Shown: positions 1 to 50,811 of the stretch, in pieces | How the letters are laid out: each line of letters opens with the position of its first letter | How positions within the stretch are numbered: the first letter of the stretch is position 1 | DNA from: Alphaproteobacteria bacterium | GTDB taxonomy: Bacteria > Pseudomonadota > Alphaproteobacteria > RF32 > CAG-239 | Direction of reading: 5' to 3' | DNA: 50,811 nucleotides | NCBI GenBank assembly: GCA_017471705.1 | Contig: JAFUSH010000007.1 | Coordinates: 1-50,811, forward strand | Program-made: the position numbers and the translations under genes | Notes under the pieces: generated by a model | The model's input: the letters and a program-made list of their open reading frames with translations, nothing else | Databases searched by the model: none | What the model was told of the DNA's origin: nothing

Positions 1-1
1 C

Positions 2-166
2 CTGATACTTAAACCTTGTTTTATGATATTTTTGTACTTCTTTAACTCGTTCTTTTCCATAGAATACCTCTCGTTTGAGATATTCTACTGTTCCGTTTTT
101 ATTTTTGGAATCTCTGTTCCGTTTTAAATTTGTTTTAACACCAAAAATTTTTACTTTTAGGTATTT
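2..166 (-). pseudogene. Possible C-terminal remnant of a DDE-type transposase, cut by the window edge
   Basis: An open frame of 55 codons runs leftwards off the window with no start codon: the codon before it is TAA. The peptide contains NGTVEYLKREVFYGKE followed by VQKYHKTRF. This recalls the NGxxE plus FY...Y..R pattern at the end of integrase-core transposases of the IS3/IS481 kind. No catalytic Asp residues lie in the visible part, so it would be a decayed end. A different-frame ATG at 60-58 (minus) also stays open to the edge (MEKNELKKYKN...) and is an alternative reading. The family call is an inference from a short motif. Confidence 0.3.
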
Positions 167-170
167 TTAC

Positions 171-198
171 TTGATTTTAAACAAATTGCTGTTATACC
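171..198 (+). promoter_or_regulatory. Candidate sigma70 promoter for the 281 cassette
   Basis: TTGATT at 171-176, 16 bp spacer, TATACC at 193-198. The distance from the -35 box to the ATG at 234 is 63 nt, the same as from TTGACA to ATG in the related cassette at 35801. Confidence 0.4.
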
Positions 199-233
199 GA
201 TTGTACGTTTTGCGATTATTCTTACAATTATAT

Positions 234-287
234 ATGTATAACTTAAAAGCAGGGATCGTAGAAGCCGAACCCGCAAGACTATGGTAA
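234..287 (+). CDS. 17-codon upstream ORF overlapping the 281 start
   Basis: The ORF starts ATGTATAAC just after TACAATTATAT, close to the TACAAYTATG start context of the other cassettes. It encodes MYNLKAGIVEAEPARLW. Its TAA stop (285-287) lies inside the start region of the next ORF (ATGGTAA), an arrangement that would allow translational coupling. The first residues resemble the N-terminus of the 35864 protein (MEKLISGIVGV). It could therefore be the remnant of a lost first domain rather than a designed leader peptide. Confidence 0.3.
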   Translation: MYNLKAGIVEAEPARLW

Positions 288-583
288 ACAATATTTTTAT
301 CTACGGTATCGTTGAACACGTGACTATCGGTACAAACCGCGCGTATTTACGATTTAAGTCCTACAAAAAGGTCCGTTTCAGTGTGGTTGAGTCAGTCAGT
401 AAAGTCATCGAGGTGCATTTCACCGATGACAACCTCAAGCGCAATCGCAAGGAGCTGATGACGTTGAAGGTCGGTGATAAAGTCGAAGTCAACGCCAAAA
501 AGAAAAATGAATTTCCTCCGGCCTACATTGTCACTAACCAGACAACAAAAAATGATTGCACCCCGATTACCGACTTTTTGTAA
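281..583 (+). CDS. Small hypothetical protein, single-gene cassette
   Basis: 100 aa, no recognised family. The sequence is beta-strand rich (FIYGIVEHV near the start, LKVGDKVEVNAKKK near residues 62-75), the look of a small OB-like or SH3-like barrel; this is an impression from strand pattern only. It resembles the second half of the 35864 protein, where MGIIEKV and later short strands align loosely. There is no SD before ATG 281. Translation may be coupled to the 17-codon ORF that overlaps it. The gene is GC-richer than the flanking DNA, with C-ending codons, and has its own promoter (171-198) and terminator (586-612). That suggests an acquired stand-alone gene. Confidence 0.6.
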   Translation: MVNNIFIYGIVEHVTIGTNRAYLRFKSYKKVRFSVVESVSKVIEVHFTDDNLKRNRKELMTLKVGDKVEVNAKKKNEFPPAYIVTNQTTKNDCTPITDFL

Positions 584-585
584 TT

Positions 586-612
586 AAAAGCCTCCGTTTC
601 AAGGAGGCTTTT
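586..612. terminator. Bidirectional intrinsic terminator
   Basis: AAAAGCCTCC and GGAGGCTTTT form a perfect 10-bp stem around a 7-nt loop. T-runs on both strands serve the 281 gene (plus) and ettA (minus), which converge here. Confidence 0.85.
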
Positions 613-617
613 AGCTT

Positions 618-2297
618 TTATCTTTCTAATTTTTTATAGCGGATACGGTGCGGATTGCAGGCTTCATCACCCAGACGAGCCTTTTTATCTTTTTCGTAAT
701 CCTCAAAATTACCTTCAAACCATTCAACGTGCCCGTTGTCTTCATACGCCAAAATATGCGTCGCTAAACGATCCAAAAACCAACGGTCGTGAGAAGTTAC
801 CAAAACACACCCCGGATAAGAACTTATACCTTCCTCCAATGAACGCAGAGTATCAACGTCCAAATCATTGGTAGGTTCATCCAAAAGAATAACATTAGCA
901 CCTTTTCTCAGCATTTTGGCTAAATGAACGCGATTACGTTCTCCGCCGGACAATAATCCTACTTTTTTCTGCTGATCGGCGCCCTTAAAATTAAATTGTC
1001 CGACATAAGCGCGAGAAGATACTTCGTTTTTACCAAGTTCAATCATATCCAAACCGTCAGAAATCTCTTCCCACACATTTTTATCCGGATTAAGTTCATC
1101 ACGCGATTGGTCTACATACCCCAAATCGACGGTTTCTCCCAGACGAATTGTTCCGCTGTCCGGCTTTTCCTGTCCGGTAATCATTTTAAACAATGTCGTT
1201 TTACCGGCACCATTCGGACCTATAATTCCCACAATGGCACCCTTCGGAATTTTAAATGACAAATCATCAATTAAAACTTTATCTCCAAAAGATTTTGTAA
1301 TATGCTCGGCTTCAATAACCAAATCCCCCAGCCTTTCGGTCATCGGAATATTGATATGAGCAGTGGTAATTTTTTCTTTTGTTGCCTGCGACAAAAGTTC
1401 GTCATAAGCATTGATACGAGCCTTAGATTTTGCCTGACGTGCTTTCGGATTTTTATGTATCCATTCCAATTCACGCGCTAAAGTTCGCTGGCGAGCATTT
1501 TCTTCGCGAGATTCTTGCTCAAGACGCTTTTGTTTTTGCTCCAACCACGAAGTATAATTACCTTCGTATGGAATGCCCTGCCCACGATCAAGTTCTAAAA
1601 TCCAACCGGTTACATTGTCCAAGAAATATCTGTCGTGGGTTACCATAACCACCGTACCGTTATAATCGCGCAAATGGTGTTCCAACCACGCAACCGATTC
1701 GGCATCAAGATGGTTTGTCGGTTCATCTAACAACAGCATATCAGGTTTTTGTAAAAGCAATCTGCACAAGGCAACTCGGCGTTTTTCGCCGCCGGAAAGC
1801 TTGGTAACATCGGCATCGGCGGGAGGGCAACGCAGAGCATCCATAGCAATTTGTACGGTCCTTTCAATATCCCAACCATTTACGGCGTCAATTTTTTCCT
1901 GCAATTCTGCCTGTTCGGCAATAAGATTATTCATCTCATCATCAGTCATCGGTTCGGCAAATTTAGCGGAAACCTCTTCAAAACGGCGTAATAATTCCTG
2001 AGTTTCGCTCAAGCCGTCCATAACATTTTCCATCACAGTTTTAGACGGATCCAATTTAGGTTCCTGCTCCAGATAACCCACCTTAACTCCATCAGCTGCC
2101 CAAGCTTCACCGTTAAATTCTTTATCGACTCCGGCCATAATTTTCAAAAGTGTTGATTTACCGGCACCATTAACCCCCAAAACACCAATTTTAGCCCCCG
2201 GTAAAAAAGACAAAGTAATGTTTTTAAAAAGTTCTCGTCCTCCCGATAAAACTTTGGTTAAATTTTGCATAACGAAAATATACTGGTATGCCGCCAT
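618..2297 (-). CDS. ettA: Energy-dependent translational throttle protein EttA (ABC-F ATPase)
   Basis: 559 aa, close to the usual 555. EttA binds the ribosomal E site and gates the first translocation step according to the ATP/ADP ratio; it is cytosolic and has no membrane domain. There are two ABC cassettes. The first has Walker A GVNGAGKS (about residues 42-49), signature [13 protein letters not shown] and Walker [12 protein letters not shown]. The second has [16 protein letters not shown] and [11 protein letters not shown]. Between them lie the [13 protein letters not shown] linker typical of ABC-F proteins and an arm-like insertion after the first Walker A. The N-terminus [16 protein letters not shown] matches the family start, and an AAGGAG SD lies about 9 nt upstream. 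It is the downstream-most gene before the 586-612 terminator. Confidence 0.95.
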
Positions 2298-2329
2298 TAT
2301 AGTAGCTCCTTAGATAAATGTTTTATAAT

Positions 2330-2881
2330 TTAAAATTGCTTTGAGATGCTTTCATACTGTGCATCATACAAAGGTACCTGCTTGGCATTTTGCGCGTTTT
2401 TTTTCGCTAATGCAACAGATTTTTTATAAGCTGCATCTGCCTTTATAAAAGCTTCTCTATCCTTAACATATAATTTTGCCGCGGTATAAGGACGACGCGG
2501 AGTAATTACAGTTCCGTCATAAAGTTTAATACGCCCGTCGGAATAAAGTACACTTTGAAAAATTTTCTGATTATCAAATTCTTCTCTGATAATATCACAA
2601 TCAGCAAAGTTTGCCGCCTCCATCGCCATAAAAGCATCGACTTTTCCGGCATTATATCGTTCCATTCCGTCTTGCTGCATTTGATCATTAGCCGCTTTAC
2701 TTACCACTATTGCCCGCGCCAACAATTCAAACTGATGATATTTTTGCGATTTACAAGCCAATCCTTGCCCGCATACAGTTCCCAATGCGTACATTTCCTC
2801 GGTATACGAAATCTTATCGGCGGCAGTTGCCGTTTGGGCGTATACCGCAAGGGCTGAAACCACAATCATTAAAAATTTCAT
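2330..2881 (-). CDS. Secreted hypothetical protein
   Basis: 183 aa. The N-terminus (MKFLMIVVSALAVYAQTATA) is a clear Sec signal peptide, with likely cleavage after ATA near residue 20, so the product is probably periplasmic. Two cysteines in GTVCGQGLACKS (about residues 36-47) could form a disulfide, and a third lies in ADCDII. The rest is helical and rich in Ala, Lys and Tyr. No family recognised. An SD (GAGGAGA) sits 5-8 nt before the ATG. It lies 32 bp upstream of ettA on the same strand and could be cotranscribed with it. Confidence 0.75.
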   Translation of the reverse strand: MKFLMIVVSALAVYAQTATAADKISYTEEMYALGTVCGQGLACKSQKYHQFELLARAIVVSKAANDQMQQDGMERYNAGKVDAFMAMEAANFADCDIIREEFDNQKIFQSVLYSDGRIKLYDGTVITPRRPYTAAKLYVKDREAFIKADAAYKKSVALAKKNAQNAKQVPLYDAQYESISKQF

Positions 2882-2983
2882 TTAGATTCTCCTCAAATAA
2901 AGATTGCGTATATTTTACGGCACAAAAATAAAAGATATCTTAACTTAAAACAAAAAAAATTACCGAAAACAAAAAAAAATGAC

Positions 2984-3012
2984 TTGCAAATAAAAATATA
3001 ATGATTTATACA
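2984..3012 (+). promoter_or_regulatory. Promoter for tRNA-Lys
   Basis: TTGCAA (2984-2989), 17 bp, TATACA (3007-3012), ending 18 bp before the tRNA. Confidence 0.6.
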
Positions 3013-3030
3013 ATTCTTGTTTGTTAATAT

Positions 3031-3107
3031 GCGTGCGTAGCTCAGTTGGCTAGAGCAACTGACTCTTAATCAGTGGGTCCAGGGTTCGAATCCCTGCGCG
3101 CGTACCA
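3031..3107 (+). tRNA. tRNA-Lys(CUU), CCA encoded
   Basis: The cloverleaf reads by eye. Acceptor GCGTGCG (3031-3037) pairs with CGCGCGT (3097-3103), with a G1:U72 wobble. The anticodon loop CTCTTAA gives CTT (Lys, codon AAG). The T arm is CAGGG-TTCGAAT-CCCTG. Discriminator A and CCA follow at 3104-3107. An intrinsic terminator and an unusual partial duplication of the 3' end lie just downstream. Confidence 0.95.
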
Positions 3108-3162
3108 ATAAAAAAGCCGGCAAAAGCCGGTTTTTTTTGTACGAGCAGTAAGGGATGCGAAC
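3084..3162 (+). repeat. Extended inverted repeat: tRNA-Lys T arm, terminator, inverted T-arm copy
   Basis: GTTCGAATCCCT of the tRNA (3084-3095) is matched in inverse by AGGGATGCGAAC at 3151-3162 (11 of 12 positions). Inside this, GTAC (3102-3105) pairs with GTAC (3139-3142). The core is a CCGGC-AAAA-GCCGG stem with eight T's (3131-3138), which acts as the tRNA terminator. Confidence 0.7.
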
Positions 3163-3328
3163 ACTGGAGAAAGGGTTCGACTACGAGCGAAAGCCGGACG
3201 CAAGTACGGCGGTGAGCGATAGCGAATGAGCGAAGTGAATGTAGCAAAGCGGAATAATCCCTGCGCGCGTACCAATAAAAAAGCCGGCAAAAGCCGGCTT
3301 TTTTATTGTACGAGCAGTAAGGGATGCG
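3089..3328 (+). repeat. Direct duplication of the tRNA-Lys 3' end plus terminator (period 167 bp)
   Basis: 3089-3159 is repeated at 3256-3328 (AATCCCTGCGCGCGTACCAA... to ...AAGGGATGCG) with small changes in the terminator. The second copy holds the last 16-19 nt of the tRNA including CCA. It forms a nearly perfect 20-bp stem (3268-3288 with 3293-3312, one unpaired C), GCCGGC-AAAA-GCCGGC at the tip. The 96-bp stretch between copies (3160-3255) is GC-richer than its surroundings, has repeated AGCGA words and holds no credible gene. Confidence 0.8.
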
Positions 3329-3375
3329 GCTGTTCCTATTGGGGTGATAAAAGCATATTTTATTTGTACGTAATC

Positions 3376-4350
3376 TTACGTTCTTTTCTTAATAAAGTAA
3401 TTTTCAAAACGGTTAATTATCTTTTTCCAAAAAAATTGTCTTTCGCATTTACGTAAAAATGTAACAATTTCCTTATTTTCAGACAATACTTTGTTGCGTT
3501 TTAAATATATGCAAGCTGAGAGTTTGTACATATCGTGAGCGGTAACATCGGCACCGTTTGCCACTAAATAGCGAATAACTTCAGCATCTTGATTAAACTC
3601 CGCCGCCGACATCAATACCGTATATCCTCGTGTTGTTGCATAATTTACATCAGCACCGTTTTGCACCAACAACTTAACTGTTTCAAGACTATTCCAATGG
3701 CAGGCACACATTAATGCGGAATTAGAACGCAATTCCGACAATGCATTAACATCAGCACCAAACTGCAATAGTGTTTCAATAATTTTTACGTTACGACAAT
3801 AGCGGCAGGCCAACATAAGTGGTGTTTTACCGCTTATGCCGTGCATATTAACGTCTTTGCCTTGTTGTAGTTCGGCAAATAAATCTCCCGATATTGCCGT
3901 TTTCCAAAAGCTGTCACAAAGCAAATTTTCAAACTTTAGCGCTGCCAAAATATCGGTGCAACCGGTCAAGGCGGGATTTTCCGCCGCATAATCCTCTGCA
4001 GTTTTGCCGTCCTTATCTCTATAGTATGGATCAGGCTGAAAATTAAAATACCAGCGAATCACTTCCGGAGACGGACAGTATTGACAAGCATACATCAGAG
4101 CGGTTTTACCATTGTCATTCGGAAAAATATCAATCGAGCGCGTATCAATAACTACCGCCAGTTGCGGAATGGTAGCATTTTCCCAAAAATCAGCCGTATA
4201 CGCTAAATCATAGTAAGCGTCTATTTCTTCCGGTTGAGCAGTATCCCACCACTCCTCGTGCGCCTGTGGAATATCTTGTGCATATTTCAACGCCTTTTCC
4301 AAAAGCTTTTCCTGTGGTGTTTTTTCTCTTTTTGCAAAGTTCGAATACAT
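3376..4350 (-). CDS. Ankyrin-repeat protein
   Basis: 324 aa. Ankyrin repeats appear as GKTALMYACQYC near residue 82, GKTPLMLACRYC near 174, then ...LLQFGADVNA, SALMCACHWN, LLVQNGADVNYA and YLVANGADVTAHD. That makes about two N-terminal degenerate and three good C-terminal repeats. The family mediates protein-protein contacts and the target here is unknown. There is no signal peptide or membrane segment, so it is cytosolic unless exported by a specialised system. The N-terminal 60 residues and the basic C-terminal tail (KKIINRFENYFIKKRT) are not ankyrin. A weak SD (AGGGAA) precedes the ATG. It sits alone between two tRNA-associated accessory patches, which fits a transferable gene. Confidence 0.85.
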   Translation of the reverse strand: MYSNFAKREKTPQEKLLEKALKYAQDIPQAHEEWWDTAQPEEIDAYYDLAYTADFWENATIPQLAVVIDTRSIDIFPNDNGKTALMYACQYCPSPEVIRWYFNFQPDPYYRDKDGKTAEDYAAENPALTGCTDILAALKFENLLCDSFWKTAISGDLFAELQQGKDVNMHGISGKTPLMLACRYCRNVKIIETLLQFGADVNALSELRSNSALMCACHWNSLETVKLLVQNGADVNYATTRGYTVLMSAAEFNQDAEVIRYLVANGADVTAHDMYKLSACIYLKRNKVLSENKEIVTFLRKCERQFFWKKIINRFENYFIKKRT

Positions 4351-4618
4351 ATTTGTTCCCTGTTTATAAAAAAGAATAAATATTTTTTAAGCGCTGTGTT
4401 TTATTGCCCTCGCAGACTATTATGGGTATAGATTTTCAATTCATCAAGAAAATTTTAAAATTTTTTTCAAAATAAAGAAAAATAACACAAAAACAAGGCT
4501 ATTTTCACATCATATCAGACCAAAATACATTTTATCGAGTCTTATCGTCATTGCTCAGAGGCATATAAACCGCAAGAAAAATAAGGTTAAATTATGATTT
4601 GAGTATTACAATCGTAAT

Positions 4619-5038
4619 TTATCGTTTTTTTGTACGAGCAATAAGAGAAGCGTCATCAAACTCTTTTAATGCTTGCTTGGCTTGAAACGCCAACGTTGCA
4701 TCCGGACTTTTGGTCTGACGGCTTAATAACTTCCGCGTTTCCAAAATAACCCGTGCATCGGTATCAGGTAAGCCCTTCAGCATAGAATACGCACCCTTAA
4801 CGCTTTTTATCGCACTATTTATAACATTATTACTATTGACAACTTCACCAAGTGATGGTATATTAGAGATAGGTTGTGGGTGCGGTGCGACATATCCGAC
4901 ATTCGTAGAATCCATTACTCGCCCGCTGATAGATATGTTATCAGCGGTTTTTACTTGGTTTACCAATTCCGGATATTTTCTTAATTCTTTAGCAATATCT
5001 TCAGCAGTGGCTAATCTCTCCTTTTCAGCATTTAAGGC
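4619..5038 (-). pseudogene. 5'-truncated gene fragment, phage-like
   Basis: The frame is open from a TAA at 5041-5039 down to the stop at 4619, about 139 codons. It reads ALNAEKERLATAEDIAKELR, then ...ISISGRV..., and ends ALKEFDDASLIARTKKR. No ATG or GTG with an SD is present upstream. The only usable start is TTG at 4966 (115 aa), and the protein-like sequence continues upstream of it. This reads as the C-terminal end of a longer, probably mostly helical protein. The repeated basic/acidic helical pattern near DARVILETRKLLSRQ recalls large phage virion or polyvalent proteins, but that is only an impression. Confidence 0.5.
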
Positions 5039-5076
5039 TTATCAAATCCCAGACTGATACTTCTTATTAAAATATA

Positions 5077-5116
5077 TAAAAAAAACGCCGCGAAATACAT
5101 CCGACAGCGCTTTTAA
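5077..5116 (-). terminator. Terminator of the cold-shock gene
   Basis: Read on the minus strand, AAAAGCGCTG pairs with CGGCGTTTTT (two wobbles) and runs into a T-tract. Confidence 0.65.
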
Positions 5117-5133
5117 GTATTCTTATAATTATT

Positions 5134-5337
5134 TTATAAAATCACTATACTTCCGGCAGCAATTCTGCCGCGGTCATCATAAGGTTCATAGCTCACTCGC
5201 TGTCCTTCGTAAAGGCGACGGATTCCTTTTTCTTCCAATTTTGTAACGTGAACAAAAATATCTTTTCCGCCTGTCGCCGGTTGAATAAAACCATAGCCTT
5301 TGCGTGTATTGAACCACTTAACAGTTCCAGTAGACAT
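5134..5337 (-). CDS. Cold-shock-domain protein (CspA family)
   Basis: 67 aa, the normal size for a single cold-shock domain: an OB-fold RNA/ssDNA-binding chaperone that melts RNA structure. RNP1 KGYGFI (residues 13-18) and RNP2 DIFVHV (26-31) are intact, and VKWFNTRKGYGF is canonical. A strong SD (AAGGAG) lies 8 nt before the ATG. A TTGACA-N17-AAGTAT promoter (5435-5407) leaves an untranslated leader of about 65-70 nt, as often seen for csp genes. The gene has its own terminator at 5077-5116, so it is monocistronic. Confidence 0.93.
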   Translation of the reverse strand: MSTGTVKWFNTRKGYGFIQPATGGKDIFVHVTKLEEKGIRRLYEGQRVSYEPYDDRGRIAAGSIVIL

Positions 5338-5406
5338 AGTTAAAACTCCTTATAAACTTATGATTAAACACTTGACGGCAGTACCAAATTCTCACCGCCA
5401 AGCAAA

Positions 5407-5435
5407 ATACTTACTCATTTAAATCATATTGTCAA
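5407..5435 (-). promoter_or_regulatory. Promoter of the cold-shock gene
   Basis: On the minus strand, TTGACA (5435-5430), 17 bp, AAGTAT (5412-5407). The -35 box is perfect and the -10 box is weak. Confidence 0.5.
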
Positions 5436-5465
5436 GAAGAAAATACAACTTTAAGTATATTTTTT

Positions 5466-5831
5466 TTATTTTATACTCTTTATATTTTTAATTGCCTGAG
5501 AAATCAACAATTTTCTATCATCTTCTATTTTGGTATCATTTGATATACTTTCCAACAAATCGACAATTCTATTTTTAATTTTAGGTTCATTTACGGCAAT
5601 TCTTTGCATATAATATAATGCAGCATCAAATATTTCTTGCTTTGGATATGCCAATTGCTTGGCTATTTCCACGTATGGGAACCCCGGCAATTTATCATTA
5701 TCACACTGATTTGCTGCATAATCGTTTTGAATATTTAAGGCCTCATTAATCGAAATATTCTTTCCAAACGCCTTATCTTTGTCTGTCATAAATATGTTAA
5801 AAAACTTTTCAAATATAGATTTCTGTGCCAT
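5466..5831 (-). CDS. Small hypothetical protein
   Basis: 121 aa from the chosen start MAQKSIFEKFF; a GGAGA SD lies 6 nt before this ATG. A longer reading from 5858 would add nine residues without a better SD. The protein is soluble and mostly helical, with charged repeats toward the C-terminus (LLESISNDTKIEDDRKLL). No domain recognised. It lies between the csp gene and tRNA-Gln and looks monocistronic. Confidence 0.6.
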   Translation of the reverse strand: MAQKSIFEKFFNIFMTDKDKAFGKNISINEALNIQNDYAANQCDNDKLPGFPYVEIAKQLAYPKQEIFDAALYYMQRIAVNEPKIKNRIVDLLESISNDTKIEDDRKLLISQAIKNIKSIK

Positions 5832-5895
5832 TTTCATTCTCCGAATTAAATTTAACACATAAAATGCAAAAGTGAAGTTATTTTTACAAAAATAT

Positions 5896-5924
5896 TTGAC
5901 ATCATCAAAAATTTAGCTTATATA
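5896..5924 (+). promoter_or_regulatory. Promoter for tRNA-Gln
   Basis: TTGACA (5896-5901), 17 bp, TATATA (5919-5924), 20 bp upstream of the tRNA. Confidence 0.7.
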
Positions 5925-5944
5925 CTGGCTGTCGGTAGCTGTAT

Positions 5945-6018
5945 TGCTTCATCGTCTAATGGTAGGACAGCGGATTCTGACTCCGTCAATCTTGGTTCGA
6001 GTCCAGGTGAAGCAGCCA
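5945..6018 (+). tRNA. tRNA-Gln(CUG), CCA encoded
   Basis: Acceptor TGCTTCA pairs with TGAAGCA (U1:A72, usual for bacterial tRNA-Gln). The anticodon loop TTCTGAC gives CTG. The T arm is CTTGG-TTCGAGT-CCAGG. Discriminator G and CCA follow at 6015-6018. Confidence 0.95.
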
Positions 6019-6220
6019 ACATAAACAACCACCTTTATGGTGGTTTTTTTGTTGGCTATTTTATCCTGAGGTGAAGAACCAAGCGGTTCGGAATCGCATC
6101 GCCGAGCCGTAAGCGCAACCGCGCTTGTGGCGATAGACGGCAAGATCATTGAGCGGAACGCTCAATTCTTCCAGGTGAAGCAGCCAACATAAACAACCAC
6201 CTTTATGGTGGTTTTTTTGT
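6003..6220 (+). repeat. Perfect 50-bp direct repeat of the tRNA-Gln 3' end plus terminator (period 168 bp)
   Basis: 6003-6052 is identical to 6171-6220. Each copy has the last 16 tRNA bases (to CCA) and the terminator AACCACC-TTTAT-GGTGGTT with a T-run. In copy 1, AGCCAAC at the tRNA end (6014-6020) pairs with GTTGGCT (6051-6057). The 118-bp stretch between copies is packed with hairpins: GAACC-GGTTC (6076-6089); ATCGCC-GGCGAT (6098-6134) enclosing AAGCGC-AACC-GCGCTT (6111-6126); and ATTGAGCG-GAA-CGCTCAAT (6148-6166). Confidence 0.85.
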
Positions 6221-6394
6221 AAATATATATTGTCATTCCTTTCACGGTGCGGCGCATCTGCGAATTAAGGAAGCTTAGATTCATTGGATTCTCGGTTACG
6301 ATATAATATTTTTTGCTAAAGATATTGATAAAATATTTTTTTTATAATACACTGACGATGCTTAAATATAATTATAATATTTTTAAGAAACTGT

Positions 6395-6583
6395 ATGTCT
6401 GTTTATCCGAAATGGTACAGAGTTCCCCTTGCAGTTTTATCAAATTTACTCCGAGGTGAACCGGAGAACTTTAAAAACTTTAAAATTATGGAAAAAGATG
6501 TTTATTCAATTTTAAAAGAAAGAAAAGATAATTATGAATATCTTTTCATGCTTCTGGACATCAGAAACGCAAAGCACAGCTGA
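6395..6583 (+). CDS. Possible small protein, uncertain
   Basis: 62 codons (MSVYPKWYRVPLAVLSNLL...). No SD before the ATG, no family recognised. The N-terminal half looks protein-like and the C-terminal half is low-complexity AT-rich sequence. It may be a remnant. An AAAGGAG sequence directly after its stop suggests a second ORF downstream. Confidence 0.3.
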   Translation: MSVYPKWYRVPLAVLSNLLRGEPENFKNFKIMEKDVYSILKERKDNYEYLFMLLDIRNAKHS

Positions 6584-6595
6584 TAAAGGAGAACC

Positions 6596-6718
6596 ACGCG
6601 TAAAAAAGGCACTCAAAAATCTGCCGGACGCAAATTGTTATTACTTATCAGTAAACGGGTTTTTAAATCCGTTTCATCAAAACCAAATGGTAACAGTGGT
6701 CATAGCGGCGGCTTGTAA
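6596..6718 (+). CDS. Possible 40-codon basic peptide with a non-ATG start
   Basis: A strong SD (TAAAGGAG, 6584-6591) lies 4 nt before ACG at 6596. The frame from there is open for 40 codons: very basic first half (RKKGTQKSAGRK, then LLLLISKRVFKS), Gly/Ser-rich end (SGHSGGL), and a good terminator follows. No ATG/GTG/TTG lies at the right place. It is either a start-codon mutant of a small gene or chance. The overlapping frame ending at 6734 is a weaker alternative. Confidence 0.25.
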   Translation, partial: TRKKGTQKSAGRKLLLLISKRVFKSVSSKPNGNSGHSGGL

Positions 6719-6737
6719 CTGTTCATCTTCTTAAATT

Positions 6738-6770
6738 AAATGCCTCATTTTTTAATGAGGCATTTTTTAT
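6738..6770. terminator. Bidirectional intrinsic terminator
   Basis: AAATGCCTCATT (6738-6749) and AATGAGGCATTT (6754-6765) make a perfect 12-bp stem with A/T tracts on both sides. It ends the metallophosphoesterase gene on the minus strand and whatever is transcribed on the plus strand. Confidence 0.85.
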
Positions 6771-6797
6771 CGGTAAATCGGATAACTATAATTTTTT

Positions 6798-7919
6798 TTA
6801 TTCTTTTCTCAGATTAATCACCACATATTCCGATTTGGTGCCGGTTTTAAATTTTATAGCCCAATCGGATATGCCGGAGGTTACGATGAAATCGGTATTT
6901 CCGCGTTTTTCCAAACCATAAATTGCATCGTTGGCACCAATCCACTTGCCAACCTTATTAAACGGAAAAAGTTGTCCGCCGTGAGTATGTCCGGACAGAA
7001 CCAAATCAACACCGGATTTTTCCTGATTTGCGTAATCGACCGGCTGATGATCGGCAACAATCATATACTTGCTTTTATCCAGATTCTTGACTAAATCTTC
7101 CATAGATGCACGTCTGCCGCCTTGTTCTCTGACTTCTGAAAAATCCCTTCGTCCGATAACATAAAACATATCACCAATCAAATCTGTATCGTCGCGCAAT
7201 ACTTTAATTCCGTTTTTCTGCAATTCATCAACCAATTCCGCAGCACTGAAACCTCTGCGTTCAGCTCCGTAATATCCTTTATCGTGATTACCGAATACAA
7301 AGTATACACCGTAAGTAGTTTTCATTTTTCCCAGAGCCTTAACAGATGCAACCATATTTTCTCTATCGGTATCGTCATCTACAAAATCCCCGACTATAAT
7401 GACTATATCCGGATTCTGTTTTTGCATCTTCGATATATGCTCGGTCAATCCTTTTGCATCAAAAGTCGTTCCTATATGCGAATCGGCAAACATCAGAATT
7501 TTAATATTTTCGACATTTTTTGCAGTACTTAAATTGTACTCTGTTTTCCAAACATTATGGTCCTGATACCAGCCAAGACAAAGCGCGAATATTGCCAATA
7601 TTACGGCTGTACCTCCGGCATAATAACGCATAAATACTTGTTTGCGTAGTTTTGATACAAACCAAAATAAAAAATCGCATAAAGCCCAAGCCAACGCAAA
7701 ATAAATAGCGCAAATAATAGCATTCATAAAATTAATTATCAGACCTATTAAGGTAAAGATTGTAAACACAACCACAGCTCCAACTGCAACTTGTGCATTT
7801 TTTCCCTTTTGCACTAACTTAGCCATAAAACCAAAACGGCTCACCCTATCGCTTAAGTATACCAATGCCGTGCCGGTTAAGGCAAGTGTTGTGTACATAA
7901 TCATCATCCACATAAACAT
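6798..7919 (-). CDS. Membrane-anchored metallophosphoesterase (calcineurin-like)
   Basis: 373 aa. Four membrane segments occupy about residues 5-118 and a cytosolic-type calcineurin phosphoesterase domain fills 138-370. Metal ligands are visible: DSH (146-148), GDFVDD (177-182), GNHD (210-213), ADHQP (289-293) and SGHTHGGQ (309-316). This order matches the YkuE/YaeI-like group, often linked to UDP-sugar or lipid-linked pyrophosphate hydrolysis; the substrate here is unknown. LpxI elsewhere in the window already covers the UDP-2,3-diacylglucosamine step, so this is unlikely to be LpxH. An AAGGA SD is 8 nt from the ATG. Monocistronic, ending at the 6738-6770 terminator. Confidence 0.88.
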   Translation of the reverse strand: MFMWMMIMYTTLALTGTALVYLSDRVSRFGFMAKLVQKGKNAQVAVGAVVVFTIFTLIGLIINFMNAIICAIYFALAWALCDFLFWFVSKLRKQVFMRYYAGGTAVILAIFALCLGWYQDHNVWKTEYNLSTAKNVENIKILMFADSHIGTTFDAKGLTEHISKMQKQNPDIVIIVGDFVDDDTDRENMVASVKALGKMKTTYGVYFVFGNHDKGYYGAERRGFSAAELVDELQKNGIKVLRDDTDLIGDMFYVIGRRDFSEVREQGGRRASMEDLVKNLDKSKYMIVADHQPVDYANQEKSGVDLVLSGHTHGGQLFPFNKVGKWIGANDAIYGLEKRGNTDFIVTSGISDWAIKFKTGTKSEYVVINLRKE

Positions 7920-8006
7920 CTTTATTCCTTTGCTGTTTGTAATATTGTATCAATAAGAGTACGATTCAAGTCAAGCGTTTTTTACATTATTGCAGGTATT
8001 TTCTCT

Positions 8007-8177
8007 CATAAGCTCGGATAATGAGGTAAATGCGACGTGACTTTTTGACGACGTGTACACAAATGGTACACAAGGAAAAAATCCAATAGGCACGACCTCA
8101 CGCATAAGCTCGGATAATGAGGTAAATGCGCCGTGACTTTTTGACGACGCGTACACAAATGGTACACAAGGAAAAAA
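8007..8177. repeat. Two 75-bp direct repeats, 96-bp period, in a gene-free stretch
   Basis: 8007-8081 and 8103-8177 match over 75 bp with only two differences. Each copy contains GTACACAAATGGTACAC, itself a short direct repeat of GTACAC. The 7920-8258 interval holds no credible gene. On the minus strand a 61-codon frame crosses both repeats and shows the doubled peptide AFTSLSELMRE, which is a by-product of the repeat. This looks like a dispersed intergenic repeat family, just downstream of envZ. Confidence 0.8.
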
Positions 8178-8258
8178 GTCACAAGCAGTTACCCATTAGA
8201 CGAGCTTATATATCACCAAGAATAGGAGCTGCGACGACGTATATACTTACTGAGTTGA

Positions 8259-9614
8259 CTATAAGGGAATACTGATGAGAACCCTCAAGCCTCCTAATTC
8301 ACTATCTGCAAGTTGAATACTCCCGCCGTGTGAAACAATCACATCTTTAGCAATCGCCAACCCCAATCCGACTCCGCCGGTTTCTTTGTTGCGCGAACCT
8401 TCAACACGATAAAATGCTTTGAAAACATCATCACGTTTATCTGCAGGAATCCCCGGACCGTCATCATCAATGCTTAATTCCAAACGTTTATTATCGCTCT
8501 CCAACTTAACGGCAATATTTTTACCGTAATGAAAAGCATTTTCTATTACATTGGTAATTGCACGACGTAAAGCCTGTTCACGCCCCTGAACGGCGCTTAC
8601 GTCATAATTGGTGGAGTATCGTATCATTGCATTGGAATTTTTACGATATTTATTAATAATACCCGACACCATTTCGTTAATATCAACAAAAGACGACTTT
8701 TCCCCGCCTTCACCGCTGACAAACGCTAAATAGCCGTCCAACATTTTTTCCATTTCATTAATATCTTGAACAAACTCTTGATTTTCTTTGCTATCCGGAA
8801 GCATTGCTACCTGTAATTTCATTCTGGTAAGCGGAGTACGCAAATCGTGAGACACTCCTGCCAACATCTGAGTTCTTTCGGAAATTTGGCGCAAAATGCG
8901 CTCTTTCATCTTAGTGAAGGCTAAACCGGCACGACGCACTTCCACCGAACCGTAAGGCTTAAATTTAGTATTTATGCCTTTACCGAAATCTTCTGCCGCC
9001 GCTGCGAGCTGAGCAATCGAACGCACCTGCACTCTTAAGAATAAAGCCGCCACCACAAACAACAAAAGAGAGGTACCTATCATCCATAACACAAAACCGA
9101 ATATGGATGAACTGAATATATTTTTAACCGGTGTATTGAAAACGTACAAACCGTTTTGTGTATCAATCAATATATTCAAATTGGTATGATGCTGTTTTAA
9201 AAATACTTCCGTATCAGCCTGCGGAAATTGCCTAGCAAGTGATTCCGTGAGAAATGCCGTAACAAATTGAGTATGCTTTTTATTTTCACGCCAAATGGTA
9301 TGTTTACTTTCGTTATCATAAAACGAAACATCTAAATTATACAACGACGCCGCTAATTGCTTTACTTTTTGAAAATCAACTTCTTCATTATGAAGTTTAA
9401 TTACAAAAGCCATATTGGAAGAAAGATTATCCGACAATTTATTACCCACTCTTTTCCAGTTTCCGTCAAAAAAGGCATAAATAGATACGACTTGTACCAC
9501 AATAAGCGGAATAAAAATCAGCAGCATTGTTCTGAAAAATAACGTCTTAGGCAAAAATCTACGTTTGATTACAGATAAAAAACCATTAACTTTTTGCGGA
9601 AATTTAATATGCAT
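8259..9614 (-). CDS. envZ: EnvZ-like sensor histidine kinase
   Basis: 451 aa, inner membrane. TM1 lies at about 29-49, a periplasmic sensor loop at 50-167, TM2 at 168-193, then a HAMP region. The DHp H-box is LAGVSHDLRTPLTR with phospho-acceptor His256. The CA domain has the N box NVIENAFHYG (357-366), G1 DDDGPGI and G2 GGVGLGLAI. The HDLRTPLTR form and the layout fit the EnvZ group; the signal sensed is not evident. It starts 9 nt after the ompR stop, with an AGGAG SD overlapping that junction, so the pair is translated from one message. Last gene of the minus-strand cluster. Confidence 0.9.
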   Translation of the reverse strand: MHIKFPQKVNGFLSVIKRRFLPKTLFFRTMLLIFIPLIVVQVVSIYAFFDGNWKRVGNKLSDNLSSNMAFVIKLHNEEVDFQKVKQLAASLYNLDVSFYDNESKHTIWRENKKHTQFVTAFLTESLARQFPQADTEVFLKQHHTNLNILIDTQNGLYVFNTPVKNIFSSSIFGFVLWMIGTSLLLFVVAALFLRVQVRSIAQLAAAAEDFGKGINTKFKPYGSVEVRRAGLAFTKMKERILRQISERTQMLAGVSHDLRTPLTRMKLQVAMLPDSKENQEFVQDINEMEKMLDGYLAFVSGEGGEKSSFVDINEMVSGIINKYRKNSNAMIRYSTNYDVSAVQGREQALRRAITNVIENAFHYGKNIAVKLESDNKRLELSIDDDGPGIPADKRDDVFKAFYRVEGSRNKETGGVGLGLAIAKDVIVSHGGSIQLADSELGGLRVLISIPL

Positions 9615-9623
9615 ATCATACTC

Positions 9624-10313
9624 CTATTCTGTTAACAACATATACCCTTTGCCGCGCACCGTTTGCAAATAGCGCGGATTTTTGGAATCTTGCTCAATTT
9701 TTTTGCGTAATCTGGTAATTTGCACATCAATGGAACGAGGACTTTGTTCCACCCCCAATAATTCGGCCAACTTATCACGCGTAAAAATCTGTCCGGACTT
9801 TTGTCCTAAAATACTCAAAATAGACTGTTCTACCGGTGTAATGTGTACAATACCGATTGTCTTATTTCGCAGTTCTTTATTATTTAGATCATACGAAAAA
9901 TCACCCATTTTGAGAATTTGCTTATTTTCACCGCCGATTGCCGGAACCCGACGTAAAATATTATTTATCCTCAGCACCAATTCTTTGGGTTCAAAAGGTT
10001 TAGGCAAATAATCATCAGCTCCCGCCTCCAATCCGGTTATACGATCCTGTGTTTCTCCCATAGCCGTCAAAACTATTGCCGGCACATCGCTATCGCAGCG
10101 CAACTTTTGCAAAAACTCTAACCCACTCTCTCCCGGCATCATCACATCGACAATCAGCAAATCAAATTCATACTGACGCAAAAACATTCTTGCATTTTCC
10201 GCATCTTTAGCGGCACTTACGGCATAACCGTTTTCTTGCAAATAGCGAGAAAGTAAACTACGCAATCTTAAATCATCATCAATCACTAAAATATGCGCAT
10301 AATCTTTAAGCAT
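9624..10313 (-). CDS. ompR: OmpR-family response regulator
   Basis: 229 aa. The receiver domain (about 6-118) has the acidic pair IDDD (11-14), phospho-acceptor Asp56 in LLIVDVMMPGESG, the switch TAMGE and Lys105 in PKPFEP. The C-terminal winged helix (about 130-227) ends with VRGKGYML. It is the partner of the EnvZ-like kinase next door and binds DNA as a dimer when phosphorylated. It begins 5 nt after the pgsA stop. Targets cannot be read from this window, although the outer-membrane barrel gene at 17209 would be a typical one. Confidence 0.92.
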   Translation of the reverse strand: MLKDYAHILVIDDDLRLRSLLSRYLQENGYAVSAAKDAENARMFLRQYEFDLLIVDVMMPGESGLEFLQKLRCDSDVPAIVLTAMGETQDRITGLEAGADDYLPKPFEPKELVLRINNILRRVPAIGGENKQILKMGDFSYDLNNKELRNKTIGIVHITPVEQSILSILGQKSGQIFTRDKLAELLGVEQSPRSIDVQITRLRKKIEQDSKNPRYLQTVRGKGYMLLTE

Positions 10314-10318
10314 TTGTC

Positions 10319-11044
10319 CTATGCGCCTACTTTATTTGCTTTTTTACGAGCGGTTGTTTTTTTCGTTTTTAATTTTTTATCGGCAGTTTTTTTAACTTTT
10401 TTTTCGACAGTCGAATTTTTAGCGGTCGATTTTTTAGGATTCTCAGCCTTAACTCCGAGCGTAACTTTTTTTACGGCAGATACTTTTTTTGCTTCTTCTG
10501 CTTTAACATATTCCAGACTTCTTTGATAGTATTGGTAGCCGGTAATAAATGTCAGAATTGCGGCAATCCACAGCAAGAGCTCGCCCAAAACACCCCAACC
10601 TATCCACAAATCTCTGAACAACATCATCGACAGAGCTGTCATTTGAAAACCGGTTTTCCATTTTGCCAGTTTCGTAACCGGCAAACCCACATTTACTTCG
10701 CGCAAAAACTCACGTAAGCCTGACACCAAAATTTCACGGCACAAAATAACAAAAGCAGGCAGAACCGTAAACGAACAACCATACATCTGCGGTTTAACCA
10801 AAATTACCACCAATGCCGTTGCCACCAGCAATTTATCGGCAATCGGATCCAAAAGGCGGCCAAACGACGAAGTTTCATTCCACGCTCTGGCCAAATAACC
10901 GTCCAAATAATCGGTTATGGACGCAGCCACAAATAATATACCGGCAAACATCGCCCACGCAAATGAAGTAAAATAAATCGACACAAAGATGAGCGGAATA
11001 ACCGCTATACGCGATAAGGTTAAAATATTAGGCAAATTGTACAC
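10319..11044 (-). CDS. pgsA: CDP-diacylglycerol-glycerol-3-phosphate 3-phosphatidyltransferase
   Basis: 241 aa. It makes phosphatidylglycerol phosphate from CDP-diacylglycerol and glycerol-3-phosphate in the inner membrane. The CDP-alcohol phosphotransferase motif is complete: D-YL-DG-YL-AR, then eight residues, G, three residues, D, three residues, D (ITDYLDGYLARAW...GRLLDPIADK). Four or more membrane helices follow. The normal enzyme is about 180 residues. Here an extra tail of some 60 residues, very rich in Lys, Ala and Thr (KKSTAKNSTVEKKVKKTADK...), follows the last helix. The tail is unlike the core in composition and may contact nucleic acid, anionic lipid or ribosomes (inference). A 63-bp gap separates it from uvrC upstream. 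Confidence 0.92.
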   Translation of the reverse strand: MYNLPNILTLSRIAVIPLIFVSIYFTSFAWAMFAGILFVAASITDYLDGYLARAWNETSSFGRLLDPIADKLLVATALVVILVKPQMYGCSFTVLPAFVILCREILVSGLREFLREVNVGLPVTKLAKWKTGFQMTALSMMLFRDLWIGWGVLGELLLWIAAILTFITGYQYYQRSLEYVKAEEAKKVSAVKKVTLGVKAENPKKSTAKNSTVEKKVKKTADKKLKTKKTTARKKANKVGA

Positions 11045-11107
11045 GAGATTTTCTCCCTCAAAAATACAGTAAATAACGTTATTATGCTGTGATTATAAAC
11101 ATTTTTT

Positions 11108-12913
11108 TTAATTATGAAAGTAATTATATATTTTTTCCGCCGTTTTTTTACTTATACCGTCTATTTTCATCAAATCGCTCAAAGATGCCGCTCTGACTTG
11201 CTCTGCCGAACCGAAGAAATTAAGCAAATCACGTTTTCGCTTGGCTCCGATACCGTCAATTTCATCAAGTGCCGATTTATATATTGATTTTGAGCGTTTT
11301 TTACGATGCGTTCCGATGGCAAATCTGTGCGCCTCATCACGAATATTTTGCATATAAAACGCTATTGACGATTGATACGGCAACGAAAAACTTTCTTGTC
11401 CCGAAATATGATAAAATTCCTTGCCGGCATTACGCTCCGGACCTTTGGAAATAGCAATAATCGTAATATCGCTCAAATCATAGTTTTTAAGCGCTTCGTG
11501 TACGGCGTGCAATTGTCCCAAACCGCCGTCCAATAATATCACATCCGGACGGTTTTCCGCACTCATACGCTCAAAACGCCTGATTAAAACTTCTTTCATC
11601 ATTGCAAAATCGTCATTAGTATTTTCAGTATATTTTATATTGAATGTGCGATACGATTTCTTATCAAAACCCTGAGGAGTTGCCACAATCATTGCCCCTA
11701 CGGCAAAACTGCCCTGATTATGTGAATTATCGTAAACTTCTATTCTTCGCGGTATTTTCGGTAAATTGAAATACTTTTGCATTTCTGCCAAATTTTCCTC
11801 AACGGTAGCGCTCAATGCAAGTTTACGCTCTATGGCAGCCACGGCATTTTCTTCGGCGCGCCTGATTAATTTTGCCTTATTGCCCTTTTGATAAGATTTT
11901 ATTTGCGTACCTAAAGCTTTTTGTAAAAAATCGCTGTTTTCCGGTATGTGTGATATTAAAATTTCCTTAGGCGCCGTGTGATTAGCATAAAACGTACTGA
12001 TAAATCCTTCTAAAATTTCACTTTCATTCATCTGAAACGCTTGTTTCGGAAAGTAAGGTATATTGCCGCAATTTTGACCGGAACGAATAAAGAATATTTG
12101 AATACAAACCATATTTTTATGTTTGACCACCGCCACGGCATCTGCTGATTTAATATCGGCGTATTCCACATTGTATCCGCCTTGAATACTGCTTAATGCG
12201 CGAATTCTGTCCCTTAAAACCATCGCCGTTTCAAAATCATTATCATCACTGGCTTTTTGCATTTGCGCAGACCATATTTCTTTGAGTTTTGTATCTTTGC
12301 CTTCCAAAAAATCAATAACCTCGCGTACCGATTGTTTATATTCATCTTTAGAAATTTTTCCCACACACGGTGCACTGCAGCGCTTAATCTGATAAAGCAT
12401 ACACGGTCTGTCACGATGACAAAACACGCTATCACGGCAAGAACGCAGGCGAAAAGCCTTCTGCACTATATCCATAACATTATTAACCGCCCCCGCACTG
12501 GCAAACGGTCCGAAATATTTTGCCTTATCTTTACGAGTTCCTCTGCTCTTGCACAATGCCGGAAAATCGGAATACGGATTAATCATTAAATGAGGGAAAG
12601 TTTTATCATCTTTGAGCAAAATGTTGTACTTAGGTTCTAATTTTTTAATTAAATCATTTTCCATTAACAAAGCTTTTGCTTCGTTTTCCACAATGATAAA
12701 TTCCATTTTATCAACTTCGGCTACCATTCGTTTGATATGATCCGGAAGTTTATCAAAATGAGTATATGCCACAATTCTTTTTTTTATGCTTTTGGCTTTT
12801 CCCACATATAAAACCGCACCGTTTTTATCAATCATACGATAAACTCCGGGATTAACCGGAGCAATCTTCACATAATTTTTAATAACATCTATACCGTGCT
12901 TAATGTCAGACAT
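11108..12913 (-). CDS. uvrC: Excinuclease ABC subunit C
   Basis: 601 aa, normal length. It makes both incisions in nucleotide excision repair. The N-terminal GIY-YIG nuclease is visible as NPGVYRMIDKNG with LYVGKAKSIKKR. It is followed by a cysteine-containing region (RSCRDSVFCHRDRPCMLYQ), a UVR coiled coil, the RNase H-like C-terminal nuclease (EVYDNSHNQGSFAVGAMIV, LLDGGLGQLHA) and tandem helix-hairpin-helix motifs near the end (LDEIDGIGAKRKRDLL, LMKIDGISKKTAEKI). The ATG lies one base after the recN stop, and its GGAG SD is inside recN's last codons, so translation is coupled. Confidence 0.96.
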   Translation of the reverse strand: MSDIKHGIDVIKNYVKIAPVNPGVYRMIDKNGAVLYVGKAKSIKKRIVAYTHFDKLPDHIKRMVAEVDKMEFIIVENEAKALLMENDLIKKLEPKYNILLKDDKTFPHLMINPYSDFPALCKSRGTRKDKAKYFGPFASAGAVNNVMDIVQKAFRLRSCRDSVFCHRDRPCMLYQIKRCSAPCVGKISKDEYKQSVREVIDFLEGKDTKLKEIWSAQMQKASDDNDFETAMVLRDRIRALSSIQGGYNVEYADIKSADAVAVVKHKNMVCIQIFFIRSGQNCGNIPYFPKQAFQMNESEILEGFISTFYANHTAPKEILISHIPENSDFLQKALGTQIKSYQKGNKAKLIRRAEENAVAAIERKLALSATVEENLAEMQKYFNLPKIPRRIEVYDNSHNQGSFAVGAMIVATPQGFDKKSYRTFNIKYTENTNDDFAMMKEVLIRRFERMSAENRPDVILLDGGLGQLHAVHEALKNYDLSDITIIAISKGPERNAGKEFYHISGQESFSLPYQSSIAFYMQNIRDEAHRFAIGTHRKKRSKSIYKSALDEIDGIGAKRKRDLLNFFGSAEQVRAASLSDLMKIDGISKKTAEKIYNYFHN

Positions 12914-12914
12914 A

Positions 12915-14582
12915 TTACGCTCCGATTAAAACTTTAGCTGCGGCTCTGGCTTCGTCGCTGATAACTTCACCGGCCAACATACGCGCCACTTCTTCCTGTT
13001 TTTCCTTATTATTCAACTTATAAACAGTAGTTATTGTTGTTCCGTCCCTAATCGATTTTTCTACCTTGTAATGATTATCGCTGAATGCGGCAACCTGAGG
13101 AGAATGGGTAACCACCATAACCTGCACCGTTTCTCCCAATTTTGCCAATTTTTCACCTACAGCCTGAGCGGTTGCTCCGCCGATACCGCTGTCGACCTCA
13201 TCAAAAACCATCGTTTCGATTTGTGAACTTTCACCTAAATTTACTTTCAAAGCTAACATCAAACGTGCCAATTCGCCGCCTGAAGCTATTTTATTCAAAT
13301 TACATAAAGAGCTACCCAAATTGGTGGAAATCATAAAACAAACATCATCAATACCTTCTTCATTCCAATTTTGTTCATCTTTGAGTTTGACATCCGTAAC
13401 AAAGTGAGCTTTTTCCATCTTCAGTGTTAAAAGTTCATTTTTCATTTTATCATCAAGGCGTAATGCCGTCGACATACGTTCTTCGTGCAAAATTTTTGCC
13501 TTATTGACATAGTTTTCTTTTGCTTTTTTTTCTACACTTTCCAAAGCCGATAAATCCCCTGCCGATTTTTCCAGCTTATTCAACTGTTCTTCCATTTTTT
13601 GCCATACTTGCACAAGTTCATCAACCTCAACCCTATGCTTTCGCGCCAAATCTTTTAAAGTGAATAAACGTTCTTCCACCGCATCAATATCACTTTGGTT
13701 AAGCGTAATTTCTCGCATAGCGGTTTCCAATTCTTCTCCGGCTTCTTCTGCATTAATAAGCGCCGTATCCAATAATCCGTAGATACCGGAATATTTGTCA
13801 TCAAGCATAGCATTTACCCGCGAAACTGCCGTTTGAGCCTGTCTTAAAGCCTCGCGTACACTGACAGATTGTCCTTGCAGAGCATTATATGCCGAATTAA
13901 AATTATCCAAAAGTTTTTCGCTGTTCATAAGTTGAACTCGCAACTTTTCCAATTCTTCTTTTTCGTTTTCTTTCGGTTTTATGCTTTCAAATTCTTTAAT
14001 CCAGTGCTTTAAGTTTTCTTCTTCACGTGCGGCATTTTCTACTTCATTTTGCAAATTTTCGCGCGCTGTCTTAACTTTTTTATAATTAAAAAAAGCCTCT
14101 TTCATATCTGCCAACGCTGCCGAATAACCGCCATAACTGTCTAAAACACCTAAATGAGTAGCCGGATTTAACAGTCCCTGATTATCAAATTGACCGTGTA
14201 CCTCAACTAAATATCCGCCGATTTCTTTCAACAACTTTTGCGTTATCGGTTGGTCATTAAAAAATATTTTTCCCTTACCATCTTGTGACAGACTACGGCT
14301 TATAACAATTTCTTTGGCAAAATCCAAATTGTGTTCTTCGCATAAACTCGCTAATTTTCCGTTTTTATCGGCCGTTTCAAAACAGCCGCTGACCACTAAC
14401 TTATCACACCCGTTTCTAATCATTCCTGTTTCGGCACGGTTTCCCAAAAGCAAACTGAGCGAGTCTAATAATACGGATTTTCCGGCACCAGTTTCACCGC
14501 TCAACACGGTCAAACCATCTGCCAATTCCATATCCAACTTATCAATCAAAACAACATTTCTAATTGACAGCGACTTAAGCAT
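12915..14582 (-). CDS. recN: DNA repair protein RecN
   Basis: 555 aa, normal length. An SMC-like ATPase that holds broken ends during double-strand break repair. Walker A is GETGAGKS (about 28-35), followed by long coiled coils in the middle (about 150-370). The C-terminal head has the signature ASGGELARLMLALK, Walker B MVFDEVDSGIGG and the switch VVTHSPQVA. It starts 3 nt after the bamD stop, within the lpxC-bamD-recN-uvrC run. The lpxC-bamD-recN order is a common alphaproteobacterial arrangement, from general knowledge. Confidence 0.96.
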   Translation of the reverse strand: MLKSLSIRNVVLIDKLDMELADGLTVLSGETGAGKSVLLDSLSLLLGNRAETGMIRNGCDKLVVSGCFETADKNGKLASLCEEHNLDFAKEIVISRSLSQDGKGKIFFNDQPITQKLLKEIGGYLVEVHGQFDNQGLLNPATHLGVLDSYGGYSAALADMKEAFFNYKKVKTARENLQNEVENAAREEENLKHWIKEFESIKPKENEKEELEKLRVQLMNSEKLLDNFNSAYNALQGQSVSVREALRQAQTAVSRVNAMLDDKYSGIYGLLDTALINAEEAGEELETAMREITLNQSDIDAVEERLFTLKDLARKHRVEVDELVQVWQKMEEQLNKLEKSAGDLSALESVEKKAKENYVNKAKILHEERMSTALRLDDKMKNELLTLKMEKAHFVTDVKLKDEQNWNEEGIDDVCFMISTNLGSSLCNLNKIASGGELARLMLALKVNLGESSQIETMVFDEVDSGIGGATAQAVGEKLAKLGETVQVMVVTHSPQVAAFSDNHYKVEKSIRDGTTITTVYKLNNKEKQEEVARMLAGEVISDEARAAAKVLIGA

Positions 14583-14585
14583 TAT

Positions 14586-14975
14586 TTATCGCTTTGCCTC
14601 CTCTTCGGTATTGTCATCTTTACCCCACGGCCAGAGAAAATCCGCCGTTTTACTCCAAAAGCTTTGCTCGGTTTTTGCTTCTTCTGCCGCTTCTTCAATC
14701 GGCTTTATCTCATTTTCCGAACTTTCTTTTATTTCTTCTTCCGCGCTGTCGTCTTTACCCCACGGCCAAAGAAAATCCGCCGTTTTACTCCAAAAGCTTT
14801 GCTCGGTTTTTGCTTCTTCTGCCGATTCTTCAACCGGCTTTATCTCATTTTCCGAACTTTCTTTTATTTCTTCTTCCGCGCTGTCGTCTTTACCCCACGG
14901 CCAAAGAAAATCCGCCGTTTTACTCCAAAAGCTTTGCTCGGTTTTTGCTTCTTCTGCCGCTTCTTCAATCGGCTT
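14586..14975 (-). repeat. Three tandem 135-bp in-frame repeats in bamD
   Basis: The word TCCGCCGTTTTACTCC recurs at 14641, 14776 and 14911, exactly 135 bp apart, with nearly identical flanks. The last (C-terminal) copy is shortened to 39 codons. High identity means recent expansion or ongoing homogenisation. Confidence 0.9.
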
Positions 14976-15788
14976 TACATCTTTTTCTTCTTCGGCAGAT
15001 TTCAGTTCCGCAACCGAATTTTCCTTCACCACCTTTTCAGCTTTTGTCTTTCCAAGCTTTTTCATAATTTTTTTCGCTTTAGCCGTCCATTTTCCGTCAG
15101 GATAATTTTTCTTCAGAATATTATAATACCCGTCAGCATATTTATCCATACCGAAAATAGCATATATTTCAACTTCACGGTACAAAGCCTCTTCTATTTG
15201 AACCGTTGTTTGATAATTTTCCAACACCACATTAAACCGGTTCAGCGCCGACAAATAATTACCGTCTTTGAGATAATAACGAGCCACATTCATTTCCTGA
15301 CCGGCACGATAATCTTCCGTCAAGTTGATTTTTTTGCGAGCGTCTTCGGCGTATTTGCTGTCCGGAAATAATTCAGTCAATAAAAGAAAAGTTTCTTCAG
15401 CTTTTGCTGTATCACTCTGATCTTTTTCAGCCGATGTTATTTGGTCATAGTAACACATACCTTTTAAGTAATAGGCATAAGCCACATCTTTATTACCAGG
15501 ATGATATTTAATAAATCTGTCCAGAGCCAAAACGGCATCATCATATTTTTCATTTTTGTAATAAGCGTAGGCTCCCATTAATTTAGCTTTTACCGCCCAT
15601 TTTGAATAAGGATGATCGGTTTCCAATTTTTCAAATCCCGTTGCCGCTTTTTCATATTTTGTTTTTTCAAGATTTTCCCAAGAAACATTATATAAATCTT
15701 CGGCAGTCATATCATCTAAATTTTCCGAAGAAGACGCGCACGCAGTGAAAAGCAATGTCGAACACAATAACATATATATTTTTTTCAT
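14586..15788 (-). CDS. bamD: Outer membrane assembly lipoprotein BamD with a repeat tail
   Basis: 400 aa. The lipobox FTAC (Cys17) ends a signal peptide, giving an outer-membrane lipoprotein facing the periplasm. TPR-like helices of the BamD/ComL fold fill about 25-250 (YEKAATGFEKLETDHPYSKW, YDDAVLALDRFIKYHP, FLLLTELFPDSKYAEDAR, IEEALYREVEIYAIFG). It is an essential partner of BamA in outer-membrane protein insertion. Unusual: residues 272-400 are three tandem copies of a 45-residue unit, each with FWSKTADFLWPWGKDD between acidic stretches. Typical BamD is about 240-290 residues. The unit repeats at DNA level with a 135-bp period. It is followed 3 nt later by recN. Confidence 0.92.
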   Translation of the reverse strand: MKKIYMLLCSTLLFTACASSSENLDDMTAEDLYNVSWENLEKTKYEKAATGFEKLETDHPYSKWAVKAKLMGAYAYYKNEKYDDAVLALDRFIKYHPGNKDVAYAYYLKGMCYYDQITSAEKDQSDTAKAEETFLLLTELFPDSKYAEDARKKINLTEDYRAGQEMNVARYYLKDGNYLSALNRFNVVLENYQTTVQIEEALYREVEIYAIFGMDKYADGYYNILKKNYPDGKWTAKAKKIMKKLGKTKAEKVVKENSVAELKSAEEEKDVKPIEEAAEEAKTEQSFWSKTADFLWPWGKDDSAEEEIKESSENEIKPVEESAEEAKTEQSFWSKTADFLWPWGKDDSAEEEIKESSENEIKPIEEAAEEAKTEQSFWSKTADFLWPWGKDDNTEEEAKR

Positions 15789-15791
15789 ATT

Positions 15792-16649
15792 TTAATCCTC
15801 TGTAATTTGGTAATTATCTTTACTCGAAAAAAGCTTTTTTAAAACCTCATTATTATGATAGTGACCGCTGTGAAAAGCCTCAACTTCCGCCAATAACCGA
15901 TACCCCGAAGTATACATATCACCTATACAATCCAGAGTTTTGTGATTAACGCATTCATTTTTAACTCTGAAGCCGCCTTCGTTTAATATGGTCTCACCGT
16001 CCAAAACCACAGCATTTTCCAAACTTCCGCCTTTTATCAAACCTATGGAACGTAAATAATCAACTTGGTATTTTTCACAAAAAGTACGCGACGGAGCTAT
16101 TTCTTTTTCAAAAATTTTTGCATCAATTCTGTCGGAAAATTCTTGATGTCCTACAATTTTTGACGGAAAATCTATAACAAAATTTATTTTCAATTCATCA
16201 CTCGGATAAAGCTTCACATAATTTCTCTTATCGTCAACAAACTCCACCGGTTTGATAACCTTAAGATATTTACGTCTGCCCCCTTGCTCAACCGTTTTTA
16301 CATTTTTCAATATATCATAAAAAATTTTTGCACTGCCATCCATAATCGGTACTTCCGGATTGCTTACCTCTATCAAAGCATTATCAATCCCCGCCGCGTA
16401 CAAAGCAGCCATTACGTGTTCAATTGTGCTGACAACCTGTCCCGAAGAATTTCCCAGACACGTGCAATTCCTCGTATCAACCACTGACGAATACAAAGCC
16501 GGAAAAACATTATTTTCTTTCATATCTGAGCGAACAAAAACAATGCCGTTATTTTCCGGCGCCGGATTAAATACCAATTTGCTTTCGCAACCGCTGTGCA
16601 AACCTATCCCTTTAATTTCAATCTTATTTTCAAAAGTTCTCTGTTGCAT
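15792..16649 (-). CDS. lpxC: UDP-3-O-acyl-N-acetylglucosamine deacetylase
   Basis: 285 aa. It carries out the committed, zinc-dependent step of lipid A synthesis in the cytosol. Zinc ligands are visible: His78 in VSTIEHVMAAL, and His236 and Asp240 in NHKTLDCIGD. The general acid/base His263 is in SGHYHNNEVL. The N-terminal QRTFENKIEIKGIGLHSG is the family start. An AGGGGA SD lies 6 nt before the ATG. Only 21 nt separate the ATG from the 3' end of rnpB on the same strand, so both probably share a transcript. bamD follows after 3 nt. Confidence 0.96.
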   Translation of the reverse strand: MQQRTFENKIEIKGIGLHSGCESKLVFNPAPENNGIVFVRSDMKENNVFPALYSSVVDTRNCTCLGNSSGQVVSTIEHVMAALYAAGIDNALIEVSNPEVPIMDGSAKIFYDILKNVKTVEQGGRRKYLKVIKPVEFVDDKRNYVKLYPSDELKINFVIDFPSKIVGHQEFSDRIDAKIFEKEIAPSRTFCEKYQVDYLRSIGLIKGGSLENAVVLDGETILNEGGFRVKNECVNHKTLDCIGDMYTSGYRLLAEVEAFHSGHYHNNEVLKKLFSSKDNYQITED

Positions 16650-16670
16650 ATTATCCCCTAAAAAATTTTT

Positions 16671-17080
16671 GAAGGCAATCTATAAGCCGAGTTCTGTACA
16701 CTATTTGCTTTATATCCGGCAAGCAGATACAAAGAGTTGTGCGATAGCTATTCATCTGCGCCAAGCGTCACCGCTTGACTGGTGCGACCCACCTCTGGAG
16801 AGGACCGGAAACAATCCTTATACTTAATCAAGAATTAAGCCTCCTAATTTGGTCTTACATCAGGTAGGGTTTACCTTGCCGCGAACATTACTGCCCGCGC
16901 GGTGAGCTCTTGCCTCGCCTTTTCAACCTTACCGAAATTCAAATCTCGGCGGTAATTTTCTGCGGCACTTTCCCGTGGATTTCTCCAGCCAGACGTTATC
17001 TGGTACCTTGTTTCCGTGAAGCCCGGACTTTCCTCATTAACGGATTTTACTTTCCGCAACGCAGCTATCCGACTGCCTTC
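16671..17080 (-). ncRNA. rnpB: RNase P RNA, type A
   Basis: About 410 nt. The closing P1 stem is clear: GAAGGCAGTC at the 5' end (17080-17071) pairs with GATTGCCTTC at the 3' end (16680-16671). Conserved blocks are present: GAGGAAAGTCCGGGCTTCA near the 5' end, GTGCCGCAGAAAA in the middle, GGTAAACCCTACC, and CAGAACTCGGCTTATAG near the 3' end. It forms the catalytic core that matures tRNA 5' ends. A TTGATT-N17-TACTTT promoter ends 6 nt before the 5' end. No clear independent terminator separates it from lpxC. Confidence 0.96.
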
Positions 17081-17086
17081 GCATTC

Positions 17087-17115
17087 AAAGTAAACTCATT
17101 TTTACATAAAATCAA
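17087..17115 (-). promoter_or_regulatory. Promoter of rnpB (and probably the lpxC cluster)
   Basis: On the minus strand, TTGATT (17115-17110), 17 bp, TACTTT (17092-17087). Six nt then lead to the G that opens P1, an ideal start-site distance. Confidence 0.7.
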
Positions 17116-17208
17116 CGTTTTTTAAGCATTTTAACAACTTTTAATTAAATCTTAAGCATTATAAGCTAACTTACGCATATAACAACTATTCAAAAAAGGA
17201 GTGGACAT

Positions 17209-17823
17209 ATGAAAAAATTGTTATTAAGTGCTTCGGCTCTCGTATTGGGTATGACGTTTGCAAATACTGCCGATGCTGATTGTAACGGTATCTACTTGGG
17301 AGTTAGAGGCGGTATTATCGATTACAACTATTCCAAGAGTTCAGGCACGAATTTGAAACAGCTCGATAAGAAAAAATTGATGCTGGCCGGTGCAATCGGC
17401 TATCGTTATAACTATTGGCGTACCGAACTTGAATATGTTTGGCGTGACAAAAATAAGTGGAATAAATCTACCGGTACCGGCGGCGGTTCTAAATTGTCTT
17501 TTGCATCCTATTCTTATATGTGGAACAACTATATTGACTTTGCTCCGTATCACTGGCTGTCTCCGTATGCCGGAGTTGGTTTAGGCTGGACAAAGATGAA
17601 ATTTAATTCTACCAGCTACAATGCTTTCGGCAGTTGGGATGATAATGCTTGGTTCAATCATACACCTACCAAATTCACTTGGACATTGGGCGGCGGTTTA
17701 ACCGTTAAAGTTACCAATCGTTTCAATGTTGACGCAGGCTACCGTTACTATGATATGGGTTCCATTCATAAAATGGATGTTCACGCCCACGAAATTTACG
17801 GCGGCTTACGTTACGTATTCTAA
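17209..17823 (+). CDS. Outer-membrane beta-barrel protein (opacity/porin-like)
   Basis: 204 aa. The signal peptide MKKLLLSASALVLGMTFANTADA is cleaved near residue 23. The mature part alternates aromatic and polar strands (AIGYRYNYWRTELEYVW, WLSPYAGVGLGW, TWTLGGGLTVKV, DAGYRYYDMG) and ends in ...YGGLRYVF, the C-terminal Phe signal read by the BAM complex. It is an eight-strand OmpA/Opa-type barrel by length. An AAGGAG SD lies 7 nt before the ATG. It is transcribed divergently from rnpB and ends at the 17840-17868 terminator. The role is unknown beyond surface exposure. Confidence 0.88.
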   Translation: MKKLLLSASALVLGMTFANTADADCNGIYLGVRGGIIDYNYSKSSGTNLKQLDKKKLMLAGAIGYRYNYWRTELEYVWRDKNKWNKSTGTGGGSKLSFASYSYMWNNYIDFAPYHWLSPYAGVGLGWTKMKFNSTSYNAFGSWDDNAWFNHTPTKFTWTLGGGLTVKVTNRFNVDAGYRYYDMGSIHKMDVHAHEIYGGLRYVF

Positions 17824-17839
17824 TTATGTTTAACCAAAT

Positions 17840-17868
17840 AAAAAGCCGCTAAACCATAGCGGCTTTTT
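17840..17868 (+). terminator. Terminator after the barrel gene
   Basis: AAAAAGCCGCTA and TAGCGGCTTTTT form a perfect stem around AACCA. Confidence 0.9.
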
Positions 17869-17890
17869 CTGTTCAAAAGGAGAATTCATA

Positions 17891-19234
17891 ATGGCAGGTA
17901 AACTTTTCGGAACCGACGGTATCAGAGGGATAGCCAATACATATCCGCTGACTGTTGAATTCTGTACCAAATTGGCAATGGTTTTAAGCCGACAAATCTG
18001 CACATCTCAAAAAGCAGTTCTGATTGCTCGGGATACACGCATATCCGGACAAATGTTATTTAATGCCTTATCCGCAGGATTTCTTTCGCAAGGGATTAAA
18101 ATTTTTGATGCGGGAATTATTCCTACTCCTCTATGCACAACTCTAACTCCGAAATACAACGTTGATATGAGTATTATGATTACCGCTTCGCATAACCCTT
18201 ATCGCGATAACGGATTGAAACTTATTAATGCTGCCGGAGATAAATTTTCCGATGAGCAAACAAATTTAATTGAAAAACTTATGGCAGAACCTTTTGCCGA
18301 TAATGATAATCAGCAGGATATCGGTGAGATTGTTGCCATAAATTCCCCTGAAGCGGAATACAGCGCAAAAATCAAGAAAATTGCCCCGCAAAATGCCTTA
18401 AAAGGTATGAAGATTGTGTTGGACGCCGCTAACGGCAGCTTTTCTAAAATACTGGCGCCGGCTTTTGAATATTTGGGAGCGCAAATTATTTCGCTTGCCG
18501 ATAAGCCTGACGGTAAAAATATCAATGAAAATTGCGGTTCTCAACATACGGAAAATCTTTCGCAATCCGTTATTGATAATCGTTTTGATATGGGAATTGC
18601 CGTAGACGGCGACGGTGACCGCATAATTATTTGCGATGAAAACGGCAAACGTTTGGATGGAGATCAGATTATCGCTTATTTGGCAACCTACCTGAAGAAT
18701 CACAATTTGCTTAAAGGTGATGCGGTTGTTTCCACCGTTTATTCAAATTTAGGATTGGGTAAATATATCCGTTCACTCGGTATATCGCATTATGCCTCTG
18801 CCGTAGGTGAACGCTATGTTATCGAAAAAATGCGAGAAGTCGGCTCTAACCTTGGCGGTGAAGAATCCGGACATATGGTTTTAAGTGATTATGCCAAAAC
18901 AGGAGATGCACTTTATGCCGCAATTATCGTCAGCTTAGGTATCAAGGAAAGCTCCCAAAAAGTCAGTGAAATTTTTCCGGTTTTTAAGCCTTTTCCTTGT
19001 GAAAGCCGCAATCTGCGTTTTGACAACAAAGAAACAATAGAAAAAATAATGTCGGCAACTCAAGTAAAAGATACAATTTCACAAATATCTGAACGCCTCA
19101 AAGGACACGGCGTAATTTTAGTCAGAAAATCCGGAACGGAACCGGTTATTCGTCTTAAAATAGAAGATGAAAATGAACAAACGGCAAGTTCGGAAATGGC
19201 TTTGCTTGAAGAATGCATAAAAAAAATAAGTTAA
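17891..19234 (+). CDS. glmM: Phosphoglucosamine mutase
   Basis: 447 aa, normal length. It interconverts glucosamine-6-phosphate and glucosamine-1-phosphate for UDP-GlcNAc, feeding peptidoglycan and, through LpxC, lipid A. Visible motifs are the N-terminal KLFGTDGIRGIAN, the phosphoserine loop TASHNPYRDNG (Ser100), the metal loop DGDGDR (about 238-243), the sugar loop GEESGH and the C-terminal phosphate site RKSGTEPVIR. An AAGGAG SD lies 8 nt from the ATG. It has its own terminator downstream. Confidence 0.97.
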   Translation: MAGKLFGTDGIRGIANTYPLTVEFCTKLAMVLSRQICTSQKAVLIARDTRISGQMLFNALSAGFLSQGIKIFDAGIIPTPLCTTLTPKYNVDMSIMITASHNPYRDNGLKLINAAGDKFSDEQTNLIEKLMAEPFADNDNQQDIGEIVAINSPEAEYSAKIKKIAPQNALKGMKIVLDAANGSFSKILAPAFEYLGAQIISLADKPDGKNINENCGSQHTENLSQSVIDNRFDMGIAVDGDGDRIIICDENGKRLDGDQIIAYLATYLKNHNLLKGDAVVSTVYSNLGLGKYIRSLGISHYASAVGERYVIEKMREVGSNLGGEESGHMVLSDYAKTGDALYAAIIVSLGIKESSQKVSEIFPVFKPFPCESRNLRFDNKETIEKIMSATQVKDTISQISERLKGHGVILVRKSGTEPVIRLKIEDENEQTASSEMALLEECIKKIS

Positions 19235-19252
19235 TTACGCATAAATTTTTTA

Positions 19253-19287
19253 TAAGCGGATTATATCAGATAATCCGCTTATTTTTT
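19253..19287 (+). terminator. Terminator of glmM
   Basis: TAAGCGGATTAT (19253-19264) pairs with ATAATCCGCTTA (19270-19281), followed by a T-run. Confidence 0.9.
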
Positions 19288-19354
19288 TACTGTTCCGTAT
19301 TTAGTTTACAAGCTCTGAAATTTATGATACAATACCTGAAAGGTGAGGTGTGAA

Positions 19355-19744
19355 ATGATTACGAATTTAATAAAATACATCTTTTTCACATTGCTTCTAA
19401 ACCCGATGATATTAGTCGGAATCGCGGTTGGTGCATATATTATGCGTCATTACAATTTCAACAATATTCAACTTATTATCTATAACAAGAATCTGATATT
19501 TCTCGTTCTGTCATCGGCTTTTTTATACGCCGTATTATTTACTCACGTATATTACATTAATTCAACCCGCATAAATTGGCAGGCAACGCTCGGCAAGATA
19601 TTTTCACACATTATCACTGTTTTCATTTCAGCAGTTATAACTTGCACCATTATATTCATTGTAAGTCACGCCACAAACGGCAAGATAGATTCATACCTGC
19701 GTAACAGACGCCCGAAAACTACCGTAAGTTCAACCAGAAATTAA
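19355..19744 (+). CDS. Small hypothetical membrane protein
   Basis: 129 aa from ATG 19355. The preferred start has GAGGTG about 4-5 nt upstream; a GTG at 19343 would add four residues. It has three hydrophobic segments at about residues 5-25, 43-64 and 81-103. A short polar tail (NRRPKTTVSSTRN) follows. No family recognised. It converges on der, with only 4 nt between the stops and no clear terminator between them. Confidence 0.6.
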   Translation: MITNLIKYIFFTLLLNPMILVGIAVGAYIMRHYNFNNIQLIIYNKNLIFLVLSSAFLYAVLFTHVYYINSTRINWQATLGKIFSHIITVFISAVITCTIIFIVSHATNGKIDSYLRNRRPKTTVSSTRN

Positions 19745-19748
19745 TGTA

Positions 19749-21137
19749 TTACTTGTCTTTATCCGCATACGGATTGTTAGCTTTGCGCACAGTCACGCGT
19801 AAAGGAATCCCTCCCATATTAAAAGTAGCACGCAGACTGTTTACCAAATAACGCAGATAAGATTCCGGCAAACCTTCCGGATTGCTGGAAAAAATATAAA
19901 ATGACGGCGGACGGGTTTTCGCCTGAGTAATATATTTCAACTTGATGCGTCTTTTGTTTTTCCCGAGCGGTGCCGGATTTTGCTCCTGCACATCTGCAAA
20001 CCACTTATTAAGCGGAGCGGTAGGAACACGCATATTCCAGCGATTATAAACTTTTAACAACGCACTCATCAGCTTATCCAAACCTTCTTTTTTAAGTGCC
20101 GATATGGTAACTGTAGGAACTCCTGCGGCTTGCGTTAAAGAAGTTTCCAATTTATAATTAAGCTTATCCAAAGTTTCCTTACGCTTGGCTATATCCCATT
20201 TATTCACGGCTATGACCAAAGCTCTGCCTTCATCAAGAATGTTGCGGGCAATAGTCAAATCCTGCTTATCTAAAACGGCATCGGCATCCAATACTAATAC
20301 AACCACTTGTGCCATATTAGCCGCATATTTGGTACTTTCTACCGACATTTTTTCCAACGAATTTACCACTTTAGCCTGACGACGCAAACCGGCAGTATCA
20401 ACTAAATTGAATTTCTGTCCTTTCCACGTCCATTCAGTTGTAATAGCGTCCCTCGTCATACCGGCTTCCGGTCCGGTCAGCATTCTTTCATCACCCAAGA
20501 GAGCATTAACCAGCGTAGATTTACCGACATTAGGACGCCCCACAAAAGCCACTTGTATCGGCTTATTATCTTTCACCGGAACAAAATCTTCCGGAATTTC
20601 CCCGATAACCGTGCTTTGCGGTTCGCTTGCTTCTTTTTCTTTTTTGGCATCATCAAGCTTCATCAATTGAACATAGAGTTCATCAAAACCTATGGTATGC
20701 TCTGCCGAAAAAGCTATCGGCTCGCCTAACCCGAGTTTATAAGCCTCACCTATTCCGTTTTCCTGCTGTCTGCCCTCACACTTGTTAGCAAGTAAAATCA
20801 CCGGTTTATGTGTTTTGCGTACTAAGTCGGCAAAAAATTCATCATACGGTTGCAAACCGGCTCTGGCATCAAACAAAAACAAACATACATCGGCATCATT
20901 TATGGCCATCTGCGTTTGCTTCCACATTCTGCTTTCCATATTATCTTCGGTAGAATACTCATATCCGGCAGTATCTATGACTTCCAAATCTATATCTTTA
21001 AATTTTGTTTTTGCCATTTTACGATCACGCGTAACCCCAGGCAAATCGTGTACCAAGGCCAACTTTTTACCGACCAAACGATTAAACAATGTCGATTTAC
21101 CGACATTGGGACGCCCGATAATAGCAATTGAAAGCAC
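19749..21137 (-). CDS. der: Ribosome biogenesis GTPase Der (EngA)
   Basis: 462 aa. Two tandem GTPase domains: G1 GRPNVGKSTLFNRL (about 7-20), DTAGYE and NKCE in the first; GRPNVGKSTLVNALL, DTAGLRR and NKWD in the second. A KH-like C-terminal domain follows (KYITQAKTRPPSFYIFSSNP, SYLRYLVNSLRATFNMGGIP). It is needed for 50S assembly. The start is GTG with an AAAGGAG SD 6-7 nt upstream; MLSIAIIGRPNVGKS begins directly in G1 as in relatives. It is downstream of bamB with 15 nt between. Confidence 0.97.
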   Translation of the reverse strand: MLSIAIIGRPNVGKSTLFNRLVGKKLALVHDLPGVTRDRKMAKTKFKDIDLEVIDTAGYEYSTEDNMESRMWKQTQMAINDADVCLFLFDARAGLQPYDEFFADLVRKTHKPVILLANKCEGRQQENGIGEAYKLGLGEPIAFSAEHTIGFDELYVQLMKLDDAKKEKEASEPQSTVIGEIPEDFVPVKDNKPIQVAFVGRPNVGKSTLVNALLGDERMLTGPEAGMTRDAITTEWTWKGQKFNLVDTAGLRRQAKVVNSLEKMSVESTKYAANMAQVVVLVLDADAVLDKQDLTIARNILDEGRALVIAVNKWDIAKRKETLDKLNYKLETSLTQAAGVPTVTISALKKEGLDKLMSALLKVYNRWNMRVPTAPLNKWFADVQEQNPAPLGKNKRRIKLKYITQAKTRPPSFYIFSSNPEGLPESYLRYLVNSLRATFNMGGIPLRVTVRKANNPYADKDK

Positions 21138-21152
21138 TCTATTCTCCTTTTT

Positions 21153-22469
21153 TTATTTGTATACAAGCAACTTTGCTTTTGCCGTAGTAAATACAACATA
21201 TCCTTCGGCAATTACCGGTGCCGAGTTCAAATCCACATCCAAATCTATCATATTGATTTTGCTTCCGTTTTGCGGATTATATACAAGTATTCTGCCGTTT
21301 GAAAGCGTTAAAAACAATTGATTATCTATCAAAATCGGACTGAAAGGCGTAACTTCACTAGCCTTACCGCCCAACTCAATTGAGGTTGACCATAAAATAT
21401 CGCCATTCGTCTTATTTATCGCCAATAAATCATTATCATTACTTACAACAAACAACGTATTTCCGGACAACAACGGAGTACTGATTCCGCCGATTTCTTT
21501 TTCCCATAAACGATTACCGCTGCGAACATCCAATGCCGCCAAAACATCGGCATTTCCCAAAACATATACCGTTTCTCCTTCCACCACAGGCGATGCCTTA
21601 ACTGAATGCAAAAACGTTGAAGAATATGCCTGACGATTGGAAACCGCATTATCTGTCCATAAAGGCGTACCCAATGACGCATTAAATGCTTGGATTTCTC
21701 CGCCGGAAAAACCGCTGATAACAACGTCTAACAGAGGACAATACGCAGCTGAAGCACCTCCTACAACCGTAGTACTTTCCATTGCAATGTCATAATCCCA
21801 TAAAATTTCGCCGCTTTTAATATCAAGTGCAAAAAATTTGTTGTCTGCGCTCTGAACAAATACTTTGTCTTTTGCAATAACCGGAGCGATTCTGAACGGA
21901 GTTTTCAAACTGTTTTCCCATACTTTTGCGCCATCTTTGGCTTTAACCGCTACAACCGAACCGAAACCGGTGGTAATATAAATATTTTTTCCGTCGGTTG
22001 CCAAACCGGCGCCTTTCAAAGCAGTATCGGATATATTGGAATTTTCGGCAATCAACTCCATACGCCATATATTCTCTCCGTCATTTATATTGTACGCGCT
22101 GAGTACGCCTTCGGCATCTAAAGCGTAAATCTTTCCGCCGTTAATCAAAGGTTTTGCCAACAACATTTCGCGCTTGGAGCGACCTTTTCCGAAACCGGAA
22201 CTCCATTGTTTTTCAAAATTTGCTTTCATTTTTGCGTGCGGTATAATATGCTGAGCATTATTATCATTTTGCCACCATTCCGAACTTACTTTAGCCTCGG
22301 AAATTTTGACCAAATCAGCACCGTTTGCCACATCAGGTTTAATGCTTGCCGCCTGCTCCAGAACTGATATTCTTTTTCCCTGCGGAATATCTTTATCTGA
22401 AGAGCAAGCCCCAACCATCAGCAACAAAACTACACATCCGGTCACCGTCAAAAAATTATGTTTCAACAT
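21153..22469 (-). CDS. bamB: Outer membrane assembly lipoprotein BamB
   Basis: 438 aa. A signal peptide with lipobox MVGAC (Cys22) gives a periplasmic lipoprotein. The rest is a PQQ/WD-like beta-propeller of repeated blades with GxxLW patterns (INDGENIWRMELIAEN, AKDGAKVWENSLKTPF, IKSGEILWDYDIAM, VRSGNRLWEKEIGG, KTNGDILWSTSIELGG). It scaffolds BamA with BamD, which lies elsewhere in this window. The yfgM-bamB-der order is conserved in proteobacteria, supporting both names. Confidence 0.93.
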   Translation of the reverse strand: MLKHNFLTVTGCVVLLLMVGACSSDKDIPQGKRISVLEQAASIKPDVANGADLVKISEAKVSSEWWQNDNNAQHIIPHAKMKANFEKQWSSGFGKGRSKREMLLAKPLINGGKIYALDAEGVLSAYNINDGENIWRMELIAENSNISDTALKGAGLATDGKNIYITTGFGSVVAVKAKDGAKVWENSLKTPFRIAPVIAKDKVFVQSADNKFFALDIKSGEILWDYDIAMESTTVVGGASAAYCPLLDVVISGFSGGEIQAFNASLGTPLWTDNAVSNRQAYSSTFLHSVKASPVVEGETVYVLGNADVLAALDVRSGNRLWEKEIGGISTPLLSGNTLFVVSNDNDLLAINKTNGDILWSTSIELGGKASEVTPFSPILIDNQLFLTLSNGRILVYNPQNGSKINMIDLDVDLNSAPVIAEGYVVFTTAKAKLLVYK

Positions 22470-22491
22470 ATCAACCTCTTTTATATATCTC

Positions 22492-23250
22492 TTACATATC
22501 GCTTATGGATGAAAGCATATCTTGAACTTTAATTTTAAAGCTATCCGGTAAGTCCTCAATTTTTAAGATATTTTCATAAATAGTGCGAGCTGTTGCAATA
22601 TCTCCGTTTTTAATGGCTGACATTGCCAACAAATCCTGAACCATCGGCGTCCAAGAAGTATTTTCGGCAACCAACGGCTGCAACAGTTGTTCGAAAGAAG
22701 CTCTGTCCATTGTATCCAACTTATAAGTTGCCAATTTTATCAATGCAATATGCTGAACTTCACTGTTTACCTGCTTATCATTAACTATACCTTCCAAAGC
22801 GGTCAATGCCTCTTCGATTTTGTCTTGATTTAATAAAACATTAGCAATCTGCAATCTGGCAAAATCGCTGAAAATTCCCTGATTTTTCTGAGAAACCTGT
22901 TGCAATGCCGCAATTGTTGCATCAGGGTTTTCGGCCTGAAATTGCGCCGCTGCCATATATTCCTCGGTATGACGTTGATTTTGTGCCACTTTCCAATTTT
23001 TAATCTGATCAAAAGAAATGGCAGCGGATACAGCCAACACCACGAAAGCAATGATAAGCAACCCGTATCTGTTCCATAAAACTTTCAAATTATCGTTTTT
23101 CACATCTTCGTCAACTTCTTGAATAAATGCGTCGGTCAAATCCGGATTAATATTCGACAAATCTTTCTTAGCACGTGTTTTAATCGGTGCTGTCTGTTTA
23201 TTTTCAATATTTTTAGGTTCTGAAGTTTTTTTCTTAACTGTTTTAGCCAT
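22492..23250 (-). CDS. YfgM-like TPR membrane protein
   Basis: 252 aa from ATG 23250; an AAGGG SD fits this start better than a GTG three codons earlier. The N-terminal 45 residues are basic and polar (KKKTSEPKNIENKQ...). One membrane helix follows at about 63-80 (YGLLIIAFVVLAVSAAISF), then a periplasmic TPR-like helical domain. This is the YfgM layout, an ancillary SecYEG/periplasmic chaperone-linked protein. Its place directly upstream of bamB and der agrees. The longer basic N-terminus is lineage-specific. Confidence 0.85.
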   Translation of the reverse strand: MAKTVKKKTSEPKNIENKQTAPIKTRAKKDLSNINPDLTDAFIQEVDEDVKNDNLKVLWNRYGLLIIAFVVLAVSAAISFDQIKNWKVAQNQRHTEEYMAAAQFQAENPDATIAALQQVSQKNQGIFSDFARLQIANVLLNQDKIEEALTALEGIVNDKQVNSEVQHIALIKLATYKLDTMDRASFEQLLQPLVAENTSWTPMVQDLLAMSAIKNGDIATARTIYENILKIEDLPDSFKIKVQDMLSSISDM

Positions 23251-23340
23251 TTTATTCACCCTTTTAATAGATTAAAATTTCGTCTTTACTATCCCTTATC
23301 AAAAAACTGTCATTAAAGCAAATATTTTTTTAATTTCATC

Positions 23341-24525
23341 CTATTTCACGATTTCTCTGATAAGACACCCCCTTATCCAGCGCAAATCTTCAATCGGCAT
23401 ATTTTTCCCGAAAATCATACTTTTATTATGCGATATTACCGATAAGTAGTACCTGTCTGTGAGCGGATTATGACCTATATCTATGGATTCTATTTCATCT
23501 TTCGGCATAAATTCTATATCCATCCGTAAAAACGTCAGATTATGCCCTAAAATAAGGTCGTGTTTATTAATAATCAATACGTCTTTGCAAAAAATACTTA
23601 TGAGCGAGAATATTATCACCAGCATTCCCACACCCAAAGCACAGACGAACCATCCAAATCCGATATATTGTAAAACCACCTGATAATTAACGCCTGCATA
23701 CATCATTAACGAACCCAAAATAAGAATTCCCAAGAGCGATAATATTGTATAAGCATCAAAGAAAAGTCTCTTTTCTTTCAAAATAACCCTATCCGATTTT
23801 ACCTTATATTTCAATGATGCAGGAGCATTCTTTTCTTCATCATAAACCGCGTCCAATTGCCAGCGCTTTGACATCACTTTCAAAGTCTTATCCAGTTCAT
23901 TATGATTACGCGAAACCAAACCGTGATCGGTCATAAACAAAGCCGGCATTTTCAATTTTTCCGAATAATATTCCCATATTTCGCGAATATTTTCTCCGCT
24001 GGTGGAAATATAGAGCGGAACCCTCTTATTTTTTTCTTTGTGATATAATTCTATAATGTAGCGATTTCTGTTAATAAGCCCGAATTGATAATATTCCACT
24101 TTAAGCAACACACCCAAGTATTTGTATAAGGACTCCGTTTCAACTTTCTCTTCGCCGAACAAAGGTTTATGCGTTATTCTTATGTTATCTCCGTCAAAAA
24201 ATATGGTTTTGCGCCTTAATAACGCCGCAACGGATAAAAATACTATCAACAAACCGAATAACAAAATAAAACTGTCAAAAGAGTATCTGAACCAAAACAC
24301 TTCCTTTTCGGTCATCTGCGACGGCATACTGAAATCATAACTTTCATCGCTCAAATCCATAAAATAATACACTAACTCGAAAAGCCCGAGCGCAACAAAA
24401 AGCAAACCAGAAAAAATTCCGCAAATCGAAATCTTGGCAGAAATCTTATCGGTATATATAGCCGGCAATTTTTCTATATCAAACTTAAATTTATAGCTGT
24501 AATGATCCGGAGCAACAAATCCCAT
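23341..24525 (-). CDS. Hypothetical membrane protein with PH-like cytosolic parts
   Basis: 394 aa with four membrane helices in two pairs: about residues 33-54 and 84-105, then about 260-280 and 290-312. Each pair is followed by a polar beta-rich domain (FFDGDNIRITHKPLFGEEKV after the first, IINKHDLILGHNLTFLRM after the second). That suggests two copies of a TM-hairpin plus PH-like unit, as in bPH2-type proteins; this is an inference from strand pattern. A good AAGGAG SD lies 5 nt before the ATG. It lies upstream of yfgM on the same strand with 90 bp between. Function unknown. Confidence 0.7.
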   Translation of the reverse strand: MGFVAPDHYSYKFKFDIEKLPAIYTDKISAKISICGIFSGLLFVALGLFELVYYFMDLSDESYDFSMPSQMTEKEVFWFRYSFDSFILLFGLLIVFLSVAALLRRKTIFFDGDNIRITHKPLFGEEKVETESLYKYLGVLLKVEYYQFGLINRNRYIIELYHKEKNKRVPLYISTSGENIREIWEYYSEKLKMPALFMTDHGLVSRNHNELDKTLKVMSKRWQLDAVYDEEKNAPASLKYKVKSDRVILKEKRLFFDAYTILSLLGILILGSLMMYAGVNYQVVLQYIGFGWFVCALGVGMLVIIFSLISIFCKDVLIINKHDLILGHNLTFLRMDIEFMPKDEIESIDIGHNPLTDRYYLSVISHNKSMIFGKNMPIEDLRWIRGCLIREIVK

Positions 24526-24661
24526 TTCACTCTCCTTAAACTAAATGAACGAGTGTATTTTACACTTATAAAAAAATTTTTCCACTAATTTTTTAAATAA
24601 TGTTTGTTTTTATTCTATTTAAGTATAGTATAAAGTAAAATTGATTTAATATGGTGAGATT

Positions 24662-26320
24662 ATGTTAAGCACAAATATTTTTTATTCCGGATACAACATT
24701 GTATTCAGTATTCTTTCGTTGTTCATCGGTATCGGAACCGTTTTTCTGGTTAGAAATTCCAAAGTTTTCCGCAGTTTATTTTTGTTTCAGCTCGGCGGAC
24801 TTACATTGATTTTGCTGACTTATCTGACGGTTAACGATCACGTTTTATACAAATTCGGTCTTAACTATAATTTCGTGGCATTCGTGCAAATTATCATTTC
24901 TTTGATAATCTCGGTTCTGTGGATTAATTCAGCCGCCGATTTTCACCACAACGGTTTTGCCAATCGCGAAGCGCTGACGGTATATATGTCATTTGGCTTA
25001 ACCGCTTGCATATACTACTCTTTTGTTGAATATAATATTGAATACGCCACCTATTTGCGTTCTATATTCACCATCACGGGAATTACTCTTTTGTTTATCA
25101 GCTGCCTGACTAAATTATGGAAAAACATTAACACCGGAAATCTATTATTTGCTTTATCCCTGCTTATGCTGGAAAACAAACTTATCGTTTCATCGTTTTT
25201 CTATCAATACAATTGGCTTAACCTTAATATTTTCAACTGGCTGTGGATATATGTTTTTGCCGTAGCTGTTGTCTTTATGAAATTTGATATGTATAAAACC
25301 GATTTGCAAAAAAGTTGGAATTCTATTGATAAACTCAATTTGCAATTAATGAATATCATAGATACCGCACCGGACCCGATAATTTTATTGCGCCGTGATA
25401 ATCGCAAACTATACACCTTAAACTCGAAAGCGGTCATATTGCTCGGAGTCGGTAAAAAAGAAATCAGATATCACGGATTTGACGATTTTTTTATTGATGA
25501 AGAAAATCGTGAGAAATTTATATCTGCAATCGAGGAAAACGGTGAAATTAAAGATTTTGACCTGATGGCGTGCAATATTATCAGCGGTTCTCCGTTCTGG
25601 ATATCGGCATCAGCCAAAATTTTAGAATATAACAACATTGAAACGATTTATATTGTTTTGCAGGATATCGCGTTGCGCAAAGAACGCGAAGCCTCTTTGC
25701 ACAACATAGCCGACAGAGATCCGTTAACTTCGGGGTGGAATATACGTTATTTTGAAAAAGTAGCTGCTTCACGAGCGCAGGAATGTATAAAAAACGGGCA
25801 GAATTTCAGTTTGTTGCTTATTGATGCCGATAAATTCAAGAAAATAAATGAAAAATACGGTCATCAATTAGGCGATAAAGTGTTGATAAAAATGGCAGAA
25901 ATCTGCCGTAATTCGGTTCGTGAAGATGATGTAGTAGCCCGTTACGGCGGAGAAGAATTTATTATATTCCTTAATAATACCAATACCCGTACGGCTGTAC
26001 GCGTGGCGGAGCGTTTGCGCCAAAGTATTGAAGATGATTTTATAAAAAACGAAAACGACACCATCAAATTTACTGCAAGTATCGGCGTTGTTTCTTCCGA
26101 AAAAACCGCCAGTATAGAATTATTGTTGAGACAGGTTGACGACGCTATGTATCAGGCCAAACGCGACGGACGCAATAAAGTAGCCGTATACAACGAACAA
26201 GAAATAAAAACTTCTTCCAAAAAGAAAAAATCTCCGAAAAACAGTATTCATCCGGTATTCCGAAATGAGGAAAATGAAGAAATATCTCTCTTAGACAGTT
26301 ATGAAAGCAGAGGATTATAG
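24662..26320 (+). CDS. Diguanylate cyclase (7TM-PAS-GGDEF)
   Basis: 552 aa. Six to seven membrane helices fill residues 8-206 (MASE/histidine-kinase 7TM-like), then a PAS domain at about 225-340 and a GGDEF domain at about 345-505. The active site is intact: DADKFKKINEKYGH with metal Asp388, and GGEEF at 429-433. The inhibitory site RxxD (Arg420-Asp423) sits exactly five residues before GGEEF, so product feedback is likely. The usual DxLTGLxNRR is altered to DPLTSGWNIRYF. It makes cyclic di-GMP. The weak SD is GGTGAG. The C-terminal 45 residues are a Lys/Ser/Glu-rich tail. It is followed after 2 nt by the methyltransferase. Confidence 0.92.
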   Translation: MLSTNIFYSGYNIVFSILSLFIGIGTVFLVRNSKVFRSLFLFQLGGLTLILLTYLTVNDHVLYKFGLNYNFVAFVQIIISLIISVLWINSAADFHHNGFANREALTVYMSFGLTACIYYSFVEYNIEYATYLRSIFTITGITLLFISCLTKLWKNINTGNLLFALSLLMLENKLIVSSFFYQYNWLNLNIFNWLWIYVFAVAVVFMKFDMYKTDLQKSWNSIDKLNLQLMNIIDTAPDPIILLRRDNRKLYTLNSKAVILLGVGKKEIRYHGFDDFFIDEENREKFISAIEENGEIKDFDLMACNIISGSPFWISASAKILEYNNIETIYIVLQDIALRKEREASLHNIADRDPLTSGWNIRYFEKVAASRAQECIKNGQNFSLLLIDADKFKKINEKYGHQLGDKVLIKMAEICRNSVREDDVVARYGGEEFIIFLNNTNTRTAVRVAERLRQSIEDDFIKNENDTIKFTASIGVVSSEKTASIELLLRQVDDAMYQAKRDGRNKVAVYNEQEIKTSSKKKKSPKNSIHPVFRNEENEEISLLDSYESRGL

Positions 26321-26322
26321 TT

Positions 26323-27477
26323 ATGTCGACAGAATGTAAATATCAACAAATATGCGGGGGATGTCCGCTGAGGAATTTAACCGAAGATGAATACCGCAAT
26401 CTTAAAATCACCGAATTTAAAAAAGCAATGCAATTTATTAAACAGACCGATATCAATTTTGCAGCTCCGATTTTCATAAAAGACGGCTGCCGAAGACGTG
26501 CAGAGCTAGCCTTTTCAATGCGCAAAGGGAAACTCATTTTAGGTTTTAATGCCGCACAAAGCCACGAAATCATCGATATCGAAAATTGCCTTTCTTTAAC
26601 TGTACAACTCAATAATATTTTGCCGGCTATCCGCAATTTTTTGCAAATTTTCTGTAATATAGAACAAAACAAGAAAGTTAAAAACAAAATTCAAAAAGCC
26701 GCAATCAAAAACGGTGATATTTGTCTTACCAAAGCCGACAACGGTATTGATATATTATTGCATGTGCAAGAATCTCCGGGTTTGGAACATCGTATGGAAA
26801 TCAGCGATTTTGCCAACAATAATCCTGATATCGCTCGCATATCTGTTAGTGTGAACAAGGCTTATCCGGAAACGATTACCGAAAAAACGAAGCCTTACAT
26901 AAAAATGGGAAATCGTGAAGTATTAATTCCGTCCGGAACTTTTTTACAAGCTTCGTCCGAAGGTCAGCAAGCTTTAATTGATTCGGTTTTGCACTATGTC
27001 GGTGAAAGCAAGGGAAATATTGCCGACCTGTTTTGCGGCGTCGGAACATTTTCCTATCCTCTATCGCAAAATTTAAAGAATAAAATTACCGCCGTTGATT
27101 CGTCAGAAGAATTACTCGACGGCTTCAAACAAACCATTAACAAACTTATGTTGCCTAACATAAAAATAGTGCGCAAAAATTTATTCAAATACCCGCTGGA
27201 CGCAGGCGAACTTAAAGAATTTGACATTATTGTATTTGATCCGCCGCGTGCCGGTGCAAAAGCGCAGGTTGAACAAATATCTGCTATGCCGACGGCGGAT
27301 AAACCGCAAAAAATTATTGCAGTTTCCTGCAATCCGCATACATTTGTCAATGATGCCGATACATTAATTGAGGGCGGTTACCGCATAAAAGAAATAACTA
27401 TGGTAGACCAGTTTGTTTATGCTCGTCATTTTGAGCTGGTTGCCTTATTTGAAAAAAATAAAGGAGAAACATTATGA
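26323..27477 (+). CDS. rlmD: 23S rRNA (uracil-5-)-methyltransferase, RlmD/TrmA family
   Basis: 384 aa, slightly short because no N-terminal TRAM domain is present. It makes 5-methyluridine in RNA. Iron-sulfur cysteines are Cys5, Cys11, Cys14 (CKYQQICGGC) and Cys89 (IENCLSL), the RlmD/RlmC pattern. The SAM site is DLFCGVGTFSYPL (235-247), then FDPPRAGA (305-312), the catalytic Cys336 in VSCNP, and DQFVYARHFELV near the end. Whether the target is U1939, U747 or another site cannot be told from sequence alone. It begins 2 nt after the cyclase stop and overlaps tkt by 4 nt. Confidence 0.85.
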   Translation: MSTECKYQQICGGCPLRNLTEDEYRNLKITEFKKAMQFIKQTDINFAAPIFIKDGCRRRAELAFSMRKGKLILGFNAAQSHEIIDIENCLSLTVQLNNILPAIRNFLQIFCNIEQNKKVKNKIQKAAIKNGDICLTKADNGIDILLHVQESPGLEHRMEISDFANNNPDIARISVSVNKAYPETITEKTKPYIKMGNREVLIPSGTFLQASSEGQQALIDSVLHYVGESKGNIADLFCGVGTFSYPLSQNLKNKITAVDSSEELLDGFKQTINKLMLPNIKIVRKNLFKYPLDAGELKEFDIIVFDPPRAGAKAQVEQISAMPTADKPQKIIAVSCNPHTFVNDADTLIEGGYRIKEITMVDQFVYARHFELVALFEKNKGETL

Positions 27478-29438
27478 GCTTAAATAATTTAAAGTTGCAA
27501 CAAATGGCTAATGCCATCCGATTTCTGAGCGCGGAAGCGATTAACAAATCTAATTCCGGACATCCGGGAATGCCTCTCGGAATGGCTGATGTGGCGACAG
27601 TTTTGTTCGGTAAATATATCCGTCTTTATCCCGATGCTCCGCGTTGGTTCAATCGCGACCGCTTCGTTCTTTCGGCCGGACACGGCTCAATGCTTCTTTA
27701 TTCCCTGCTATATTTGATGGGATATCCTGATATTGATATTGAAGATATTAAGAATTTCCGCCAGATGAATGCTAAAACCGCCGGACATCCCGAATACGGG
27801 CATTTAAGCGGTATTGATATGACTACCGGTCCTTTGGGACAAGGCATCTCTTCTGCCGTGGGAATGGCTCTGGCAGAGCGCGTTATTAACGCAAAATTCG
27901 GCGATGACTTATGTAACCACTACACATACGCCATATGCGGCGACGGCTGCCTTATGGAAGGCATATCCGAGGAAGCGATTTCTCTCGCCGGATTATGGAA
28001 ATTAAATAAGCTGATTGTTTTCTGGGATAACAACAACATCACCATTGACGGTACTGTCGATAAATCCAACGCCACCGATCAAATCGCACGTTTCAAGGCG
28101 GTCGGTTGGAATACCGTAAGCATTGACGGACACAATTATGATGAAATATCGCAAGCCATCGAACAAGCGCAAAAATCCGACAAACCTACTTTAATTGCCT
28201 GTAAAACAATTATCGGCTTCGGTGCTCCCAACAAATGCGGCACCTCAAAAGTTCACGGTTCCCCTCTCGGGGCCGAAGAATTGGAAGCAATGAAACAAAA
28301 TCTGGGCTGGAATTATGCTCCGTTTGAGATTCCGGCTGACATAATAGGAGCTTGGAGAGCCGCAGCACAAAAATCGGCTGCCGATTATACCGCTTGGAGT
28401 AAAAAAGCGGCAACCGACAAAGAATTTAATAATTACATCAATAATAAATTGCCTGCAAGCTGGGATGCGGCATTGAATGCTCTAAAAGATAAAGCCATTT
28501 GTGAACACATCAAAGTTGCTACCCGTAAAGCTTCGCAAATGTGCTTGGAACAAATTGTGCCGTATATTCCGCAAATTATCGGCGGTTCTGCCGATTTGGC
28601 GGCTTCAAACCTGACTTTTGTTGACGGTATGAAAACCATAACTTCGTCGGATTATAACGGCAACAATATTATGTACGGCATTCGTGAACACGCGATGGGA
28701 GCCATTATGAACGGCTTAAGCCTGCACGGCGGTGTCATTCCTTACGGCGGAACTTTCTTTGTATTTTCCGATTATATGCGTCCGGCAATGCGCTTGGCGG
28801 CATTGATGAAGATTCGCTCAATTTATGTACTTACCCACGATTCTATCGGTGTCGGTGAGGACGGACCGACACATCAGCCGATTGAACACTTAGCCTCATA
28901 CAGGGCAATGCCGAACATTAACACTTTCCGCCCGTGCGATATGGTGGAAACCGCTGAAGCTTGGCAGCTTGCCATCGAAAACGCACACACACCGAGCATA
29001 TTGGCATTATCGCGTCAGGGAGTTCCGACCATCCGCACCGATTCGCAAGAGAATTTAACGGCTAAAGGCGGATATATAATTTCTCCGGCTCAGGGCAAAA
29101 TTTCCGCCACTTTAATTGCTACCGGAACGGAAGTTTCTCCGGCAATTGAGGCTCAAAAACATTTGGCAGCGGAAAACATCTTTGTCAACGTAGTTTCTAT
29201 GCCGTGCTGTGAATTATTTGACAAACAGCCTGCCGAATACAAAAAATCTGTTTTGGGTTCAGCTCCGCGAATAGCCATAGAAGCGGCTTCTATTTACGGT
29301 TGGGAACGCTATGTCGGTGATAACGGTACCGTTATCGGTCTTGATGATTTCGGCACATCGGCGCCGGCGGCGGAGGTTTATGAATATTTCGGTATTACGG
29401 TAGAAAACATTATAAATGCGGTAAAAAAATATCTGTAA
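27474..29438 (+). CDS. tkt: Transketolase
   Basis: 654 aa, normal length. A TPP-dependent enzyme of the non-oxidative pentose phosphate pathway. Landmarks are NSGHPGMPLGMAD at the start, the TPP/Mg motif CGDGCLMEGISEEA with WDNNNITIDG, the substrate region HGSPLG, and the PYR domain YGIREHAMGAIMNG then THDSIGVGEDGPTHQP. Its ATGA start overlaps the rlmD stop, and a GGAG SD lies in the end of rlmD. It ends at a strong terminator. Confidence 0.97.
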   Translation: MSLNNLKLQQMANAIRFLSAEAINKSNSGHPGMPLGMADVATVLFGKYIRLYPDAPRWFNRDRFVLSAGHGSMLLYSLLYLMGYPDIDIEDIKNFRQMNAKTAGHPEYGHLSGIDMTTGPLGQGISSAVGMALAERVINAKFGDDLCNHYTYAICGDGCLMEGISEEAISLAGLWKLNKLIVFWDNNNITIDGTVDKSNATDQIARFKAVGWNTVSIDGHNYDEISQAIEQAQKSDKPTLIACKTIIGFGAPNKCGTSKVHGSPLGAEELEAMKQNLGWNYAPFEIPADIIGAWRAAAQKSAADYTAWSKKAATDKEFNNYINNKLPASWDAALNALKDKAICEHIKVATRKASQMCLEQIVPYIPQIIGGSADLAASNLTFVDGMKTITSSDYNGNNIMYGIREHAMGAIMNGLSLHGGVIPYGGTFFVFSDYMRPAMRLAALMKIRSIYVLTHDSIGVGEDGPTHQPIEHLASYRAMPNINTFRPCDMVETAEAWQLAIENAHTPSILALSRQGVPTIRTDSQENLTAKGGYIISPAQGKISATLIATGTEVSPAIEAQKHLAAENIFVNVVSMPCCELFDKQPAEYKKSVLGSAPRIAIEAASIYGWERYVGDNGTVIGLDDFGTSAPAAEVYEYFGITVENIINAVKKYL

Positions 29439-29446
29439 ACCATATA

Positions 29447-29490
29447 CCTGATACCGCTTATTTTGCGCAAAAATAGGCGGTATCGGGTTT
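29447..29490 (+). terminator. Terminator of tkt
   Basis: CCTGATACCGCTTATTTT and AAAATAGGCGGTATCGGG form a long stem followed by TTT. Confidence 0.85.
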
Positions 29491-29526
29491 ATTTTCGAAA
29501 CTTTTATACAAGTTTTAAAAAAATAC

Positions 29527-29555
29527 TTGACAAAATATTGCAAAAATGCTAAAAA
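29527..29555 (+). promoter_or_regulatory. Promoter of the 29611 cassette
   Basis: TTGACA (29527-29532), 17 bp beginning AAAT, then TAAAAA. It shares TTGACAAAAT with the promoters of the 30140 and 35864 genes. Confidence 0.55.
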
Positions 29556-29610
29556 GTAGTTCCAAACGTGATTATGAATGTAGAATAATTAGTAATTAAA
29601 AAATACAACT

Positions 29611-29997
29611 ATGAAACAGATGAAAGTATTAAGAGGGAACATTGTTACACTGGTTACAATCCCCAAATATTTGCCTGTGATTATGCGCCCCAGTATCGGC
29701 GAGTACGATAACCCCTATGTAATGAAAACAACTCCATGCGAGTGCGTTGACGGGGAGTACTACGACCTTCATACCGGCGCCAAGGTTGTCAAGAAGGACA
29801 ATATGCTGGAGTGGAAAAACTTGTCCGGCACCGTATTCCGCTACAAGAACAAGCATAACTTCCCCGAGGAGTGTTTGCTTATCTCAAAGCGCTACGAGGA
29901 CGGCAAGCTTCTGCTGTTGTCAGTCGAACAAAGTGAAATCACGACCTGTATGATTCCGCGTGTGGTGCGTGACAGACAGGTGCAAGATGATTACTGA
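29611..29997 (+). CDS. Hypothetical protein, single-gene cassette
   Basis: 128 aa. No family recognised. Soluble and beta-rich, with four cysteines (TTPCECVDGEYY, EECLL, TTCMIP). The gene is visibly GC-richer than its neighbours, with GAG, TAC and AAG codons in place of the usual A/T-ending ones. There is no SD; the start context is TACAACTATG, about 80 nt after a perfect TTGACA box. Its own terminator follows at 30002-30043. The MKQMKVLRG start could also be used from the second Met. It lies with the 30140 gene between tkt and lpxI, a likely insertion point. Confidence 0.65.
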   Translation: MKQMKVLRGNIVTLVTIPKYLPVIMRPSIGEYDNPYVMKTTPCECVDGEYYDLHTGAKVVKKDNMLEWKNLSGTVFRYKNKHNFPEECLLISKRYEDGKLLLLSVEQSEITTCMIPRVVRDRQVQDDY

Positions 29998-30001
29998 CTA
30001 T

Positions 30002-30043
30002 AAGCTCTCTCAAGTTGAAAGATACTTGCTGAGAGCTTTTTTT
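30002..30043 (+). terminator. Terminator of the 29611 gene
   Basis: AAGCTCTC (30002-30009) pairs with GAGAGCTT (30031-30038). An inner AAGT/ACTT pairing and a T-run are present. Confidence 0.8.
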
Positions 30044-30090
30044 ATACCGATAATGCGTTTCGATAATATTTGCGGTTTTCAAACATTTAA

Positions 30091-30135
30091 AAAACGAAAA
30101 GGTCAACCTTTATAAAAAAGTTGACCTTTCGTTTT
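30091..30135. terminator. Terminator of the 30140 gene, bidirectional in form
   Basis: AAAACGAAAAGGTCAAC (30091-30107) and GTTGACCTTTCGTTTT (30120-30135) make a stem of about 16 bp with one bulged base. Confidence 0.8.
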
Positions 30136-30139
30136 CTGT

Positions 30140-30439
30140 TTAGTGGATCATCATCGTCGGTCCCCACTGAGGCTTGCCTGCCTTGATAGTGCGAGCCGGA
30201 CGGATGAATCCGTGGCTGGCGGCGGCTTCGTTGTTCTGGGCAGCAAGGTGAAGGTTGATATCATCATCCTTCCAGCCGGCCTTGCGGAGTTCACGAATCT
30301 CGTCCTGACGTGTTGCCGTGATAGCAGATACCATCTCGTTGTGGATACGACGTCCGTTAGCCAGAGCCTTCAATCGACCTTCAACCATAGACTCAGGAAC
30401 CATAACACCTGCCACGCATACCATTTTTTCTGTTTTCAT
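30140..30439 (-). CDS. Hypothetical protein, single-gene cassette
   Basis: 99 aa. No family recognised. Helical and charged in the middle (TATRQDEIRELRKAGWKDDD), Gly/Pro-rich end (GKPQWGPTMMIH). The gene is clearly GC-richer than the surrounding DNA. There is no SD; the start context is TACAATTATG. A TTGACA-N17-TATCTA promoter (30513-30485) and its own terminator make it a complete unit. It is convergent with the 29611 gene and divergent from lpxI. Confidence 0.65.
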   Translation of the reverse strand: MKTEKMVCVAGVMVPESMVEGRLKALANGRRIHNEMVSAITATRQDEIRELRKAGWKDDDINLHLAAQNNEAAASHGFIRPARTIKAGKPQWGPTMMIH

Positions 30440-30484
30440 AATTGTAATGTTTTTAATTTGTTAATACTTAAATTTATGTCCAAA

Positions 30485-30513
30485 TAGATAGCACAAAAAA
30501 CAGATTTTGTCAA
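30485..30513 (-). promoter_or_regulatory. Promoter of the 30140 cassette
   Basis: On the minus strand, TTGACA (30513-30508), 17 bp beginning AAAT, TATCTA (30490-30485). Confidence 0.65.
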
Positions 30514-30542
30514 TATACTTTTTACTTTTTTTGAAAAAAATC

Positions 30543-30570
30543 TTGTATTTATGTGCATATTTGCTAAAAT
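30543..30570 (+). promoter_or_regulatory. Promoter of lpxI-lpxB-comEC
   Basis: TTGTAT (30543-30548), 16 bp, TAAAAT (30565-30570), 27 bp before the chosen lpxI start. Confidence 0.5.
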
Positions 30571-30596
30571 CAGGGCAATTTCAACAGTTAACTGAT

Positions 30597-31439
30597 ATGA
30601 AAATGGATACAAAAACAAATAAATTAGGCATTATCGCCGGCGGCGGAATCTTGCCGCAAACTCTTATTAACCATTGTCTGCAAAACAACCGCGATTTTTT
30701 TGTGTTGGCAATTGAAAATAATGCTGACAGAGCCATATTTACGCCTGATATTCCGCATAAATGGATAAGAATCGGACAAGCCGGCACCGGATTTAAAATT
30801 CTGCACGAACAAAATGTGCAGGAAATCGTGATGATTGGCACGATTCGCCGCCCTACTCTTGCCGATTTGATGCCGGATTTGCGCACTGCCGCTTTCTTTG
30901 CCAAAATAGGGTTGAAATCGGTCGGCGATGACGGAATTTTACGCGCTCTTATCAAAGAAATAGAATCCGAAAATATGCGAGTGGTCGGTATTCACGAAGT
31001 TATGCCCGATTTGTTGGTAAAATCGGGGAATTTAACTAAGAAAAAACCTGATAAACAGGCTCTTGCCGATATTAAACGCGGTATTGAAGTCGCGTTGGAA
31101 CTCGGAAAACTGGATGTCGGACAAGCGGTCATTGTGCAGCAAGGCTTGGTTTTGGGCGTCGAAGGCATAGAAGGAACCGATAAATTGATTGAACGCTGCG
31201 GTTCGTATCAACGGAAAGGTGTCGGCGGAGTTTTGATAAAATTACGCAAGCCTCAGCAGGATATGCGTATAGATTTGCCGACAATCGGCGCCAAAACGGT
31301 CGAAAACTTACATTCGTCCGGTATGCGCGGCATTGCCGTTCACGCCGGCAACGCTCTGATTGCCGATGAAAAAAGTGTTATTGAATTGGCAGATAAATAC
31401 AATATGTTTATTTGCGGAATTGAACCGGAGGCTGAATAA
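30597..31439 (+). CDS. lpxI: UDP-2,3-diacylglucosamine pyrophosphatase LpxI
   Basis: 280 aa from ATG 30597 (MKMDTKTNKLGIIAGGG); a further 30 codons upstream are open but unlike the family. It hydrolyses UDP-2,3-diacylglucosamine to lipid X, the alphaproteobacterial substitute for LpxH. Family features are LGIIAGGGILPQTL at the N-terminus, KSVGDDGILRALIKEIE in the middle, VGQAVIVQQGLVLGVEGIEG and KKPDKQALADIKRGIEV, and AVHAGNALIADEKSVIELAD near the end. No strong SD. Its stop shares a base with the lpxB start. Confidence 0.94.
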   Translation: MKMDTKTNKLGIIAGGGILPQTLINHCLQNNRDFFVLAIENNADRAIFTPDIPHKWIRIGQAGTGFKILHEQNVQEIVMIGTIRRPTLADLMPDLRTAAFFAKIGLKSVGDDGILRALIKEIESENMRVVGIHEVMPDLLVKSGNLTKKKPDKQALADIKRGIEVALELGKLDVGQAVIVQQGLVLGVEGIEGTDKLIERCGSYQRKGVGGVLIKLRKPQQDMRIDLPTIGAKTVENLHSSGMRGIAVHAGNALIADEKSVIELADKYNMFICGIEPEAE

Positions 31440-32593
31440 TGAAGTATTATCTGATTGCCGGAGAGCCTTCCGGCGACGCTCTGGGCGCCCGCTTAATGGA
31501 AGCAATCAAAAGAAATGACAAACAAGCGCAATTTTTCGGATTGGGCGGTGACAGTATGCAGGCTCAAGGTTTGAAATCGTTGTTTAATATCAGCGATTTG
31601 GCGGTTATGGGATTGGCAGAAGTCATTCCGAGTATTCCGCGTATTATGGGGCGAATCAAGCAAACAACCGCCGATATTCAAAGTGCTAATCCCGATGTGA
31701 TTATAACTATAGACAGTTGGAGCTTTTGCGCGCGGATACACAAAAAAATCCGCAAATTGAAACTGGGAATTCCGCAAGTGCATTATGTCGCACCGCAAGT
31801 ATGGGCTTGGAAGAAAAAACGCGCACGCACTATGTATAAATATGTCGACTTGCTTTTAACCCTGTTTCCGCACGAACCGAAATATTTTACTCCTTACAAT
31901 CTGAACGCCGTATTTGTCGGGCATCCGGTAATTGAAAGCGCTATTGTAAACGGTAAAAACAAAGGAGAATTCCGCAAAAATCACAATATTAAACCGGAGC
32001 AAAAACTTATGCTGGTTCTTCCGGGATCGCGGCATAATGAAGTTGAACGTTTGCTGCCGGATTTTTTGGCGGTTGTTAAAAAGATGATTAATAAACATCC
32101 GGAGTTTGTATATGTTATTCCAACCGTCAGCACGGTTGCCGAAAAAGTTAAGAAAATGGTGGCTGTTTCAGGTCTGCCCATTGAAATAGTTGAAGGCGAA
32201 CAAGAAAGACATAATGCTTTTCAAGATGCTGATTTGGCAATCGCCGCTTCCGGTACGGTGGCATTGGAATTGGCTATTGTAGATGTTCCGCATATTATAG
32301 CTTATAAAGTTCCCAAACTCACCGAATGGGTGGCCAGACACTTTATCCATATTCAATTTGTGAATCTCACCAACATTCTGCTCGGGCGCGAGATAGTGCC
32401 GGAGTTATTGCAAGAAGCCTGTAATCCTGATAACATAATGGCTTATATTGAACAATTTTTACAAAAACAAATATTATATAAACGCCAAATGGACGGATTC
32501 GAAAAATTGCGTAAAAAATTAGGAATGGGTGAACAAACTCCGAGTGACAACGCTTGCCAAGCGGTTATGGAACTGATAAGCAAGCAAAAATGA
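31439..32593 (+). CDS. lpxB: Lipid-A-disaccharide synthase
   Basis: 384 aa, normal length. GT19 enzyme joining lipid X and UDP-2,3-diacylglucosamine at the membrane face. Visible features are the N-terminal YLIAGEPSGDALGARLM, GLGGDSMQAQGL, YVAPQVWAWKKKRA, VFVGHPV, MLVLPGSRHNEVERLLP and the C-terminal AASGTVALELAIVDVPHI. Its TAATG overlap with lpxI and ATGA overlap with comEC indicate one operon. It consumes the LpxI product directly. Confidence 0.97.
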   Translation: MKYYLIAGEPSGDALGARLMEAIKRNDKQAQFFGLGGDSMQAQGLKSLFNISDLAVMGLAEVIPSIPRIMGRIKQTTADIQSANPDVIITIDSWSFCARIHKKIRKLKLGIPQVHYVAPQVWAWKKKRARTMYKYVDLLLTLFPHEPKYFTPYNLNAVFVGHPVIESAIVNGKNKGEFRKNHNIKPEQKLMLVLPGSRHNEVERLLPDFLAVVKKMINKHPEFVYVIPTVSTVAEKVKKMVAVSGLPIEIVEGEQERHNAFQDADLAIAASGTVALELAIVDVPHIIAYKVPKLTEWVARHFIHIQFVNLTNILLGREIVPELLQEACNPDNIMAYIEQFLQKQILYKRQMDGFEKLRKKLGMGEQTPSDNACQAVMELISKQK

Positions 32594-34620
32594 AAAAATT
32601 GTGGCAAAATTTGCAAAAGACCGTAATCGACAACTTTCTTGCCGAAGAGTTTCGTTTGTTAGCAACAATTCCTTTTTTATTTGCTTTGGGAATCGGCATT
32701 TACTTTTCCTTGCCGTTTGAACCTTCAATATGGCTGAGTTTGGGTATTTTTGAATTATGGTTGCTGATTTTCTATCTTTGCCGCTATAAAAATATGCATT
32801 ATTTTTTCATCGGCGGATTAATTATACTGAGCGGATTTTTAAATATTCAGGCTCACACAATATATCAAAAGCAATATACTGAAAAAATACCTATGCAAAG
32901 GCTTACTTATTTACGCGGTCAAATTAAAGATATTTCTCTCTCCGGCAAAGGTAAGATTCGTCTGCTTTTACATAATGCGTCAGACTATGATAATCAGCTC
33001 AAGGGAAATTTCCGTATAACTCTGAACTCGCAAAATCCGGAAATATCCGTGGGCAAATGCGTGGAAACAGCCGCCACACTTTTCCCTAACCGCAGGCTTC
33101 CCGTATTAAACGGTTTTAAGCTGGACAGAAAATACTTTTATGACGGTTTAAGCGCAACCGGATACGCAAACAGCGAAGTTTTTATTATAGATTGTCCGCC
33201 TCAAAGCAGCACCGATTTTATATCATCAATAAATAAAATACGGCAACAAATAATAGGCTATATCGGCAGGATTTTACCCAACGGACAAGCCGGAGTTGCC
33301 GATGCATTGCTCGTCGGTGAAAAAACGCACATACCGCCGCAAATCACCGATAATTATCGTAATTCCGGTTTAGCACACTTTTTATCGGTATCGGGATTAC
33401 ATTTGGGCGCTATCGCCGCTTTGGTATTTTTTATGGTGAGATTTTTAATATCTTTGTTCCCTTTCTGGGCTTTAAGAGTAGATTCCAAAAAAATTGCCGC
33501 TTTGATTGCCGTTTTATTCAGCGGTTTATATCTTTTGGTATCAGGAATTGCCATTCCGGCGCAACGCGCCTTTATTATGACTACGGTAGTGCTGATTGGT
33601 ATAATTTTTAATCGCCAAGCGATTTCTATGCGTATGGTTAATTTTGCGGCGTTGGTGATTTTGATAATAAAACCGCAAACTTTGATTTCGGTTAGTTTTC
33701 AGATGTCGTTTGCTGCGGTTTACGCTCTGGTGGCATTTTATGAAACCTATGCGGGAAAACTGTCTCGTTTTGCACCCAGACATAATGTTCTGCTCAAAAT
33801 CTTATGGTATTTATGCAATTTGGTTTTGGCGGATTTTATCGCCAGTATGGCAACATTGCCTTTTTCGCTGTATCATTTTCACCGTGCTGCTGTTTATACA
33901 AGTTTAGGTAATTTATCAGCCGGTCCGATAATTGCTTTTTGGATTATGCCGGCAGTTCTTTTATGTTTAATGACTTTACCGTTTCATTTAGCCTATTATC
34001 CGCTGAAAATTCTGGGAAACGGTATTGCAATAATAAACAATATAACCGATTGCGTATCAAATTTGCCTCATAGCATTTGGCACGAAAGCATTCCGTTTTA
34101 CGGATTGATTTTGATAATTTGCGGAGCATATTGGCTGTGTATTTGGCAGCAATCTTGGCGGCGTTGGGGAATATTACCAGTTATTATCGGAGCATTGAGT
34201 ATATTTCAGCCGCAACCGGCGCCTGATATGGTATTTTCAGATAATCTGACAGATATTGCCGTCCGCGACAGCAACCGGAATATGGTGTGGCTGCCTTATA
34301 AACGTAATACTTGGGTGCAAAATATTTGGGAAGAAAATTTGAATGTTGCCGATATGGGTAAAAAACAACAAAAACAGTTTAAGCAATCATTGAACGGCAG
34401 TGAATTACAAAAAATTGATGATATTGATTTAAAATGCAGCGATAAAGGCTGTATTTATAAAGATATGATAGAATTTACACCTCGGATTTCATTAAAAATC
34501 AAAGGAGTTACAAATAATATTTCAAGCGGAGGATATATTTACCTCAATGAAAAAATAAATCTGCAATTTTTTGACGATTACCGAAACTGCCGTCCGTGGC
34601 AAAGTTGTTATAAATATTGA
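32590..34620 (+). CDS. comEC: ComEC/Rec2-type DNA uptake channel protein
   Basis: 676 aa from ATG 32590, which overlaps the lpxB stop (ATGA). Membrane helices lie near residues 20-75, followed by a soluble OB-like DUF4131 region. The competence domain has ALLVGEKTHIPPQITDNYRN, GLAHFLSVSGLHLGAIAAL, LVSGIAIPAQRAFIMT and SFQMSFAAVYALVAFYE, with about eight further helices to residue 530. The end is a short polar domain without the HxHxDH metallo-beta-lactamase motif; many alphaproteobacterial homologues also lack it (from general knowledge). It moves single-stranded DNA across the inner membrane in transformation. No other com gene is in the window. Confidence 0.88.
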   Translation: MKKLWQNLQKTVIDNFLAEEFRLLATIPFLFALGIGIYFSLPFEPSIWLSLGIFELWLLIFYLCRYKNMHYFFIGGLIILSGFLNIQAHTIYQKQYTEKIPMQRLTYLRGQIKDISLSGKGKIRLLLHNASDYDNQLKGNFRITLNSQNPEISVGKCVETAATLFPNRRLPVLNGFKLDRKYFYDGLSATGYANSEVFIIDCPPQSSTDFISSINKIRQQIIGYIGRILPNGQAGVADALLVGEKTHIPPQITDNYRNSGLAHFLSVSGLHLGAIAALVFFMVRFLISLFPFWALRVDSKKIAALIAVLFSGLYLLVSGIAIPAQRAFIMTTVVLIGIIFNRQAISMRMVNFAALVILIIKPQTLISVSFQMSFAAVYALVAFYETYAGKLSRFAPRHNVLLKILWYLCNLVLADFIASMATLPFSLYHFHRAAVYTSLGNLSAGPIIAFWIMPAVLLCLMTLPFHLAYYPLKILGNGIAIINNITDCVSNLPHSIWHESIPFYGLILIICGAYWLCIWQQSWRRWGILPVIIGALSIFQPQPAPDMVFSDNLTDIAVRDSNRNMVWLPYKRNTWVQNIWEENLNVADMGKKQQKQFKQSLNGSELQKIDDIDLKCSDKGCIYKDMIEFTPRISLKIKGVTNNISSGGYIYLNEKINLQFFDDYRNCRPWQSCYKY

Positions 34621-34638
34621 AAATCTGAAATATTCTGC

Positions 34639-34667
34639 TTGCCAAATGATTTTTTTTAACATAATAT
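34639..34667 (+). promoter_or_regulatory. Promoter for tRNA-Gly
   Basis: TTGCCA (34639-34644), 17 bp, TAATAT (34662-34667), 15 bp before the tRNA. The -35 box also falls in a TGCTTGCC/GGCAAGCA inverted repeat. Confidence 0.6.
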
Positions 34668-34682
34668 TCCGGCAAGCACAAT

Positions 34683-34756
34683 GCGGATGTAATTCAATGG
34701 TAGAATAGAAGCTTCCCAAGCTTATAACGGGGGTTCGATTCCCCTCATCCGCTCCA
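34683..34756 (+). tRNA. tRNA-Gly(CCC), CCA encoded
   Basis: Acceptor GCGGATG pairs perfectly with CATCCGC. The anticodon loop TTCCCAA gives CCC. The T arm is GGGGG-TTCGATT-CCCCT (one wobble). Discriminator T and CCA follow at 34753-34756. Confidence 0.95.
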
Positions 34757-34817
34757 ATAAACCGCCGAAAGGCGGTGTTTTTATTGGAGCAAATAAACAA
34801 CTTGAATCGAACCCCCG
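34728..34817 (+). repeat. Extended inverted repeat: tRNA-Gly T arm, CCA-pairing terminator, inverted T-arm copy
   Basis: CGGGGGTTCGATTC in the T arm (34728-34741) has a perfect 14-bp inverse copy at 34804-34817. Inside it, GCTCCAATAAA (34751-34761, containing the tRNA CCA) pairs perfectly with TTTATTGGAGC (34780-34790) around CCGCC-GAAA-GGCGG and a T-run. Confidence 0.85.
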
Positions 34818-35039
34818 AGAGGGCGCGAACATATGGTTGAACGCTTTAATGCGTGAAACCTGTGAGCGGTGCAGTTTTCTTAGTGAAAAAACAAGCGACA
34901 GCGCAGATTTTGAACTTAGAAAACAAACTAAAAGATTCCCCTCATCCGCTCCAATAAACCGCCGAAAGGCGGTGTTTTTATTGGAGCAATAAACAACTTG
35001 AATCGAACCCCCTCATCCGCTCCAATAAACCGCCGAAAG
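34737..35039 (+). repeat. Two and a half direct copies of the tRNA-Gly 3' end plus terminator
   Basis: Copy 1 is 34737-34815, copy 2 is 34934-35011 (one base shorter, period 197 bp) and copy 3 is a truncated piece at 35008-35039 stopping after CCGCCGAAAG. Each starts in the tRNA T arm and carries CCA. The stretch between copies 1 and 2 (34816-34933) has no credible gene and contains AGCGACAGC at 34894. Apart from the tRNA, nothing else is seen in 34757-35090. Confidence 0.85.
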
Positions 35040-35090
35040 TGAATTGCACTCCGAAAGTTGTACAGTTCAAAATGGCGTTTTTTTTATCGG

Positions 35091-35711
35091 CTATTTTGCA
35101 ATTTTATTCAGCCACGCATTAATTTTATTTGATATCTGCGGTTTATATTTTTCTTCCATATTATTAAAATTCTCGCTCTGTAATATTTCGGCATTTTGCG
35201 CCTTATCGGCAAAATCCTTGAAAAACGAACCGAAATTGCTTCCCTGAGTAGAGAACGGCACTGCATTTTTATTTTTGAAATCAAATTTATTCAAAAAACT
35301 GTATAAAGCCGGAGCCATCGTATACCACCACACAGGAGCCCCCACAAATATTACATCATAATCGGAAGCATCCGGTAACACATTATTTTTGAGCTCCGGA
35401 TAATTTTGGGAAGTCAATTCCTGTTTACTTTTCATATAAACCGACGGAGAAGAATATGTTTCCGCAGTTTCAATTTCATATAAATCTGCATTTGTTTTTT
35501 CGGCGATTTGCAAAGCAATATCTTTGGTATGTCCGCTTAAAGAATAATATACCACTAAAACTTTTCCTAAATTTGCCTGCAAAGCAACATCATTAGAAAA
35601 ATTATTCATTTCTGCCTTATTTTTAGCCTTAACCTTATACAAGTGATAAATACTTGCACCGCCTGCCAATAAAATTATCAAACCAACAAAGTAAAAAAAC
35701 ATTTTTAACAT
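35091..35711 (-). CDS. Membrane-anchored flavodoxin
   Basis: 206 aa. One N-terminal membrane helix (about 4-22, FFYFVGLIILLAGGASIY) is followed by a flavodoxin domain. The FMN phosphate loop VVYYSLSGHTKDIA (53-66) and the isoalloxazine loops APVWWYTMAPAL and STQGSNFG are in place. Electron carrier or FMN-dependent reductase, resembling the soluble flavodoxins that sit beside oxidoreductases, but with an anchor. The helix could also be an uncleaved signal. An AGGAG SD lies 7 nt before the ATG. Isolated gene, divergent from the 35864 cassette. Confidence 0.85.
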   Translation of the reverse strand: MLKMFFYFVGLIILLAGGASIYHLYKVKAKNKAEMNNFSNDVALQANLGKVLVVYYSLSGHTKDIALQIAEKTNADLYEIETAETYSSPSVYMKSKQELTSQNYPELKNNVLPDASDYDVIFVGAPVWWYTMAPALYSFLNKFDFKNKNAVPFSTQGSNFGSFFKDFADKAQNAEILQSENFNNMEEKYKPQISNKINAWLNKIAK

Positions 35712-35800
35712 CGCATATCTCCTTTTCTTATTAGATAAATTCTCTGAATATCGTTGTCAATAGTAAATGCAAAAGTCATAATCCGTAAAATACAAATGCA

Positions 35801-35829
35801 TTGACAAAATATCCCGTTTATGGTATTCG
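35801..35829 (+). promoter_or_regulatory. Promoter of the 35864 cassette
   Basis: TTGACA (35801-35806), 17 bp beginning AAAT, TATTCG (35824-35829). Confidence 0.55.
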
Positions 35830-35863
35830 CTTTACAGAAAATAATATAATAAATACTACAATT

Positions 35864-36481
35864 ATGGAAAAATTAATATCGGGAATTGTCGGTGTTATTA
35901 AGCAAAACATCGGCGGCAGTATGTCAGTTGAAGCTGAATATTATGTTCGGCGAAAATCTCTCGAAAAAGTAATGCTGAACGGCAAACTTTTTACCGTTAA
36001 CCGAAATGCGGAGTATGTTGACTTCTTTGAAGGAGATAGGATACGCATAGAAAGAAAGCGTTTGGTAAACCTGACTTTTGAAGAGTCCGGTACGACGCTC
36101 AAAAAAATCTTTACTCAAAAAGAATACGAAAAATTTGATAACTCTCTCGCCCCTCTCAGTTTTATGGGAATTATTGAAAAGGTCAACTATTTCGGCAACG
36201 TTATGGCGGCTCGCATAAGAGTTACTCGAAAGCGTCAAGAGGATAAGCGGAAAATTGATAAATCAATTTTAGTAATAAATTATTATCCTTCCGCCGAATT
36301 AAACGGAATGTATCGGCAGACTCGTTGCAATTTGGTCAAGCTGTCGGATGACGGTGAACACAAGATAACTTTGAATAAAGTTTTCAATCACTATCATACC
36401 CACAGCATTGTGGCAGTTATAACCGATACAAACTCCCGCAATCAGGCTGATGCCGACAACTTCACGAAACGCAATTGTTAA
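35864..36481 (+). CDS. Hypothetical protein with two OB-like halves, single-gene cassette
   Basis: 205 aa from ATG 35864, whose context TACAATTATG matches the other cassettes; an ATG at 35819 (YGIRFTE...) and a TTG at 35801 are less likely because they fall in the promoter. The protein appears to be two related beta-rich halves: LISGIVGVIKQNIGGSM...FFEGDRIRIERK and SFMGIIEKVNYFGNVMAARI...ILVINYYPSAELNG. The second half resembles the 281 protein. Very basic. A nucleic-acid-binding OB or SH3-like barrel is a guess from strand spacing. A strong terminator follows directly. Confidence 0.6.
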   Translation: MEKLISGIVGVIKQNIGGSMSVEAEYYVRRKSLEKVMLNGKLFTVNRNAEYVDFFEGDRIRIERKRLVNLTFEESGTTLKKIFTQKEYEKFDNSLAPLSFMGIIEKVNYFGNVMAARIRVTRKRQEDKRKIDKSILVINYYPSAELNGMYRQTRCNLVKLSDDGEHKITLNKVFNHYHTHSIVAVITDTNSRNQADADNFTKRNC

Positions 36482-36520
36482 AACAAACAGCTCTGTATTT
36501 TAAGCAGAGCTGTTTGTTTT
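36480..36520 (+). terminator. Terminator of the 35864 gene
   Basis: AAAACAAACAGCTCTG pairs perfectly with CAGAGCTGTTTGTTTT, overlapping the stop codon. Confidence 0.9.
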
Positions 36521-36552
36521 AATACCAAAATATTTATAATAGCAAAAAAATG

Positions 36553-36581
36553 TTGCAAATCATAAAAATGAATATTATAAG
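36553..36581 (+). promoter_or_regulatory. Promoter upstream of the tRNA-Ala duplication
   Basis: TTGCAA (36553-36558), 17 bp, TATAAG (36576-36581), same form as the tRNA-Lys promoter. It precedes the truncated tRNA copy, 266 bp before the intact tRNA. Confidence 0.6.
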
Positions 36582-36604
36582 GATAATGGTTGTGCCGGAT
36601 AATT

Positions 36605-36867
36605 GAAGCGACAGCAACCGCAGCGAATTTTGCAGACGAGTGTCCGAGCAACTGAATTATTATAAAAAAACAAAAGTATTGGGGATATAGCTCAGTTGGG
36701 CTGAATAAATAAAAACAACCTCAAAATGTTGTTTTTATTTGTTCAGGCGAAGTCTACTTAATGAGCAAGGGAAGCGACAGCAACCGCAGCGAATTTTGTA
36801 GACGAGTGTCCGAGCAACTGAATTATTATAAAAAAAACAAAAGTATTGGGGATATAGCTCAGTTGGG
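36605..36867 (+). repeat. Direct duplication of the tRNA-Ala 5' flank and 5' end (period 166-167 bp)
   Basis: 36605-36700 and 36771-36867 are near-identical. Each holds AAGCGACAGCAACCGCAGCG, then an AT-rich stretch and the first 20 nt of the tRNA (GGGGATATAGCTCAGTTGGG). In the first copy the tRNA stops there (36681-36700) and is followed by a 19-bp hairpin, CTGAATAAATAAAAACAAC with GTTGTTTTTATTTGTTCAG (36701-36746, one U:G pair). The second copy continues into the intact tRNA. No gene in 36521-36847. Confidence 0.85.
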
Positions 36868-36923
36868 AGAGCGACAGGTTCGCAATCTGTAGGTCGTCGG
36901 TTCGATCCCGATTATCTCCACCA
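36848..36923 (+). tRNA. tRNA-Ala(CGC), CCA encoded
   Basis: Acceptor GGGGATA pairs with TATCTCC and includes the G3:U70 alanine identity pair. The anticodon loop TTCGCAA gives CGC. The T arm is GTCGG-TTCGATC-CCGAT. Discriminator A and CCA follow at 36920-36923. Confidence 0.95.
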
Positions 36924-36995
36924 TTAAAACGAAAGACGGGGATTATCTCCGTCTTTTCATTTTAAATAATGAGGTATTGCATTGAAGCGACGACC
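36910..36995 (+). terminator. Terminator of tRNA-Ala with copied tRNA pieces
   Basis: AAAGACGG (36932-36939) pairs with CCGTCTTT (36949-36956) and the T-run follows. Its loop region repeats the tRNA end: GATTATCTCC occurs at 36910-36919 and again at 36941-36950. Further on, CGACGACC (36988-36995) is an inverse copy of GGTCGTCG (36892-36899) in the tRNA. Confidence 0.75.
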
Positions 36996-37025
36996 GTTGG
37001 TCGTTGGCTGGAGAAAGGATGATGA

Positions 37026-37331
37026 ATGGTAAAAATAAAATCAATACTTATAAAAATATATAAAAATCCTATATTTGACATATTGCTCCTCACCTTTAGT
37101 GGGACAATGTGTCTTTTTGCTGTAGCACTCAGAGACTGGTTGGGAGTATTAATTACTTGGTATCCTGTTAACCTATTTATCATTTATTGTTTTTACCGGA
37201 AAAAAATGAGTAAAGTTTTGCAAGAAACTTTAATTTTTATGATATCTTTTTGTTATCTGTTATACATATGGCAACCATTGTCAGATGGAACGATCAGCAA
37301 CGCAATCAGAGAAATGACAAGTAACAAATGA
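37026..37331 (+). CDS. Small hypothetical membrane protein
   Basis: 101 aa with three hydrophobic segments at about residues 14-34, 38-56 and 65-82; the N-terminus is basic (MVKIKSILIKIYK). An AAAGGA SD lies about 7 nt before this ATG. The ATG pair at 37020/37023 belongs to another frame that closes after 14 codons. No family recognised. It is followed by a frame-shifted coding remnant, so the end of the gene may itself be altered. Confidence 0.5.
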   Translation: MVKIKSILIKIYKNPIFDILLLTFSGTMCLFAVALRDWLGVLITWYPVNLFIIYCFYRKKMSKVLQETLIFMISFCYLLYIWQPLSDGTISNAIREMTSNK

Positions 37332-37611
37332 TGATATAGAAATTACAGGACAATACCAGCGTAATCCGACCATCTCCAGTCTAGCTGAGGTCGATGGAGC
37401 TTTAGATTTGCCAATTATACCTTTTAAAGCGCGAGGGTACACCACAGTTTGGGTAATGCAGTTAATGCCAACAAGTAACCGAAACAACACAACAGTGTTG
37501 CAAGACGAATCCCACCGAGCTCACCAACATAAGAAGGTCGCCTTGTGCGACTTTTTTTGTTGGAAAAGTATCCGAGGTGGCTCATCAAAACAATTCACCG
37601 GATTATTTTGA
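37318..37611 (+). pseudogene. Coding remnant without start, crossing an orphan tRNA end
   Basis: In the +2 frame relative to the 37026 gene, 97 codons are open after a TGA, beginning VTNDDIEITGQYQRNPTISS. The first 55 residues (to VWVMQLMPTSNRNN) look like real protein. The rest runs through the tRNA-like fragment and hairpin, so it is probably not coding. No start codon with an SD. It could be the displaced C-terminus of another protein. Confidence 0.35.
37506..37563 (+). other. Orphan tRNA 3'-end fragment with CCA-pairing hairpin
   Basis: 37506-37526 reads like half a T loop (CGAAT), T stem (CCCAC), acceptor strand (CGAGCTC), discriminator A and CCA, with no 5' tRNA part. It runs into a hairpin in which CCAACA (37524-37529) pairs with TGTTGG (37558-37563) around GGTCGC-CTTGT-GCGACT and seven T's, the same design as after tRNA-Gln. 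Confidence 0.5.
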
Positions 37612-37644
37612 TTTCACAGTTTTCAAAGTTTCTACCGACTGCCT

Positions 37645-38523
37645 TTATCGGTAATAAGTCTTTTTTATTTTTTCCACAAACTCATCGCGTAGTTCATTAT
37701 TATGGTTTTTAATTTTAATCATCGGTTCTTCGCCATCAGGATCATAATATTTTCCGGAAGCAACAAGCCATAAAATTTTATCCATTGCGAATGCGGTAAC
37801 TCCGTTATCTCTCGCCATTTTTTGCGCTTCTTCCAAAACTTCTTTATCGGTCAATTTTTTATAACTTATTTCTTTATTTTTAAAATTATTAATAATTTGT
37901 TCTATGAAGAAATGTATATGATCATCGGGTTTGGCATACTCCACGCATCCGATTTCTTTCAAAAAATCACACGCCAGTGCTTCTCCCATACCGTATATTT
38001 CACCGCTTATAAGATGAGGCAACGCCATACCATTGGGAAAATGCCCAATTATTGTTTCCAGCATATTTCTAAACTCTTTGACATCAGCAAAGCGCTTCAT
38101 AAACTTTGCCCCATCAACCACGGAGCGAGCAAAAGAATGCCAGAATCCGTTTTTGTTGGATTCTTCTACCCCAAACTCATCTACAAGTTTTCTGAATATT
38201 TCTTCACTGTTTCTTTCAGAAATTTTTTTATAATCATAATTGGAAAGAATCTTTTTAAATCGAACTTCCGTATCTGGATTATCAAACTTAATGACATTCG
38301 GCATCATATAGCGATTCTGACAACTTAACAATAATCGCACATATACATCCGTAAGTTTTGTGCTATCGCTTTTTATATTGTATTTTTCTACCGGCTTCAG
38401 TAATTTTTCGATTTTTTCTTGCGCTTTTTTAAAAACTTCTTTTTCGCCTTTTTGCTTATAGTATTCAACCAACTTTTGTTCTGCTTGTTTTTTTGCCTTT
38501 TCGAAAATACCGTGATACATCAT
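37645..38523 (-). CDS. HhH-GPD-like protein, possible DNA glycosylase fold
   Basis: 292 aa. The N-terminal 60 residues are a highly charged coiled coil (KAKKQAEQKLVEYYKQKGEK). The region LPHLISGEIYGMGEALACDF followed by LKEIG...AKPDDHIHFFIE (about 170-210) matches the shape of the helix-hairpin-helix plus Gly/Pro...Asp motif of base-excision glycosylases. The Asp of KPDDH would take the catalytic Asp position. No iron-sulfur cysteine cluster is seen. This is a motif-level inference. The SD AGGGAT is moderate. The gene lies alone between tRNA debris and the metallopeptidase remnant and is divergent from the latter. Confidence 0.6.
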   Translation of the reverse strand: MMYHGIFEKAKKQAEQKLVEYYKQKGEKEVFKKAQEKIEKLLKPVEKYNIKSDSTKLTDVYVRLLLSCQNRYMMPNVIKFDNPDTEVRFKKILSNYDYKKISERNSEEIFRKLVDEFGVEESNKNGFWHSFARSVVDGAKFMKRFADVKEFRNMLETIIGHFPNGMALPHLISGEIYGMGEALACDFLKEIGCVEYAKPDDHIHFFIEQIINNFKNKEISYKKLTDKEVLEEAQKMARDNGVTAFAMDKILWLVASGKYYDPDGEEPMIKIKNHNNELRDEFVEKIKKTYYR

Positions 38524-38680
38524 ATCCCTATCTCCCTATAATCGGAATTTCCAGTGCCGTAACTTATATTAATCAAGTTTTTTTATAAAATACAACAATT
38601 TAAAATATATGGCAAAATCAAACATATATGTTACGATTGGTTGGTTGTTTTTTATTGTCTTTCATCTATAAAAATTTTTA

Positions 38681-38709
38681 TTGCAAAACGGACAAAAAAA
38701 TATTACAAT
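38681..38709 (+). promoter_or_regulatory. Promoter of the secreted metallopeptidase gene
   Basis: TTGCAA (38681-38686), 17 bp, perfect-spacing TACAAT (38704-38709). Confidence 0.65.
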
Positions 38710-38741
38710 ACCGACAGTAGGATTGATATTAAAGGCATAAA

Positions 38742-40350
38742 ATGAGTGACAAAAATTTAACATCAATGATACATAATGTCGTTCTGAAATTTTCGATTGC
38801 ACTGTCTGCAGTATCTTCGGTTTTGCCCGCAAAAGCCAATGAATTGGGCGGTACAAACTTAAATTCCATAAAAACAAACACCCCCGCAGCGCCTCAAAAA
38901 GATGATGGTAAATCAACCTTTAATTATACAGATTCCGTGCAAATTGCTCAGAATGTGAATAATTCCGATTTGTCCAAAAAATATCTTGAGCAAATGAAAT
39001 TACCCATCGTATTAAAAGACGGTGAACAAGAAAATATTGATAATTATGCAATAAATTCACGCGTAGGCGACCTTAATTTTTTGGTTTTAAGTATGAGTTC
39101 CAAGGAACGTAAAACTCCTAAAAACAAGATAAATTTTAAACAACCTAAAGATTTGATTAAGCAATCAAATATCAATCTGGTTAATGAAAATGACCCTCTG
39201 CTCAATGAACTCGGTCTGTTGCGCAATAAAAACTCTATGGCAGTTTGCAGTAGCAACGGAAAGATTTATTTGAAAGTATTTGATAAAAATGAAAAACCAA
39301 ATACCGATGTTACCGGAGGAATCAGAGGTATCGAAGAATACAAAGCCGGTAATCTTATAGCGATGATATCGACTTTAATTCACGAGGCAGTGCACCTTAA
39401 GCATCATTTATATGATAATATTGAAGACTTATCGTATCCGGCCGATATATACAGGGCAAATCGCGCTACCGAAAAAAATCGCTTATGCAGCACAAAATTT
39501 GAATGCTGCACATCTGTACCGCATTATGAAAGATAATGATATTTCAGCTCTGGAAATTAAGGGAAAAACAATACACACCGAAGACATATTAAATTACTAT
39601 CCGGGAATCAAAGACTATGTTTTGAAAAACGGATTTTCGCCAAATAATCAGAAAGATGTTGACGCCATTTCCAAAATTTCAACAGATTATTGGAATGAAA
39701 ATAGGCAAAACGGTTATAGAATACAAAACACATTGGCTGCGAGTATGCGCCATAATTCCGGAAATATTTTTGAGATTCTCAAAACCGATAAAAAATTATA
39801 TGATGAAACAATTGATAAAATGGTGAAAAACATATATATCGGTAATAATACCAACGTTAATTTATCGCGCGGATTTTTTGATGATTTTTCTTTTGATGAT
39901 GCGCTGAACGCAATGAAGAACGTTAATATTGCCGGAACTTTTACCGTTAAAAAAATTCAAGAAATCAATACTTATCTGATAAGTAAAAATATCACTGACA
40001 ACGAAGCAAAAAATACCTATTTAAAAGAAAATTTTGACCATATGGTTTTGCGTGACGGTGACTTTGATGTCGGTTTGCAAAAAATCCTGCTTGATACAGA
40101 TAACGAAAACAGAGGAACAATTATTTATGCCGACGGTTTGGTTGAAAAACAAATTGACGGCAAACACACCATATCAGGCAAAGAAGGAGAAGCCGATATA
40201 GCTCTCTTCGGTCACCTTAACAATCTTAAAGATAAAGTTGTCGGCAATACGGGTAAAAAAACGCCTGTCAAACAAAATAAAGCTTCACCGGAAATTGAAC
40301 AAATGTATATACTTCAGCAAAATACACAGAAGAATCAAGATACCAAATAA
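38742..40350 (+). pseudogene. Secreted zinc metallopeptidase-like gene, split by a +1 frameshift at an A7 run
   Basis: The first frame (38742-39536) has a signal peptide (to about residue 32, SVLPAKA) and, at residues 214-218, HEAVH, the HExxH zinc motif. It then loses its sense and stops. The second frame continues to 40350. At 39472-39478 there is a run of seven A's. With six A's the two frames join as RANRATEKIAYAAQNLNAAH, giving one protein of about 535 residues. The Glu of ATEK would then be the third zinc ligand. The target is unknown, and a periplasmic or secreted gluzincin-like enzyme is inferred. Causes could be mutation, programmed slippage or a sequencing error. AAAGG SD and promoter are intact. 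Confidence 0.7.
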
Positions 40351-40357
40351 AACTTTT

Positions 40358-40981
40358 TTAAGCTTCTAAAATTTCCTTTATCGGGCGGTAACTTTTACGA
40401 TGTTGCGGAGTAATTCCATATCTTTTTAAAGCTTCTATATGCTCTTTTGTCCCGTAACCGGCGTTTTTCTCAAAACCGTACTCAGGATATTCAAGCGCCA
40501 GTTTTTTAAGCAAATTATCACGATAAACTTTAGCCATTATACTGGCGGCAGCAATTGAATACGATTTAGAATCGCCGCTTATGTAACACGAGCAGGAACA
40601 ACAAAAATCGGCAGGCAAACGATTACCGTCAATCAGTGTATGTGTCGGAGATACTTTCAAATTCTGCACAGCTCTTTTCATTGCCAAAAATGTTGCCTGC
40701 AATATATTTAAGCTGTCTATTTCCGCCGCGCTGGCTTCACCGACGGCACACGAAATATGCCCTACCTTCTCTTCTTGCAACAACAAGTCATACAGTCTTT
40801 CGCGTTTTTTAGCCGAGAGTTTTTTAGAATCGTTAATTCCGTTTAACAATTCGGGATTTATGTCCCTGCTTAAAAAAACTACGGCACCGGCAACAACCGG
40901 TCCCACCCACGGTCCGCGACCGGCTTCATCAACTCCGCAGATTATTCCGGCAAACTTGTCTTCTATTTCCCAACTCGGCAT
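40358..40981 (-). CDS. rnhB: Ribonuclease HII
   Basis: 207 aa from ATG 40981 (MPSWEIEDKFAGIICGVDEAGRG), which has a GGAG SD 8 nt upstream; the 24 open codons before it are not family-like. It removes ribonucleotides from DNA. Catalytic acids are in GVDEAGRGPWVGPVVAGAV (DEAGRG), LIDGNRLP, and the later SIAAASIMAKVYRD with its conserved Asp. The GYGTKEHIEALKRYGITPQHR end is typical. It is downstream of the rhodanese gene on the same strand and convergent with the metallopeptidase gene. Confidence 0.95.
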   Translation of the reverse strand: MPSWEIEDKFAGIICGVDEAGRGPWVGPVVAGAVVFLSRDINPELLNGINDSKKLSAKKRERLYDLLLQEEKVGHISCAVGEASAAEIDSLNILQATFLAMKRAVQNLKVSPTHTLIDGNRLPADFCCSCSCYISGDSKSYSIAAASIMAKVYRDNLLKKLALEYPEYGFEKNAGYGTKEHIEALKRYGITPQHRKSYRPIKEILEA

Positions 40982-41054
40982 AACTTTTCTCCATAATGCA
41001 TAATTTATATGACTATGCCGTAAAAACAAGAATTCTATTTTGCTTATCCGCAAT

Positions 41055-41366
41055 TTAATGACGGATTATATCTATTCCCTCATATTCGGCTTCCACAATG
41101 CCGCCTATTATCACTGCAACATTATCGAATCCGGCTTTTTCAAACATTTCCGCGGCTTTAGATGCCCTTCCGCCCGAAGAACAAAGTATATTAATTGTGG
41201 TATCCTTTGTCACTTTGTTTTCCCTAATAAATTCCATAGGATCCAACTCATTGATATCTTTGCAAATATGAGGTAAATTAAGCATCTCGTTTTGATGTTC
41301 CTCTTTGGAACGAACATCTAATATAAAAGAATTAACATTAAGGCTTATCGGTTTTATAAATCGCAT
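41055..41366 (-). CDS. Rhodanese-like domain protein
   Basis: 103 aa, single domain. The start of the fold is FILDVRSKEEH. The active loop is CSSGGRASKAA with Cys at about residue 62, then FDNVAVIIGGI. It probably transfers sulfur from a persulfide donor; the physiological substrate is unknown. Cytosolic, no signal peptide. A good SD (AAGGAG) precedes the ATG. It may be cotranscribed with rnhB, which starts 73 bp downstream. Confidence 0.9.
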   Translation of the reverse strand: MRFIKPISLNVNSFILDVRSKEEHQNEMLNLPHICKDINELDPMEFIRENKVTKDTTINILCSSGGRASKAAEMFEKAGFDNVAVIIGGIVEAEYEGIDIIRH

Positions 41367-41431
41367 TTTTATCTCCTTTTTATATAAAGAGATAATGCTT
41401 AATTATCCAAATTAAATACCTGCAAAACCAT

Positions 41432-43189
41432 TTACCACGAGCGACCGCCTCCGCCGCCGAAACCTCCGCCGGAGAATCCGCCGCCTCCGGAACTTGAACT
41501 CCTTCGTATACCGCCGTTTGCTACACTTGGCATCGTAGCCGAATTAAAGTTTTTCATTAAATAATTAAAACTGTTAAAATGAAAACTGCCCTCACTCCAT
41601 TCCGGTTGAGGCACCGCAATATTTGCAAATTGCTTTATCCATTTGTCGGAAACGCCCAAAACATACGCATACGGAAGTATTTGATAAAAATATTCGGGAT
41701 TTTCCTCAACCATTTTTTCCAATCTTGCTTTTTCGGCAACTTCGATAAATTTTTTCAAGCCGAGCAAATGTCCTAAAATTTGGCGACCGTACCAATTCGG
41801 TTTAAGCATCTCTTTGAAGCAAATAAGCGAAATAAGCGAACACACGCACCCCATAATCAGCTGCGGAATATTTTCGGGATTAATCTCACTTACCATTTGC
41901 GGAACAAGAGCGGCAAGCTGTATAGAGGAAAACAAAAGTATATAAATCGCGGCGGCTCTGTTTTTAAATCCGGAAGATACCCAAATTATCAACATCATTA
42001 GCGCTTCTACACTGAAAAACGGAGCCAAATACCCGAATGAAAAATCATAATCAAACAAGACAAACAAGGTCAGCGATATATCAGCACACATCAGTAACCC
42101 CATCAATCCCCACAATAAAAAACTCATTGAAGATTTTTCAAAAAAACGTTTTTTATACTTTTTGCGATTAATATTTTTTTCAAGCGCTGTCCAACTTTTG
42201 TAAAACTCCTTTGAATTTTTGAGGTGATATCCGCAAACAGCTTTTTCATACTTATCGCGGAACAAAAAACCCATAACTGCCGATAAAAACTCGTTATCAC
42301 CATCATAATCGGATATTTTTTTGAGCATAAAATCCGATTTATCGCTTGTAATTTTTATATGCCCCAAATTGGCAAGATAAACTATCAGGGCTGCCAATCC
42401 TTTTTTACTTACTTTTTCGGTACAAAGTTGTTCGGCATCGGTTGGAAGTACTCCCGGAGGTGGATAAAAAGACACAACCGGAGTAACGTGTTCATCGCGA
42501 CCGAAAATATGCCAAATCAAAAATGAAAGCAATGTGCAAATAAGCAACCCCAACCAAACAATTTTTACGTACTTGCTTTTATGAAAAACGAAATAGCCGT
42601 CCGGCATTTTAATATGTATAGTAATTCCTTCATACGGCTGCAACGGTTTGGTAATATAGCCGCTTACATAATTTTCGCGCACCTCAAAAACCGCATTGCC
42701 GTTAAAGCCTTTTGTACCGTACTTGCCTATAGAGATACCAACATCATCGGGATTAATCTTCTGCGGCAGAACCACGGTAAAACGCGCATTATTTATCGGA
42801 ACATTCCAATCGGTACCGATTATATTATAATAAAATTCGTTATCTTTTCCTCTCAGCAGATGCTGAAAATTTATTTTGTAATTATGCGCTCCTTTAATCC
42901 ACTCATCTGCTTTGCCGATTTTAACAGAAACCTTTTCCAATGAGCGATTAACCGTATACTGCTCTGAAACGGATATATTGCTTATATGACTTTTGGAGCT
43001 TGGAATATCAAGAATAATACCGTGAGAACTTTGAGTAAACACCGTGTCAATATTTTCACTTACCCAAACGTTTTGTTCGCGATTAACCCGCAAAACGACA
43101 TCATAATTTTCAATAAAAAAGTTTTCGGCTCTCGATGGCGAAATCAGCAGCAGAAAAAATAAAATATTCCAGAAAAATATTTTTTTCAT
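41432..43189 (-). CDS. DUF2207 family membrane protein
   Basis: 585 aa. The signal peptide (MKKIFFWNILFFLLLISPSRA) is followed by a periplasmic domain (25-205) of the DUF2207 kind (ENYDVVLRVNREQNVWVSEN, GIILDIPSS, YYNIIGTDWNVPI). TM helices lie near 210-228, 350-372, 382-400 and 410-460. The cytosolic domain contains the YGRQILGHLLGLKKFIE motif. It ends in a glycine-rich tail, GGGGFSGGGFGGGGGRSW. These proteins are regularly found with LemA, as here (4 nt apart). Function is not established; an envelope role is inferred. Confidence 0.9.
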   Translation of the reverse strand: MKKIFFWNILFFLLLISPSRAENFFIENYDVVLRVNREQNVWVSENIDTVFTQSSHGIILDIPSSKSHISNISVSEQYTVNRSLEKVSVKIGKADEWIKGAHNYKINFQHLLRGKDNEFYYNIIGTDWNVPINNARFTVVLPQKINPDDVGISIGKYGTKGFNGNAVFEVRENYVSGYITKPLQPYEGITIHIKMPDGYFVFHKSKYVKIVWLGLLICTLLSFLIWHIFGRDEHVTPVVSFYPPPGVLPTDAEQLCTEKVSKKGLAALIVYLANLGHIKITSDKSDFMLKKISDYDGDNEFLSAVMGFLFRDKYEKAVCGYHLKNSKEFYKSWTALEKNINRKKYKKRFFEKSSMSFLLWGLMGLLMCADISLTLFVLFDYDFSFGYLAPFFSVEALMMLIIWVSSGFKNRAAAIYILLFSSIQLAALVPQMVSEINPENIPQLIMGCVCSLISLICFKEMLKPNWYGRQILGHLLGLKKFIEVAEKARLEKMVEENPEYFYQILPYAYVLGVSDKWIKQFANIAVPQPEWSEGSFHFNSFNYLMKNFNSATMPSVANGGIRRSSSSGGGGFSGGGFGGGGGRSW

Positions 43190-43193
43190 TTAT

Positions 43194-43736
43194 TTAAAGT
43201 TCCGCTTTAATATTTTCCCGTTCAACCATCTGTGCTTCAAACATTTCAGCTCTTTGAAAATGAAAAATCATACCGATTAAATTGGTCGGAAACATTTCCA
43301 AAAAAGTATTAAACTCGCGCACGGTTCCGTTATAATATTTGCGCGAGTTGGCAATATCGTTTTCAATTGCTTCCATTTGTTGCATCAACAGCGAATAGTT
43401 CTGATTGGCTTTTAAATCAGGATAATTTTCGGCGACAGCGTGTATTTTCGGTAATATCTGCCCTATTTGTAAATTAGCATTTAGTTTTTCGCTATCGGAA
43501 AGTTCTTCATAACTCTGCGAGCGAATTTTAGTAAGTTCGGTTAACAGATTTTTTTCGTGTGCGGTATAGCTTTTAACCGTTTCTATCAAATTTGGTAATA
43601 AATCCCAACGTTTTTTCAAATAAACATCCATTGTCGAAAAAGCCTCGCCCACATAATTTTTCAATACAACAGCTCTGTTGTATCCGTATATCAGCGCAGC
43701 CAAAAACGCGGCAACCGCAATAAAAATTTCCGTCAT
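43194..43736 (-). CDS. lemA: LemA family protein
   Basis: 180 aa from ATG 43736, which has an AAAGGAG SD; a TTG two codons earlier is not needed. An N-terminal membrane helix (about 3-18) is followed by the long helical LemA domain: KKRWDLLPNLIETVKSYTAHE, then NANLQIGQILPKIHAVAENYPDLKAN in the middle, and NTFLEMFPTNLIG near the end. Anchored with the helical part probably outside the membrane. It heads the lemA-DUF2207 pair, with a TTGCAT-N16-TATAAT promoter just upstream. Confidence 0.95.
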   Translation of the reverse strand: MTEIFIAVAAFLAALIYGYNRAVVLKNYVGEAFSTMDVYLKKRWDLLPNLIETVKSYTAHEKNLLTELTKIRSQSYEELSDSEKLNANLQIGQILPKIHAVAENYPDLKANQNYSLLMQQMEAIENDIANSRKYYNGTVREFNTFLEMFPTNLIGMIFHFQRAEMFEAQMVERENIKAEL

Positions 43737-43760
43737 AATCAAACTCCTTTATCAAAGTGT

Positions 43761-43788
43761 ATTATAACCGGCAATACATTTTATGCAA
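43761..43788 (-). promoter_or_regulatory. Promoter of lemA
   Basis: On the minus strand, TTGCAT (43788-43783), 16 bp, perfect TATAAT (43766-43761). Confidence 0.7.
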
Positions 43789-43855
43789 TAAAAAACTATC
43801 AGTTCACAATATAATAATCATAAAAGAAACCTTTGAAAAACAGTGAAAAAAACAC

Positions 43856-43884
43856 TTGCATTTAAATTTTAGTTGTATTATACA
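43856..43884 (+). promoter_or_regulatory. Promoter of rpmI-rplT
   Basis: TTGCAT (43856-43861), 17 bp, TATACA (43879-43884). Confidence 0.7.
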
Positions 43885-43889
43885 TTCAT

Positions 43890-43965
43890 TTGTTTGAGCC
43901 AAACAGGCTGAAAGGCATACCTGCAGGCTCTTGTGTAATTCCAGATATGATTGAAAGGGAATAAA
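43890..43965 (+). promoter_or_regulatory. Structured leader of rpmI, possible L20 autoregulation site
   Basis: The leader is about 75 nt. GAGCC (43896-43900) can pair with GGCTC about 30 nt on, or AGCC with the nearer GGCT, giving competing folds. Leaders of rpmI-rplT often bind ribosomal protein L20. That knowledge plus the competing pairings suggests, but does not show, such control. Confidence 0.35.
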
Positions 43966-44160
43966 ATGCCAAAGTTAAAAACCAAAAAAGCCGCTGCCAA
44001 ACGCATCAGCGTTACCGGTTCCGGCAAATTAAAAAGAAATCACTCGTTTAAGAGACACCTTCTTTTTAACAAACCTACAAAACAAAAAAGACAGGCTCGC
44101 GGTTCTAAGATTATTTCTGCCGCCAACAAGTTCATTAAAAAGTTTTTACCGTTTATTTAA
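43966..44160 (+). CDS. rpmI: 50S ribosomal protein L35
   Basis: 64 aa. It begins [20 protein letters not shown], the family start, so ATG 43966 (SD AAAGGG) is preferred over an ATG five codons earlier. Small and very basic, it binds 23S rRNA. infC, the usual upstream partner, is absent; the gene has its own promoter instead. rplT follows after 15 nt. Confidence 0.96.
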
Positions 44161-44175
44161 GAGGGAGGATAAGAT

Positions 44176-44535
44176 ATGTCTCGTGTTAAAAGAGGTTTAA
44201 CGGCTCACGCTCGTCATAAAAAAATTTTGAATATGGCGAAAGGTTACAGAGGCCGTAATAAAAATGTGTTCAGAGTAGCTGTCGAAAAAGTTGAAAAAGG
44301 TTTGCAATATGCTTACCGTGACAGAAAAGCAAAGAAAAGAAGTTTCCGTTCACTTTGGATTCAACGTATCAACGCTGCTACACGTATCCACGATATGACT
44401 TATTCTCGATTTATCAGCGGGCTTATCAAAGCCGGTGTTGAACTGGATAGAAAAGTTCTTGCTGATATCGCTTTGAAACAGCCCGAAGCATTTGCTCAGT
44501 TGGTTGAAACTGCCAAAGCGGCTCTTAAGAAATAA
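44176..44535 (+). CDS. rplT: 50S ribosomal protein L20
   Basis: 119 aa, normal length. [20 protein letters not shown] then [17 protein letters not shown] at the N-terminus, which threads into rRNA, then a globular C-terminus ([40 protein letters not shown]). Needed for early 50S assembly, and in many bacteria it represses its own operon by binding the leader. A GGGAGG SD lies 7 nt before the ATG. A terminator-like stem separates it from pheS. Confidence 0.97.
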
Positions 44536-44560
44536 GACAGATACAAAAACATTAATTCGT

Positions 44561-44600
44561 AAAAAGAGTTAGCAAGGTCAGTTCCTAGCTGACTCTTTTT
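44561..44600 (+). terminator. Terminator or attenuator between rplT and pheS
   Basis: AAAAAGAGTTAGC (44561-44573) and GCTGACTCTTTTT (44588-44600) pair with one wobble and end in T5. It may end rplT transcripts or modulate read-through into pheS. No Phe-rich leader peptide was seen. Confidence 0.7.
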
Positions 44601-44631
44601 CATTTAATACAAACAAAAGGTTGCTGAAATT

Positions 44632-45741
44632 ATGGAAAATTTAGATGATTTAAAAAGCGAAGCTTTGAAAAATATTCAGGCTTCCGCCGATTTAAAAGGA
44701 TTAGATGAAATCAGAGTATCTATCCTTGGAAAAAAAGGTCAATTGACTGAAATGATGAAAGGATTGGGCGCTTTGCCTTTAGAAGAAAAAATTGCTATGG
44801 GTAAAGGTCTCAATATTGTTAAAAGCGAAATAGAACAAGCATTAGACGCTCAAAAGAAAATTTTGGAAGAAAAAGCTCTTAATGAAAAATTAGCCAACGA
44901 AACGGTTGATGTTACGTTGCCGGTTCGTCCTGAAACTCAGGGAAGAATACATCCTATATCCAAAATTTATGAAGAAGTAGCGGCCATTTTCGGAGAAATG
45001 GGATTTGACGTTGCCGATGGTCCGGATATTGAAGATCAATTCCACAACTTTAACGCTCTCAATATGCCTAACAATCACCCTGCCCGTCAAATGCAGGATA
45101 CTTTCTATATTAACGATAATCCGGAAAAACCTTTTGATATGGACACGGCTTATGTTATCCGCACACAAACATCGGGAGTGCAAATTCGCACGATGGAAAA
45201 ACAGCAACCACCCATCAGAATCATCGCATTGGGACGTACTTACCGTTCTGACTATGATGCCACTCATACTCCGATGTTTCATCAGGTAGAAGGCTTGATT
45301 ATTGATAAAAATATTACAATGGCTCACTTAAAAGGATGCTTAAACAATTTTATGAAGGCCTTTTTTGAACTTGATGACCTGCCGATGCGTTATCGTCCTT
45401 CATACTTCCCGTTTACCGAACCGTCTGCCGAACTGGATATCGGCTGTAAAGTAACCAAAGATGAATTGAAAATCGGAGCCGGCACGGATTGGATGGAAGT
45501 ATTGGGATGCGGTATGGTTCACCCGAGCGTTTTAAAAGCAGGCGGCATTGATCCGAATGAATATCAGGGGTTTGCCTTTGGAATGGGACTTGACCGCATA
45601 GCTATGCTCAAATATGGCATTCCGGACTTAAGATTGTTTTTCGAATCCGATGTCCGTTGGCTTAAACATTATGGATTTACCCCGCTTGATATATCTTCGA
45701 TGACCGGCGGATTAAGCGATAACGGAGGACTTACACGATGA
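44632..45741 (+). CDS. pheS: Phenylalanyl-tRNA synthetase alpha subunit
   Basis: 369 aa. N-terminal coiled coil for tRNA binding (about 1-90), then the class II catalytic core. Motif 1 region HPISKIYEEVAAIFGEMGF, motif 2 GRTYRSDYDATHTPMFHQVE, motif 3 FGMGLDRIAMLKYGIPDLR; FTEPSAELDIG lines the active site. The C-terminus is about 20 residues longer than the minimum (TGGLSDNGGLTR) and overlaps the pheT start as ATGA. It forms the alpha2beta2 enzyme with PheT. Confidence 0.97.
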   Translation: MENLDDLKSEALKNIQASADLKGLDEIRVSILGKKGQLTEMMKGLGALPLEEKIAMGKGLNIVKSEIEQALDAQKKILEEKALNEKLANETVDVTLPVRPETQGRIHPISKIYEEVAAIFGEMGFDVADGPDIEDQFHNFNALNMPNNHPARQMQDTFYINDNPEKPFDMDTAYVIRTQTSGVQIRTMEKQQPPIRIIALGRTYRSDYDATHTPMFHQVEGLIIDKNITMAHLKGCLNNFMKAFFELDDLPMRYRPSYFPFTEPSAELDIGCKVTKDELKIGAGTDWMEVLGCGMVHPSVLKAGGIDPNEYQGFAFGMGLDRIAMLKYGIPDLRLFFESDVRWLKHYGFTPLDISSMTGGLSDNGGLTR

Positions 45742-48128
45742 AATTCACATTATCTTGGCTCAAAGAGCATTTGGAAACTCAGGCTTCTATCAAAGAAATA
45801 GATGATACTTTAAACCGCATCGGTTTGGAAGTTGAGGAAATTTATAATCCGGCATCGAAACTGGACGGATTTATTACCGCACGCATTGACAGCGTAGAAA
45901 ATCATCCGGATTCTGACCATTTGCATCTGTTGACTGTAAATGACGGCTCGCAAAAATATCAAGTTGTTTGCGGTGCTCCGAATGTTAAAGTCGGTTTGGT
46001 CGGTATTTTTGCTCCGGAAGGCACTTTAATTCCTTTATACAATGAAAAACTTACCCGTGCCAAAATCCGCGGTGTGGAAAGCTGCGGTATGATGTGCTCC
46101 GAAGATGAACTCGGAATCGGGCAAGATCATAACGGCATTATAGAGCTGCCGAGTGATACTCCGATAGGAGTTCCGGCTGCCGAAGTTTTGAATATTGATC
46201 CGGTAATAGAGGTATCTATTACTCCTAACAGAGCAGAATGTCTGGGTGTCCGCGGCATTGCCCGCGATTTGGCGGCGGCCGGTTTGGGAAAACTCAAACC
46301 GCTGAACATTGCAAAAACCGAAGCTAAATTTGCGAATCCGATTAAAATTAATGTGGAAGCTACTGAAGAATGTCCGGTATACACAGGTCGTTATATAAGA
46401 GGGGTAAATAATCACGCCGAAACCCCGAAATGGATGAAGGATCGCTTGAGCGCCGTCGGATTACACTCAATTTCTCCGCTCGTTGATATTACCAATTATA
46501 TCAACTTTGATTTGGCGCGTCCTTTACACGTTTTTGACGCCGATAAATTAAAAGGAAACATTACCGTCCGTATGGCAAAAGCAGGAGAAAAATTTGTAGC
46601 ACTAAATGAAAAAGAATATGCTTTGCCTGATTATGCTTTGGGCATTTGTGATGATGAAGGCGTGCAATGCTTGGGCGGTATTATGGGCGGCTTGGAAAAA
46701 GGCTGTAATAAAAATACCGTTAACGTATTACTGGAATGTGCTTTGTTCAAACCGGTATGTATTGCAAAAACCGGACGCCACCTGCAAATTGATTCGGATT
46801 CCCGTTATCGTTATGAACGCTGGGTTGATCCGAAATCAAACATCAGCGGTTCGGATTATGCAACTGCGTTAATTTTAAGTATTTGCGGCGGTGAAGCTTC
46901 CGAATTGACGGTTGTCGGTTCCGAAGACGTTGAACCGCAAATCGCTTATTTGCGTCCGGAACGTTTGGAAACTCTTATCGGAATGCCGGTCAGTGCCGAA
47001 AAATCTATGGAAATTTTACAAAATCTCGGATTTGAGGTATCTATGGAAAACGGCAAAATAAAAGCCGTATCCCCTAGTTGGCGCGGCGATATTGAGGGCG
47101 AGCACGACTTGGTGGAAGAAGTAGTCAGAATGGTCGGCATTGATAAAGTTCCGGCAATTCTGCCGCCGTGCGATACGTTCCCAAAGCAAATTTTAACACC
47201 GCTTCAACATAACGTAGCCACCATCAAACACGAACTTGCCACCCGCGGTATGTATGAAACAGTTACGTGGAGTTTTACCGACAGTGAAATTGCTAGATTT
47301 TTCCGCAAAGGAAACGAAGCTGTTTTATTACAGAATCCGATTGCCAAGGAACTGAATGAAATGCGTCCGTCTATATTACCAAACCTTTTGATTGCGGTTA
47401 AAAACAATGTGGCGCGCGGTTATTCAAATGTGGCTTTATTTGAAGTCGGACCTGAATTTACCGGACGCAATCCGGGAGAACAACATATATCGGCAAGCGG
47501 TGTGCGTGCAGGTCAGACTGCAAAAAAGGAATGGACATCATCTGCCCGCAGCTACGATGTTTTTGATGCCAAAGCCGATGCATTGGCTGTTATCGCGGCG
47601 GCAAAAGGACCTTATGAAAACCCGCAGATTACAACCGATGCGCCGGATTATTACCATCCGGGGCGCTCGGGAACCATTCGTTTGGGCAAAAATGTATTGG
47701 CATATTTCGGAGAAATTCACCCGAGCATTTTAAAAGCTTTAGATATCAAGACCAGAGTTATGGCTTTTGAAGTCAATGTTGATAACATTCCTTTGCCTCG
47801 CCAATCCAATGGTAAAACCCGTAAGAAACTCGAGCTTTCAGCCTTCCAACCGGTTGATAAAGATTTGGCTTTTGTAGTTAATAAAGACGTAAATGCCGCT
47901 TCTGTTATAGCGGCAGCCAAAAATGCCGATCGTAATCATATAACCGATGTAAGAATCTTTGACGTTTACGAAGGCGATAATTTACCTCAAGGTAAAAAAT
48001 CAATAGCCATCAGTTTGACATTCCAACCGGTTGAACAGACATTCACCGATAAGGATATCGAAAACCTGATGAATAAAGTTATTGTCGAGGTTGGTAAAAA
48101 GACCGGCGGGGAACTGAGAAAGGAGTAA
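45738..48128 (+). CDS. pheT: Phenylalanyl-tRNA synthetase beta subunit
   Basis: 796 aa, normal length. Domains in order: N-terminal TLSWLKEHLE, EMAP/tRNA-binding OB fold (about 40-150, with VCGAPNVKVG and GVESCGMMCSEDELGIG), B3/B4 editing region (ITPNRAECLGVRGIARDLAA, SPLVDITNYINFDLARPLH), B5 (LIGMPVSAEKSMEILQNLGF), a catalytic-like core, and a C-terminal ferredoxin-fold anticodon-binding domain (SAFQPVDKDLAFVVNKDV to QPVEQTFTDKDIENLMNKV). Translationally coupled to pheS. Confidence 0.97.
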   Translation: MKFTLSWLKEHLETQASIKEIDDTLNRIGLEVEEIYNPASKLDGFITARIDSVENHPDSDHLHLLTVNDGSQKYQVVCGAPNVKVGLVGIFAPEGTLIPLYNEKLTRAKIRGVESCGMMCSEDELGIGQDHNGIIELPSDTPIGVPAAEVLNIDPVIEVSITPNRAECLGVRGIARDLAAAGLGKLKPLNIAKTEAKFANPIKINVEATEECPVYTGRYIRGVNNHAETPKWMKDRLSAVGLHSISPLVDITNYINFDLARPLHVFDADKLKGNITVRMAKAGEKFVALNEKEYALPDYALGICDDEGVQCLGGIMGGLEKGCNKNTVNVLLECALFKPVCIAKTGRHLQIDSDSRYRYERWVDPKSNISGSDYATALILSICGGEASELTVVGSEDVEPQIAYLRPERLETLIGMPVSAEKSMEILQNLGFEVSMENGKIKAVSPSWRGDIEGEHDLVEEVVRMVGIDKVPAILPPCDTFPKQILTPLQHNVATIKHELATRGMYETVTWSFTDSEIARFFRKGNEAVLLQNPIAKELNEMRPSILPNLLIAVKNNVARGYSNVALFEVGPEFTGRNPGEQHISASGVRAGQTAKKEWTSSARSYDVFDAKADALAVIAAAKGPYENPQITTDAPDYYHPGRSGTIRLGKNVLAYFGEIHPSILKALDIKTRVMAFEVNVDNIPLPRQSNGKTRKKLELSAFQPVDKDLAFVVNKDVNAASVIAAAKNADRNHITDVRIFDVYEGDNLPQGKKSIAISLTFQPVEQTFTDKDIENLMNKVIVEVGKKTGGELRKE

Positions 48129-48132
48129 TAAA

Positions 48133-49650
48133 ATGGCTTTAAAAACGACCAGAAAAGAAAATTATCCTCAGTGGTATCAATGCGTAGTATCTGCAGCAGA
48201 TATGGCCGAAAATTCGGTTTCTCCGGGCTGTATGGTAATGAAGGCTTGGGGCTACGGATTATGGGAAAGATTGCAGCGTGTATTGGATGAAAAAATTAAA
48301 GAAACCGGACACGAAAACTATTACTTCCCTATGTTTATTCCGCTCTCATTTTTTCAAAAAGAAGCTGACCACGTAGAAGGTTTTGCCAAGGAAATGGCAG
48401 TGGTAACCCATTCTCGTTTGGTAAACGAAGATGGTAAATTAAAACCGTCTTCTCCGTTGGAAGAACCGTTAATTGTGCGTCCGACCAGTGAAACCATTAT
48501 TGCCGATTCATTTGCCAAATGGGTTAAATCATATCGTGATTTACCGATTTTGCTTAACCAATGGGCCAATGTGGTGCGTTGGGAAATGCGTCCGCGCCTG
48601 TTTTTGCGCACCCGTGAATTTTTATGGCAGGAAGGTCATACCGTTCACGCAACCTTGAAAGAAGCCGAAGATGAAACCATAACAATGCTTAATGTTTATA
48701 AAGAATTTGCCGAAAACACTCTGGCGATGCCTGTATTAACCGGTCGCAAACCGGAACACGAAAAATTTCCGGGGGCGATTGATACTTATTGTATTGAAGC
48801 GATGATGCAGGACGGTAAAGCTCTGCAAGCGGGAACTTCTCACTTTTTGGGGCAGAATTTTGCCAAATCGGCTGATATCAAATTCGTAAATGCCAATAAT
48901 GAATTGGAATATGCTTACACAACCTCGTGGGGTGTTTCCACCCGCTTTATCGGCGGAGTTATTATGTCGCACGCCGATGATGAGGGAATGGCGGTTCCGC
49001 CGCGGGTGGCTCCGTATCAGATTGTATTCATTCCGCTGATTAAAAAGGAAGAAGACCGTCAAAAGGTTACGGACTATATCGCGAGCCTTCAAAACGAAAT
49101 TAAAAATAAGACCGCCTTCGGTGAAAAAATTCGCATCAAAGTTGATACTCGCGATAAAAGCAATGTCGACAAGGTTTGGGAATGGATAAGAAAAGGCGCG
49201 CCTATGGTTTGCGAAATCGGAGCTCGTGACGTGGACTCCGACGGTTTAATGGTTAAAGAGCGTATTTTCATCGGGCAACCGGAAGGCAAAAAGATTCTGA
49301 AAAAAGATGAGTTCATTAACCAAATCAGCGAGCGTTTGGAGTTTTTGCAACAGGAAATGTTCAAACGCGCACAAAAACGTTTGGAAGATAATATCAGAAC
49401 AGATATTACCACACCGGAAGAGTTTGCCGCTTACTTTGCCAACTCTAATGAATGGATAGAAGACGGCAAACAGGGAAAAGTAGCGTTTGTCCGCGGTAAA
49501 TGGAGCGGAGATCCGGCAAGCGAAGAGATTTTAAAATCAATGAAAATAACTATTCGCTGCATACCGTTTGAGCAAAGCGGAACAACCGGAAAATGCCTGC
49601 TTACCGGTAAAGAGGCCACAACGGACGTTATTTACGCCCGTTCTTATTAA
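48133..49650 (+). CDS. proS: Prolyl-tRNA synthetase, type without the insertion domain
   Basis: 505 aa. Class II synthetase of the archaeal/eukaryotic-like (ProS type 3) architecture: about 500 residues, no editing insertion between motifs 2 and 3, and a C-terminal extension after the anticodon domain. Motif 2 is RWEMRPRLFLRTREFLWQEG. The proline site includes LIVRPTSETII, and HFLGQNF and TTSWGVSTR precede motif 3 (IMSHADDEGMAVPPRVAP). The end is FEQSGTTGKCLLTGKEATTD then VIYARSY, resembling the degenerate zinc-binding tail. An AAAGGAG SD lies 6 nt upstream and the gene begins 4 nt after pheT, likely in the same operon. Confidence 0.95.
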   Translation: MALKTTRKENYPQWYQCVVSAADMAENSVSPGCMVMKAWGYGLWERLQRVLDEKIKETGHENYYFPMFIPLSFFQKEADHVEGFAKEMAVVTHSRLVNEDGKLKPSSPLEEPLIVRPTSETIIADSFAKWVKSYRDLPILLNQWANVVRWEMRPRLFLRTREFLWQEGHTVHATLKEAEDETITMLNVYKEFAENTLAMPVLTGRKPEHEKFPGAIDTYCIEAMMQDGKALQAGTSHFLGQNFAKSADIKFVNANNELEYAYTTSWGVSTRFIGGVIMSHADDEGMAVPPRVAPYQIVFIPLIKKEEDRQKVTDYIASLQNEIKNKTAFGEKIRIKVDTRDKSNVDKVWEWIRKGAPMVCEIGARDVDSDGLMVKERIFIGQPEGKKILKKDEFINQISERLEFLQQEMFKRAQKRLEDNIRTDITTPEEFAAYFANSNEWIEDGKQGKVAFVRGKWSGDPASEEILKSMKITIRCIPFEQSGTTGKCLLTGKEATTDVIYARSY

Positions 49651-49669
49651 TTTTTATGGAACATCAACA

Positions 49670-50656
49670 ATGCACTCAGCCGCTCACCCTTTTTTCTCGG
49701 TAATCACTCCGACATACAATCGGGGACATTTGCTAAGTGCATTGTTTGACTCTCTTAATAGGCAATCATTCAATGACTTTGAATGGATAATCGGTGATGA
49801 CGGCTCAACCGACAACACCGAAGAAGTGGTCAACAACTTCATTAAAGATGCTAATTTTTCGATTGTGTATCTTAAACTAAAACACGGAGGCAAACATAAC
49901 GCTTGTTTAGAAATAAGTAAGCATATTAAGGGACAATATGTTGTCAGCATTGACTCCGATGATGAACTTTATACCAACGGCTCTTTGCAGGATATTCACG
50001 ATGAGATAATCAACTTGCCAAACAGCAAATTTTGGGGTGTCGGAAGTTGTTTTATTAATCAGGACGATAAAATATTTCCGCCTTTGAATAGCGATTTTGA
50101 AGACATCAGCCAAGATAAATTTTTGGAGTATTTCACTGCAAAATCATATATGCTCAATTCTTTCAGAGTATTAAAAGCGGAATGCGTTGAAATGCGTGAA
50201 CATCCTAAAAGTGAAGAGTTGGCGTATTATCCGGAAATTGTCGATATTCTGCAAACCGTTTTGGAAAACAAAGATTACCGTATACGTATTTTCAATAAAA
50301 CTTGGTATAAATATAATATGTATAATCCGGACAGCGTCACGGTTTTGCACAAAAATTCGGTTATTTTTTGGATTGAATGTGTTGAAATCGTCAATCTGTT
50401 CTATCAATACGGTCTTGATAAAAAGTATAAAGAATTTATTCACATCAGATTAAATAAACTCGGAAGAGGTATTTATAAACAAAAAGGATTTAGGGCAACT
50501 CTTGATGCGCTCAAATCGAAAGAAGCCAAGAAATATTTCATTTACGCCTGCTGCATCAGACGTTTTCTGCGTTATATATTTTTGATTGATAAACAAATGA
50601 GCCGTATTAAAGTATACTTATTCGGTATCAAAATTTTCGCATTGAAACGCAAATAG
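49670..50656 (+). CDS. Family 2 glycosyltransferase
   Basis: 328 aa from ATG 49670, which lies 19 nt after the proS stop; the open frame extends back inside proS but is not family-like there. GT-A fold: FSVITPTYNRGHLLSALFDS at the start, WIIGDDGSTDNTEEVV, and the metal-binding DxD as VSIDSDDEL (about 85-93). The C-terminal part is basic and aromatic with FIYACCIRRFLRYIF near the end, possibly a membrane-proximal helix. It probably adds a sugar to a surface glycan; donor and acceptor are unknown. No strong SD, so it may rely on read-through from proS. Confidence 0.85.
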   Translation: MHSAAHPFFSVITPTYNRGHLLSALFDSLNRQSFNDFEWIIGDDGSTDNTEEVVNNFIKDANFSIVYLKLKHGGKHNACLEISKHIKGQYVVSIDSDDELYTNGSLQDIHDEIINLPNSKFWGVGSCFINQDDKIFPPLNSDFEDISQDKFLEYFTAKSYMLNSFRVLKAECVEMREHPKSEELAYYPEIVDILQTVLENKDYRIRIFNKTWYKYNMYNPDSVTVLHKNSVIFWIECVEIVNLFYQYGLDKKYKEFIHIRLNKLGRGIYKQKGFRATLDALKSKEAKKYFIYACCIRRFLRYIFLIDKQMSRIKVYLFGIKIFALKRK

Positions 50657-50678
50657 CACGGTTTGCGATAATAGATAT

Positions 50679-50805
50679 CCACCAGTAAACTGGTGGTACT
50701 ATTAACGCTACAAACCTTGCGGTTTGACCGCACTTTCAGTGCGGAACGGCGTTATTCTAACGCCTTAACATTCATCCCCGTATAAATACGGGGTTTTCTG
50801 CAAGG
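50679..50805. repeat. Cluster of five perfect hairpins, possibly a structured RNA or an IS200/IS605-type end
   Basis: Consecutive stems: CCACCAGTAAACTGGTGG (50679-50696), AAACC-TTGC-GGTTT (50712-50725), CCGCACT-TTC-AGTGCGG (50728-50744), GGCGTT-ATTCT-AACGCC (50748-50764) and CCCCGTA-TAAA-TACGGGG plus TTTT (50776-50797). CCTTGC (50715-50720) and GCAAGG (50800-50805) could close the last ones into a branched fold. On the minus strand, ACCCCGTATTTATACGGGGA resembles the hairpin seen 3' of many tnpB genes. The last hairpin can also end transcripts of the glycosyltransferase. Confidence 0.5.
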
Positions 50806-50811
50806 CAACTA

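Follow-up and report, generated by a model that had tools for sequence, protein, structure and literature searches.

How can the 3' end of a tRNA gene come to stand alone in a bacterial genome? This question is raised by the window studied here, a stretch of 50,811 nucleotides from an uncultured alphaproteobacterium, whose tRNA-related features described below all lie on the plus strand. At positions 37506–37526, it carries the sequence CGAATCCCACCGAGCTCACCA, which runs from the T-loop of a tRNA to its CCA end, and this sequence continues into a terminator hairpin (37527–37563) that ends in a series of T's and TGTTGG, with CCAACA and TGTTGG forming closing pairs around the stem (RNA fold, −20.1 kcal/mol). 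The piece begins 582 nt past tRNA-Ala(CGC) and, as the original prediction had recognized, lacks any 5' tRNA part; ARAGORN calls no tRNA at 37506–37563. A whole-genome search with the 20-nt core GAATCCCACCGAGCTCACCA, allowing up to three mismatches, returned two places, both exact, namely the orphan itself and, on another contig of the same genome, the 3' terminus of tRNA-Lys(UUU) (C88, positions 17529–17604). The terminator is included in the resemblance, which amounts to 97% over 59 columns (E 5e-21), and its copied hairpin was also recognized in a by-eye comparison with C88. Since the source tRNA is present in the same genome, the finding that was to count against the original prediction, a lack of any tRNA with this 3' end, was not made. 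The predicted 5' acceptor strand GAGCTCG proved wrong, with the source gene showing GAGTTCG. The proposal that the piece stems from another tRNA locus stands, although the displaced object is different from the one envisaged: the orphan very probably constitutes the distal half of an end-repeat unit of tRNA-Lys(UUU), this half being composed of the tail of a hairpin element that we call type B, followed by the T-loop-to-CCA end and the terminator. The complete explanation developed below, which combines a detached Lys end-repeat unit with a mobile DNA hairpin of type B, has a probability of roughly 0.6 in our estimation. The exact 22-nt form of the orphan end is found in nine sequence stretches from eight named metagenome-assembled genomes (MAGs), labeled Alphaproteobacteria, Rhodospirillaceae or proteobacterium, and the titles of four of these nine stretches refer to deer rumen or reticulum.

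In its normal state, an end-repeat unit would adjoin its intact tRNA. Many tRNA neighborhoods share a common layout. Past the terminator of the gene, the 3' half of the tRNA reappears as an imperfect copy in inverted orientation; a turn and the 5' strand of the T-stem lead into an element, and the 3' strand of the T-stem, the acceptor strand, CCA and usually another terminator complete the series. Three tRNA genes in the window, all called by ARAGORN, are followed by a repeat of their own 3' end and terminator, at a distance of 167 bp for tRNA-Lys(CUU) (3031–3107), 168 bp for tRNA-Gln(CUG) (5945–6018) and 197 bp for tRNA-Gly(CCC) (34683–34756). Behind tRNA-Lys(CUU), the inverted imperfect copy of its 3' end (3139–3162; own tRNA ranked first against 68 alternatives) precedes an element of a second kind, type A, together with the T-stem strand (3170–3274), including the copied 3' end at 3256–3274; this region matches our type A model R1 with 104.6 bits, a score that holds by construction because the sequence went into the model. 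The tRNA-Gly(CCC) gene is followed by an inverted copy of its 3' half (34784–34816; own tRNA ranked first against 65 alternatives), a copied 3' end found by repeat search (34934–34953) and a shorter third copy at 35009–35024. Behind tRNA-Gln(CUG), the repeat search located the copied end at 6170–6186, after another element (6053–6169). As originally predicted, the layout at this locus is comparable to that of the orphan; the shared word ATCC(T)GAGGTG is present at 6063–6073, as reported, while its second occurrence, at 37570–37579, is one base shorter than stated. By eye, the element at 6053–6169 belongs to neither type A nor type B and possibly represents a third class; the tRNA-Gln(CUG) units of two genomes from the same genus, G017 (L130) and G009 (L143), closely resemble each other.

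Repeats of this kind reach well beyond the window. The genome comprises 43 tRNAs, and together with G009 and G017 it provides 112 tRNA loci. At 27 of these, the final 17 nt of the tRNA recur 40–500 nt downstream with up to two mismatches (9/43 in this genome, 5/29 in G009 and 13/40 in G017; tandem tRNA-Val genes account for two of these cases). Among mismatched pairs of tRNAs and flanks, used as a control, an end copy was seen in 25 of 11,786. In other families of the class, own-end copies were found at none of ten loci with eleven tRNAs, one of them without downstream sequence. The displaced copies begin in the T-loop, 3–7 nt from the G of GTTC, in 28 of 30 cases, the remainder being tandem tRNA-Val, and the two copies in intact single units are spaced 164–270 nt apart. 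When the inverted stretch was compared with its own tRNA and with 61–69 clearly different tRNA ends by duplex energy, the own tRNA ranked first in 15 of 109 loci and within the best 5% in 36, so that about a third of the loci carry the inverted-copy signal; the others have no unit, a decayed unit or a contig end. Repeats of tRNA ends accompany numerous tRNA genes in an uncultured bacterial family with relatives in the deer rumen.

Type A elements have a core of the approximate form GGTTCGACTACAAGCGAAAG-hairpin-CGGT-hairpin-GAGCGCAGTGA..AATCC. The R1 model was built from 19 aligned type A units of the genus and contains no E. coli sequence. It nevertheless matched each of the four units at the tyrT-tyrV locus of E. 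coli (23.6, 19.1, 18.1 and 17.4 bits; E 0.012–0.17 in 82 kb), with part of the signal coming from common tRNA sequence; three of these matches have the same start and end, and the fourth starts ten bases farther upstream. R1 also matched a locus from another family of the order (L078, 24.8 bits) and, weakly (12–14 bits), L075 and the window. Conversely, the Rfam model of RtT RNA (RF00391, rttR) aligned over its full length to two tandem type A units of G017 (25.9 and 25.2 bits), values that lie below the gathering score of 45 bits and are equaled by unrelated families at permissive thresholds; in this genome, RtT gave no match at E 0.01. By eye, the tyrT-tyrV repeats share with the units described here an inverted T-arm stretch, a T-stem strand with TTCGA, hairpins, and an AATCC motif followed by the acceptor strand and CCA of the adjoining tRNA, and they are 170–180 nt apart. 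Judged by these sequence resemblances, type A is likely related to the tyrT repeats and RtT. Unlike them, however, the units here occur at many isotypes, mostly lie behind a terminator and score below the Rfam cut-off.

Discussion of the tyrT repeats has mostly centered on a single operon of E. coli. In our phylum sample, RtT was detected in 47 of 398 genomes at E 0.01, 29 of them above the cut-off, and at 25 of 30 loci the match ends in a copy of a neighboring Tyr, Pro, Lys, Ser or Gln tRNA (up to three mismatches in 19), the exceptions being L162, L174, L183, L185 and L188. RtT is therefore tied to more than tRNA-Tyr. In line with this result, a 2016 paper describes RtTs near Asn- and Lys-tRNA genes (PMC4986893), and a 2010 paper notes a resemblance of rtT to BIMEs (PMC2965389). 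Type A, as defined by R1, was found in 113 of 125 genomes and 15 of 16 genera of the order; all but one of the 125 genomes come from one family, and the remaining one has no R1 match at E 0.001. A closer look at 49 type A hits, from 40 regions hand-picked from the top of the R1 list and hence with biased fractions, identified a copy of the neighboring tRNA end (up to four mismatches in 19) in 36 cases, an upstream tRNA without a copy in seven, no tRNA in four and a contig edge in two. The anatomy known from tyrT thus recurs at many tRNA isotypes, both within and outside this class, and one family additionally has a second class of elements.

This second class, type B, is longer than type A and has the general form CCGGAGGA-hairpin-GACGACGGGCGAAGG..GTGACCGA..GCAAGAA. 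It occupies the same T-loop site as type A, at other tRNAs, and in the window it is also present as a D-loop copy upstream of tRNA-Ala. A model of ten sequences (R2) detected it in 108 of the 125 genomes of the order, with 1–29 copies each, and in one of the 398 genomes of the phylum sample, which is this genome, in searches whose strict filters may have missed weak matches. In genus g22, one of the 14 listed genomes contains it. Across 47 sequences, both-sided changes affect 27 of the 28 pairs of the type B fold, with 270 covariation cells compared to 63.5 in shuffles and 22–43 with slid partners; the alignments of type A and type B were fitted to their models, which favors the tested structure. 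The Rfam cut-offs were passed by tRNA and RNase P alone in the window and by tRNA alone in 20 further loci, most of them with type B. R2 found no match at E 5 in the E. coli tyrT locus (L150), which, unlike the units of this family, has no type B. Searches of open-licence PMC papers brought up no report recognizable as describing type B or a genome-wide set of tRNA-end units. While the kind of unit is already known from tyrT, its breadth, the type B element and the habit of residing in hairpin loops look new.

The contexts of type B are diverse. Among 46 of the 47 copies (a 41-nt partial match in L192 was left out, and L224 was omitted because it overlaps L222), nine have a tRNA 3'-end copy in sense orientation, five have one in antisense orientation, seven have a 5' copy of the D-loop type, ten have a tRNA within 400 nt without a copy, seven lie at contig ends and eight have no tRNA within 400 nt; the count of tRNA neighbors is an underestimate, as ARAGORN missed the 3' part of a tRNA-Leu next to L218. 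By eye, a type A unit in L193 has a type B copy in its first hairpin, and another copy resides in a palindrome in L216 that does not belong to a tRNA and has a duplicated flank. The latter locus contains 46-nt tandem palindromic repeats of the form CCTCCCCC..GGGGGAAGG (L216:1337–1448), one of which houses the type B copy. Type B occurs in both orientations and is found in D-loops, within a hairpin of type A and within a non-tRNA palindrome, which suggests an element that inserts into hairpins at the DNA level. Type B is thus most likely a non-coding mobile hairpin that acts as DNA and enters loops, including T-loops, D-loops and those of other palindromes.

The alternative that fares best against this reading is one at the RNA level. 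It holds that the units are RtT-like structured small RNAs, produced by read-through from the tRNA promoter, in which pairing of the inverted strand with the copied 3' end forms an acceptor-like CCA helix that is processed by tRNA enzymes, and which play a role in amino-acid stress. Apart from the resemblance of type A to the E. coli tyrT units, it gains support from the RNA folds of three type A units, which are good (z −4.2, −3.7 and −4.4), and from the orientation of type A, which in all 43 of the 49 hits with a tRNA neighbor is sense and downstream of the tRNA. RNAalifold recovered 11 pairs in whole type A units; the inverted half aligned poorly and was therefore tested by the mismatched-tRNA control instead. 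Moreover, the 2016 paper reports Northern blot signals for Actinobacillus RtTs and a part of E. coli RtT in the stringent response (PMC4986893), which, for type A at least, favors a function as RNA. However, a terminator separates the tRNA from the unit in most of the loci read, 5 of the 46 type B copies are in antisense orientation, and G-U pairs are scarce in the stems. They make up only 17 of 1,225 standard pairs (1.4%) in type B, 1 of 196 in the first hairpin of type A and 0 of 108 in the second (found in 27 of 49 sequences). The controls gave 47 of 605 for the acceptor stems of tRNAs, 44 of 421 for T-stems and 115 of 1,201 for 76 folded tRNA 3' flanks. The contrast is weaker in minimum-energy folds, with 3.8% for type B, 5.5% for RtT (21 of 24 units), 8.7% for type A and 11.0% for tRNA. 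Coordinated changes of both arms that avoid G-U intermediates are compatible with hairpins maintained as DNA or corrected by fold-back copying, while the sense orientation of type A with respect to its tRNA, its good RNA folds and the RtT literature suit RNA. On balance, we interpret type B as DNA and type A as either DNA or RNA, and an RNA-level account of the units as a whole appears unlikely. The distinction between a small RNA gene and mobile DNA can be tested by comparison, based on orientation, G-U content, choice of loops, and gain and loss.

Comparisons among type A cores bear on whether these elements move or are inherited with their tRNAs. Across genera, cores at the same tRNA are scarcely more similar to each other (0.709, 43 pairs) than cores at different tRNAs (0.684, 679 pairs), an analysis that covers the 43 of the 49 sequences with a tRNA label and leaves out six. 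The overall same-tRNA effect was matched by 69 of 1000 label shuffles, and the effect of genus was small (16/1000). Within one genome, two comparisons showed cores at two different tRNAs to be 91% alike. This pattern favors turnover within genomes. In being short, non-coding, palindromic and dispersed, the elements resemble the REP, BIME and REPIN sequences associated with RAYT transposases. Unlike in these systems, the genome has no Y1 transposase match, and type B has a 28-pair fold and often lies in tRNA loops with duplicated tRNA ends. A resident Y1 transposase is disfavored as the engine, given the lack of any PF01797 match in this genome; such matches are present in 40 of the 125 genomes of the order. 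Reverse transcriptases, three of which are matched in this genome, are found in only 32 of the 125 genomes and were rejected as a general engine. On contig C42, a reverse transcriptase match (8157–8729 and 50287–50859) and tRNA-Thr(CGU) (12847–12922 and 54977–55052) are each present twice, at an offset of 42,130 bases. At the tRNA, the two copies are identical over the 216 nt that were compared, indicating either a large duplication or an assembly artefact.

If type B is indeed a mobile DNA hairpin, its insertions would survive where the tRNA end is duplicated along with them, so that one tRNA gene stays intact. As for the inverted tRNA 3' half, it could be the product of a fold-back, or template switch, at the terminator and T-arm hairpins, an origin to which we give slightly less than even odds. 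The anatomy of the units, the copies, the covariation, the distribution and the nesting are observed, and from these comparisons we infer mobility, fold-back copying and the order of events. It is tempting to speculate further that type B represents a new class of non-coding mobile DNA that jumps into the loops of hairpins, chiefly T- and D-loops in tRNA genes, that a fold-back duplication rebuilds the tRNA at each insertion, and that RtT RNA constitutes another branch of the same lifestyle rather than a tyrT-specific regulator, but this broader proposal is tentative and may well turn out to be incorrect.

Integrases that target tRNA genes leave displaced tRNA 3' ends that start in the T-loop. 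The orphan could accordingly be read as the attR site of an integrase island that had recombined in the T-loop of tRNA-Lys(UUU), since displaced ends beginning at this point are typical of such integrases and are a feature that integrative elements share with the units described here. These units differ from them, however, in that the 164–270 nt between the copies of intact single units offer no room for an integrase gene and that the same elements are common to many tRNA isotypes, which makes an integration scar very improbable. For displaced tRNA ends, an integration scar is therefore no safe default reading.

Returning to type B as a mobile hairpin and the orphan as part of a Lys end-repeat unit, the adjacent tRNA-Ala(CGC) gene (36848–36923, ARAGORN) has repeats on both sides. 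Its 5' end is repeated 167 bp upstream, where a copy of its first 20 nt ends in the D-loop (36681–36700, repeat search), the point at which a whole type B core starts (36698–36816; its R2 score of 100.7 bits holds by construction, as this sequence went into R2). The tail of an earlier type B copy, also found by repeat search, lies at 36605–36652. Downstream of the gene, positions 36984–37018 hold parts of the tRNA-Ala(CGC) unit, namely the T-arm in inverted form, the turn, the T-stem strand and the head of type B, with positions 36988–37013 matching the tRNA-Ala unit of a relative (E 0.01). A type B tail (37470–37505) directly precedes the orphan; positions 37494–37513 match the junction between type B and tRNA-Ser in a relative (E 6e-4), and the rest was assigned by eye. 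The head and tail matches to type B are 20–26 nt each. The 451 nt between the two contain an open reading frame of 101 aa, which has no Pfam match and no relative in viral contigs, and the adjoining 292-aa protein has no match in 37 relatives or in the contig collection searched. The simplest reading is that the locus represents a rearranged, chimeric unit, consisting of an Ala head, a stretch of other sequence and a Lys(UUU) tail. The absence of the proximal half of the Lys unit and the presence of the type B head of the Ala unit 451 nt upstream suggest that a rearrangement within or between type B copies split the Lys unit from its tRNA, a reading that has about an even chance of being correct. 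Either the unit or the tRNA may have moved, and both readings stand. At tRNA-Lys(UUU) on C88, a repeated sequence resembling an insertion sequence (IS) starts about 40 nt past the gene, and the contig stops at 197 nt, which leaves the partner half out of view.

The same contig ends have to be considered when asking whether two repeat units were wrongly joined during assembly. The genome is split into 89 contigs, whose ends lie within 350 nt downstream of 16 of the 43 tRNAs and upstream of one of 43. This crowding at tRNA 3' flanks indicates that such flanks are hard to assemble, and the contigs of this genome are prone to break there. However, both ends of its contig are more than 13 kb away from the orphan, and 451 nt of other sequence separate the type B head from the tail. 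In addition, orphan units were recognized by eye in other genomes (Gly and Ala in L193, Ser in L264, Trp in L254), even though these are also MAGs. An assembly chimera is thus a highly unlikely source of the arrangement. Finally, a plain pseudogene, that is, a decayed tandem duplicate of tRNA-Lys(UUU) of which the 3' part alone remains, is scarcely credible, because a type B tail directly precedes the orphan and copies elsewhere begin in the T-loop rather than at random points.

Several further repeats deserve mention. The sequence TCATCGTCAAAG... recurs within 350 nt downstream of 15 of the 43 tRNAs, for instance after tRNA-Lys(UUU) (C88:17647); it looks like an IS end that favors tRNA flanks, and contigs often stop in it. 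In the window, a 135-nt sequence is repeated three times in tandem at 14599–15003, inside an open reading frame stretch at 14314–15788, with the repeats being 83–93% like the first, and two 80-nt copies that are 95% alike lie 96 bp apart between open reading frames at 8002–8177.
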